36,419 bases of DNA from Bacillus sp. 123MFChir2 (GTDB taxonomy: Bacteria > Bacillota > Bacilli > Bacillales > Bacillaceae_G). A program made the translations under genes and the position numbers. How positions within the stretch are numbered: position 1 is the stretch's first letter; the number at the start of each line of letters is the position of its first letter. Shown piece by piece: positions 1-36,419 of this stretch. The notes below the pieces were generated by a model, which did not search any database, was not told the origin of the DNA, and worked only from the letters and a program-made list of their open reading frames with translations. Where the stretch lies: assembly GCF_000383235.1 (NCBI RefSeq), contig NZ_KB910964.1, positions 1 to 36,419 of the forward strand, given 5' to 3'.

Positions 1-800
1 GAAGCCCAGCCTTCGTTCATGATTTTCGTTTCAAGCTGCGGCCAGAAATATAACATTTCCTCACGCATCATCGTTAAAATATCGCGCTGCCATTCTTCTA
101 GTTCGCGGCTGTATTGTTCAATGAAAAGAAGTAAGTCTTTTTCTGGTTGCGGTGGAATTTTTCTTTTCTTCCTTGCATTCGGTAATTCACGTTTCTTATT
201 TCGATTCTCTAAGTTCCATAAATCATCGTATGGCGTTGGTGCCCTTCTCGTTTGTTCTTCCTCTTCTTGATCATCTACACTCCAAGAAAGCTTTGGTCTC
301 ATCAGTGAAGGATCAATGTGCTCTTGAATTGCTAATACTGCATCTAAAAACGTTTCAACTTCTGCTTTTCCGTATTTATGCTCATAATTTTTTACTCTCT
401 CTGCCGTTGCCGACATACTTTCGACCATATCCCGTTTTGTGTTAGAGAATCGAATATTATTTTTAAAGAAGTCACAATGCGCTAATACGTGAGCGACAAT
501 CAATTTATTTTGAATGAGTGAGTTTGTATCTAATAAAAAGGCATAGCACGGATTCGAGTTAATGACGAGCTCATATATTTTACTCAGTCCTAAATCATAG
601 TGAAGTTTCATCTTATAAAATTGTTTTCCAAAACTCCAATGCGAAAAGCGCGTTGGCATCCCGTAGGCACCGAATGTATAAATAATATCTGCTGGACAAA
701 TTTCATAACGCATCGGATAAAAATCCAATCCAAATCCTGTCGCGATTTCCGTAATCTCCGCAATTGCATATTGCAATGCTTTATCTTCACTACTTCTCAT
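1..800 (-). CDS. spoVR: SpoVR family stage V sporulation protein, partial (3' end outside window)
   Basis: Reading the minus strand from the ATG at 798-800 gives 266 uninterrupted codons that run off the left edge, so the C-terminus is missing. The N-terminus ([20 protein letters not shown]), the HWSFGK segment and the [15 protein letters not shown] segment are typical of SpoVR, a family needed for spore cortex formation in B. subtilis; full-length members are about 470 residues. A good ribosome binding site (GGAGGGAAAAG) lies just upstream. The upstream region has a plausible sigma-E -10 element, fitting mother-cell expression. The biochemical activity of the family is not settled. Confidence 0.93.
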
Positions 801-832
801 CTCTTTTCCCTCCTTACACATTCCCTTATGAA

Positions 833-861
833 AGTGTATGAATAGAAACAAGCTTTCATGA
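833..861 (-). promoter_or_regulatory. Candidate sigma-E promoter of spoVR
   Basis: On the minus strand CATACACT (833-840) matches the sigma-E -10 consensus CATACAMT. A weak -35-like TCATGAA (855-861) lies 14 bp upstream. The predicted start is about 25 nt before the spoVR start codon. Known biology: spoVR of B. subtilis is sigma-E dependent. The -35 match is poor, so this is moderate evidence. Confidence 0.45.
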
Positions 862-959
862 GGATAAAAGAAACTCTCTCCTATCTTTTAGATGCGATTT
901 ACTTGAAAAACATGTAAAATTTTCTTTAGAAAAACAGTCATTACAAAGGGGACAATACT

Positions 960-1301
960 ATGAAAACAATCATGAAAGTTATGACAGTACAAGCATGGGA
1001 GAACGCAAAGGAAAAAGGAGTAATCGTCGAACCTTCTTTACAGGAAGAAGGCTTCATTCATTGCTCATTCCTTAGCCAATCATTACAGGTTGCTCATAAA
1101 CACTTTGCATCAGAACCTTCTCTTGTATTGTTAGCAATTGATGCTGAGCGTGTACAAGCAGAAATTAAATATGAATTAGCTACAAACGGTGAACAATATC
1201 CACACATTTACGGTGTCATTCATACAAGGGCGATTTCAAATGTATACACATTACATCAACATGAAGATGGCACGTTCACTCTTCCGGCAGAACTCGCATA
1301 A
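960..1301 (+). CDS. DUF952 domain-containing protein
   Basis: A 113-aa cytosolic protein with no signal peptide or membrane segment. It fits the DUF952 family: the N-terminal 'W..A...G' pattern, the signature GFIHCS near residues 31-36, a middle LLAIDAERV strand and the HIYG motif near residues 80-83. The family is small and stand-alone; its biochemical role is not established. The start ATG at 960 follows an AAAGGGG ribosome binding site with good spacing. The gene is monocistronic, divergent from spoVR, and closed by a strong intrinsic terminator at 1325-1358. Confidence 0.85.
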   Translation: MKTIMKVMTVQAWENAKEKGVIVEPSLQEEGFIHCSFLSQSLQVAHKHFASEPSLVLLAIDAERVQAEIKYELATNGEQYPHIYGVIHTRAISNVYTLHQHEDGTFTLPAELA

Positions 1302-1324
1302 AACATTTATAATACGGTTTGTTC

Positions 1325-1358
1325 AAAAATCCTGTCGAAATACTGACAGGATTTTTTC
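1325..1358 (+). terminator. Rho-independent terminator of the DUF952 gene
   Basis: AAAATCCTGTC pairs with GACAGGATTTT around a short loop and is followed by a T-rich tail. It lies 24 nt after the DUF952 stop codon. Confidence 0.85.
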
Positions 1359-1392
1359 TTAATCCACAGTCTGGGGATATACTATAAAGGGT

Positions 1393-1594
1393 TATATATA
1401 AATACAAGTTGACTTTTTAACATATAAGTCGCTGCTATGCCAAACAAAACATGGCGGCTACTTGCTGTCTACCTTTGTTTTAAACTTTGCACGTGGCAGG
1501 AAAAGGAACTGACCGCATCTATGCATGGCCAGTTGCTCTCGCCCACCGAAAAAGAAAAGGGTTTTTATGTTAGTTTCTCAATTTGCATTTATAT
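1393..1594 (+). repeat. bcr-type dispersed repeat, copy 1 (probably bcr1)
   Basis: The left end (ATAAATACAAGTTGAC) and right end (CAATTTGCATTTAT) are imperfect inverted repeats of each other. The interior carries GCACGTGGCAG, a GGAACTGACCGC...GGCCAGTTGCTC hairpin and AAAAAGAAAAGGGTTTTT. The same order of blocks recurs at six other sites in this window. Copy 7 at 33027 is nearly identical to this one. The ends lie in TTTAT/TATA-rich sequence. The name bcr1 is from memory of the B. cereus group repeat and is not verified. Confidence 0.82.
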
Positions 1595-1735
1595 ATTTAA
1601 ACTCACAAGATAGAATAGTATAATTCAAGGAAAATACGTTAAATTCAAATGATTCATGCAGTAAAATCTACTTAACACTAATTAAGGGGAAAACTTATAT
1701 GATAGATAATAAATTCCATATTGCGGTAGCTTTAT

Positions 1736-2108
1736 ATGCCTAAAATGGACAATGTACTAGCAATTCTCTGGATGCTTAGTTCAGGTAAAAAAATTACTGC
1801 AAAACAAATTTCAGAAAAGTTAGAGATGAATATAAGGACTGTATATCGTTATATTGATACACTTTCGACAAGTGGTGTACCTATAATTTCAGACACAGGG
1901 CATAACGGTGGATATACTTTATTGAATAATTTTATTGCAGCTCCTCTTTTTTTTGATTCCGAGGAGCAAACATCACTATTTCATGCTGCTGTTTTTGCAG
2001 AAGAGGCCGGGTATTATGGAGGCGAAGCACTAAATAGGGCTATTTCATCAAACCAAGAGCAGGAAAGAAAGATAAACCAAAATTTGCAGCACACCTTTAA
2101 TTACAAAC
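1736..2108 (+). pseudogene. Truncated WYL-type (YafY-like) helix-turn-helix regulator remnant
   Basis: The first ~120 codons encode a typical N-terminal HTH_11 domain of WYL regulators (LAILWMLSSGKKITAKQISE, then NIRTVYRYIDTLSTSGVPI and GHNGGYTLL), followed by the usual APLFFDSEEQ segment. Family members are about 300-320 aa with a C-terminal WYL domain. Here the reading frame runs straight into the nitroreductase terminator at 2105 and stops at 2170 after about 144 codons, so the WYL domain is gone. The stretch AISSNQEQERKI also looks shortened compared with family members. The ATG at 1736 has no good ribosome binding site of its own; a good AAGGGG site belongs to a 14-codon frame starting at 1699. 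I call it a gene remnant, though a short DNA-binding protein could still be made. Confidence 0.7.
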
Positions 2109-2142
2109 CAACAGTGAGGGCTGAAGCCCCCACTGTTGGAAT
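2105..2142 (-). terminator. Hairpin terminator of the nitroreductase gene
   Basis: CCAACAGTGAGGGCT pairs with AGCCCCCACTGTTGG (one mismatch) around a tiny loop. It lies directly after the nitroreductase stop on the minus strand and marks where the WYL regulator remnant loses homology. The T-tract is only moderate. Confidence 0.7.
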
Positions 2143-2149
2143 TTTCACT

Positions 2150-2710
2150 TTACCCTTCAATAATCTCTAACTTCTCCATAATCGGTGTACGCTCTTTTCC
2201 TTCTGGTACTTTATCAAAATAGCCGACATGTAAAATGCCAACAACTCGATGTCCCTTCGTTAAACCGATTGCTTTCATAAAATCAGGATTGTAAATGAGT
2301 CCGCCTGTTTTCCAAACAGTTCCTAATCGATGTTCCCAAGCTAGTAGCTGAAAGTTTTGGATAAATGCACATACAGCAGCATAGTCTTCATCACGCTGTA
2401 CTTGGCGCGGGTCTTCATCTATATACACAACGATTTGAACTGGTGTATTCATAAACCGTTCTGTTAACATGTTTCCACGCTTTTCTCTTTCCTCTGGTGA
2501 AAAAGAACTTAACACCGCGTCTACTAGTATTTTGCGGCCGTCCCCCATAAATAATTTACATTGCCACGGCTCGCGATTCTTATGATTCGGGGCCCACGTT
2601 GCATCATTTAATAGTTCAATTAGCAATTCTTTTTCTACTGCTTGTTTTGTAAATGTACGAATGGACCTTCTTTCTTTCACAACAGTTGCGATAGAAGTAT
2701 AAGTTGTCAT
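2150..2710 (-). CDS. Nitroreductase family protein (YdjA-like)
   Basis: A 186-aa flavin-dependent nitroreductase-fold protein, the usual length for the family. The N-terminal ERRSIRTFTKQAV motif binds the FMN phosphate. ATWAPNHKNREPWQ (near residues 38-51) is the second FMN-contact segment, and GTVWKTGG near residue 130 is the late conserved loop. Such enzymes reduce nitro compounds, quinones or enones with NAD(P)H; the substrate cannot be read from sequence. The start ATG follows GAGGGAGAGGG. It is transcribed alone from the minus strand and converges on the WYL remnant, sharing the hairpin at 2105-2142. Confidence 0.9.
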   Translation of the reverse strand: MTTYTSIATVVKERRSIRTFTKQAVEKELLIELLNDATWAPNHKNREPWQCKLFMGDGRKILVDAVLSSFSPEEREKRGNMLTERFMNTPVQIVVYIDEDPRQVQRDEDYAAVCAFIQNFQLLAWEHRLGTVWKTGGLIYNPDFMKAIGLTKGHRVVGILHVGYFDKVPEGKERTPIMEKLEIIEG

Positions 2711-2850
2711 TTTTCCCTCTCCCTCATCAATTTTATCTATATGTATACGCCATTAGTTGATAAAGATTATCAATTTCAATTATAATCCTGTTTCCTTATA
2801 GAAATCAATATTTAATACAGAAAACCATTTTCTTTTTATATCACACAACA

Positions 2851-2885
2851 AAAAATCGCCTTACTTGATGTAAGACGATTTTCAT
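2851..2885 (-). terminator. Rho-independent terminator of the two-component operon
   Basis: On the minus strand AAAATCGTCTTACA pairs with TGTAAGGCGATTTT-type sequence around a short loop and is followed by a T-run (complement of 2849-2855). The hairpin overlaps the last codons of the histidine kinase. Confidence 0.8.
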
Positions 2886-4291
2886 GATTTTGGAAAACGT
2901 ATGATAAACATTGTTCCTTTCCCTTGTTCACTCGTTACTTCAATTGTTCCATCGTGCAGTTTCACAAGTTCCTTTACAATTGATAATCCTAATCCGAATT
3001 CACCATAACTATTCGTTCTAGAAGCATCCGCTTTATAAAAGCGCGACCACACGGCAGCTACTTCTTCTTGCTTCATTCCGATTCCTGTATCTGCAATTTC
3101 AATCGTTACTGTTTGTCCTTCTTCTCTTCCTCGTAATCGAATCGTTCCGTTCTCTGTAAATTGCAGACTATTCTTTATGATGTTTAGTAAAATTTGCAGC
3201 AATCGGTCATAATCAGCGTAAACAAATAAACGAGCGGGGACATCGATTTCAATCTTATTTTCCTTTTCCTTTGCTTGTAGTTCTAACTGTTCACGAATGA
3301 CTTCAAATACTTCTTTTACGTCAATTTCTTCTTTTTGAAGTGTAATTTCATTTGAAAGAATTTTTTCATAGTCTAACGTTTCATGAACGAGGCGAATTAA
3401 TCGCTTCGTTTCTTGTTCCATCATTTCATAGCAGCGCTGCTTTTTCTCCTCTGGAATGAGGTCATTCTTCATTCCTTCTACTAAACCATTCATTGTCGTA
3501 AGCGGTGTTTTTAATTCATGGGAAACATCCGCAATAAATTGACGTTTTCGCTTTTCTAAACGCTCAATCTCTATCTGCGCTTTATGAAGCTGCTGCGCCA
3601 TATTGTTAAAATCGTTTCCGAGCAAACCAATTTCATCATATTGTCCAATAGGAATATGTACATCATACTGGCCTTTTGCGATCATTTCAGTTGCCCCGCG
3701 AAGACGTTGCACCCGTTTGACTAAAGAGCGTGAGAAAAAAATACTAACCACAAGTACAATTAGGAATGTAATTCCTGCCGCAATAAATAAATAACGATTT
3801 AATTCCGTAATGATTTCAAGTGTGTTGCGGATAGGAGCTGTTAACATCACACCGCCTTGCAGTTCACCATTTCTCATATATGGAAGCGCAACAATGGATA
3901 CAGGTTGTTCAAATCTATTTACGTCTCGTTTTATTTTCAATGTTTCACCATGTTGAATTTTCTTCCATTCTTCCTCGCTTAACAATGGATTTTTCTTTAC
4001 ATGAACTGGTGATTGCGTAATTTCTCCCTTTTCATTAAAGATGAAAAACTTCGTTTCACGTGCACGTAATAGATTAGAAAAATGTTTTAGTTTCACAACA
4101 TGAACATCCATTTCTTTTTTCTCAAGCTCATCAATAATTTTATTCCCATAAGAAGTAAGCTCGTCTACCTTTGTTTCATACGCAAGATTTTCAGCTAAAC
4201 TTAAAAACATCACACTTAATAAAATAAAGGCAACAAGAAAAACAAGAATGTAACTAAATAACAGCTGATAAAAATATTTAATCCTTTTCAC
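2882..4291 (-). CDS. Sensor histidine kinase (two transmembrane segments, HAMP domain)
   Basis: A 469-aa membrane sensor kinase. Transmembrane segments lie near residues 11-31 and 168-186 and enclose an extracytoplasmic sensor of about 135 residues. A HAMP domain follows (about 188-240), then a HisKA domain with FIADVSHELKTPLTT (phospho-acceptor His258) and an HATPase_c domain with the N box (LLNIIKNSL), DTGIGM and GLGLSIV. The start is a GTG overlapping the end of the response regulator gene by 14 nt, so the two are translationally coupled. Signal and targets are unknown. Known family behaviour is autophosphorylation and transfer to the partner regulator. Confidence 0.93.
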   Translation of the reverse strand: MKRIKYFYQLLFSYILVFLVAFILLSVMFLSLAENLAYETKVDELTSYGNKIIDELEKKEMDVHVVKLKHFSNLLRARETKFFIFNEKGEITQSPVHVKKNPLLSEEEWKKIQHGETLKIKRDVNRFEQPVSIVALPYMRNGELQGGVMLTAPIRNTLEIITELNRYLFIAAGITFLIVLVVSIFFSRSLVKRVQRLRGATEMIAKGQYDVHIPIGQYDEIGLLGNDFNNMAQQLHKAQIEIERLEKRKRQFIADVSHELKTPLTTMNGLVEGMKNDLIPEEKKQRCYEMMEQETKRLIRLVHETLDYEKILSNEITLQKEEIDVKEVFEVIREQLELQAKEKENKIEIDVPARLFVYADYDRLLQILLNIIKNSLQFTENGTIRLRGREEGQTVTIEIADTGIGMKQEEVAAVWSRFYKADASRTNSYGEFGLGLSIVKELVKLHDGTIEVTSEQGKGTMFIIRFPKS

Positions 4292-4964
4292 AGCCAGCTA
4301 CCACTTCGTCAAATTTATAACCAACGCCCCACACAGTTTGAATCCATATATGCGAATCCGTTCTAATTTTTTTACGAAGCCGTTTAATATGTACATCGAC
4401 CGTTCGCTCATCTCCGTAAAATTGATAGCCCCAAATGCGCTCTAAAAGCTGCTCCCTACGAAATACTTGGCGCGGATGTTTCGTAAAAAAGACGAGTAGT
4501 TCAAATTCTTTTGGCGTTAAATTATTCACTTTCTCACCGTCTAAAAATACTTCTCTCGTTTCTTCATTAATATGAAAATGACTCGTTTCATTTTTCACCT
4601 GTTTTTTTGCTAAACGACGGACAACTGCCTTCATCCGTGCAATTAATGTAAGTGGGCTAAATGGCTTCGTAACATAATCGTCTGCCCCAATTTCTAATCC
4701 AAGCACTTGATCCGCTTCACTATCTTTTGCGGTTAACATAATGATAGGAACGTCACTGCTTTCTCTTATTTTTTGACATAGTTTTATACCGTCCATCCCT
4801 GGAATCATCCAATCTATAATAAGCAAATCCCACTCTTTCTTTTGAAACAATGCATATGCTTCTAAACCATCTGCGACAAATGTTGCTTGAAAATTTTCTT
4901 TCATAAAAAACAATTCAAGCATAGAACACACACTTTCATTATCCTCAACAATTAATACATGCAT
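4278..4964 (-). CDS. OmpR-family response regulator
   Basis: A 228-aa regulator with a receiver domain (acidic pocket E7-D8, phospho-acceptor D51 in LLIIDWMIPG, conserved T/K further on) and a C-terminal winged-helix DNA-binding domain ending in TVWGVGYKF. I chose the ATG at 4964 because GGAGAAGGTGC sits just upstream and MHVLIVEDN is the canonical start of the fold. An upstream TTG at 5030 would add 22 residues with no receiver homology. It is the first gene of a two-gene operon with the kinase downstream. The regulon is unknown; the exported protein transcribed divergently at 5314 is a reasonable candidate target (inference). Confidence 0.93.
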   Translation of the reverse strand: MHVLIVEDNESVCSMLELFFMKENFQATFVADGLEAYALFQKKEWDLLIIDWMIPGMDGIKLCQKIRESSDVPIIMLTAKDSEADQVLGLEIGADDYVTKPFSPLTLIARMKAVVRRLAKKQVKNETSHFHINEETREVFLDGEKVNNLTPKEFELLVFFTKHPRQVFRREQLLERIWGYQFYGDERTVDVHIKRLRKKIRTDSHIWIQTVWGVGYKFDEVVAGCEKD

Positions 4965-5042
4965 CGCAGCACCTTCTCCATTCATTGAAATCTTTCTCTT
5001 CATTTTAAGGCTCTTATCATATAGAAACAACTCTCTACTTCT

Positions 5043-5230
5043 CTATATAAAATCCATTTTAATTTTTCAACATATTAGCCACAAACATGAACGCTACTTG
5101 CTCTCCCTTTGTTTTAATCCTTGCACGCGGCAGAAAATGGCCCTGACCGCTACTATACATGGCCAGATGCTCTCGCCCTCCTTAAAAAGACAGGGTTTTT
5201 GACATTAGTTTTTCAATTTGTACCTATTTA
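5043..5230 (+). repeat. bcr-type dispersed repeat, copy 2
   Basis: It carries the same block order as copy 1: TATATAAAATCC left end, TTTTTCAACATATTAG, CCTTTGTTTTAATCCTTGCACG, GGCAGAAAA, CCCTGACCGC...GGCCAGATGCTCTCGCCC, AAAAAGACAGGGTTTTT and TTTTTCAATTTGTA right end. It is more diverged than copies 1 and 7. It lies between the divergent response regulator and the secreted-protein gene. Confidence 0.78.
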
Positions 5231-5251
5231 AAACATAATTTGTTCATAGTT

Positions 5252-5279
5252 TTGTCATATCTTTTGGATAAGCTATAAC
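5252..5279 (+). promoter_or_regulatory. Candidate sigma-A promoter of the secreted protein gene
   Basis: TTGTCA (5252-5257), 16-bp spacer, TATAAC (5274-5279). The start codon is about 30 nt downstream of the predicted transcription start. Confidence 0.5.
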
Positions 5280-5313
5280 AAAAGCAATCAACTATATATA
5301 GGAGTGATCAAAC

Positions 5314-5913
5314 ATGAAGAAAAAGCTAGTAACAGGAATGTTAGCGGTATCATTATTATGCGGAGCAACATCGCTAACTGCATACGCGTCTACAAATAAC
5401 TCACCAGCAGAAACAAAGCACCATAAATTCATTTCTGAAGAACAATACAAATCCTTAACAGAAAAAGGCTATCAAAAGCATGAAATTCGGAAAGCAGCGC
5501 GCATTGCTAAATTAAGTGGAAATGATATTAACACTGTATTAGACTACTATAAAGAAAAGCAGACGTGGAAAGAGACTGCTAAGCACTTTGGCGTTGATAA
5601 GAAGAAGCTGCATAAACATCATATGAGTAAAGAGGCAAAAGCAAAGTTGTTTCAAAAAGTAGCAGACATGCAAAAATCAACGCCAGATCAAGTGAAACAA
5701 ACGATGCGTGACTATGAAGTATCTTTGTTCCAACTTGCAGCGCTCAACATGATTTCACAAAAGAGTAACACACCTTTAAATGACGTTTTAAAAATGAAGA
5801 AAGACGGTATGAATGTAAAACAAATTGCTGAAAAATTAAATGTGAAAAAAGAGGATATACAAGCGGAAATCAAGAAATTAAAAGCAGAATTAAAAATGAA
5901 AAAAGCAAGATAA
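5314..5913 (+). CDS. Secreted protein of unknown function, helical C-terminus
   Basis: 199 aa with a clear Sec signal peptide: MKKK, a hydrophobic core (VTGMLAVSLLCGATSL) and a likely cleavage after AYA (residue 25). The mature part is rich in Lys, Glu and Gln and predicted helical. It has repeated segments resembling small helix-turn-helix units: KHEIRKAARIAKLSGNDINT, WKETAKHFGVDKKKL and VKQIAEKLNVKKEDIQ. I recognise no enzyme motif. It starts after a TAGGAGTGATC ribosome binding site, has its own promoter and terminator, and is divergent from the two-component system, which may regulate it (inference). Confidence 0.8.
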   Translation: MKKKLVTGMLAVSLLCGATSLTAYASTNNSPAETKHHKFISEEQYKSLTEKGYQKHEIRKAARIAKLSGNDINTVLDYYKEKQTWKETAKHFGVDKKKLHKHHMSKEAKAKLFQKVADMQKSTPDQVKQTMRDYEVSLFQLAALNMISQKSNTPLNDVLKMKKDGMNVKQIAEKLNVKKEDIQAEIKKLKAELKMKKAR

Positions 5914-5944
5914 GGAAGGAGTGCGCATTCACTCCTTCTTTTTT
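5914..5944 (+). terminator. Rho-independent terminator
   Basis: GAAGGAGTG (5915-5923) pairs with CACTCCTTC (5930-5938) and is followed by a T-run. It directly follows the secreted-protein stop. Confidence 0.88.
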
Positions 5945-6021
5945 ACTTCTAAAATTAAGCTGCGCTTAATATATGTTTATATACCTGTCCATTTTCGGAG
6001 GAAACTAAAGGAGGAATCCCA

Positions 6022-6531
6022 ATGAGAAAGCCGCTTTTATTATGTTGTATAACGGGAATTCTTGCATTTACAATGATTGGCTGCAACAATGCTGAACAAA
6101 AACAACAAGCAAAAGAGACGAGCTCATCACATCAACATCATACAGAAAAGCAAAGAGACATTGCCGAAACAACAAAAGGAATCGACACACTTCCTTCTTT
6201 CTTATCGGAACAAGATGCGCAAATTAAAAAGATTTACGCTGTGGCAGGACAACATGCCGAATTGCTTCAATGGATTCCATGCTACTGTGGATGCGGTGAG
6301 AGCGTAGGACATAAAAGCAATAAAAACTGTTTCATTCGTGAAATCAAAAAAGATGGCCAAGTTGTTTGGGATTCTCATGCAACAACTTGTGTAAATTGCC
6401 TTGAAATTGTATTAGAAGCGGCAAGGTTACAAGACAAAGGAAAATCACCGCTTGAAATCCGAAAATACATTGATAATAAATATAAAGAAGGGTATGCAAA
6501 ACCGACGCCTACTCCGATGCCAAAAGCATAA
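6022..6531 (+). CDS. PCYCGC-motif lipoprotein
   Basis: A 169-aa lipoprotein. The signal peptide ends in the lipobox FTMIGC with Cys21 as the lipidated residue, followed by a Gln/Ser/His-rich linker. The domain carries IPCYCGCGES near residues 86-95, then further Cys at NCFIREIK and TTCVNCLE, and is the PCYCGC family found in spore-formers. The Cys/His set suggests metal or heme binding or redox activity, but this is inference. Two possible ribosome binding sites precede the ATG; AAAGGAGGAATCCC is the better spaced. It ends with Thr-Pro repeats and is followed by a terminator at 6579. Confidence 0.88.
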   Translation: MRKPLLLCCITGILAFTMIGCNNAEQKQQAKETSSSHQHHTEKQRDIAETTKGIDTLPSFLSEQDAQIKKIYAVAGQHAELLQWIPCYCGCGESVGHKSNKNCFIREIKKDGQVVWDSHATTCVNCLEIVLEAARLQDKGKSPLEIRKYIDNKYKEGYAKPTPTPMPKA

Positions 6532-6578
6532 GCTGAAATTTTTATGATGTATTAGCATATTCTCCAATTAAGCGAAAT

Positions 6579-6609
6579 AAAAACGTGGGATTATCTCCCT
6601 CGTTTTTTT
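6579..6609 (+). terminator. Rho-independent terminator
   Basis: AAAACG-GGGA pairs with TCCC-CGTTTT (one bulged base per arm), followed by seven T residues. It lies about 50 nt after the PCYCGC lipoprotein stop. Confidence 0.72.
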
Positions 6610-6699
6610 ATGTTCTTGCTTTGTTAACAAATTCTCTCAAGTGTATTTCCTTCTTTCTGTCACACACTATATATAACTCCTCATTAAAGGAGGCACACA

Positions 6700-6939
6700 A
6701 TGCACACATACACCGACTACGATAAGGCTCTTTATTACACATATTGTTGCGATTGGGAGAAGCTGCTTGTACTTATGGTACAAACAGAAGATCAGTTGTT
6801 TTCAAAGCGAATTGAACACTTCCTACACTCATATCAATACAGTAACGATCTATCCGAAATTGACAAACAACTTCAACTGTTGTTTCAATATATCGATCAT
6901 GCTACGCAGAAAACATATGCAGAGCAAGCCTATATGTAA
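6700..6939 (+). CDS. Small cytosolic protein of unknown function
   Basis: A 79-aa ORF with an excellent ribosome binding site (AAAGGAGGCACACA before ATG). It has no signal peptide or membrane helix. The composition is unusual: many aromatic residues (YTDYDKALYYTYCCDWEK at the N-terminus) with amphipathic helices (DQLFSKRIEHFLHSY, DKQLQLLFQYIDHA). I do not recognise a family. A strong hairpin follows at 6962. An overlapping frame at 6767 lacks a ribosome binding site and is ignored. Confidence 0.72.
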   Translation: MHTYTDYDKALYYTYCCDWEKLLVLMVQTEDQLFSKRIEHFLHSYQYSNDLSEIDKQLQLLFQYIDHATQKTYAEQAYM

Positions 6940-6961
6940 CGAACCAAGCTCCTACTATGAT

Positions 6962-7000
6962 AAGATGCTATCCCAATGTACCGGGGTAGCATCTTAGTAT
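6962..7000 (+). terminator. Strong hairpin, probable terminator
   Basis: AAGATGCTA-CCC (6962 on) pairs with GGG-TAGCATCTT (to 6995), a 12-13 bp stem with one mismatch. The tail AGTATATTTTA is only moderately T-rich. Confidence 0.7.
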
Positions 7001-7013
7001 ATTTTACCAGACC

Positions 7014-7041
7014 ATTGTTCATAATACGTATTATGAACAAT
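7014..7041. promoter_or_regulatory. Perfect 28-bp palindrome upstream of the LCP gene, candidate operator
   Basis: Each half is ATTGTTCATAATAC (7014-7027) and its exact reverse complement (7028-7041), with no central spacer. It ends 20 nt before the GTG start of the LCP-family gene. A dyad of this length and perfection in a promoter region suggests the site of a dimeric regulator (TetR or MarR size range), but the regulator is unknown. It is not followed by a T-run, so a terminator role is unlikely. Confidence 0.6.
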
Positions 7042-7061
7042 AAGCAAACGGACGTGATGTT

Positions 7062-7949
7062 GTGAAAAAACACATTTACTTACTTTTACTTATCGCCCTA
7101 TTGGTCAGCGGTTGTCAAAAATCACCAAAAGAAACAGCTCCGAAGTTTCAAGGAGCAAAAAACGAAAAAGGATTACTGAACGTACTCCTGATTGGCAGCG
7201 ATTCACGCGGAGAAACGCAAGCTAGGGCTGATACGATTATGATTGCACAATATAACAAACAAGAAAAAACAGTTAAACTTGCTTCTATTATGCGCGATAG
7301 CTACGTAGAGATTCCTACATACGATAAAAAGTATAATAAAATTAATGCTGCCTACTATTATGGCGGTCCTGAATTATTACGCAAAACGATCCAACATAAC
7401 TTTGGAATCGATGTATCTCATTACGTAACAGTTGATTTTGCTGCATTTGAAAAAATTGTAGATACTATCGCACCAGAAGGAATTACTGTAAATGTAACGC
7501 AGACAATTATCGATGATATGGGATTACATGTACAACCTGGCTCGCAGCAATTACACGGAAAAGAATTATTAAAGTATGCACGCTTCCGTCATGATGCTGA
7601 AAGCGACTTTGGACGTGTAGGGCGCCAGCAAGAAGTACTACAAGCTCTGCAAAAAGCCTTTACTGAAAAAGTGCAATCCGTAGACGGGGTCTTCCAATTA
7701 CCTATGATTGTTTATGATCTTCTTCCTTATATTCAAACGAGCATGGATACGCAAACGTTATTCTCACTCGGCAGTAACGTTCTCGCTCACCCTATTGAAA
7801 AGGTGGAAACGATGCGAATTCCAGTCGCAAATGGATACGAACCGAAAACGTATAAACATGCCGGTGCAGTATTAGAACTTCATTCGCAAAAAAATAAAGA
7901 AGCGATTCAAGGCTTTTTTATCAAGTCTACGAAAGCCGTGAATCAATAA
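7062..7949 (+). CDS. LytR-CpsA-Psr (LCP) family protein, lipoprotein form
   Basis: A 295-aa LCP-domain protein. The core has the family motifs: LLIGSDSRGETQARADTIM near residues 42-60, ASIMRDSYV, KINAAYYYGG and the YARFRHDAESDFGRVGRQQ block near residues 172-190. LCP enzymes attach wall polymers such as teichoic acids or capsule to peptidoglycan. Unusually, the N-terminus ends in a lipobox (LLVSGC, Cys18) rather than an uncleaved transmembrane anchor, so it is probably a lipoprotein. The start is GTG at 7062; the ATG at 7057 is out of frame and hits a stop at once. The gene is closed by a strong terminator and preceded by a 28-bp palindrome. Confidence 0.92.
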   Translation: MKKHIYLLLLIALLVSGCQKSPKETAPKFQGAKNEKGLLNVLLIGSDSRGETQARADTIMIAQYNKQEKTVKLASIMRDSYVEIPTYDKKYNKINAAYYYGGPELLRKTIQHNFGIDVSHYVTVDFAAFEKIVDTIAPEGITVNVTQTIIDDMGLHVQPGSQQLHGKELLKYARFRHDAESDFGRVGRQQEVLQALQKAFTEKVQSVDGVFQLPMIVYDLLPYIQTSMDTQTLFSLGSNVLAHPIEKVETMRIPVANGYEPKTYKHAGAVLELHSQKNKEAIQGFFIKSTKAVNQ

Positions 7950-7959
7950 CATTCCCTGA

Positions 7960-7990
7960 AAAACAAGGTGTATTTCACCTTGTTTTTTTA
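7960..7990 (+). terminator. Rho-independent terminator of the LCP gene
   Basis: AACAAGGTG pairs with CACCTTGTT around TATTT, followed by a T-run. Confidence 0.9.
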
Positions 7991-8102
7991 TTTCTGAGTT
8001 TTCAGCGCAAAAAGCTTTTATTATATCGAATGTTTTGCTTTCTTTTCCCCTCCTCCTCATACTATAATTTTGTGTGTAACTATTATAAGAGAGGTATAGA
8101 AA

Positions 8103-8534
8103 ATGGACCGCGAAAAAAGAAAAGAAGCTCTATTATTTACTGCTTGGGGAACTTCATTTATTGCTACACTCGGAAGTTTATATTTTTCTGAAATTATGAA
8201 ATTTGAACCATGTACATTATGTTGGTACCAACGTATTTTTATGTATCCATTTGTGTTACTACTTGGAATTGCCGTGGCCCGCAAGGATTACCGCATTGCT
8301 ACATATTCTTTTCCAATCGCAAGCATCGGGGCTTGTATCTCGCTATATCATTATGCCATTCAAAAGATTCCCGCTTTTTCAGAAGCCGGTGCAGTATGTG
8401 GACGAGTTCCATGTACAGGACAATATATTAATTGGTTTGGCTTCGTCACAATTCCATTTTTAGCACTAATTGCATTTATCATGATTGTAATTTGCAGTTT
8501 CCTTTTACTAAAAACAAATAAGGAGATGAAATAA
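8103..8534 (+). CDS. bdbC: Disulfide bond formation protein, DsbB family
   Basis: A 143-aa membrane quinone reductase of the DsbB/BdbC family, with about four hydrophobic segments. The redox pairs are present: Cys37-Cys40 in EPCTLCWYQR and Cys99-Cys104 in VCGRVPCTG. It passes electrons from an extracytoplasmic thiol-disulfide protein to quinone. The start follows AGAGAGG. Its stop codon overlaps the start of the thioredoxin-like gene by one base (TAATG), so the two are an obligate operon, like BdbC with its partner oxidoreductase in other Bacillus. Confidence 0.93.
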   Translation: MDREKRKEALLFTAWGTSFIATLGSLYFSEIMKFEPCTLCWYQRIFMYPFVLLLGIAVARKDYRIATYSFPIASIGACISLYHYAIQKIPAFSEAGAVCGRVPCTGQYINWFGFVTIPFLALIAFIMIVICSFLLLKTNKEMK

Positions 8535-8950
8535 TGAAGAAAATGTTTCTGTTTGGCGGTATTGTCATCGCTTTATTAATCACTATTTTTGCTGTATCAA
8601 ACATGGAGACAAAAGAAGAAACGAAAACAGATTATTACACAAATAAACTTTCTCCAGAAGATATTCGAAAAAATATACAAGAAAAGAAAGAGCAGACAAT
8701 TTATTTCTATAAAACAAGCTGTGGACACTGCCAAAAAGTATCACCAATTATTGTTCCAATGGCAAAAGATATGAACATTGATATGAAAGTTATCGACTTA
8801 GAAAATGCACCAGAGACTGTGTGGGATGAATTTAAAATTACAGGTACACCAACAATCGTTCACTTTAAAGATGGTAAAGAAGTAAGCCGCATTGAAGGAG
8901 AACAGCCGAAAGACAAATTTAAAAAGTGGTTTACAGAAACTAAAAAGTAA
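8534..8950 (+). CDS. Membrane-anchored thioredoxin-like thiol-disulfide oxidoreductase
   Basis: 138 aa. An N-terminal hydrophobic segment (residues 4-22) anchors or exports it. The rest is a thioredoxin fold with active site CGHC (Cys63, Cys66) and cis-proline in TGTPTIV (Pro106). It overlaps the BdbC gene by one base, so it is most likely the partner that BdbC reoxidises, comparable to B. subtilis BdbA, although the exact orthology is not proven. Known family role: forming or exchanging disulfides in exported proteins. No strong terminator follows before the DUF1540 gene, so read-through is possible. Confidence 0.9.
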   Translation: MKKMFLFGGIVIALLITIFAVSNMETKEETKTDYYTNKLSPEDIRKNIQEKKEQTIYFYKTSCGHCQKVSPIIVPMAKDMNIDMKVIDLENAPETVWDEFKITGTPTIVHFKDGKEVSRIEGEQPKDKFKKWFTETKK

Positions 8951-9025
8951 CAAGAAAAGGAAACTTCCTGTATACATGAAGTGTGCCTAAAAACCTCACA
9001 CTACTTGTATAAGGAGGGGGATTCT

Positions 9026-9241
9026 ATGCCAGAAGTACGATGCTCTGTCTCTAACTGCTCATTTTGGGGACAAGGTAACTTTTGTCAAGCAACTGCCATC
9101 TTCGTACAACCTGACTCTCAAGAGTCTACACACGCAGAAGACGAGTCGTATACAGATACAATTTTATCTGGACAAATGATAGATAGTTCGGCAACAACAA
9201 GCGTAGAAACATGTTGCCATACCTTTCAGCCAAAATACTAA
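9026..9241 (+). CDS. DUF1540 domain-containing protein
   Basis: A 71-aa protein with a Cys-rich N-terminal motif (VRCSVSNCSFWGQGNFC) typical of DUF1540, a probable small metal-binding module found in spore-formers. A second Cys pair (ETCCH) lies near the C-terminus. I chose the ATG at 9026 because TAAGGAGGGGG precedes it with ideal spacing; an in-frame ATG at 8981 would add 15 residues without homology. Function is not established. The gene is followed by a strong terminator at 9248. Confidence 0.85.
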   Translation: MPEVRCSVSNCSFWGQGNFCQATAIFVQPDSQESTHAEDESYTDTILSGQMIDSSATTSVETCCHTFQPKY

Positions 9242-9247
9242 ACCGCG

Positions 9248-9283
9248 GCCCATCTCACAATACATGAGATGGGCTTTCATTTG
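9248..9283 (+). terminator. Rho-independent terminator of the DUF1540 gene
   Basis: GCCCATCTCA (9248-9257) pairs perfectly with TGAGATGGGC (9265-9274), followed by TTTCATTT. Confidence 0.85.
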
Positions 9284-9334
9284 CAAATAAAGTTGGAATA
9301 CACGGGGCAATCTCTCCCCTCTCGGCACTTGAAG

Positions 9335-9368
9335 ATATAAGAGCGTATGATTAACTGTACGCTCTTAC
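9335..9368 (-). terminator. Hairpin terminator of the small membrane protein gene
   Basis: On the minus strand AAGAGCGTA pairs with TACGCTCTT (9339-9347 with 9358-9366). It overlaps the stop codon. The T-tail is short. Confidence 0.65.
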
Positions 9369-9625
9369 ACTTGCTTCCAAGCATCATGCATCATTGCAAC
9401 ATATACAATAAGAATAAAAGCTGTTCCACCTAATGTAACCCAGCGATATATACTATCTTCACACTCCCTAGCTTCAACAAATGCCCATACAAATCCCACT
9501 AATAATAATAAGTCTATATACGGAATGTACATCGAAAAGATAAATGAAATGAACAAATAGATAGCAAATAAACACAATGTAATTAAAAAAATTTTAAATG
9601 CAAATTTACCGTCTTCCTTCTCCAC
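9365..9625 (-). CDS. Small integral membrane protein of unknown function
   Basis: 86 aa with three predicted transmembrane segments: FKIFLITLCLFAIYLFISFI, YIDLLLLVGFVWAFV and WVTLGGTAFILIVYVAMM. It has a charged N-terminus (MEKEDGK). The start is GTG, placed 8 nt after GAGGGGG; a nearby ATG is in another frame. No family is recognised. It is transcribed alone on the minus strand. Confidence 0.75.
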   Translation of the reverse strand: MEKEDGKFAFKIFLITLCLFAIYLFISFIFSMYIPYIDLLLLVGFVWAFVEARECEDSIYRWVTLGGTAFILIVYVAMMHDAWKQV

Positions 9626-9674
9626 CGCATATTCCCCCTCGCCTTTACATCATTCTATTCAAGGAGGAACTCCA

Positions 9675-9794
9675 ATGCGATATAAAGTGAAACTTCTAAC
9701 AGTGACGCTTTTCTCACTGATGGTTAGTTGAACCAATCGGGCTTTTACGGGCAGTTTTCTTCCCCGTGCTTCCCTAGCCTTTACTGCCCGTTAA
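9675..9794 (+). pseudogene. Short signal-peptide-like ORF with a stop at the would-be lipobox cysteine
   Basis: A perfect AAGGAGG ribosome binding site precedes ATG 9675. The 18 codons read MRYKVKLLTVTLFSLMVS, a lipoprotein signal peptide, then TGA (9729-9731) exactly where the lipobox Cys (TGC/TGT) is expected. The frame continues as TNRAFTGSFLPRASLAFTAR to a TAA at 9792. An inverted repeat (ACGGGCAGT 9747-9755 with ACTGCCCGT 9783-9791) spans the continuation. This may be a decayed lipoprotein gene or part of a dispersed repeat. Confidence 0.4.
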
Positions 9795-9803
9795 TGCGGG
9801 ATG

Positions 9804-9836
9804 AAAAAGGATACCATTTCCAAACAGTATCCTTTA
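9804..9836 (-). terminator. Hairpin terminator of the L,D-transpeptidase gene
   Basis: AAAGGATAC pairs with GTATCCTTT across the end of the gene on the minus strand. The T-tract is weak. Confidence 0.6.
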
Positions 9837-10607
9837 CTTTACCTCGTATTTTCGTTTATAAATATTACTTACTATTGAGTAAGGAACTTGCTCATACTTT
9901 ACCGTTGTTTCTTTTCCATCCATAATATACAAATTATTTCCTATATAATATAGTCCGTTCTTTCCTTGCGAATACACGGGATATACTTCATTCGGTAATA
10001 CGGTTTGAATTTCTGTAAATTGTCCATTCGGTTCTTGCCAATATATTTTCGTCTGATCGATCGTTGTAATCTTCCCTATCTGTTCCTCCTCTAACACGCG
10101 TTTGTTCCAGCTGACAACCCGGTATCCAAGTTGATGCGCCGCATATTCAGGATGTGTATGAAAATGAGTAATAATTACCCTCGTTTGTAATGGAACTCGC
10201 TCATACAACCATTGAATATCTCGATCATACATACGAATACATCCGTTCGACTCACGTCTGCCAATCGACCATTCACGATTTGTCCCATGAATGGCATATT
10301 CATTTTTATTTAAGCCCATCCACCTAGTCCCAAGTGGATTATTCGGTGCACCGCCCGGAATATTTTTTCGATGATATTCTTTATTTTTATATTTATTAAT
10401 AATGCAAAACGTTCCTTCTGGTGTAGGTGTAATTTTCTTGCCAGTAGTAATAGGAAATGTTCGCACATAGTTCCCATTTTCAAAAAAAGATAATTGATTT
10501 GTTGTTAAATTTATAAGCAATAAATGATCTGCCTTCTCAGCAAATGTAATTGGTACATATAAAAAAAAGAAAAGAAATATTAATGCAAGTGAACATGCTT
10601 TTTTCAT
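9834..10607 (-). CDS. Secreted L,D-transpeptidase (YkuD domain)
   Basis: 257 aa with a Sec signal peptide (hydrophobic residues 4-20, likely cleavage after TFA, residue 23). The YkuD catalytic domain (about residues 27-155) has the signature HGTN with His107 and SNGCIRM with the nucleophile Cys123. Such enzymes make 3-3 peptidoglycan cross-links or attach proteins to the wall. The C-terminal 100 residues are an additional region without a recognised motif. I chose the ATG at 10607, which has GGAGGTGACATTG upstream; a GTG at 10622 lies on top of that ribosome binding site. Monocistronic on the minus strand. Confidence 0.92.
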   Translation of the reverse strand: MKKACSLALIFLFFFLYVPITFAEKADHLLLINLTTNQLSFFENGNYVRTFPITTGKKITPTPEGTFCIINKYKNKEYHRKNIPGGAPNNPLGTRWMGLNKNEYAIHGTNREWSIGRRESNGCIRMYDRDIQWLYERVPLQTRVIITHFHTHPEYAAHQLGYRVVSWNKRVLEEEQIGKITTIDQTKIYWQEPNGQFTEIQTVLPNEVYPVYSQGKNGLYYIGNNLYIMDGKETTVKYEQVPYSIVSNIYKRKYEVK

Positions 10608-10695
10608 CAATGTCACCTCCACATTCCCCTTAAAATCTCACCATGAAAATACTATGGTTCATTTAGTTTTTACTATAAATTCAATTCTTATGAAT

Positions 10696-10832
10696 GAGAG
10701 CTGACCGGGAAGGCCAGCTCTCAAAAATATCGGCGCTTTTTTCAATATATCGGCGGAAATGGTACATTTATCGGCGATATTCGTGACATATCGGCGCTTC
10801 GACACGATTTAAAGACTACTCGGCACATTTCG
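10696..10832. repeat. Hairpin plus helically phased ATCGGCG repeats
   Basis: GAGAGCTG-CC (10696-10706) pairs with GG-CAGCTCTC (10712-10722). It is followed by four copies of ATCGGCG at 10729, 10749, 10770 and 10790 (spacings 20, 21, 20 bp) and a weaker TCGGCA at 10820. The sequence between copies is not conserved. It lies between the SDR gene end and the L,D-transpeptidase start, both on the minus strand. There is no T-run on either side of the hairpin. Confidence 0.6.
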
Positions 10833-10844
10833 ACATAAAAAACA

Positions 10845-11702
10845 CTAAACAATCACCCCTCCGTTAACATGAAGGATTTGCCCGGAAACATAAGTAGAGT
10901 CATTTGAAGCTAAATATACATACGCCGGTGCTAATTCATACGGTTGCCCCGGCCGTTTCATCGGAACATTGCTGCCAAATTCAGACACCTTTTTCTCATC
11001 GAAACTTGATGGGATAAGCGGTGTCCAAATTGGCCCTGGCGCAACGCCGTTAACACGAATACCTTTAGGGACTAAAGATTTTGCCAACGAACGTGTAAAA
11101 GAAACAATTGCTCCTTTTGTTGCCGAATAATCAATGAGCTGCTCATTTCCTTCATACGCCGTAATGGAAGCAGTATTCACAATGACATCACCTTGTTTTA
11201 AATGAGCAAGTGCCGCTTTTGTTATATAAAAATACGAGAAGATATTAATCCGAAATGTCTTTTCCAGCTGCTCTGCTGTAATCCATTCTAAACCTTGCTG
11301 CGGATATTGCTGCGCGGCATTATTCACAACAATATGTAAACCTCCCAATTGCGCTGCAGCCTCTGTTACAACTTGTTGGCAATGCTGCTCTTCACTTACA
11401 TCCCCCGGAATTAAAACGCACCGAGCACCTTGCTGTTCGACCCAGCGCTTCGTTTCCTCTGCATCTTCATGTTCATCTAAATACGCAATGGCGATATTGG
11501 CACCCTCTTTCGCAAAAGCAATCGCTACCGCTCTTCCAATTCCGCTGTCTCCTCCCGTAATCAGTGCGGATTTCCCTTTAAGCTTCCCGCTTCCTACATA
11601 ATTCTCATCTATACATTTCGGACGTGGATTCATGACGTTCTCAATTCCCGGCTGTTTCTCTTGATGCTGCGGTGGTAATGTTTTCTTCGGTTGTTCCGTC
11701 AT
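10845..11702 (-). CDS. SDR family oxidoreductase (YhdF/YhxC-like)
   Basis: A 285-aa classical short-chain dehydrogenase/reductase with an N-terminal extension (PKKTLPPQHQEKQPGIE) typical of the Bacillus YhdF/YhxC/YdaD group. Rossmann motif TGGDSGIG (residues 49-56), NNAA (127-130), catalytic Ser179, Tyr192 and Lys196 (YSATK), and the PG motif after RVNGVAPGPIWTPL are all present, so it should be active with NAD(P)(H). Related genes belong to general stress regulons in B. subtilis; the substrate is unknown. The start ATG follows GGGAGG. Monocistronic, minus strand. Confidence 0.92.
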   Translation of the reverse strand: MTEQPKKTLPPQHQEKQPGIENVMNPRPKCIDENYVGSGKLKGKSALITGGDSGIGRAVAIAFAKEGANIAIAYLDEHEDAEETKRWVEQQGARCVLIPGDVSEEQHCQQVVTEAAAQLGGLHIVVNNAAQQYPQQGLEWITAEQLEKTFRINIFSYFYITKAALAHLKQGDVIVNTASITAYEGNEQLIDYSATKGAIVSFTRSLAKSLVPKGIRVNGVAPGPIWTPLIPSSFDEKKVSEFGSNVPMKRPGQPYELAPAYVYLASNDSTYVSGQILHVNGGVIV

Positions 11703-11863
11703 ACTATAAAAACCTCCCTATCATATGTCTTTCTTATGATGTACGAAATCAAAAAAATATACTTAATTCTTACAAAAAACGAAATATATACATAGAAAAT
11801 GCGTTTAACATTCGAAATTTATCCATAGAAAACCGAAAAAATGAATTTCTTTCTCTAAAACTC

Positions 11864-11922
11864 TTGCAAAAAAACAAAATAACGAATATTATATATAACT
11901 GTTGTGACAATTATTCGTAAAA
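11864..11922 (+). promoter_or_regulatory. Sigma-A promoter of the NCS2 permease with an inverted CGAAT/ATTCG pair
   Basis: TTGCAA (11864-11869), 17-bp spacer, TATTAT (11887-11892). AATAACGAATATT (11878-11890) and ATTATTCGTAAAA (11910-11922) form an inverted pair resembling degenerate PurR boxes (AWWWCCGAACWWT), 11/13 and about 10/13 matches, separated by 19 bp. The promoter call is good; the PurR call is tentative. No purine riboswitch sequence was seen here. Confidence 0.55.
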
Positions 11923-11937
11923 AGAAAGGATGTTTTT

Positions 11938-13239
11938 ATGTTTAACCTTTCAAAACATCAAACTTCTATTAAAACTGAAATTATGGCTGGTATTATTACC
12001 TTCTTAACAATGGCATACATTATCGTCGTAAACCCAGTCATCCTTGGTGATGCAGGTGTTCCATTTGAACAAGCATTTACAGCGACTATCATCGCTGCTG
12101 TTATTGGAACATTATGTATGGCATTCTTTGCAAATTTACCAATTGCAATTGCACCAGGTATGGGATTAAATGCTTACTTTGCTTACTCAGTTGTAAAAAC
12201 TCATGAAGGCATGACATTTGCAATTGCTTTCTCTGCTGTATTCGTAGCAGGTATGATTTTAATTTTGCTATCATTAACTTCTTTCCGTACAAAATTAATG
12301 GAAGCAATTCCTGAAAACTTAAAACATGCCATTACAGCTGGTATCGGTTTATTTATCGCATTTATTGGCTTACGTCTAACAGGGATTGTGACAAAACATC
12401 CTTCCAATTTAGTTGGACTTGGAGATCTTCACTCTCCGTCTGTTTTACTTGCATTAGCTGGACTTGCGATTACGTTAGTACTGATGTCTTTAAACGTAAA
12501 CGGTGCATTATTTATCGGTATGTTCTTAACAGGAATTATTGCTTACTTTACTGGACAATTAACGTTTTCAAACGGAGTTACCTCTCTGCCTGGTTTACCA
12601 GAAGGCGTAATTGTTTCCAATCCAATTACAGCAGTATCTGATGTCATTCACTACGGATTATACGGCGTTGTTTTCTCGCTTTTCCTAGTAACATTATTCG
12701 ATACAACAGGTACACTACTTGGCGTTGCCCAGCAAGGCGGCCTGATGAAAGATGGAAAACTTCCAAATTCCGGACGCGCTCTTCTTTCAGATTCTATTTC
12801 AGCAACGATCGGTTCTATGTTTGGTACAACACCAACAACTGCTTATATTGAATCTTCTGCTGGTGTTGCGGCTGGTGGTCGTACAGGCTTAACAACATTA
12901 ACTGTTGCCATATTATTTGCAGTAACTGCATTCTTCGGACCACTTATCGGTGCAGTATCTGGCGTTTCCGCTATTACAGCTCCGTCATTAATTATTGTTG
13001 GTAGCTTAATGATGGGCGCAGTTCGTCACATTGATTGGGATGCATTCGATGAAGCTTTCCCAGCATTTTTAGTAATTTTAAGCATGCCGCTTACATCAAG
13101 CATTGCAACAGGTATCGCGCTTGGCTTCATTTCATACCCGCTTATGAAAGTAGCAAAAGGACAATTCCGTGCGGTTCACCCGCTTGTATATGTATTTGCT
13201 ATTTTGTTTGCTTATCAGTTAGTATTTATACCGCATTAA
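11938..13239 (+). CDS. NCS2/AzgA-type purine (guanine/hypoxanthine) permease
   Basis: A 433-aa polytopic transporter with about 12 transmembrane segments. The N-terminal block (TEIMAGIITFLTMAYIIVVN), APGMGLNAYFAY near residues 62-73, LFDTTGTLLGVA near 252-263 and TTPTTAYIESSAGVAAGGRT near 299-318 match the AzgA/PbuG branch of nucleobase permeases. These import guanine and hypoxanthine by proton symport. The start ATG follows AAAGAAAGGA. It is monocistronic, with a sigma-A promoter and a shared bidirectional terminator. PbuG or PbuO orthology cannot be settled by eye. Confidence 0.93.
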   Translation: MFNLSKHQTSIKTEIMAGIITFLTMAYIIVVNPVILGDAGVPFEQAFTATIIAAVIGTLCMAFFANLPIAIAPGMGLNAYFAYSVVKTHEGMTFAIAFSAVFVAGMILILLSLTSFRTKLMEAIPENLKHAITAGIGLFIAFIGLRLTGIVTKHPSNLVGLGDLHSPSVLLALAGLAITLVLMSLNVNGALFIGMFLTGIIAYFTGQLTFSNGVTSLPGLPEGVIVSNPITAVSDVIHYGLYGVVFSLFLVTLFDTTGTLLGVAQQGGLMKDGKLPNSGRALLSDSISATIGSMFGTTPTTAYIESSAGVAAGGRTGLTTLTVAILFAVTAFFGPLIGAVSGVSAITAPSLIIVGSLMMGAVRHIDWDAFDEAFPAFLVILSMPLTSSIATGIALGFISYPLMKVAKGQFRAVHPLVYVFAILFAYQLVFIPH

Positions 13240-13272
13240 AAAAGGTGACTCATTATTTTGAGTCACCTTTTA
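13240..13272. terminator. Bidirectional terminator between permease and patatin genes
   Basis: AAAAGGTGACTCA (13240-13252) pairs perfectly with TGAGTCACCTTTT (13259-13271), with A/T runs on both sides. It serves the converging genes. Confidence 0.9.
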
Positions 13273-14124
13273 CTTACTAAGAAATCGTACCAAATCTCCA
13301 TGCATTTTCTCAGCATCTTTATATCCTTGATCATACAAACGCTGTAATTTTTCCGGATCCTTCTCCATACGATCCACTTGTAATTGTTCTGTCGGCCGAA
13401 TCACAAATATATTTCCAGCTGTTTCTTCGTTTTCAATATGATGAAGGGTCTCATTATAAACTTCGTAACGAGTTAACATTGCGTCTACTAATTTAGGATA
13501 TTTTTTATATGCTTTCCCTGCAATCCATCCAAATTTTGATTTCTTCTTTGCGTACCCTTTATTCCTTGTCAAAATAACAACTGATTTTCTGTAACCATCT
13601 TCCTGCGCTTTTCGAACAGGAATCGGATCTGAGATGCCACCATCCAATAACTTTTTCCCGTCAAATTCTACGACAGGCGCAACAAAAGGCAATGAACTTG
13701 ATGCCTGTAATACTGTTAATGCGTCTTCCTGTGAACGGCCTTTTTCAAAATAAACAGGTTGTCCCGTTTCACAATCCGTCGTTCCGACAAGAAATTGCTG
13801 CTCCGTATTAAAGTACGTTTCAAAATCAAATGGCACATGCTGCATCGGAATTTCACGAAAAATAAAATCCATATCAAAGAGCTGACGCTTTTTCCAAAAG
13901 TTTTTATACGATAGATATCTTGGATGTGTCACATATTCAATATTTACTGTTTTATTTCTCTCTTTTTGCCCTGAAAGATACGACGCTGCATTACACGCAC
14001 CTGCTGATACACCAATTACATATGGAAAGTGTAAATCATTCTCCATAAAATACTCTAATACACCAGCTGTATATACGCCGCGCATACCGCCGCCTTCTAA
14101 TACTAAACCCGTATTTTCAAGCAT
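13270..14124 (-). CDS. Patatin-like phospholipase family protein
   Basis: A 284-aa patatin-fold acyl hydrolase. The oxyanion motif GGGMRG (11-16), nucleophile GVSAG (Ser40) and dyad aspartate in DGG (Asp161) are all present, so it is predicted active as a lipase/phospholipase. It has no signal peptide and is probably cytosolic or peripheral. I chose the ATG at 14124, which follows GAGGAGAGAGCC and begins MLENTGLVLEGGG; an upstream in-frame start at 14166 would add 14 unconserved residues. Monocistronic, converging with the permease. Confidence 0.92.
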   Translation of the reverse strand: MLENTGLVLEGGGMRGVYTAGVLEYFMENDLHFPYVIGVSAGACNAASYLSGQKERNKTVNIEYVTHPRYLSYKNFWKKRQLFDMDFIFREIPMQHVPFDFETYFNTEQQFLVGTTDCETGQPVYFEKGRSQEDALTVLQASSSLPFVAPVVEFDGKKLLDGGISDPIPVRKAQEDGYRKSVVILTRNKGYAKKKSKFGWIAGKAYKKYPKLVDAMLTRYEVYNETLHHIENEETAGNIFVIRPTEQLQVDRMEKDPEKLQRLYDQGYKDAEKMHGDLVRFLSK

Positions 14125-14247
14125 GGCTCTCTCTCCTCGTTTTATATATACTTTGTAATGATTCACATTGTTAAATATCTCTTCCTATTATATAAAAAAC
14201 GATTAGAAAACCATACTCAGACGACTCAGCTGAAAGGAAATATTTCT

Positions 14248-14718
14248 TTATCTACCTTTCGTTCCTATATGCATCGTTACATCCACTATGAATCGTTGAA
14301 TAACCTCCAACTCTTCTTTTGTATATTTGTCTAAAAGTGATAACCATGCTTCTTCAGCTTGATTATGTAACGTTTCATGAGCATGATATATTTCTCTTCC
14401 TTTATCTGTTAAACGGAAAAATATTTCTTTTTGGTTGTTCAACATTTTCATCTTTTCAACAAAATTTTTATTAAATAGTTTTGTACAAATTTTAGAAATA
14501 GCCCCTTTTGTCATCCCCATACTTTCAGTAATTGCTGTTACATTCATTAAACCTTGTTCTCCAATACAAGCGATCACATGTAATTCTGATAATGAAATAT
14601 CATTTATCCCCATTTCACCTAAAAACTGTTCATGTACTTCTTTCTCATACTCTTCTTTCTTATGAATAAGTGCTTGAATATCAACTAATATTTGTTTTTG
14701 CTCAGCTGTTCGATTCAC
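14248..14718 (-). CDS. MarR family transcriptional regulator
   Basis: A 156-aa winged-helix regulator. The HTH lies around residues 55-80 (MNVTAITESMGMTKGAISKICTKL in two pieces), followed by the wing (NNQKEIFFRLTDKGREIY) and flanking dimerisation helices. I chose GTG at 14718 because GGAGGGAAATAAA precedes it; the longer TTG start at 14760 lies in the promoter. It is divergent from an MFS drug-type transporter. Both upstream regions carry a GTTTCC-NN-GGAAAC-type palindrome, so it most likely represses itself and the transporter until a ligand binds (inference from the MarR family and the sites). Confidence 0.92.
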   Translation of the reverse strand: MNRTAEQKQILVDIQALIHKKEEYEKEVHEQFLGEMGINDISLSELHVIACIGEQGLMNVTAITESMGMTKGAISKICTKLFNKNFVEKMKMLNNQKEIFFRLTDKGREIYHAHETLHNQAEEAWLSLLDKYTKEELEVIQRFIVDVTMHIGTKGR

Positions 14719-14744
14719 TTTATTTCCCTCCAAACACAATTTAC

Positions 14745-14765
14745 GTTTCCTTAGAAACAATTATA
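14745..14765 (-). promoter_or_regulatory. Operator-like palindrome and -10 of the MarR gene
   Basis: GTTTCC-TT-AGAAAC (14745-14758) has one mismatch from the perfect site at 14843-14856. On the minus strand TATAAT (14760-14765) directly abuts it, so a bound repressor would block transcription of the regulator gene. Confidence 0.6.
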
Positions 14766-14806
14766 CCGCATAGATTTCATATTAAAAACAAAATACATAT
14801 TATCTA

Positions 14807-14862
14807 TTTACAAAAAAGAAAATCATGTTAAAATTACTTTTAGTTTCCCAGGAAACTAAAAG
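14807..14862 (+). promoter_or_regulatory. Promoter and perfect operator palindrome of the MFS gene
   Basis: TTTACA (14807-14812), 16 bp, TAAAAT (14829-14834). Immediately downstream CTTTTAGTTTCC (14837-14848) and GGAAACTAAAAG (14851-14862) form a perfect inverted repeat with a 2-bp spacer. It covers the transcription start and the beginning of the ribosome binding site. Confidence 0.65.
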
Positions 14863-14873
14863 GAGGAGTATTG

Positions 14874-16031
14874 ATGGAAACTACAACAAACCGTACACCT
14901 ATTTTCTATATCATTTGTATTAGTGCTTTATTAGGTTCTCTAGCACAAAATATGTATACCCCCATCTTGCCAATTATTCAGGGGTCATTTCACACATCAT
15001 TATATTTAGTCAATCTTACTGTTTCTGTTTTTACTTTTGTACTGGCGATTATGCAAATTATCTACGGTCCCCTTATTGATACGAAAGGAAGAAAATTCAT
15101 TCTCATTCTAGGTCTATCGCTGAGTTGTATCGGATCAATAGGTTGCGTTTTTACACAAAACATTTATACATTCCTTATTTTTAGAGCGATTCAAGCTTTT
15201 GGAACAGCAGCTATCCCAGTTGTTTCAGCTACGATAATTGGTGATTTATATGAAGGAAATGAGCGCGGCAAAGCAATGAGTATGTACCAAATGCTTTTAG
15301 CACTTGCACCTGCTATCGGTCCTTTAATGGGAGGTTTTTTAGGAAATCGAAATGGACACGTTTCTATCTTTCTCTTTTTAGCGGCGATTAGTATTATTTT
15401 ATTACTCATAAACATGATGTTACTCCCAGAAACAAAACCAGTTTCTTCTAAACAACAAGCAACGAAACACTACTTTCGTGTTTTACAAAATAAGATTGGT
15501 TTCACCATTGTCATAATTGGTTTTATGCAATTTTATCTTTATTTTTGCTTCCTTGTCTTTTTACCATCCATATTAAAGACTTTATTTCATCTTCATCCAC
15601 ATACAATTGGGCTAATCTTTGTTCCCATGTCATTATGTATGATGGTAGGTAGTTATTGTTATAAAACGTTACAAAAGAAAATGCAGACAAAGCATGCTTT
15701 ACTCTTTACAAGTTTCCTTCATATTGCATGTATTTTATTATTTTCTATCACCTATAACATGAATATCCCTATCCTTATCATTGTCACTTCTTTATACGGA
15801 CTCAGCATGGGATTATCAATGCCAACACATACAACGTTATTAACAGAAGAATTTGTGGATGAACGCGCAACCGCTATTGGTATATATAACTTTATTCGGT
15901 ATTTTGGAATGGGAGTAGGTCCGCTCCTTGGTAGTTTTCTATTATTTGGTCAAAATTACTTTTGGATTTTCTTTTCGGGATCTATTGTTTTTCTTTTGTT
16001 TCTCTTATATGCAATGAAAAATGTAAAGTAA
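14874..16031 (+). CDS. MFS multidrug-type efflux transporter (Bcr/CflA-like)
   Basis: A 385-aa major facilitator with 12 predicted transmembrane segments. The motif between TM2 and TM3 (YGPLIDTKGRKFIL, family motif A) and the motif-C-like stretch in TM5 (ALAPAIGPLMGGFLG) are typical of drug:H+ antiporters of the Bcr/CflA type. The ATG at 14874 follows AAAAGGAGGAGTATTG; a TTG one codon upstream is possible. It is divergent from and probably repressed by the MarR regulator. The substrate is unknown. A moderate terminator follows at 16074. Confidence 0.92.
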   Translation: METTTNRTPIFYIICISALLGSLAQNMYTPILPIIQGSFHTSLYLVNLTVSVFTFVLAIMQIIYGPLIDTKGRKFILILGLSLSCIGSIGCVFTQNIYTFLIFRAIQAFGTAAIPVVSATIIGDLYEGNERGKAMSMYQMLLALAPAIGPLMGGFLGNRNGHVSIFLFLAAISIILLLINMMLLPETKPVSSKQQATKHYFRVLQNKIGFTIVIIGFMQFYLYFCFLVFLPSILKTLFHLHPHTIGLIFVPMSLCMMVGSYCYKTLQKKMQTKHALLFTSFLHIACILLFSITYNMNIPILIIVTSLYGLSMGLSMPTHTTLLTEEFVDERATAIGIYNFIRYFGMGVGPLLGSFLLFGQNYFWIFFSGSIVFLLFLLYAMKNVK

Positions 16032-16073
16032 GCGTCAAATATTCCCACCTACCCTTTGTAAATAACCCATGAG

Positions 16074-16108
16074 ATAATCTCCTTACATACTACATATGGA
16101 GATTTTTC
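16074..16108 (+). terminator. Probable terminator of the MFS gene
   Basis: AATCTCC (16076-16082) pairs with GGAGATT (16098-16104), followed by T residues. The loop is 15 nt, so it is a moderate candidate. Confidence 0.6.
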
Positions 16109-16246
16109 ACAAAAATACGTAGTGGCAAACTTGAGAATCAAAATATTAAACCATTAAAACCTTAGGGTAGCTGAGTAGTTACTATAATTTATATTATGGT
16201 ACAATATGTTAATTAATTACAGTAATCCCTAAAAGGAGGATACATA

Positions 16247-16801
16247 ATGAAAGCAACGAAACTCGTATCATTAGCAATACCTATTCTATTATTAGTAGGT
16301 TGTGCGGTAGGAGATAAAGAGTCTACTCCTAAGACTGAGCAGTCAAACAAATCAACAAGGAAAACAGTAATATCAGAGAAACAGTATCCCTATTATATTT
16401 GTGAACAATTAGTAGAGTTTCAATACAGGAAGGATTTATTGTTAGTAAACTCAGGGAAAGCTATGAAAGACAAGGAAAAAGAAAAAGATATTTTAAAAAC
16501 AGCAAACGAGATGGATAAGATTTTAGACAATATGGAATATATAAAAGTTCCTGATAAATACAAAGACATTCACAAAGACATACAAGTAGGGGTAACAGAT
16601 GCAAGAAAAGCAACAAAGTTTATTAAAGACGCTAGTAAAGAGGGTAAACCGTATATGCAAGAAGCTGTACTAAAAAGTACTCCACATTTATCAGGTGTAG
16701 ATGGAGAACATTGGAATAAAGCAATTTATGAGTTAGGTAAGGAAAACAAAGATGCTTATGATAAAGCACTTAATAAATTAATGAAAGAACATGCGGAATA
16801 A
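16247..16801 (+). CDS. Lipoprotein of unknown function
   Basis: 184 aa with a lipoprotein signal peptide (MKATKLVSLAIPILLLVGC, lipobox LLVGC, Cys19). The mature part is Lys/Asp/Glu rich and mostly helical, with DKEKEKDILKTANEMDKI and KDIHKDIQVGVTDARKA segments and a C-terminal KALNKLMKEHAE. I do not recognise its family with certainty. The ribosome binding site AAAAGGAGG is ideal. Its composition and position in an accessory-looking stretch next to an Ltp-repeat protein suggest gain by transfer, but no mobile element is visible. Confidence 0.78.
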   Translation: MKATKLVSLAIPILLLVGCAVGDKESTPKTEQSNKSTRKTVISEKQYPYYICEQLVEFQYRKDLLLVNSGKAMKDKEKEKDILKTANEMDKILDNMEYIKVPDKYKDIHKDIQVGVTDARKATKFIKDASKEGKPYMQEAVLKSTPHLSGVDGEHWNKAIYELGKENKDAYDKALNKLMKEHAE

Positions 16802-17049
16802 TATAATAACTTACAACAATACATACAAATTATTCAAGTCCACACATAGAATTTTAAAATGACTTCCGCTAACGATAATTATCTGAACGCGAAAGTCTTC
16901 CAGTTAAACAATCTAGAGGAATTTTAGTAGTCTTCTAAATACATTGAATCCCGATAATAGGACATTATGTTAACTAAGGATGTATACAATATTCATATAG
17001 AGTTTCTTATGACGTTGGTTTAATTGTAAAGGAAAAGTTTTACAATTCG
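16802..17049. other. Intergenic stretch without a confident gene
   Basis: It holds an imperfect hairpin (GACTTCCGC 16861-16869 with GCGAAAGTC 16889-16897, one mismatch) and an 18-codon ATG frame at 16968 without a ribosome binding site. Otherwise AT-rich with nothing recognisable. Confidence 0.5.
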
Positions 17050-17080
17050 AAAAAGAGGGCTTAATAGCTCTCTTTTTTTA
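17050..17080 (+). terminator. Rho-independent terminator in gene-free sequence
   Basis: AAAGAG-GCT pairs with AGCTCTCTTT around TAAT with one mismatch, followed by seven T. No confident gene lies just upstream, so it may end a lost gene, an RNA or the lipoprotein transcript. Confidence 0.7.
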
Positions 17081-17207
17081 TTTTGTTTTTTCGACATAAT
17101 ATGGGGCACCATATCATTTCTAATACGATATAATTGAAACTGGATTTGTTATAATCGATTAGCAATCTTACATAATTCATTAAATGGCATAAATGGAGGT
17201 ACAGGAA

Positions 17208-17870
17208 GTGGAAAAACAACAAAAACAGAAAAAGCCGTTCTATAAAAAATGGTGGGTTTGGGTGATTGCGATTATCATTATTATTGCTGTTAACAGCAAC
17301 GACGATGACAAAGCGGACACAAACAAAAAGGAAAGTAAACCTACTGTTACCGAACAGGTAAATGATAAGAAAGAGGAACCGAAAAAAGAAGAAACAAAGA
17401 CAGAGAATAACGTTCCTGTAGAATATAAGTCCGCTTTGAAAAAAGCTGAAACGTATGCAAAAACAATGAACATGTCAAAACAGGGGATTCATGACCAGCT
17501 TATTTCTGAACATGGTGAAAAGTTTTCCGCAGAATCTGCTAATTATGCAATGAATAATCTTAAATTTGATTGGAAAGCAAACGCTTTGAAAAAGGCTGAA
17601 ACGTATGCAAAAACAATGAACATGTCAAAACAGGGGATTCATGACCAGCTTGTTTCTGAACATGGTGAAAAATTTGCTGAAGATGAAGCACAGTACGCAA
17701 TTGACAATATGAAAGCCAATTTTAATGAAAATGCCTTGAAAAAAGCAAAAAGTTATCAAAAAACAATGAGTATGTCACCAGAATCGATAAGGGACCAACT
17801 GACTTCTGAAAACGGTGAAAAATTTACACAAGAAGAAGCCGATTACGCTATTAATAATTTAGGTAAATAA
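17208..17870 (+). CDS. Membrane-anchored protein with three Ltp (host cell surface-exposed lipoprotein) repeats
   Basis: 220 aa. A basic N-terminus (EKQQKQKKPFYKKWW) leads into one transmembrane segment (VWVIAIIIIIAV), then a low-complexity Lys/Glu/Thr linker. Three repeats of about 45 residues follow at about 75-120, 125-170 and 175-219, each ALKKAxxYxKTMxMS...QL.SExGEKF...YAxxNL. This matches the Ltp domain, first known from a phage lipoprotein that blocks DNA injection by superinfecting phage. No lipobox is present. I prefer GTG 17208, which has GGAGG at a proper distance; ATG 17193 overlaps that site. Repeats 1 and 2 are nearly identical in DNA. Confidence 0.82.
   Translation: MEKQQKQKKPFYKKWWVWVIAIIIIIAVNSNDDDKADTNKKESKPTVTEQVNDKKEEPKKEETKTENNVPVEYKSALKKAETYAKTMNMSKQGIHDQLISEHGEKFSAESANYAMNNLKFDWKANALKKAETYAKTMNMSKQGIHDQLVSEHGEKFAEDEAQYAIDNMKANFNENALKKAKSYQKTMSMSPESIRDQLTSENGEKFTQEEADYAINNLGK
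17432..17671 (+). repeat. Near-identical direct repeat inside the Ltp-type gene
   Basis: 17432-17521 and 17582-17671 match at about 88 of 90 positions with an exact 150-bp (50-codon) period. The third domain copy, from about 17734, is clearly diverged. This points to a recent in-frame duplication or gene conversion. Confidence 0.85.
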
Positions 17871-17876
17871 AACGCA

Positions 17877-17910
17877 AAAAACACCCTCATCCTATTTGAG
17901 GGTGTTTTAT
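17877..17910 (+). terminator. Rho-independent terminator of the Ltp-type gene
   Basis: AAAACACCCTCA (17878-17889) pairs perfectly with TGAGGGTGTTTT (17897-17908). Confidence 0.9.
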
Positions 17911-18236
17911 TGCTGATGGGGGAATCGTTTTGAAAATGTGTGCTTATCGTTGTAAATCCGCACTTTCCTGACTCTATCCCAACTATATATGGTGGTTTTA
18001 TTATTAGCATTCTATCTAAGAAGGGAAAAATATAGATTTATTAACTTCCAATAACAAATTTTACGCCAACTAGCAAAGGGTTTTAACTTCCTTTAGAAAG
18101 CTTTCTAAGCGTTTTCAACTCGTTCTACATACCAAAAAAGACCTAAATCCATTTAAAAACGTTCTAAAAAGCATTTAAATGGTTTTAAAAAATGAATCAC
18201 TCTTATCTCGATCGTAGTTTAATATCCAATCATTAT
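17911..18236. other. Gene-free AT-rich spacer
   Basis: No ORF with a ribosome binding site was found. It contains a perfect 16-bp palindrome TTAGAAAG/CTTTCTAA at 18093-18108 and several TTTTAAAACG-like runs. No function can be assigned. Confidence 0.5.
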
Positions 18237-18352
18237 ATATATAAATACAACTTGATTTTTTAACATATAGATTGTTGCTATGTAGAATACAACATGACCG
18301 TTCCAAGCAACGGCCAGACGCTCTCGTCCCCCTAAAAAGAAAGGGTCTTTAC
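18237..18352 (+). repeat. bcr-type dispersed repeat, copy 3 (right end lost)
   Basis: The left end ATAAATACAACTTGAT and TTTTTAACATATAG are clear, then a shortened core (ATGACCGTTCCAAGCAACGGCCAGACGCTCTCG in two pieces) and CTAAAAAGAAAGGGTCTTT. The right terminal inverted repeat is missing; the kdpD terminator follows directly. Confidence 0.72.
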
Positions 18353-18357
18353 GTCGT

Positions 18358-18395
18358 AAAGAATCTCTAAAAACCACTTTTAGAGATTCTCTTTC
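18358..18395 (-). terminator. Terminator after kdpD
   Basis: AGAATCTCTAAAA pairs with TTTTAGAGATTCT (18360-18372 with 18378-18390), a 13-bp stem just downstream of the kdpD stop on the minus strand. The T-tail is short. Confidence 0.75.
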
Positions 18396-18396
18396 G

Positions 18397-19548
18397 TTAT
18401 CCCCTTTGATCCGCCACAATATGAATATCAATATTCTTCGTTTGTCTCATAATTTCATTTACAATAGAACCTTTGCGAATTTCTTCCCATCTTGTTCTGG
18501 CTGATTGTCCAAGCAAAACTTGGGTGACTTGTCGTTCTTTTGCCACTTTAATAATGACATCCGCTGGTTTACTACCTTTTGCTTCTTCTAATAAAAAGGT
18601 TGCCTCAAATTGATTCGTTAATGTTTTCCATTCTTCAATAACTTGTTTTTTCGCTTCTGCTATAGATTCAATCTTTTCTCTTTCTACATTTAATACATAT
18701 AATTCTGCATTTAAACGGTTTGCCATGCGCCAGCCGCGGCGAATGAGCTTTTCTGCCGTAGAACTGTACTGTACGCAAACTAGAATTTTTTCTTTCACTC
18801 CAATTGGTTCCTCAGTAAATTGGCTAATTTTCTCGTCCATATCATCTGCAACTTCTCGAAGTGATAATTCGCGGAGTGCTCCTAAATTATTTAGTGTGAA
18901 AAAATGATTTAAGCTCCGCCCTATTTTTTCTTCCTTATATATCTTTCCGTCCATTAATCGTTTTCGCAGTACTTCTGGCGTGACATCCACAAGCTGAATT
19001 TCATTGGCCTTTTGTAAAATGAAGTCAGGAACGCGCTCTCTTACTTTGACCCCTGTAATTTGCTCGACGATATCGTGAACACTTTCCAAATGTTGAATAT
19101 TAAATGCAGACAAAACATCAATGCCTGCATCTAATAATTCCTCGACATCTTGATAGCGTTTTTTATGTTTCGAACTAGGGATATTCGTATGGGCTAACTC
19201 ATCTACAATTACAACTTGTGGTGCCCGTTTTATAATTGCTTCGACATTCAGTTCTGGAAACACTTTTCCTTTGTAATGAATCTCTTTTAACGGAACAGCT
19301 TCTAACTCAGCAATTGCCTCTTCTGTTTCTTTTCGGCCGTGCGTTTCAATAAGACCAATGACAACATCAATGCCTTCTTTTCGCATCTCTCTTGCATCAA
19401 AAAGCATTTTATAACTTTTTCCGACTCCAGGAGCTGCTCCGACATAAAGCTTTAATTTCCCCCGATTTTGTTGACGAATATATTCTAAATATTCTTCTGG
19501 CGTTCGCCTTTGAAACGTTGGCTTATAGTCATCTGCATACATCAACAT
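18397..19548 (-). CDS. kdpD: KdpD N-terminal half only (sensory KdpD plus USP domains, no kinase)
   Basis: A 383-aa protein matching the cytoplasmic N-terminal part of sensor kinase KdpD. The KdpD domain has Walker A GAAPGVGKS (37-45), Walker B VVIVDELAH (112-120) and FNIQHLES; a universal-stress-protein domain fills about 252-383. The four transmembrane helices and the HisKA/HATPase module of full KdpD (about 900 aa) are absent, the ORF ends at a normal stop with a terminator, and no kdpE follows. Short KdpD forms are known in some bacteria. In S. aureus the USP domain of KdpD binds c-di-AMP; here the corresponding segment (YSST...ELYVLNV) does not keep the SxS/FTAxY residues exactly. An 18-bp hairpin separates it from kdpC. 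Start ATG 19548 or the ATG two codons later. Confidence 0.93.
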   Translation of the reverse strand: MLMYADDYKPTFQRRTPEEYLEYIRQQNRGKLKLYVGAAPGVGKSYKMLFDAREMRKEGIDVVIGLIETHGRKETEEAIAELEAVPLKEIHYKGKVFPELNVEAIIKRAPQVVIVDELAHTNIPSSKHKKRYQDVEELLDAGIDVLSAFNIQHLESVHDIVEQITGVKVRERVPDFILQKANEIQLVDVTPEVLRKRLMDGKIYKEEKIGRSLNHFFTLNNLGALRELSLREVADDMDEKISQFTEEPIGVKEKILVCVQYSSTAEKLIRRGWRMANRLNAELYVLNVEREKIESIAEAKKQVIEEWKTLTNQFEATFLLEEAKGSKPADVIIKVAKERQVTQVLLGQSARTRWEEIRKGSIVNEIMRQTKNIDIHIVADQRG

Positions 19549-19564
19549 GCACCCTTTCTAGCCA

Positions 19565-19605
19565 AACAATACTACCTCAATCTAAGCGATTGAGGTAGTA
19601 TTGTT
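19565..19605 (-). terminator. Very strong intercistronic hairpin between kdpC and kdpD
   Basis: AACAATACTACCTCAATC pairs perfectly over 18 bp (19565-19582 with 19588-19605) around a 5-nt loop. It starts in the kdpC stop codon and ends 16 nt before kdpD. On the minus strand it is followed only by TTTGG-like sequence, so it may be a partial terminator or an mRNA-stabilising/processing hairpin that lowers kdpD output. Confidence 0.75.
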
Positions 19606-20188
19606 ACATCATTTTTTGTAATTCTACATTTAACTTCAACACGTTGACGCGATCTTCACCGAACAATCCAAGTGCTTTTCCTTCTGTTTGTGATTCAATC
19701 AGCTTATCAATTTTTACTTTCGGAATATTCGTAATTTTAGAGATGCGATCTACTTGTACGTAAGCTGCTTGTGGGCTAATGTCTGGGTCTAACCCTGAAC
19801 CTGAATTCGTTACTAAATCCATCGGAACTTCCGTAACAGGCACTGCTGGATTTTCCTTCTTCCAATTGTCCACACTCTCTTCTACACGTTTTACTAAATC
19901 TGGATTAGACGGTGCATAGTTATTCGATCCCGATGCTTCTGCTTTATATTCTATACTAGAGACGCGTCCGTGGAAATAACGTGGATCTGTAAAATTTTGA
20001 CCAATTAATTTCGAACCAATAACTTCATTTTTGTCATTATAGATAAGGCTTCCGTCTGCATTATCTTTCATAAATGCTTGCGCAATTCCTGTAACTAAAA
20101 GTGGATAAATAAGCCCGCATATAACAAGAAATGTAAAGGTTACACGAATGACAGGTGAAAGTATCTTTTGTTTTTCAAACATTTTCAT
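19604..20188 (-). CDS. kdpC: K+-transporting ATPase subunit C
   Basis: 194 aa. One N-terminal transmembrane helix ([20 protein letters not shown]) is followed by the extracytoplasmic KdpC domain with the conserved segments [27 protein letters not shown] and [12 protein letters not shown]. KdpC stabilises the KdpFABC complex and supports ATP and K+ affinity. The length is normal. It sits 12 nt after kdpB. The ATG at 20188 is close to AAGGGGAA; the ATG two codons later has better spacing. Confidence 0.96.
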
Positions 20189-20200
20189 TTCCCCTTTTCT

Positions 20201-22303
20201 TTAAATGAACAATCCGACAAACATGTCAATTAGCTTAATACCGACGAACGGAACAATTACTCCCCCAAGTCCGTAAATAAATAGGTTACGTCCTAACAAT
20301 GCATTAGAGCTCATCGGTTTATAAGCAATCCCTCTCATCGCGAGCGGAATAAGCATCGGGATAATAATCGCGTTAAAGATAAGCGCTGATAAAATCGCTG
20401 ATAATGGTGAATGTAATTTCATCACGTTCAGGGCTTCCATTTGCGGAATTGCCAATGTAAACATGGCTGGGATAATCGCAAAATACTTCGCAATATCATT
20501 TGCGATACTAAATGTTGTTAGCGCACCGCGCGTCATTAATAGCTGCTTACCAATCCCTACAACCTCAATAATTTTCGTTGGGTTTGAATCTAAGTCAATC
20601 ATATTTGCTGCTTCTTTCGCTGCTGCTGTACCACTATTCATCGCTAAACCAACATCGGCTTGCGCTAAAGCTGGTGCATCATTTGTACCATCACCTGTCA
20701 TCGCAACAAGCTTTCCTTTATCTTGCTCTGCTTTAATAACTGCAATTTTATCTTCTGGTTTACATTCTGCAACAAATTCATCCACACCAGCTTCTTTCGC
20801 AATCGTTGCGGAAGTAAGTGGGTTATCACCTGTACACATCACCGTTTTAATCCCCATTTGACGAAGCTGTTCAAATCGTTCGCGCATACCTGGTTTTACA
20901 GTATCTTTTAAATAAATTAATCCGTAAATACGATCATTCGCTGCAACAGCGAGCGGTGTACCGCCTTCTTTCGCAATTAAATCCGCCTTTTGATTTAAAT
21001 CTTTCGGAACTGTACCGCCTTGCGATTGTACCCATTCAATGACAGCACCAACTGCACCTTTTCTTATTTTTGTACCATCTACTAAGTCCACACCGCTCAT
21101 ACGCGTCTCTGCTTTAAATGGAACAAACTCACCTTCCTCAGCAAGTGTACCATTATAAGAGAATGCTTTAGATTGTACGTATTCAATAACCGAACGTCCT
21201 TCTGGCGTCTCATCTAACACAGAGCTAAGCGCTGCCCATTTTGCAACTTGCTCAATTGTTTCATTTCCTACTGGTAAAAGCGTATGTGCCATACGATTAC
21301 CGAATGTAATTGTACCTGTTTTATCTAAAATAATTGTGTTAATATCACCAGCTGCTTCCACTGCTTTACCACTCATCGCTAACACGTTAAATTTCGTTAC
21401 ACGGTCCATACCGGCAATCCCAATTGCGGATAATAAACCACCAATTGTTGTTGGAATTAAACAAACAAGAAGTGCAACGAGTATAGATGTATCAATTTGA
21501 AAACCAAGATAATTCGTAAAGATCGGCAATGTCACAACAACGATTAAGAAAATAAGTGTTAAACTCATCAATACCGTATTAAGAGCAATTTCATTTGGTG
21601 TTTTTTGACGAGATGCCCCTTCTACTAACGAAATCATTTTATCTAAGAAAGATTCGCCAGGATTACTTGTAATTCGAATTGTAATTTCATCACTTACTAC
21701 CATTGTACCGCCTGTAACGGAGCAAAAATCACCGCCAGCTTCTTTCATAACTGGTGCAGATTCTCCGGTAATTGCTGATTCATCGACAGATGCTAACCCG
21801 CGAATAACTTCTCCGTCACTAGGGATCATTTCACCTTGTTTTACAAGAACAACATCGCCTTTTTTCAGCTCAGTTGCTGAAACTCTAGCAACACTTCCAT
21901 TTTCTTTTACGACATTTGCAAATACATCTTTTTTCGATTGCTTTAACGAATCAGCTTGCGCTATCCCGCGCCCTTCTGCTAATGCTTCTGCAAAATTAGC
22001 AAACAAAACAGTGAATAAGAGAATAAGAGAAACTGTTATATTGAACCACCCTGGGATACTACTAGATCCATTAGGTAAAAATGATAAAATTAATGTTAGA
22101 AAAAATCCAATTTCCACCACGAACATAATCGGATTTTTCACCATCACTCGTGGATTCAATTTTGCAAAGGCTTCTTTTATCGCATTTGTAATAATGTCAC
22201 GATCCATCGTTTTTGCTTGTCTTACTTCATTTTCGACTTCCGTTTTTGGTGATACAATCGATTGATTCGATTGTTTATCTTTTACCACTACAGGTTTCAT
22301 CAT
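20201..22303 (-). CDS. kdpB: K+-transporting ATPase ATP-binding subunit B
   Basis: A 700-aa P-type ATPase (type IA). The actuator motif TGES (179-182), transmembrane motif CLIPTT (281-286), phosphorylation motif DKTGT (Asp327), and the hinge [18 protein letters not shown] are all intact. It hydrolyses ATP to drive K+ uptake through KdpA. Normal length, 10 nt downstream of kdpA, with GGAGGAGAC before two adjacent ATG codons. It is in the middle of the kdpFABC operon and so is predicted to be under the c-di-AMP riboswitch at 24285-24425. Confidence 0.97.
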
Positions 22304-22313
22304 GTCTCCTCCA

Positions 22314-23981
22314 TCACTTCAATGTAAGAAATTCCGCAATTGGTCCTAACACTAACATCGGGAAGAACGTTAATGCCCCTACAATTACAATTGTTCCAAT
22401 GAAAATACCGCCAAATAAACCGTTATCTGTTCGGAATGTTCCGATTGTTTCTGGTACTACCGTTTTCTCTTTTAATGAAGCTGCTACAGCGAGCATTGTG
22501 ATTAGGCTAAAGTAACGTCCTAAAAACATTACGATACCAGTTGTAATGTTCCAAAACGCCGTATTGTCTCCTAAACCTTCAAAACCGGAACCGTTATTTG
22601 CTGCCGAAGAAGTATATTCATAGACAACTTGTGTCAAACCGTGAAAACCGGAGTTTGAAATAGCATCTGTTCCGAGATGAGTCGAAAGAGCCAATGCTGA
22701 AAACCCTAAAATAAGTAAAGGATGAAATAGTATTGTTACCGCAATTAATTTCATTTCCTTTCCTTCAATCTTCTTCCCTAAAAACTCTGGTGTACGTCCC
22801 ACCATTAATCCCGATATAAAGACCGCGATAATCGCGTACATAATAATATTGATAAATCCTGCACCGACCCCGCCGTATACTGTATTTAACATCATATTTA
22901 CAAGTGGTACGAGCCCTCCAATTGGTGTCAACGTATCATGCATGGTATCAACAGCACCTGTTTCTGCTGCGGTTGTTACTGTTGCGTATAGTGAAGAAAA
23001 TACGGTTCCAAAGCGAACTTCTTTTCCTTCTACACTGCCTTGAGTATGCTGCATTCCCATTTCATTTAACGCTGGGTTTCCATGTAATTCTGACGTTACA
23101 ATTGTTGTAAATCCCATTAAAAATACGATGAATAAAGAAACGAAAAGAACGCGTCCTTGTTTTTTATTCCCGACCATTCTTCCGTATGTAAATGGCAGGG
23201 CTGTTGGTAACAGCATCATAAGCATCATTTGTAAAATGTTACTGATTTGACCTGGGTTTTCAAATGGATGCGTTGAGTTTGCCCCGAAAAATCCTCCGCC
23301 GTTGTTTCCTAATTCTTTAATAGAAACGAAAGAAGCAACCGGACCACGTAATATACTTTGTTTCACGCCTTCAATTGTATGAGCTGTAACCGCTCCTTCT
23401 AACGTTTGCGGTACACCAAGCGCAACGAAGATCAATGCTGCTATAAATGCAATTGGAAGAAAAACTCTCGTTAAAGCACGTGTAAAATCTACGAAGAAAT
23501 TTCCAAGTTCTTTCCCTGCTAACCCTCTTATAAAAGCCATTACAATTGCTAATGTTGTTGCTGGTGCTGTAAACATTAAAAACGTAATTCCAATTAATTG
23601 TGACAAGTACGAAACACCATTCTCACCGCTGTAATGCTGTAAATTTGTATCTGCCATAAAACTAATTGCTGTATTAAAAGCGAGTGTAGGTTCCATTCCC
23701 TGAACATGAGCTGGATTTAGTAGCAATACACCTTGCAGGCGAAGTATAAAATAAACAACAATAATCATAAATCCATTAAGTGCAACTAATGATAATGCGT
23801 ATTGCTTCCAGCTCTGGTTATAAGGCTTCACACCCGAAATTTTAAAAATAATATTTTCAAAAGGTCCGAACACTTTATCCAATTTGCTATTCCCTTGAAA
23901 CGCCTTCTCTAAATAAATCCCGGTTGGCTTTGCAACAAGAACGAATAATAACATTGTGATCAAAACGGCAATCCAAATCAT
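22314..23981 (-). CDS. kdpA: K+-transporting ATPase subunit A (K+ channel-like subunit)
   Basis: A 555-aa membrane protein of the SKT superfamily with about ten transmembrane helices. Filter-region segments include [45 protein letters not shown] and [11 protein letters not shown], as in canonical KdpA. It binds and selects K+ at the outer face. Start ATG with AGGGGGAAAGG upstream. It lies 19 nt after kdpF. Length and motifs are normal for the family. Confidence 0.97.
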
Positions 23982-24000
23982 AATAAACCTTTCCCCCTAA

Positions 24001-24081
24001 TTAAAACTTTTCTGGATTTAATAGCGCATAAACTAAGTAAACAGTAAGTAAACCAACAATAATGGATACTGCAATACTCAT
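24001..24081 (-). CDS. kdpF: K+-transporting ATPase subunit F
   Basis: 26 aa (MSIAVSIIVGLLTVYLVYAL then LNPEKF), a single transmembrane helix ending in the typical LxxPExF motif of KdpF. It stabilises the KdpABC complex. A longer reading upstream in the same frame has no ribosome binding site and no homology. Its ATG overlaps the stop of the preceding 34-codon ORF (ATGA), with GGAAGGGAAG inside that ORF serving as ribosome binding site. Confidence 0.9.
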   Translation of the reverse strand: MSIAVSIIVGLLTVYLVYALLNPEKF

Positions 24082-24182
24082 TGCTTCTTCCCTTCCTTCA
24101 CAACTTGATCCGACCATCTTGCAAGACCGATCATCGATCCAACTAACACAATTAAAATTGCTATCATAGCGATATCTAACAT
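24078..24182 (-). CDS. 34-aa single-pass membrane peptide upstream of kdpF
   Basis: The sequence reads MLDIAMIAILIVLVGSMIGL followed by ARWSDQVVKEGKKQ, then TGA. It has a good ribosome binding site (GAGGGATGAATC) and overlaps kdpF by the ATGA arrangement, so it is almost certainly translated as the first cistron of the kdp operon. One hydrophobic helix (residues 4-20) is followed by a basic cytosolic tail. Small unnamed membrane proteins preceding kdpF occur in other bacteria (memory, not verified). It may be an accessory subunit or a translational leader for kdpF. Confidence 0.72.
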   Translation of the reverse strand: MLDIAMIAILIVLVGSMIGLARWSDQVVKEGKKQ

Positions 24183-24225
24183 GATTCATCCCTCACTAAA
24201 TGTAAAATTTTACCATTAAGAGCAT

Positions 24226-24258
24226 AAAAAAGAACACTGAGGCTCTACTCAGTGTTCG
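24226..24258 (-). terminator. Terminator of the kdp c-di-AMP riboswitch (expression platform)
   Basis: On the minus strand GAACACTGAG and CTCAGTGTTC form a perfect 10-bp stem around a 6-nt loop, immediately followed by six T. It lies between the aptamer and the first kdp cistron. Confidence 0.92.
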
Positions 24259-24284
24259 AAAATGAACAACACAAAAGTAAACCT

Positions 24285-24425
24285 CCTCTCCAAACGCTTA
24301 CGAGGTTAGCTGTCGGATTCGGGCCTAAAGAGTAGCCCTACTTTCATCATGAAAGATTCACCCCAAGTGACAATGCACAAAATTGGTTCCCCCGCTCCAT
24401 TTCTGGACTCAGCGATATCAGGTTG
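24285..24425 (-). ncRNA. c-di-AMP riboswitch (ydaO/yuaA type) of the kdp operon
   Basis: On the minus strand the conserved blocks occur in order: CGCTGAG, GGGGGAACCAATTTTG, GTCACTTGGGGTGAATC, GTAGGGCTACTC, CCCGAATCCGACAGCTAACC and TCGTAAGCG. These are the signature of the ydaO motif, which turns genes off when c-di-AMP is high. A terminator follows at 24226-24258 and then the kdp genes. Known biology: c-di-AMP represses K+ uptake systems in Firmicutes, including riboswitch control of K+ importer genes. Confidence 0.95.
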
Positions 24426-24459
24426 TTTTTGGAAATTTTATGAACAATTTATGAATGTA

Positions 24460-24488
24460 AATATACTCCTCTATATTTTACTTGTAAA
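24460..24488 (-). promoter_or_regulatory. Sigma-A promoter of the kdp riboswitch transcript
   Basis: On the minus strand TTTACA (24483-24488), 17-bp spacer, TATATT (24460-24465). Transcription would start about 25-30 nt before the aptamer. Confidence 0.65.
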
Positions 24489-24634
24489 GAGCAAAAATAA
24501 CGAAAATATGAAAATATAAGACCTTTTAAACGCTTACATTCAAGATAATTACAACTTTATCATCTATTTTCTTTTATTTTCTTCCTTTTTCATTATGTAT
24601 ACGTTCTTTTGCAAATGAAAAAAGAAGATTATCT

Positions 24635-24795
24635 CTATAAATCAAATTTAATTTCCAGACATATAGGTCAAATACAGCATAACCTGCTCTTCTCCTTTTG
24701 TTTTACACCTCGCTCGTGGCATAAAAAGGCCCTGACCGCTTCTATGCACGGCCAGGACCTCTCGCACTCTCTAAAAAGAAAGGCGGTTTTAATTA
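24635..24795 (+). repeat. bcr-type dispersed repeat, copy 4
   Basis: ATAAATCAAATTTAATTTCCAGACATATAGGTC left end (in pieces), CCTTTTGTTTTACACCTCGC, CGTGGCATAAAAAGG, CCCTGACCGC...GGCCAGGACCTCTCGC and CTAAAAAGAAAGGCGGTTTT. The right inverted end is eroded. It lies between the two c-di-AMP riboswitch units. Confidence 0.75.
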
Positions 24796-24814
24796 ACCTT
24801 CTAATTCATCTAAA

Positions 24815-25051
24815 TCATAAAAAAGAGCGTAAATTACGCCCCCGAATATACACTTGCATCAATTCTGCATGTCGCTTCTCATATTCGATAATATCTTGTT
24901 CTAAATATAGACAGATATCTTCTGGCGGAAGAATCATATATGGTTTCGGAAAGAATGGATCACGTTCTGCTAATTCATATACTCGTTCTAACGAAAGCGC
25001 CCACCGTTTTGCTAACTCGCGGCACAGTAATACTTTCATCGCTTCTTTCAT
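24815..25051 (-). CDS. Small AlpA/excisionase-like helix-turn-helix protein, second gene of riboswitch operon
   Basis: 78 aa. The central part LCRELAKRWALSLERVYELA then DPFFPKPYMILPPEDICLYL and EQDIIEYEKRH resembles the AlpA/HTH_17 type of winged helix (helix, turn, recognition helix, 'FPKP' wing, closing helix). That suggests DNA binding, though no database check was done. The start follows GGAGGAATCGGGT. It lies 17 nt downstream of the RCK_N-like gene and is thus under the same c-di-AMP riboswitch. The 3' end encodes RNLRSFL through a terminator-like stem (GGGCGT/ACGCTC) plus six T. Confidence 0.8.
   Translation of the reverse strand: MKEAMKVLLCRELAKRWALSLERVYELAERDPFFPKPYMILPPEDICLYLEQDIIEYEKRHAELMQVYIRGRNLRSFL
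24816..24842 (-). terminator. Terminator inside the 3' end of the helix-turn-helix gene
   Basis: On the minus strand GGGCGT, loop AATTT, ACGCTC (one G-T pair), followed by TTTTTT and then the stop codon. Confidence 0.65.
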
Positions 25052-25068
25052 ACCCGATTCCTCCGCCC

Positions 25069-25470
25069 CTACTCTAAAGTCAAAAATGAAATATTATCGC
25101 AAGTTGTAAACACCACTAATTGAATGCCAATCGTTTCATAGAGGTGCTTTGGATATTGTTTATTTCGCGTGACAACTGTAATAGGTGCGGTAAAAGAAGA
25201 GCGTATACGTTTGGCGAAGAAGTTAATTGTGGATAACTCATCTCCTAGCAAAATCGCTTTTTTAACTGCTTTGCATATGTTCACAATCATGCTTGGGTCA
25301 TCTGGACAACAATATGTTTGCTGAAACCCATATACTTTCACTTCACTTGCCACATATTCATTCGCTGCAAAAATAACCATTTCACTTTGAAACGGTACTA
25401 AATCTTTTAAACTCTTTACTTTCGCAGCTTCTCCTACACAAATGAGCGTGTACTCTTTTTCCTCATCCAT
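25069..25470 (-). CDS. Orphan RCK_N/TrkA-N-like protein, first gene of c-di-AMP riboswitch operon
   Basis: 133 aa, cytosolic. The alternation of strands and helices resembles an RCK_N (TrkA-N) domain: YTLICVGEAAKV where the dinucleotide loop should be, MVIFAANEYVASEVKVYGF, QTYCCPDDPSMIVNICKAVKKA and then LLGDELSTINFFAKRI...APITVVTRNKQYPKHLYETI...VVF, which parallels 'ATGDDETNLL...KVIARVNNPEYAELFEKLGA'. The glycine-rich GxGxxG is not kept and no RCK_C follows. This is remote resemblance judged by eye. RCK proteins gate K+ transporters and some bind c-di-AMP, so the context fits. I chose ATG 25470, with AAGGAGG 9 nt upstream; an in-frame ATG at 25479 abuts that site. Confidence 0.75.
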   Translation of the reverse strand: MDEEKEYTLICVGEAAKVKSLKDLVPFQSEMVIFAANEYVASEVKVYGFQQTYCCPDDPSMIVNICKAVKKAILLGDELSTINFFAKRIRSSFTAPITVVTRNKQYPKHLYETIGIQLVVFTTCDNISFLTLE

Positions 25471-25489
25471 GCACTGCATCCTCCTTCAC

Positions 25490-25523
25490 ATAAAAGAATT
25501 TTTAAATATAAATCAAAATTCTC
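25490..25523 (-). terminator. Terminator of the second c-di-AMP riboswitch (expression platform)
   Basis: On the minus strand AGAATTTT pairs with AAAATTCT (25515-25522 with 25495-25502), followed by TTTTATG. It is weaker than the kdp one but is in the expected place before the ribosome binding site. Confidence 0.6.
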
Positions 25524-25572
25524 TCATGCTAGTCGGACTGATGAATTGATATATTCACTTGCACCATCCTCT

Positions 25573-25703
25573 CTCAACACGCTTACGGAGTTAGCTGTCG
25601 GATTCGGGCTTTGAGAGTAGCCCTACCTTCAAAAAGGATTCACCCCAAGTGACAATGCACAAAATTGGTTCCTCCGCTCCAAATTTTGGATTCAGCGTTC
25701 AAA
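25573..25703 (-). ncRNA. c-di-AMP riboswitch (ydaO/yuaA type) of the RCK_N-like/HTH operon
   Basis: On the minus strand: CGCTGAATCC, GGAGGAACCAATTTTG, GTCACTTGGGGTGAATCC, GTAGGGCTACTC, GCCCGAATCCGACAGCTAAC, TCCGTAAGCG. It is highly similar to the kdp aptamer about 1.3 kb downstream, so the pair probably arose by duplication or is kept similar by function. It controls the two-gene operon at 24815-25470. Confidence 0.95.
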
Positions 25704-25722
25704 AAAATAGATTCTGGCTGAT

Positions 25723-25751
25723 ATACTACTCCTAAATTTGGAAAAAGTAAA
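25723..25751 (-). promoter_or_regulatory. Candidate sigma-A promoter of the upstream c-di-AMP riboswitch transcript
   Basis: On the minus strand TTTACT (25746-25751), 17-bp spacer, TAGTAT (25723-25728). Confidence 0.5.
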
Positions 25752-25753
25752 CA

Positions 25754-25787
25754 TAAAAAAAGCCAATTTTTTTAACTGGCTTTTTTA
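25754..25787 (-). terminator. Terminator of the thiamine operon after thiD
   Basis: On the minus strand AAAAAAGCCA...TTGGCTTTTTTT forms a GCCA/TGGC-centred stem with A/T flanks, just past the thiD stop. Confidence 0.8.
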
Positions 25788-25798
25788 AAAATACATAT

Positions 25799-26611
25799 TT
25801 ATACACGTACATTTCTACGTCCATACGCAAAATGATTCGTTGGTCCGTGACCGCTTCCAATGTTTAGCTCATCTTCAATTGCTATACTAGTAAAGCTCTT
25901 TGCTTCACGAACTGCGTCAGCAATTTCATAACCTTTCGCGAGTCCTGCTGTTACAGCTGCGGCAAACGTACAACCGCTTCCGTGTGTTTGGATCGACGCA
26001 ATCCGTTTGCTTCTATACTCTATAAACTCATTCCCATCAAACAGTAAGTCAATTACTTCGTTCCCTTGATACGCTGCATGTCCACCTTTCATCACAACAA
26101 ACTTCCCACCTAAATCATGCAGCATTTTCGCCGCTTCTTTACTGTCTTCAATCGTATGAATTTTCATTCCGGTTAATACTTCTGCTTCAGGAACATTTGG
26201 CGTAATGACCGTTGCAAGCGGTAGTAAATGTTCTTGTAATGCCGTAACAGCTTCCTGTTGTAATAACGGCGCTCCGCCTTTTGCAATCATAACAGGATCT
26301 AGTACAATATTATTCCATGAAAATGATTTAATATTTTCAGCTACGATTTTTATAATCTCACTACTAAACAACATCCCAAGTTTCACTGCATCTGGCATTA
26401 AATCAGCACCGATAGAATGTAACTGTTTTTCAATCCCCTCTACAGGAACTGGATACACTCCTTGTACACCAAGCGTATTTTGGGCCGTAATTGCTGTAAT
26501 AGCTGTCATTCCGTACACACCGAGCTCTTGAAATGTTTTTAAATCTGCTTGAATTCCCGCACCGCCGCCGCTATCAGAGCCAGCAATCGTTAATGCTTTA
26601 TTCACCCTCAT
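25799..26611 (-). CDS. thiD: Hydroxymethylpyrimidine/phosphomethylpyrimidine kinase
   Basis: 270 aa, ribokinase-like fold. The N-terminal TIAGSDSGGGAGIQADLKTF (substrate site), VLDPVMIAKGG, ITPNVPEAEVLTG and the C-terminal THGSGCTFAAAV anion hole with its catalytic Cys are intact. It phosphorylates HMP and HMP-P to HMP-PP, one of the two halves of thiamine. It is the last gene of the operon. The start at 26611 (MRVNKALTIAG) is used; GTG two codons later is possible. The longer reading to 26632 overlaps thiF. Confidence 0.95.
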   Translation of the reverse strand: MRVNKALTIAGSDSGGGAGIQADLKTFQELGVYGMTAITAITAQNTLGVQGVYPVPVEGIEKQLHSIGADLMPDAVKLGMLFSSEIIKIVAENIKSFSWNNIVLDPVMIAKGGAPLLQQEAVTALQEHLLPLATVITPNVPEAEVLTGMKIHTIEDSKEAAKMLHDLGGKFVVMKGGHAAYQGNEVIDLLFDGNEFIEYRSKRIASIQTHGSGCTFAAAVTAGLAKGYEIADAVREAKSFTSIAIEDELNIGSGHGPTNHFAYGRRNVRV

Positions 26612-26624
26612 TCCCCTCACCCTT

Positions 26625-27644
26625 TTAACCAAAATAACGATGATAAATCGTTTTTGCTTCCACTATATCCTTTGTCCCATGCACAAGCACACGGCCGTCT
26701 TGAAATGCTACTAACCGTTTATTCTCAACAGAAAACGATAATAAATACGGATTCACTGTTAAATCCGTTACACGGTTTTGCAGCAGATTTTTATACATAG
26801 ACAAATGAAACTGCTCTTTATGCGGCGGACGAATTTGTACTGTATTTCTACCGCATAAAACAGCCGACCTAGAAGTATTCTCCTTTCTTAAATACGGATA
26901 AACGGCTTCTTCTCCGCACGATAAGCAGTGCTTATTTCGCAACTTTTGTACATTCATGCATGAATATTCATTTTTCCATACATCAAATGACACAAGCCCA
27001 TCACGTAGTGCCTCGTAATCTTCTACTAAAATCTTTAATGCTTCCGCAACTTGATGTGAGACAACAATAGATACAGCAGGCGAAATAATCCCCGCTGTAT
27101 CACATGTCGCTCCCCCAAGCGGTATTGATCGCAATAAACAAGATAGACATGGCGTCTTTCCCGGCATAATCGTATAAGAAAGACCGTAACTCCCAACACA
27201 CGCTCCGTAAATCCATGGAATAGAATATTTTTGCGCTATATCATTTACAATAAAACGCGTCTCAAAGTTATCTGTTGCATCAATGATGAGATTTACACCT
27301 GCGACAAGTTGTTCTAGTTCTTCTGCTGTTACATCTTGTACATAAGTTTCTACAACTACATCACTATTAATGGCTTGTAAACGCCGTTTAGCTGCCACTG
27401 CTTTTGGTAAATGATTTTCTACATCATCCTCGCAGTATAATTGTTGGCGTTGCAGATTACTCCAATCAATGTAATCGCGGTCAGCAATCGTCACCTTGCC
27501 AACTCCAGCGCGAACAAGCATCTCTGCATTGGCACTACCAAGTGCTCCCACGCCGATAATCAGTACATGTTTTTCTCTTATTTTATGCTGTCCTTCTTCT
27601 CCAATTGGAGAGAACAACACTTGACGGGAATACCGGCTATTCAA
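26625..27644 (-). CDS. thiF: ThiF-family adenylyltransferase for ThiS
   Basis: 339 aa, MoeB/ThiF E1-like enzyme. ATP-binding GVGALGS near residues 32-38, [22 protein letters not shown], catalytic-loop GATCDTAG and the zinc pairs CLSC and CLSCG are intact. A C-terminal extension of about 90 residues follows, as in Bacillus ThiF. It adenylates the C-terminal Gly of ThiS so sulfur can be loaded for thiazole synthesis. It starts with TTG overlapping the last codons of thiG by 8 nt (coupling). Confidence 0.94.
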
Positions 27645-28407
27645 GAACGCTCATTCCTTCTAACGGACTACTTGCGGCCCCGCGGCTCTTACGTGCAATA
27701 CGTCCTGCTTCAAAACCTAATCTTCCTGCTTGAATACTAAGCTTCATTGCTTCTGCCATTTTTACAGGATCTTTTGCCTCAGAAACAGCTGTATTTAATA
27801 ACACGCCTTCTGCACCTAATTCCATCGCAAACGCTGCGTCAGCTGGACTACCAATGCCGGCGTCAACAATAACGGGAACAGTTGCTTGCTCTATAATAAA
27901 TCCTAAATGTAATGGGTTTACAATGCCAAGACCAGAGCCGATTGGCGATGCACCAGGCATGATCGCATGAACGCCTAACTCTTGTAATTTACGTGCTAAT
28001 ACAACATCATCAGACGTATACGGCAAAACGATAAACCCTTCTTTTAACAGCATTTCTGACGCTCTTAACGTTTCAACTGGGTCTGGTAATAACGTTTTAT
28101 CATCACCAATTACTTCTACTTTAATCATGTCGCATACTCCTGATGCTTTTGCTAGTTTAGCAATGCGCACGGCTTCTTCTGCTGTTTTTGCTCCTGCTGT
28201 ATTGGGAAGAAGGGTATACTTTGTTACATCAATTTTTTCTAGTAAATTAGGCTGCTCCGCATCAAAAATATCCATACGACGCACCGCAAACGTTAAAATT
28301 TCTGCTTCTGATACTTCAATCGCTTTCTTTTGCACATCAAAATCTGAAAATTTCCCTGTGCCTAATAACAATCTAGAATGAAAAGTAAATGGTCCAATTT
28401 TTAACAT
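27637..28407 (-). CDS. thiG: Thiazole synthase
   Basis: 256 aa TIM-barrel enzyme. Signature blocks: [10 protein letters not shown] near residues 13-22, [35 protein letters not shown] with the Schiff-base lysine, [33 protein letters not shown] and [12 protein letters not shown]. It condenses DXP, dehydroglycine and ThiS-thiocarboxylate into the thiazole. It begins 2 nt after thiS and overlaps thiF. Normal length. Confidence 0.97.
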
Positions 28408-28409
28408 AA

Positions 28410-28613
28410 TTAACCGCCTCCTACGAATGTGACAATTTCAATTTGATCTCCCTCAAAAACAGATGTATCTTGATGATCCTCTTTTTGTAAAATATCTTGA
28501 TTACGTTCTACAACAACAATTTTCATCTCTAATCCTAAATGAGTAAGCAAATCAGCCACTGTCTTAACCTCAATTGGTACCTCTACTTGCCTACCGTTAA
28601 TTTTTAAGTTCAA
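28410..28613 (-). CDS. thiS: Sulfur carrier protein ThiS
   Basis: 67 aa, ubiquitin-like fold. The sequence begins [13 protein letters not shown] and ends FVGGG, with the C-terminal Gly-Gly that is adenylated by ThiF and carries sulfur. The ribosome binding site AAGGAGG is strong. A bcr repeat occupies the space between it and thiO. Confidence 0.95.
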
Positions 28614-28639
28614 GCTTTCAGCCTCCTTATTAAAGGTAT

Positions 28640-28800
28640 AACAAACTTAAAATCCTTTTCTTTTAGGGTGGGCGAGTGGTCCTGACCTTGCATAGTAACG
28701 GTCAGATCCTTTTTTCTGCCACTTCCCTTGTTAAAAACACAAGCGCAGGTCTCCTTTTTGTCTAACAGTAACTTATATGTTAAAAATGAAATTGATTTAC
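28640..28800 (-). repeat. bcr-type dispersed repeat, copy 5, inside the thi operon
   Basis: Read on the minus strand it has the same order: GTAAATCAATTTCATTTTTAACATATAAGT (in pieces), GGCAGAAAAAAGG, TCTGACCG...GGTCAGGACCACTCGCCC and CTAAAAGAAAAGGATTTT. It is the only minus-strand copy here and is co-directional with the operon. Its left terminus overlaps the thiO stop codon (28797-28799). Confidence 0.78.
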
Positions 28801-29906
28801 ATAGATTGAGAAAGCAATGAATCTAGTAAACGATTTTCTTGCTTTCCTTCTATTAGATCAGCCATATACTCTCCTGAAACTGGACTTAATAAAATTCCAT
28901 TTCGATAATGGCCCGTACAAGCATATAAACCAGTAATGTCTTCATGTCTGCCAATATACGGCATACTGTGATTTGATTGTGGACGTAATCCTGCCCATGC
29001 CCCGTCCCATTCTGCTTCTTTTAGCGCTGGAATGATACTATATGCACGCTCTAATATAGAAGTAATACTTTCAGGACGCACCGCCTTGTTATATGTATGA
29101 GGTTTCATTGTTGCCCCAATGACATAACGTCCACCGCGCTTCGGTGCGATATAGAATCGCTCTTGAAAAATGGGGGCTTGTAATAATGGCTTACGACTAC
29201 GCACTGCAACGACTTCACCTTTAACAGGATATGTTCCCCACTCACGGTGAAAATATTTTAATAGTTTTGTACTCCATGAACCGCCTGCAATTACTACATT
29301 TTCACATGAAATCGCGCCTTCTGTCGTAAGTAATCCTGTTACATGATTATCGTTCATTTGAATATCAAACACTTCAGTTTCTTCATATATGTCCGCTCCA
29401 GATATCGCAGCAGAGTGAGCAAATGCTTTCGTTAGCTCAGGTGCGATTACGTGGCCATCTTTTGGGTGGTAGACTGCTCCAATAATCGAAGTAGATAAAT
29501 AGGGCTCTTTTTTCCGTAGTTCTTCTCCTGAGATAAAATGGGACTCTTCTCCTGTTTGCTGCTGCCATTTCATAATATGAAGAAGCCGGACACTCTCTTC
29601 TTCATTTTGAGCAATGCGGTAAATCCCCTTTTCTTCATATCCGATATCAATTCCGGTTTTATCACGTAATAGACTTGCAAGTTTTGGAAACATCGCGCGG
29701 CTTTTCCTACCTAACTCAAACAGCGGATTGTATTCATCCCATTCCGCCTGTACACCTAATAATCCAGCTGCTGCTTTAGACGCTTCAGAAGCAATCTTTT
29801 GTTTTTCAATGATGGCAACTTTATAACCTCTTTCAGCAAGGAAATGTGCAACCGAGCTCCCCATTACACCGCCGCCAACGATGGCAACATCATATACTTT
29901 TTTCAT
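28797..29906 (-). CDS. thiO: Glycine oxidase
   Basis: 369 aa FAD-dependent amine oxidase. The N-terminal dinucleotide motif VAIVGGGVMGSSVAHFLAER, the ASKAAAGLLG segment, and the C-terminal GLRPQSNHSMPYIG and GHYRNGILLSPVSG match ThiO. It oxidises glycine to the imine needed by ThiG. I chose ATG 29906 (MKKVYDVAIVGGG), with GGGCGAG upstream; an earlier start adds 17 unconserved residues within tenI. It overlaps tenI by 17 nt. The stop codon lies at the edge of a bcr repeat, and the last codons (LLSQSM) may have been altered by its insertion. Confidence 0.95.
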   Translation of the reverse strand: MKKVYDVAIVGGGVMGSSVAHFLAERGYKVAIIEKQKIASEASKAAAGLLGVQAEWDEYNPLFELGRKSRAMFPKLASLLRDKTGIDIGYEEKGIYRIAQNEEESVRLLHIMKWQQQTGEESHFISGEELRKKEPYLSTSIIGAVYHPKDGHVIAPELTKAFAHSAAISGADIYEETEVFDIQMNDNHVTGLLTTEGAISCENVVIAGGSWSTKLLKYFHREWGTYPVKGEVVAVRSRKPLLQAPIFQERFYIAPKRGGRYVIGATMKPHTYNKAVRPESITSILERAYSIIPALKEAEWDGAWAGLRPQSNHSMPYIGRHEDITGLYACTGHYRNGILLSPVSGEYMADLIEGKQENRLLDSLLSQSM

Positions 29907-30525
29907 GATTTCTCGCCCACTTTCGTATCGTTTCCTTATATAACCACGCCTGCTCATTCGGTTTTATTGCACTTAAAATTCCAGACATAATTGCGATACC
30001 AGCAGCACCGGTACCGAGTACTTCTGCTGTATTGTGAGGAGTAATCCCTCCAATAGCGGTAATTGGAATTGTTAAACATTTTACCATTTCCGTAACCTCG
30101 GATAATCCTCGTGGCGGAACCCCCTTTTTGGAGTTTGTTTGAAACAAGTGCCCATACAGAAGAGAATCTGCACCACTTTGAAAAGCAGAAACAGCTTCTT
30201 CAAATGAATGCACGGAGTAACCAACATGCAAATAAGAAAATTTTTCTTTCACAGACTTTATATCCGCGCTGCGATATCCAAGTTGTACACGTCTAATATT
30301 GAATAAAATTGCTATATCAATCCGATCGTTGATGACAAGTTTAGAAGTAGGAAACCCCTTATGTAAGAGTTTTTCCACACCTTCATATAACTCTTTCGTA
30401 CTTTTCCCACGCTCACGAATGTGCAAATAATCTATCTCACTTTCAATATCAGTTGCTATATTTGCTAACTCTTCAAATGACATACGACCATTTGATATAA
30501 CGTGAAGCTCAGCTTTCATATCCAT
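29890..30525 (-). CDS. tenI: Thiazole tautomerase TenI
   Basis: 211 aa, ThiE-like TIM barrel. LHIRERGKSTKELYEGVEKL, LVINDRIDIAILFNIRRVQLG, GYSVHSFEEA, GADSLLYGHLFQTNSKKG, PITAIGGITPHN and GAAGIAIMSGIL match TenI, which aromatises the thiazole made by ThiG. It is the first gene of the operon, directly after two TPP riboswitches. tenA is not adjacent. The start may be ATG 30525 or the ATG two codons later; AGGCGA lies just upstream. Confidence 0.92.
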   Translation of the reverse strand: MDMKAELHVISNGRMSFEELANIATDIESEIDYLHIRERGKSTKELYEGVEKLLHKGFPTSKLVINDRIDIAILFNIRRVQLGYRSADIKSVKEKFSYLHVGYSVHSFEEAVSAFQSGADSLLYGHLFQTNSKKGVPPRGLSEVTEMVKCLTIPITAIGGITPHNTAEVLGTGAAGIAIMSGILSAIKPNEQAWLYKETIRKWARNHEKSI

Positions 30526-30550
30526 TCGCCTACTTTAAAATGTTTTCAAA

Positions 30551-30580
30551 TAAAAAACCACTTCTATATAAGAAGTGGCC
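30551..30580 (-). terminator. Terminator of the proximal TPP riboswitch
   Basis: On the minus strand CCACTTCT and AGAAGTGG form a stem (30558-30565 with 30571-30578) followed by six T. Confidence 0.92.
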
Positions 30581-30614
30581 ACAGCAAACAAAAGAAAAAC
30601 TCATTTGTTGTTTC

Positions 30615-30702
30615 CACTTCCCTACGCTAGCATCACCTAGATCAGGTCATAAGGGTTAAGGATTTTACCTCTCTCAGCTTTTAAGCACCCCTAGTGGTGT
30701 TC
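30615..30702 (-). ncRNA. TPP riboswitch, proximal copy
   Basis: On the minus strand: CTAGGGGTGC, GCTGAGAG, ACCCTTATGACCTGATCT and GATGCTAGCGTAGGGAAG, the THI-box core. It lies upstream of tenI with its own terminator at 30551. Confidence 0.97.
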
Positions 30703-30716
30703 TATAAAATTTTCAA

Positions 30717-30756
30717 TAAAAAAGTCCCCGTTTCTATGCATAAAGAAACGGGGACG
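30717..30756 (-). terminator. Terminator of the distal TPP riboswitch
   Basis: GTCCCCGTTTCT pairs perfectly with AGAAACGGGGAC (30724-30735 with 30744-30755), followed on the minus strand by six T. Confidence 0.95.
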
Positions 30757-30770
30757 TTATTTATATCGTC

Positions 30771-30867
30771 CAAGTTGCTTCCCTACGCTAGCATCATCTA
30801 GATCAGGTTCAAGGGTCAAAGACTATAGGTCTTACTCTCAGCTAGCAACACTAGCACCCCTAGCAGT
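30771..30867 (-). ncRNA. TPP riboswitch, distal copy
   Basis: On the minus strand: CTAGGGGTGC, AGCTGAGAG, ACCCTTGAACCTGATCTAG and GATGCTAGCGTAGGGAAGC. It is complete and has its own terminator at 30717, giving two stacked OFF switches before tenI. Tandem TPP riboswitches of this type have been studied in B. anthracis. Confidence 0.97.
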
Positions 30868-30886
30868 ATATTCATTTAACATAGTC

Positions 30887-30915
30887 AGTATACCATTACA
30901 ATATCTCACCCGCAA
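30887..30915 (-). promoter_or_regulatory. Sigma-A promoter of the thiamine operon
   Basis: On the minus strand TTGCGG (30910-30915), 17-bp spacer, TATACT (30887-30892), 20 nt upstream of the distal aptamer. Confidence 0.75.
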
Positions 30916-31016
30916 CTCTTTTCATTTCTCCTTCCTTCTATCTATCTGTAAGTTCAGAAAAAAACGAATTCCTTTTCACTATTTCCATAATGGCTATAAA
31001 TCTGCTATCCTTTTAG

Positions 31017-31190
31017 TATATAAATACAAATTGACTTTTTAACATCTAAGTCACCGCTATGCAAAATACATCATAATTGCTACTTATTTTCTCCTTTTGT
31101 TTTAAACCTTGCATGTGGTAGAAAAAGGCCTTGCCCATTTCTATACGCGGCCAAATCCACCACCCTAAAAAGAAAAGTTTCATAACTTAC
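31017..31190 (+). repeat. bcr-type dispersed repeat, copy 6
   Basis: ATAAATACAAATTGAC left end, TTTTTAACATCTAAGTC, CCTTTTGTTTTAAACCTTGC, TGGTAGAAAAAGG, CCTTGCCCATTTCTATACGCGGCC and CCCTAAAAAGAAAAGTTT. The central hairpin is degraded (TTGCCC for CTGACC) and the right end is lost. Confidence 0.75.
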
Positions 31191-31233
31191 ATATAGAGAA
31201 AAAGCTTTTGTTTATTTTTTGTCTATAAATATG

Positions 31234-31262
31234 TTACAAACTTAATATCTTCATATTATAAT
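31234..31262 (+). promoter_or_regulatory. Sigma-A promoter of the SH3b-M23 operon
   Basis: TTACAA (31234-31239), 17-bp spacer, TATAAT (31257-31262), about 42 nt before the start codon. Confidence 0.7.
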
Positions 31263-31304
31263 TTAGATTATACCAATTTATTACTTAAGGAGGTCTATCA
31301 ATAT

Positions 31305-32462
31305 ATGAATTTAAAGGTCGCAACACTAACAGCAACTACTGTAGCAGTTGCCGCTATGCTTCCCTCTATGGCAGACTCTAATGTACATATTGTAGAAGCA
31401 AAGCAAACAGAAAAAGCAAAGATTGGTTATGTAAAAACGGAAACATTACAAATGTACAATAACCCAAATGGAACAGACTCTGTTATTGATAACATTACAC
31501 GTGACACTCCCGTTACAATTCTTGAAGCAACAAACGACTGGTACAAAGTTCACACTCACAATAAAACTGGTTATGTCAAAAAAGAAGCCATTTCGTTAAC
31601 CAAACCAGAAAAAAATCAACATATCGTAAATGTAGATGCATTAAACGTTCGCTCTGAACCAAATACACAATCTGAAATTATTACTGTATTACCAAGTGGG
31701 AGATTTGTTACTGTTCAAGAAGAACAAGAAGGATGGTATAAAGTTATACATAATGGAACAAGCGGCTATGTCAAAAAAGAATTTTTATCTAATGCCGATC
31801 AGCCATTAGTAAAAGGAATTACTGTACAAGGCGGAAGTTCTTATTATGTTTCCACTCCAACATTAAAAGTACGTAGCGGATCAGGAACAAATACAGCTAT
31901 TATCGGTTCTTTAACAAACGGAACACAAGTACAAGTCGTTGAAAATGTGGGAACATGGTATAAAATTCGTTACGGATCAGGATATGGCTATGTCGCACAG
32001 CATTATTTAGTGCAAGGACAAAAACAACAGCAGCAACCAAAACAGCAAGCTATCCCATCTATTCCAGCTGCATTTAAATATCCTGCCCAAGGAAAAATCA
32101 GCTCAGAATTTAATGTACGCTGGGGAGAAATGCACTACGGGGTAGATATTGCAGCAACAGGAAATGTGCCAATCCAAGCTGCCGCATCTGGGACTGTTGT
32201 GAAATCGTATTATTCTACAAGCTATGGGAACGTTGTATTTGTTTCCCATCGTATAAACGGGAACTTATACACAACTATATATGCCCACATGAAAAGCCGT
32301 TCTGTCAAAGCAGGAGATACAGTACAAACAGGCCAATTGCTCGGTTATATGGGAAATACAGGGCATTCATTGGGACAACACTTGCATTTTGAATTGCATA
32401 ACGGGGAATGGAATTTTGAAAAAACAAATGCTGTCAATCCACTTCCTTTCTTAGTTAGGTAA
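31305..32462 (+). CDS. Secreted SH3b-repeat M23 peptidase
   Basis: 385 aa. An N-terminal signal sequence (hydrophobic residues 8-20) is followed by three bacterial SH3 domains at about 40-97, 105-162 and 178-238, each ending in a W-YKV/I...GYV pattern. A Gln-rich linker (QKQQQQPKQQ) leads to an M23/LytM peptidase domain at about 255-385, with Zn ligands in MHYGVD and the HLHFE motif. It should bind the cell wall and cleave peptidoglycan cross-links. The ribosome binding site TAAGGAGG is excellent. It is the first gene of a tight three-gene operon. Confidence 0.94.
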   Translation: MNLKVATLTATTVAVAAMLPSMADSNVHIVEAKQTEKAKIGYVKTETLQMYNNPNGTDSVIDNITRDTPVTILEATNDWYKVHTHNKTGYVKKEAISLTKPEKNQHIVNVDALNVRSEPNTQSEIITVLPSGRFVTVQEEQEGWYKVIHNGTSGYVKKEFLSNADQPLVKGITVQGGSSYYVSTPTLKVRSGSGTNTAIIGSLTNGTQVQVVENVGTWYKIRYGSGYGYVAQHYLVQGQKQQQQPKQQAIPSIPAAFKYPAQGKISSEFNVRWGEMHYGVDIAATGNVPIQAAASGTVVKSYYSTSYGNVVFVSHRINGNLYTTIYAHMKSRSVKAGDTVQTGQLLGYMGNTGHSLGQHLHFELHNGEWNFEKTNAVNPLPFLVR

Positions 32463-32468
32463 CGCACA

Positions 32469-32828
32469 ATGATACGTAATATTCCATTACTGATTGAGTA
32501 TTTAGCATTTTTCGGTTTAATTTGTTGCTTAGTAATTTACAACACAAACATTGTATTTTTAAGCATTGTTATTACATTTATTACTTGTGAAGTGCTTATG
32601 GAAATATTCAAAATTCGACTAAAGCGACATATTTCACATATATATACTGCTCTATTCATTATCAGTTCTTTAATAACAAATATTAATTTTAACGGCTTAC
32701 ATGTCTCAGCAATATTTCCAGTATTTTTTATGACTATTCTTCTTATAGTCTCTCAATATATATACGTTCCAGAATATCGGAAACAACAGCTACAGCAACA
32801 ACAAGAAGCATGGGAAGTGGGGAAATAA
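32469..32828 (+). CDS. Small membrane protein, second gene of the SH3b-M23 operon
   Basis: 119 aa with about four hydrophobic segments (LIEYLAFFGLICCLVIY, IVFLSIVITFITCEV, YTALFIISSLITN, AIFPVFFMTILLIVSQYI) and a Gln-rich basic C-terminal tail. It starts 6 nt after the peptidase stop with little ribosome binding site, so it is probably translated by reinitiation. No family is recognised. Its last stop overlaps the next start (TAATG). Confidence 0.78.
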   Translation: MIRNIPLLIEYLAFFGLICCLVIYNTNIVFLSIVITFITCEVLMEIFKIRLKRHISHIYTALFIISSLITNINFNGLHVSAIFPVFFMTILLIVSQYIYVPEYRKQQLQQQQEAWEVGK

Positions 32829-32983
32829 TGCAACGATCCTTTACAACCCGTCTAATAAAATCTTTTCTAGACTCGTATGAAAGAATGAATTATTTTTTCG
32901 GCATTAATGATAATACAAATAGTCAATTTCTTTTGTACGGTATGGTTTCTCTTACCATTATTTCTCTTTTTCTTTATTATTAA
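32828..32983 (+). CDS. 51-aa membrane peptide, third gene of the SH3b-M23 operon
   Basis: The sequence reads MQRSFTTRLIKSFLDSYERM, then NYFFGINDNTNSQFL and the hydrophobic end LYGMVSLTIISLFLYY, then TAA. It overlaps the preceding gene by one base (TAATG), has AGTGGGGAAAT as ribosome binding site, and its stop is followed at once by a 16-bp terminator stem. It has an amphipathic N-terminus and a C-terminal transmembrane segment. No family is recognised. The tight coupling makes it a credible real gene. Confidence 0.75.
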   Translation: MQRSFTTRLIKSFLDSYERMNYFFGINDNTNSQFLLYGMVSLTIISLFLYY

Positions 32984-33020
32984 AAGAAGGATTCCACATC
33001 GTGTGGAATCCTTCTTTGCG
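32983..33020 (+). terminator. Terminator of the SH3b-M23 operon
   Basis: AAAGAAGGATTCCACA (32983-32998) pairs perfectly with TGTGGAATCCTTCTTT (33002-33017). Confidence 0.85.
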
Positions 33021-33021
33021 C

Positions 33022-33209
33022 TTTATATAAATCCAACTTGACTTTCCAACACACAGGTCGCCACCATGCCAAGCAAAAAATACTTTCTCTCTTTGTTTGA
33101 ACTTTGCACGTGGCAGAAAAAGGAACTAACCGCCTCTATGCATGGCCAGTTGCTCTCGCTCACCAAAAAAGAAAAGGTTTTTTATGTTAGTTTCTCAATT
33201 TGCATTTAT
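33022..33209 (+). repeat. bcr-type dispersed repeat, copy 7 (complete, flanked by TTTAT)
   Basis: TTTAT at 33022-33026 and again at 33205-33209 flank 178 bp whose ends, ATAAATCCAACTTGAC and CAATTTGCATTTAT, are imperfect inverted repeats. The interior matches copy 1 closely, including GTTAGTTTCTCAATTTGC. This is the best-preserved copy and shows the likely element ends and target duplication. Confidence 0.83.
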
Positions 33210-33246
33210 ATAATTTAAAAGCCTAATATAAAACTACTTTTCTCGT

Positions 33247-34398
33247 TTATCCGCATGCATATTGCTCATAAATAAAACTTAAATTATATTTATTTTCTAA
33301 ATTCATACGTTGTTCATCACTACACCAATAAAATAAAATATCATGTATTGATGCATAACGCTTATTCTTTAAAAATTGCTTAATAAAAGAAGGAAAACAA
33401 TTTGGTAATTGTATAAATATATAGTTGCGTAGTAGTTCCTCTTTATAACCGATTCCTTTGCATATATACATAAGTTCTTCACAATAATACATTTGCTGTG
33501 GAACTTGAATCATTTCAAAAAATGGAATGTACGATAATAATTTACCAACAAAGTGCTCATATTTTGTTATAAACTCAAATGACATATGTTCCATCATCTC
33601 TTTTATAACAAACAAATAATCATCAACATGAGTTGTCTTTAACGGATTCAGATGATCAGATATTTGTGCAATGACTGCACGCTGACATGCTACAACGGCA
33701 CGGCTTGGTTCATAATATGTTAAAAAATCTGTACATTTTCGATATTTTTTTAATAAATCTAGCGTGTATACATCACAAATATATGTATTACAATATTTTG
33801 CCATATTCATTAAATTTTCATCTAACTGCTCTTTTGATAATCCCTTTGCTTGTTTACAAAGAAACAGAAACATAAACTCCATCATTTCTTTATGAGACAA
33901 AAGTGTCTTATACTTTTCAATACACTCTACATTAAACTTAATTCTTTCCCAAATAAAATCATCATTACTTTCTAATTCCATAACCTTTTGTTTTATAATT
34001 AAATAATTCCAAGCGACTACTTGTGTAAATACATCCCATGATTCGTACTCTAGCGATGTTTGTACGAATTCTTCTAATCCCTCAGCCACCATAAAAGTAT
34101 AAGCTTGTTGATACCATCCTACTTCTTGACATAAACGAATAACTCGAACTAGAGTTGGCATTTCATCTTTATGAAACTTCGGCAAATTATGTGATTTTTT
34201 CATTCCATATAAAATAAAAGGAATTAAATTTTCTTTCTTGTAAAATTCTTTTTCTTTCCAAGCTAGAATAGTTCGTTCTTTTCCTTCCCCTTTTGGAGAC
34301 TCTGGTATAAGCAAAGAGAGTAAATCCGCGAAATTTTCTGGCTCTTTATACGTATCCGTAACCAAGTTCCAATTCGGTTCAGGATGCATAATCGTCAT
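33247..34398 (-). CDS. Protein of unknown function, all-helical
   Basis: 383 aa, soluble, no signal peptide or transmembrane helix. Composition and pattern (long amphipathic stretches such as IKFNVECIEKYKTLLSHKEM, YDQ-like helix pairs, many Cys, Tyr and Met) suggest an alpha-solenoid or TPR-like helical repeat protein, but I can assign no family. It starts after GGGGGGAATTAT. It is monocistronic on the minus strand with AT-rich upstream DNA, and a bcr repeat lies directly downstream. Confidence 0.78.
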   Translation of the reverse strand: MTIMHPEPNWNLVTDTYKEPENFADLLSLLIPESPKGEGKERTILAWKEKEFYKKENLIPFILYGMKKSHNLPKFHKDEMPTLVRVIRLCQEVGWYQQAYTFMVAEGLEEFVQTSLEYESWDVFTQVVAWNYLIIKQKVMELESNDDFIWERIKFNVECIEKYKTLLSHKEMMEFMFLFLCKQAKGLSKEQLDENLMNMAKYCNTYICDVYTLDLLKKYRKCTDFLTYYEPSRAVVACQRAVIAQISDHLNPLKTTHVDDYLFVIKEMMEHMSFEFITKYEHFVGKLLSYIPFFEMIQVPQQMYYCEELMYICKGIGYKEELLRNYIFIQLPNCFPSFIKQFLKNKRYASIHDILFYWCSDEQRMNLENKYNLSFIYEQYACG

Positions 34399-34719
34399 AT
34401 AATTCCCCCCTATTTTCTATATGTATGATAAAATATTTGAATGCTATTAAACTAATCATCAATATTAATACTAATATCAATATATTCAAAGAAACATATA
34501 ATGCTTATATTCATTAGTATATCATGTTTTTTATATGTTAATAGTTGTTAATAAAAATTTCAGAAGTAATTCACATAAAATATAAATTTAATCTGCGGGA
34601 GAACCCCCCACAGATTATGAATAAAACTAATGGAGCGTATGTTAACAGCTTATCCTTCACTACAGCTTTGCTTTCTAATCAAGCTATCCTTAGCAAACAA
34701 AATAAAAGTATCCCTTTCT
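34399..34719. other. Gene-free AT-rich spacer
   Basis: It contains one hairpin, ATCTG-GGG (34591 on) with CCC-CAGAT (to 34615), which could be the terminator of the CBS-domain gene about 100 nt past its stop. A plus-strand frame at 34545 has no ribosome binding site. Nothing else is recognised. Confidence 0.5.
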
Positions 34720-35139
34720 TTAGTCTGTCTGCTCTGATATTTCACTTAAAGCAACGCCTGCTTGATCATCTGCATATTTAGTTGTTGCTAAATCACCAAG
34801 TGCTAACATCCCAACAAGTTGCCCATGTTCAACTACCGGCAATCTTCTTATTTGATAACGTGCCATTAACTCTGTCGCTTTTTCAATAGCATCATCAGGT
34901 GAAACGGAAATAATTTGTGTTGTCATAACATTTGTAATTTGATTGGAACCCGGATGCTTTTCCGCAATTCCTCGCACAACCAAATCACGGTCTGTAACAA
35001 GACCAATAACTTGATTATTCTCTACAACAGGGATCATTCCTATATCTTCTTCCTTCATTTTTACCGCTGCTTCATATACATTATCTAGTGGTGTACATTG
35101 TACAATATTTGTACTCATCAATTCTCGAACAGTTGTCAT
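34720..35139 (-). CDS. CBS domain pair protein
   Basis: 139 aa consisting of two CBS motifs: residues about 7-60 (RELMSTNIVQCTPLDNVYEA...VTDRDLVVRGIA) and 72-125 (NVMTTQIISVSPDDAIEKAT...LALGDLATT). Stand-alone CBS pairs bind adenine nucleotides or c-di-AMP and act as sensors; in B. cereus group such short proteins resemble YhcV/CbpA-type, but the ligand is not visible. I chose ATG 35139, which follows AAAGGAGGG; 13 more codons upstream are unconserved. Monocistronic. Confidence 0.9.
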   Translation of the reverse strand: MTTVRELMSTNIVQCTPLDNVYEAAVKMKEEDIGMIPVVENNQVIGLVTDRDLVVRGIAEKHPGSNQITNVMTTQIISVSPDDAIEKATELMARYQIRRLPVVEHGQLVGMLALGDLATTKYADDQAGVALSEISEQTD

Positions 35140-35803
35140 AAATATATTACCCTCCTTTACACACTTTAGCATTTCCAACCCTCTTCATTTCGATTCGCCA
35201 GTTCATTAAAGAAAAATGAGATACCAACTATCATTAGAAATAAAGAATATTACTTTACCAAATGGAGAGAACAATTATAATTTAAACATCATTGTCTAGA
35301 ATCCCACACAAAACTTAAAATAAATTGGATACTCACAGCTGCAATGGTCGATTTTAAATTGCGGAGAGAAAATATACGCTTTATCGTTCTTAATTAAGAA
35401 CGGATTGTAAAGATATAGAGTAATGAGTAGGATGAGGTGAGTATAAAAGATACCTTATACCGTAAATTATTCATGCAACATTCCGGTGTACAAGAATCAT
35501 AATCAATTGGTAAAAATATATTGCACTATATTCTTTCCTAATTACACAAAATCATACAAAATCCTTCATTATTTATAATAAAAAACAAAACATTTTATAA
35601 TATGGTAAAGATATATTTATTGTTATAATAATGTGAAACAATCATCAGTAGAGTTTCTTTATTTTTGATACTTTCGATTTAAGTAATCAAAAATACCCGA
35701 ATAAACACATGGACTAGGAGATCATGAATCAAAGAAGTAATTATAATTTGTTATAACAAATATAATATATGGAAGGCATAATGTATGATATTATTTTTCC
35801 TTA
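35140..35803. other. About 660 bp without a confident gene
   Basis: AT-rich. It holds a perfect 18-bp palindrome (CGTTCTTAA/TTAAGAACG, 35385-35402) and a 21-codon GTG frame at 35437-35502 (VSIKDTLYRKLFMQHSGVQE plus one residue) behind a weak AGGATGAGG site. No RNA family or larger ORF was recognised. Confidence 0.5.
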
Positions 35804-35836
35804 AATAAAAAGAGTCAGCACCATGCTGACTCTTTA
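35804..35836 (-). terminator. Terminator of the tRNA operon
   Basis: AAAGAGTCAGCA pairs perfectly with TGCTGACTCTTT (35809-35820 with 35824-35835), followed on the minus strand by TTTTTATTT. It directly follows tRNA-Glu. Confidence 0.92.
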
Positions 35837-35837
35837 A

Positions 35838-35909
35838 TGACCCGTACGGGATTCGAACCCGTGTTACCGCCGTGAAAGGGCGGTGTCTTAACCACTTGAC
35901 CAACGGGCC
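35838..35909 (-). tRNA. tRNA-Glu (anticodon TTC)
   Basis: Acceptor GGCCCGT/ACGGGTC, anticodon arm CCGCC-CTTTCAC-GGCGG, T-arm GTTCGAATC. The CCA end is not encoded. It is the last tRNA of the operon. Confidence 0.96.
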
Positions 35910-35910
35910 A

Positions 35911-35985
35911 TGGCTCCGCAGGTAGGACTCGAACCTACGACCGATCGGTTAACAGCCGATAGCTCTACCACTGAGCTACTGCGGA
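35911..35985 (-). tRNA. tRNA-Asn (anticodon GTT)
   Basis: Acceptor TCCGCAG/CTGCGGA, anticodon arm ATCGG-CTGTTAA-CCGAT, T-loop TTCGAGTC, encoded CCA. Confidence 0.96.
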
Positions 35986-35988
35986 ATA

Positions 35989-36065
<77 letters not shown>

Positions 36066-36075
36066 ATATTTTTTA

Positions 36076-36146
36076 CAGGGGCAGTAGGAATCGAACCCAC
36101 ACCGGAGGTTTTGGAGACCTCTGTTCTACCGTTAAACTATGCCCCT
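36076..36146 (-). tRNA. tRNA-Trp (anticodon CCA)
   Basis: Acceptor AGGGGCA/TGCCCCT with discriminator G, anticodon arm GAGGT-CTCCAAA-ACCTC, T-loop TTCGATTC. The CCA end is not encoded. Confidence 0.95.
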
Positions 36147-36149
36147 AAG

Positions 36150-36225
<76 letters not shown>

Positions 36226-36245
36226 TAGTTTTTTACAAAAAAAAA

Positions 36246-36321
<76 letters not shown>

Positions 36322-36331
36322 TTTATATAAA

Positions 36332-36407
36332 TGGCGGTCCCGACCGGGGTCGAACCGGCGATCTCCTGCGTGACAGGCAGGCATGTTAACCACTACACCA
36401 CGGGACC
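36332..36407 (-). tRNA. tRNA-Asp (anticodon GTC)
   Basis: Acceptor GGTCCCG/CGGGACC with discriminator G, anticodon arm CCTGC-CTGTCAC-GCAGG, T-loop TTCGACCC, encoded CCA. Confidence 0.96.
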
Positions 36408-36409
36408 AT

Positions 36410-36419
36410 TGGTTGCGGG
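36410..36419 (-). tRNA. 3' end of a further tRNA, probably tRNA-fMet (partial)
   Basis: On the minus strand the last ten bases read CCCGCAACCA, matching the 3' end of Bacillus initiator tRNA (unpaired A72, discriminator A, CCA). The rest lies outside the window. The order fMet-Asp-Phe is common in Bacillus rRNA-linked tRNA clusters. Confidence 0.6.

What the first reader, a model, noticed from the sequence alone, without database searches (positions are those of the whole stretch)
24001..25751. Two consecutive c-di-AMP riboswitch units control kdp and an uncharacterised gene pair
Seen: two full ydaO-type aptamers in the same direction, about 1.3 kb apart, each with its own promoter-like sequence and terminator. 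The distal one leads a two-gene operon (25470-24815), the proximal one leads the kdp genes. Known: c-di-AMP represses K+ uptake genes through this riboswitch. Inference: the two units form one K+ homeostasis module, and the first operon encodes new components that are off when c-di-AMP (and K+) is high.
Basis: partly seen in the sequence, partly recalled or inferred. Interest (0 to 1): 0.8.

Follow-up and report, generated by a model that had tools for sequence, protein, structure and literature searches.

The report
Twin c-di-AMP switches, potassium gene module
Two RNA switches that sense the signal molecule c-di-AMP sit one after the other: one controls the known Kdp potassium pump, the other leads an undescribed gene pair whose first protein looks like a stripped-down relative of potassium-channel regulators and is found beside such switches or pump genes in many related bacteria.

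Summary
Two full RF00379 aptamers lie on the minus strand at 25707-25564 (113.2 bits) and 24424-24281 (113.3 bits). The proximal unit is already published: it fits the B. thuringiensis BMB171 kdp riboswitch (PMC6488665, passages). The distal unit is the new part. Its first gene (25479-25069, 136 aa) has no Pfam or NCBIfam match. Profile and fold comparison make it a divergent, stand-alone RCK_N-like Rossmann domain without the GxGxxG loop and without RCK_C. In 150 genomes of the order of Ectobacillus, 8 of 8 strong relatives lie beside kdpA. In 149 genomes of the order of Paenibacillus, 52 of 111 lie just upstream of kdpA, and 47 of the other 59 follow a c-di-AMP aptamer. The whole order aptamer-gene1-gene2-aptamer-kdp recurs in L114. 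Gene2 (25051-24815) is a small HTH-type protein. The distal leader lacks a canonical terminator. Best reading: a c-di-AMP-repressed accessory regulator of K+ uptake; its biochemical role is inferred.

The parts
25723..25751 (-). possible distal promoter TTTACT-17-TAGTAT
   Evidence: read by eye; 8 of 12 positions, below the threshold
25564..25707 (-). distal c-di-AMP riboswitch aptamer
   Evidence: RF00379, 113.2 bits, E 1.9e-26
25488..25529 (-). A-U-rich hairpin, possible expression platform of the distal leader
   Evidence: 15 bp, -13.9 kcal/mol, z -4.77; lower stem pairs at probability 0.99-1.0 in the whole leader; not a canonical terminator
25069..25479 (-). gene1, stand-alone RCK_N-like domain protein, 136 aa
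   Evidence: no Pfam or NCBIfam match
24815..25051 (-). gene2, small HTH-type DNA-binding protein, 78 aa
   Evidence: PHROG 4745 'DNA binding protein' at 1.7e-4, relative L001 at 8.1e-6; distant relatives with a readable HTH
24460..24488 (-). kdp promoter TTTACA-17-TATATT
   Evidence: 10 of 12; the published start site, placed by the paper's numbering, falls at 24451
24281..24424 (-). proximal (kdp) c-di-AMP riboswitch aptamer
   Evidence: RF00379, 113.3 bits, E 1.7e-26
24225..24257 (-). kdp leader terminator
   Evidence: 10-bp stem and T run
24078..24182 (-). 34-codon hydrophobic ORF before kdpF
   Evidence: no Pfam or NCBIfam match; relatives in 74 of 80 kdpA loci
24001..24081 (-). kdpF
   Evidence: PF09604 and TIGR02115 above cut-off
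22314..23981 (-). kdpA
   Evidence: PF03814, 753.9 bits
20201..22303 (-). kdpB
   Evidence: E1-E2 ATPase and hydrolase domains; name by position between kdpA and kdpC
19604..20188 (-). kdpC
   Evidence: PF02669
18397..19548 (-). short kdpD (KdpD and Usp domains only)
   Evidence: NF038185 KdpD_non_kinase, 641.9 bits against cut-off 550

Best explanation
The window holds a c-di-AMP-controlled K+ module in two units. When K+ is plentiful, c-di-AMP is high and the leaders shut their operons (in print for kdp; inferred for the distal unit). When K+ falls, c-di-AMP falls and both are expressed: KdpFABC with a short KdpD, and in parallel gene1 and gene2. Gene1 is a stand-alone domain of RCK_N-like fold that lacks the nucleotide-binding glycine loop and the RCK_C domain (shown by sequence and model). 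It most likely acts as an accessory protein of K+ uptake that touches a transporter assembly from the cytosol: Kdp where it sits with kdp, Ktr where no kdp is present (inferred). Without RCK_C its c-di-AMP control would act on its synthesis only (inferred). Gene2 is a small HTH-type DNA-binding protein that probably adjusts transcription in the module (inferred).
For: Both aptamers score alike. Gene1 profile matches KtrA, GsuK and KtrC chains; hhalign to a KtrA-type protein 81%; confident model (pLDDT 89.7, pTM 0.84); Foldseek finds RCK domains among its best hits. 8 of 8 strong relatives in 150 genomes of the order of G001 lie beside kdpA. 52 of 111 relatives in 149 genomes of the order of G011 lie -27 to 941 bp from kdpA. 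47 of the 59 others have a c-di-AMP aptamer just upstream: 11 of 12 by Rfam, 36 of 47 by a core pattern with 0 hits in 1,980,503 reversed bases; 11 of 15 clusters at 70% identity. Same two-unit order in L114. Gene2.
Against: No experiment on gene1 or gene2. The distal leader has no canonical terminator. Per single domain the PDB profile hits are weak (5but 0.96 per copy, 4gvl 0.014), and designed proteins score nearly as well; Foldseek also lists alcohol dehydrogenases and a designed Rossmann protein among the best hits, KtrA only at rank 42. 10 of 19 near full-length kdpA genomes in the first order and 55 of 107 kdpA copies in the second have no gene1 nearby. 12 of 59 unlinked copies have no aptamer. 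Gene1 is frame-broken in the L001 assembly. Gene2 is narrow in range.
Confidence: 0.55

Rival explanations
1. Gene1 works on Ktr, not on Kdp: it joins or caps KtrA/KtrC rings through RCK_N contacts and changes Ktr gating when c-di-AMP is low; its place beside kdp only reflects shared regulation.
For: The nearest solved relatives include KtrA and KtrC. Five of the 59 unlinked copies lie in genomes without a near full-length kdpA hit. Unlinked copies keep the aptamer.
Against: All 8 strong copies in the order of G001 lie at kdp. In L022 gene1 sits before kdp with no aptamer near and a full KdpD histidine kinase upstream, so the link to kdp does not need shared riboswitch control there.
Confidence: 0.25
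2. Gene1 and gene2 form a transcription regulator that stands in for KdpDE: an RCK_N-like sensor with an HTH partner acting on kdp or other K+ genes.
For: KdpD here lacks the kinase part. Gene2 looks like a DNA-binding protein and is next to gene1 in G001 and G020.
Against: Most genomes with gene1 have no gene2: 11 of 397 genomes match gene2, only G001, G020 and a remnant in G018 among them at kdp. The kdp leader already gives c-di-AMP control (PMC6488665).
Confidence: 0.12
3. The distal unit is a decaying copy of the proximal leader with genes of no present use.
For: The two aptamers are 82% identical with a long identical stretch. No canonical distal terminator. Relatives show decay: frame break of gene1 in L001, gene2 remnant in G018.
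Against: The distal aptamer keeps the full consensus; both ORFs are intact in the window; in L114 the two aptamers are only 79% identical, so not a fresh copy there; gene1 is kept in 94 of the 299 sampled genomes of the two orders (8 strong, 86).
Confidence: 0.06

Closest known systems
c-di-AMP riboswitch of kdpFABC, B. thuringiensis BMB171 (PMC6488665)
   Same: Proximal unit: 144-nt aptamer, promoter and start site, terminator, kdpF position, short KdpD.
   Different: The passages seen do not mention a second aptamer or the gene pair upstream.
KtrA/KtrC, RCK proteins of Ktr
   Same: RCK_N-like fold, weak profile match; B. subtilis ktrAB also has a c-di-AMP riboswitch (PMC6488665, passage).
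   Different: No GxGxxG, no RCK_C, 136 aa against 218 aa for the KtrA-type protein of L101.
Short KdpD of Deinococcus geothermalis (PMC11018627)
   Same: The window's KdpD also has only KdpD and Usp domains.
   Different: Activity and c-di-AMP control not tested for this protein.
Tandem c-di-AMP riboswitches (PMC9481103, passages)
   Same: Two aptamers of one class in one region; doublets upstream of kdp occur in relatives.
   Different: In the window the two aptamers lead separate operons 1.28 kb apart, not one leader.

Membership tests
RF00379 c-di-AMP riboswitch (both units) | covariance score above the curated cut-off over the whole model | tested here: met
   113.2 and 113.3 bits against 38, positions 1-134 of 134
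RF00379 c-di-AMP riboswitch (distal unit) | expression platform | tested here: inconclusive
   A-U hairpin before the ribosome-binding site, no canonical terminator
RF00379 c-di-AMP riboswitch (distal unit) | binds c-di-AMP and changes expression | not testable with these tools
   needs in-line probing and reporters
KtrA/KtrC-type RCK protein (gene1) | RCK_N Rossmann fold | tested here: met
   model and Foldseek, with other Rossmann folds also among the hits
KtrA/KtrC-type RCK protein (gene1) | GxGxxG nucleotide-binding loop | tested here: not met
   window has VGEAAK after the first strand; consensus of A1 has no such motif; motif itself recalled
KtrA/KtrC-type RCK protein (gene1) | C-terminal RCK_C domain | tested here: not met
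   the 136-aa protein ends with the RCK_N-like domain
Pfam TrkA_N (gene1) | match to PF02254 | tested here: not met
   no match for the window protein at E 1; 2 of 18 family members match, best E 0.0041
KdpD non-kinase (NF038185) | score above curated cut-off | tested here: met
   641.9 bits against 550
HTH DNA-binding protein (gene2) | helix-turn-helix | tested here: inconclusive
   PHROG 4745 at 1.7e-4, but model pLDDT 68.7, Foldseek best E 0.96, no Pfam match

The most novel reading that the evidence does not exclude
Gene1 is an RCK-type cytosolic subunit or gate of the KdpFABC pump. KdpA is held to belong to one superfamily with KtrB/TrkH (recalled), which work with RCK rings; these bacteria may have kept or regained an RCK-like partner for Kdp, whose supply is set by a c-di-AMP riboswitch.
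Probability: 0.22. Interest if true: 0.85.

Novelty: new variant of a known kind. Interest (0 to 1): 0.55.

Why it matters
KdpFABC is described as working without an RCK subunit (recalled), and c-di-AMP control of K+ uptake is a central theme in Firmicutes. A conserved protein family that curated libraries do not name, and that mostly stands beside kdpA or behind a c-di-AMP riboswitch in the 94 sampled genomes that carry it, points to a missing component of K+ homeostasis and makes it directly testable: remove it and measure growth and K+ uptake at low K+.

Tried and rejected
Close-relative search for gene1 in genome contigs: 24 stretches matched a pattern, none confirmed. None of the 80 kdpA loci is titled as a B. 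cereus-group species, so conservation within that group was not tested. Plasmid collection: no match. The Fisher test of gene1 against aptamer over the 80 kdpA loci (p 4e-6) is not used: the clostridial loci lack both, so kinship can explain it. I first took the 780-800 aa KdpD-like ORFs of Paenibacillus for kinases that would contradict the published mutual exclusion of KdpDE and riboswitch; the two scanned (L006, L020) hold two KdpD domains and a Usp domain and no kinase domain at E 0.1, so the idea was dropped. Foldseek for gene2 gave nothing at E 0.001. Ten paper searches listed no paper on a gene1-like protein by title or abstract start; two papers on ydaO gene contexts are not held, so a mention there is not excluded. 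Rows dropped: eight low-scoring kdpA rows (E 5e-6 to 7.6e-4) were left out; all 111 gene1 rows were used. Of the 21 kdpA rows I do not count G079 (partial) and G081 (26 bits).
Full report
Observation. Covariance scoring finds two full c-di-AMP aptamers on the minus strand, 25707-25564 and 24424-24281, with nearly equal scores (113.2 and 113.3 bits against 38). Behind the distal one are ORFs 25479-25069 (136 aa, gene1) and 25051-24815 (78 aa, gene2); behind the proximal one a 34-codon ORF (24182-24078), kdpF, kdpA, kdpB, kdpC and a short kdpD. thiD ends upstream at 25799 with a terminator-like site at 25786-25756, so the distal unit looks independent of the thi genes.

The proximal unit is known. 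The passages of Wang et al. 2019 that I saw (PMC6488665) describe in B. thuringiensis BMB171 an aptamer at +28 to +171, a terminator to +227, a start site 370 bp before kdpF, a truncated KdpD and no KdpE. The window's aptamer is 144 nt; if +28 is 24424, the start site is 24451, nine bases after the end of the -10 box (24460), and kdpF starts 370 bp on, at 24081. The ORF of the window's KdpD is 383 aa, the paper says 365. A B. anthracis paper reports a riboswitch upstream of kdp identical to the B. thuringiensis one (PMC11302148, passages). The passages seen in either paper do not mention the distal unit. No tool result names the window's species; it fits the B. cereus group.

The distal leader is less clear than the finding says. 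The scan found no terminator between aptamer and gene1 and no promoter at 9 of 12 on that strand. A 15-bp hairpin of mostly A-U pairs stands before the ribosome-binding site (25536-25484: -13.9 kcal/mol, z -4.77; the stretch 25563-25495, cut inside the 3' arm, z 0.28). In the fold of the whole leader, computed without ligand or pseudoknots, its lower pairs have probability 0.99-1.0 and the upper ones 0.62-0.92. It could be a weak terminator or a translational device. In L114 a hairpin followed by T runs lies before gene1, but the fold of that stretch is no better than shuffles (z -0.30).

Gene1. Alone it matches no Pfam or NCBIfam family at E 1. An iterated profile over the ORFs of the 80 kdpA loci (130 loci encoded a relative, the tool keeps 80) found relatives in 21 loci: 19 upstream of kdpA, and two (L004, L028) behind the short kdpD; in L031 only a 50-residue piece is open. 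The 17 other rows of alignment A1 are 12-28% identical to the window protein. The profile matches PDB chains of KtrA (5but, 8e-5 for a chain with two copies, 0.96 per copy), GsuK (4gvl, 0.0018; 0.014 for the domain), KtrC (0.011) and YuaA (0.11), but also two designed proteins (3.4e-4, 0.0029). hhalign to the KtrA-type protein of L101 gives 81%. The AlphaFold2 model is confident (pLDDT 89.7, pTM 0.84). Foldseek lists GsuK, MthK, a TM1088 ring, a KefB TrkA domain and TrkA within its first 17 hits, together with a designed Rossmann protein and alcohol dehydrogenases; KtrA of KtrAB comes at rank 42 (TM 0.61). The GxGxxG loop is absent and the protein ends where RCK_C would begin. So the fold is RCK_N-like, but two defining features of KtrA and the Pfam match are not met.

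Distribution, searched without regard to kdp. The two samples are the order of G001 (the genome of L001, Ectobacillus) and the order of G011 (that of L022, Paenibacillus terrae); I take these to be Bacillales and Paenibacillales (names recalled, not told by the tool). In the first, 42 of 150 genomes match: 8 strongly (E below 1e-15), all 8 beside kdpA (seven 247-887 bp upstream of it, G014 about 3.9 kb downstream), G130 weakly (1.5e-7) with its match ending 319 bp before kdpA, and 33 only weakly, in frames of 220-256 aa but for one of 315; the one I read (L101) is a KtrA-type protein. 19 of the 150 have a near full-length kdpA, so 10 of 19 lack gene1. In the second, 86 of 149 genomes match, 111 matches: 52 lie -27 to 941 bp from kdpA on its strand, 59 elsewhere; 52 of 107 kdpA copies have gene1, 55 do not. 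In a phylum-wide sample 6 of 299 genomes match at 1e-10, all six already seen in the two orders.

Link to the riboswitch. All 59 copies away from kdpA were fetched with upstream DNA, three of them (L125, L140, L147) cut short by a contig end. Twelve were scanned with Rfam: 11 have an aptamer just upstream on the same strand, L106 has none. The other 47 were scanned with a core pattern allowing 3 mismatches, which gave 0 hits in 1,980,503 reversed bases: 36 have it, 68-473 nt before the match. The pattern missed an Rfam hit in 2 of 18 loci where both were run on the gene1 strand or beside it (L116 and the + strand aptamer of L117), so 36 is a lower bound. Total 47 of 59. Many of these genomes are close kin: at 70% identity the 59 proteins form 15 clusters, 11 with and 4 without the aptamer; 10 of the 12 negatives are one cluster at 50%. 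For scale, the 16 of 17 genomes with hits carry 2 to 10 aptamers each. Of the 8 strong copies in the order of G001, 6 have an aptamer within about 0.5 kb upstream (G008; G020, G110, G113, G159, G170); G001 has it only between gene2 and kdp; in G014 gene1 lies behind kdp. Of the 21 kdpA loci with gene1, 16 have the core upstream of kdpA; Rfam adds L031, and L002 with an aptamer 1.2 kb before gene1; L012, L022 and L023 have none near. L022 has a full KdpD histidine kinase upstream, so there gene1 stays with kdp without the switch.

The same architecture elsewhere. L114 (G020) reads aptamer 3661-3798, gene1, gene2, aptamer 4843-4986, small ORF, kdpF, kdpA. L043 (Gottfriedia) has two aptamers before gene1 and one between gene1 and kdp. 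L001 (Ectobacillus) has short kdpD, gene1 (frame-broken in this assembly), gene2, aptamer, kdp.

Gene2. Two homologues share 58% and 50% identity with it. Pfam gives nothing. PHROG 4745 'DNA binding protein' matches L001 at 8.1e-6, the window at 1.7e-4 and L114 at 0.026. In 397 genomes of the order of G001, 11 match; G001, G020 and a remnant in G018 are next to kdp; three of the eight others were read and carry what I read as a clear HTH. The model is weak (pLDDT 68.7) but has two helices in HTH position.

Mechanism. Shown here: two aptamers, gene content, fold class of gene1, linkage. In print: c-di-AMP represses kdp through the proximal leader and falls at low K+ (PMC6488665, abstract and passages); the short KdpD of D. 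geothermalis is a kinase controlled by c-di-AMP that inhibits the pump (PMC11018627, abstract and passages). Inferred: the distal unit is repressed likewise; gene1 is an accessory regulator of K+ uptake whose c-di-AMP control acts on synthesis; gene2 adjusts transcription.

Novelty. The kdp riboswitch is known, and so are tandem c-di-AMP riboswitches (77 doublets, PMC9481103, passages). New, as far as my ten paper searches and the Pfam and NCBIfam scans go, is the gene1 family: RCK_N-like, not curated, and tied to c-di-AMP riboswitches, to kdp or to both.

Noticed in passing
window 24182-24078; 74 of 80 kdpA loci: A hydrophobic ORF of about 29-44 codons stands right before kdpF and is conserved across Bacilli and Clostridia kdp loci, with no Pfam or NCBIfam match for the window copy. 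Relatives were found with a permissive iterated profile (E 0.01), so the count is approximate. It may be the orfZ described long ago in Clostridium acetobutylicum (recalled).
   Followed up: partly
L004:7355-8029, L028:7624-8277, L011:5102-5845 (all - strand): Stand-alone proteins similar to the Usp part of KdpD, each with a c-di-AMP aptamer core just upstream on the same strand; the L004 one is below the Pfam Usp cut-off.
   Followed up: partly
L006:14604-16940, L020:14311-16686: KdpD-like proteins with two KdpD domains and no histidine-kinase domain, in kdp loci that have c-di-AMP aptamers.
   Followed up: partly
L102:3598-4056, L106:4218-4670 (- strand), L103:5946-6419 (+ strand): Proteins of 151-158 aa without a Pfam match that lie divergent to gene1 and look alike by eye; in L102 an aptamer also stands before this gene.
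   Followed up: no
L017:8586-9071, L019:8541-9029: A second, divergent gene1 paralogue stands before the aptamer in Peribacillus and Metabacillus.
   Followed up: no
window 30871-30763 and 30702-30602: Two TPP riboswitches in tandem on the - strand before the thi genes.
   Followed up: no
window 35838-36407: Cluster of seven tRNA genes on the - strand.
   Followed up: no
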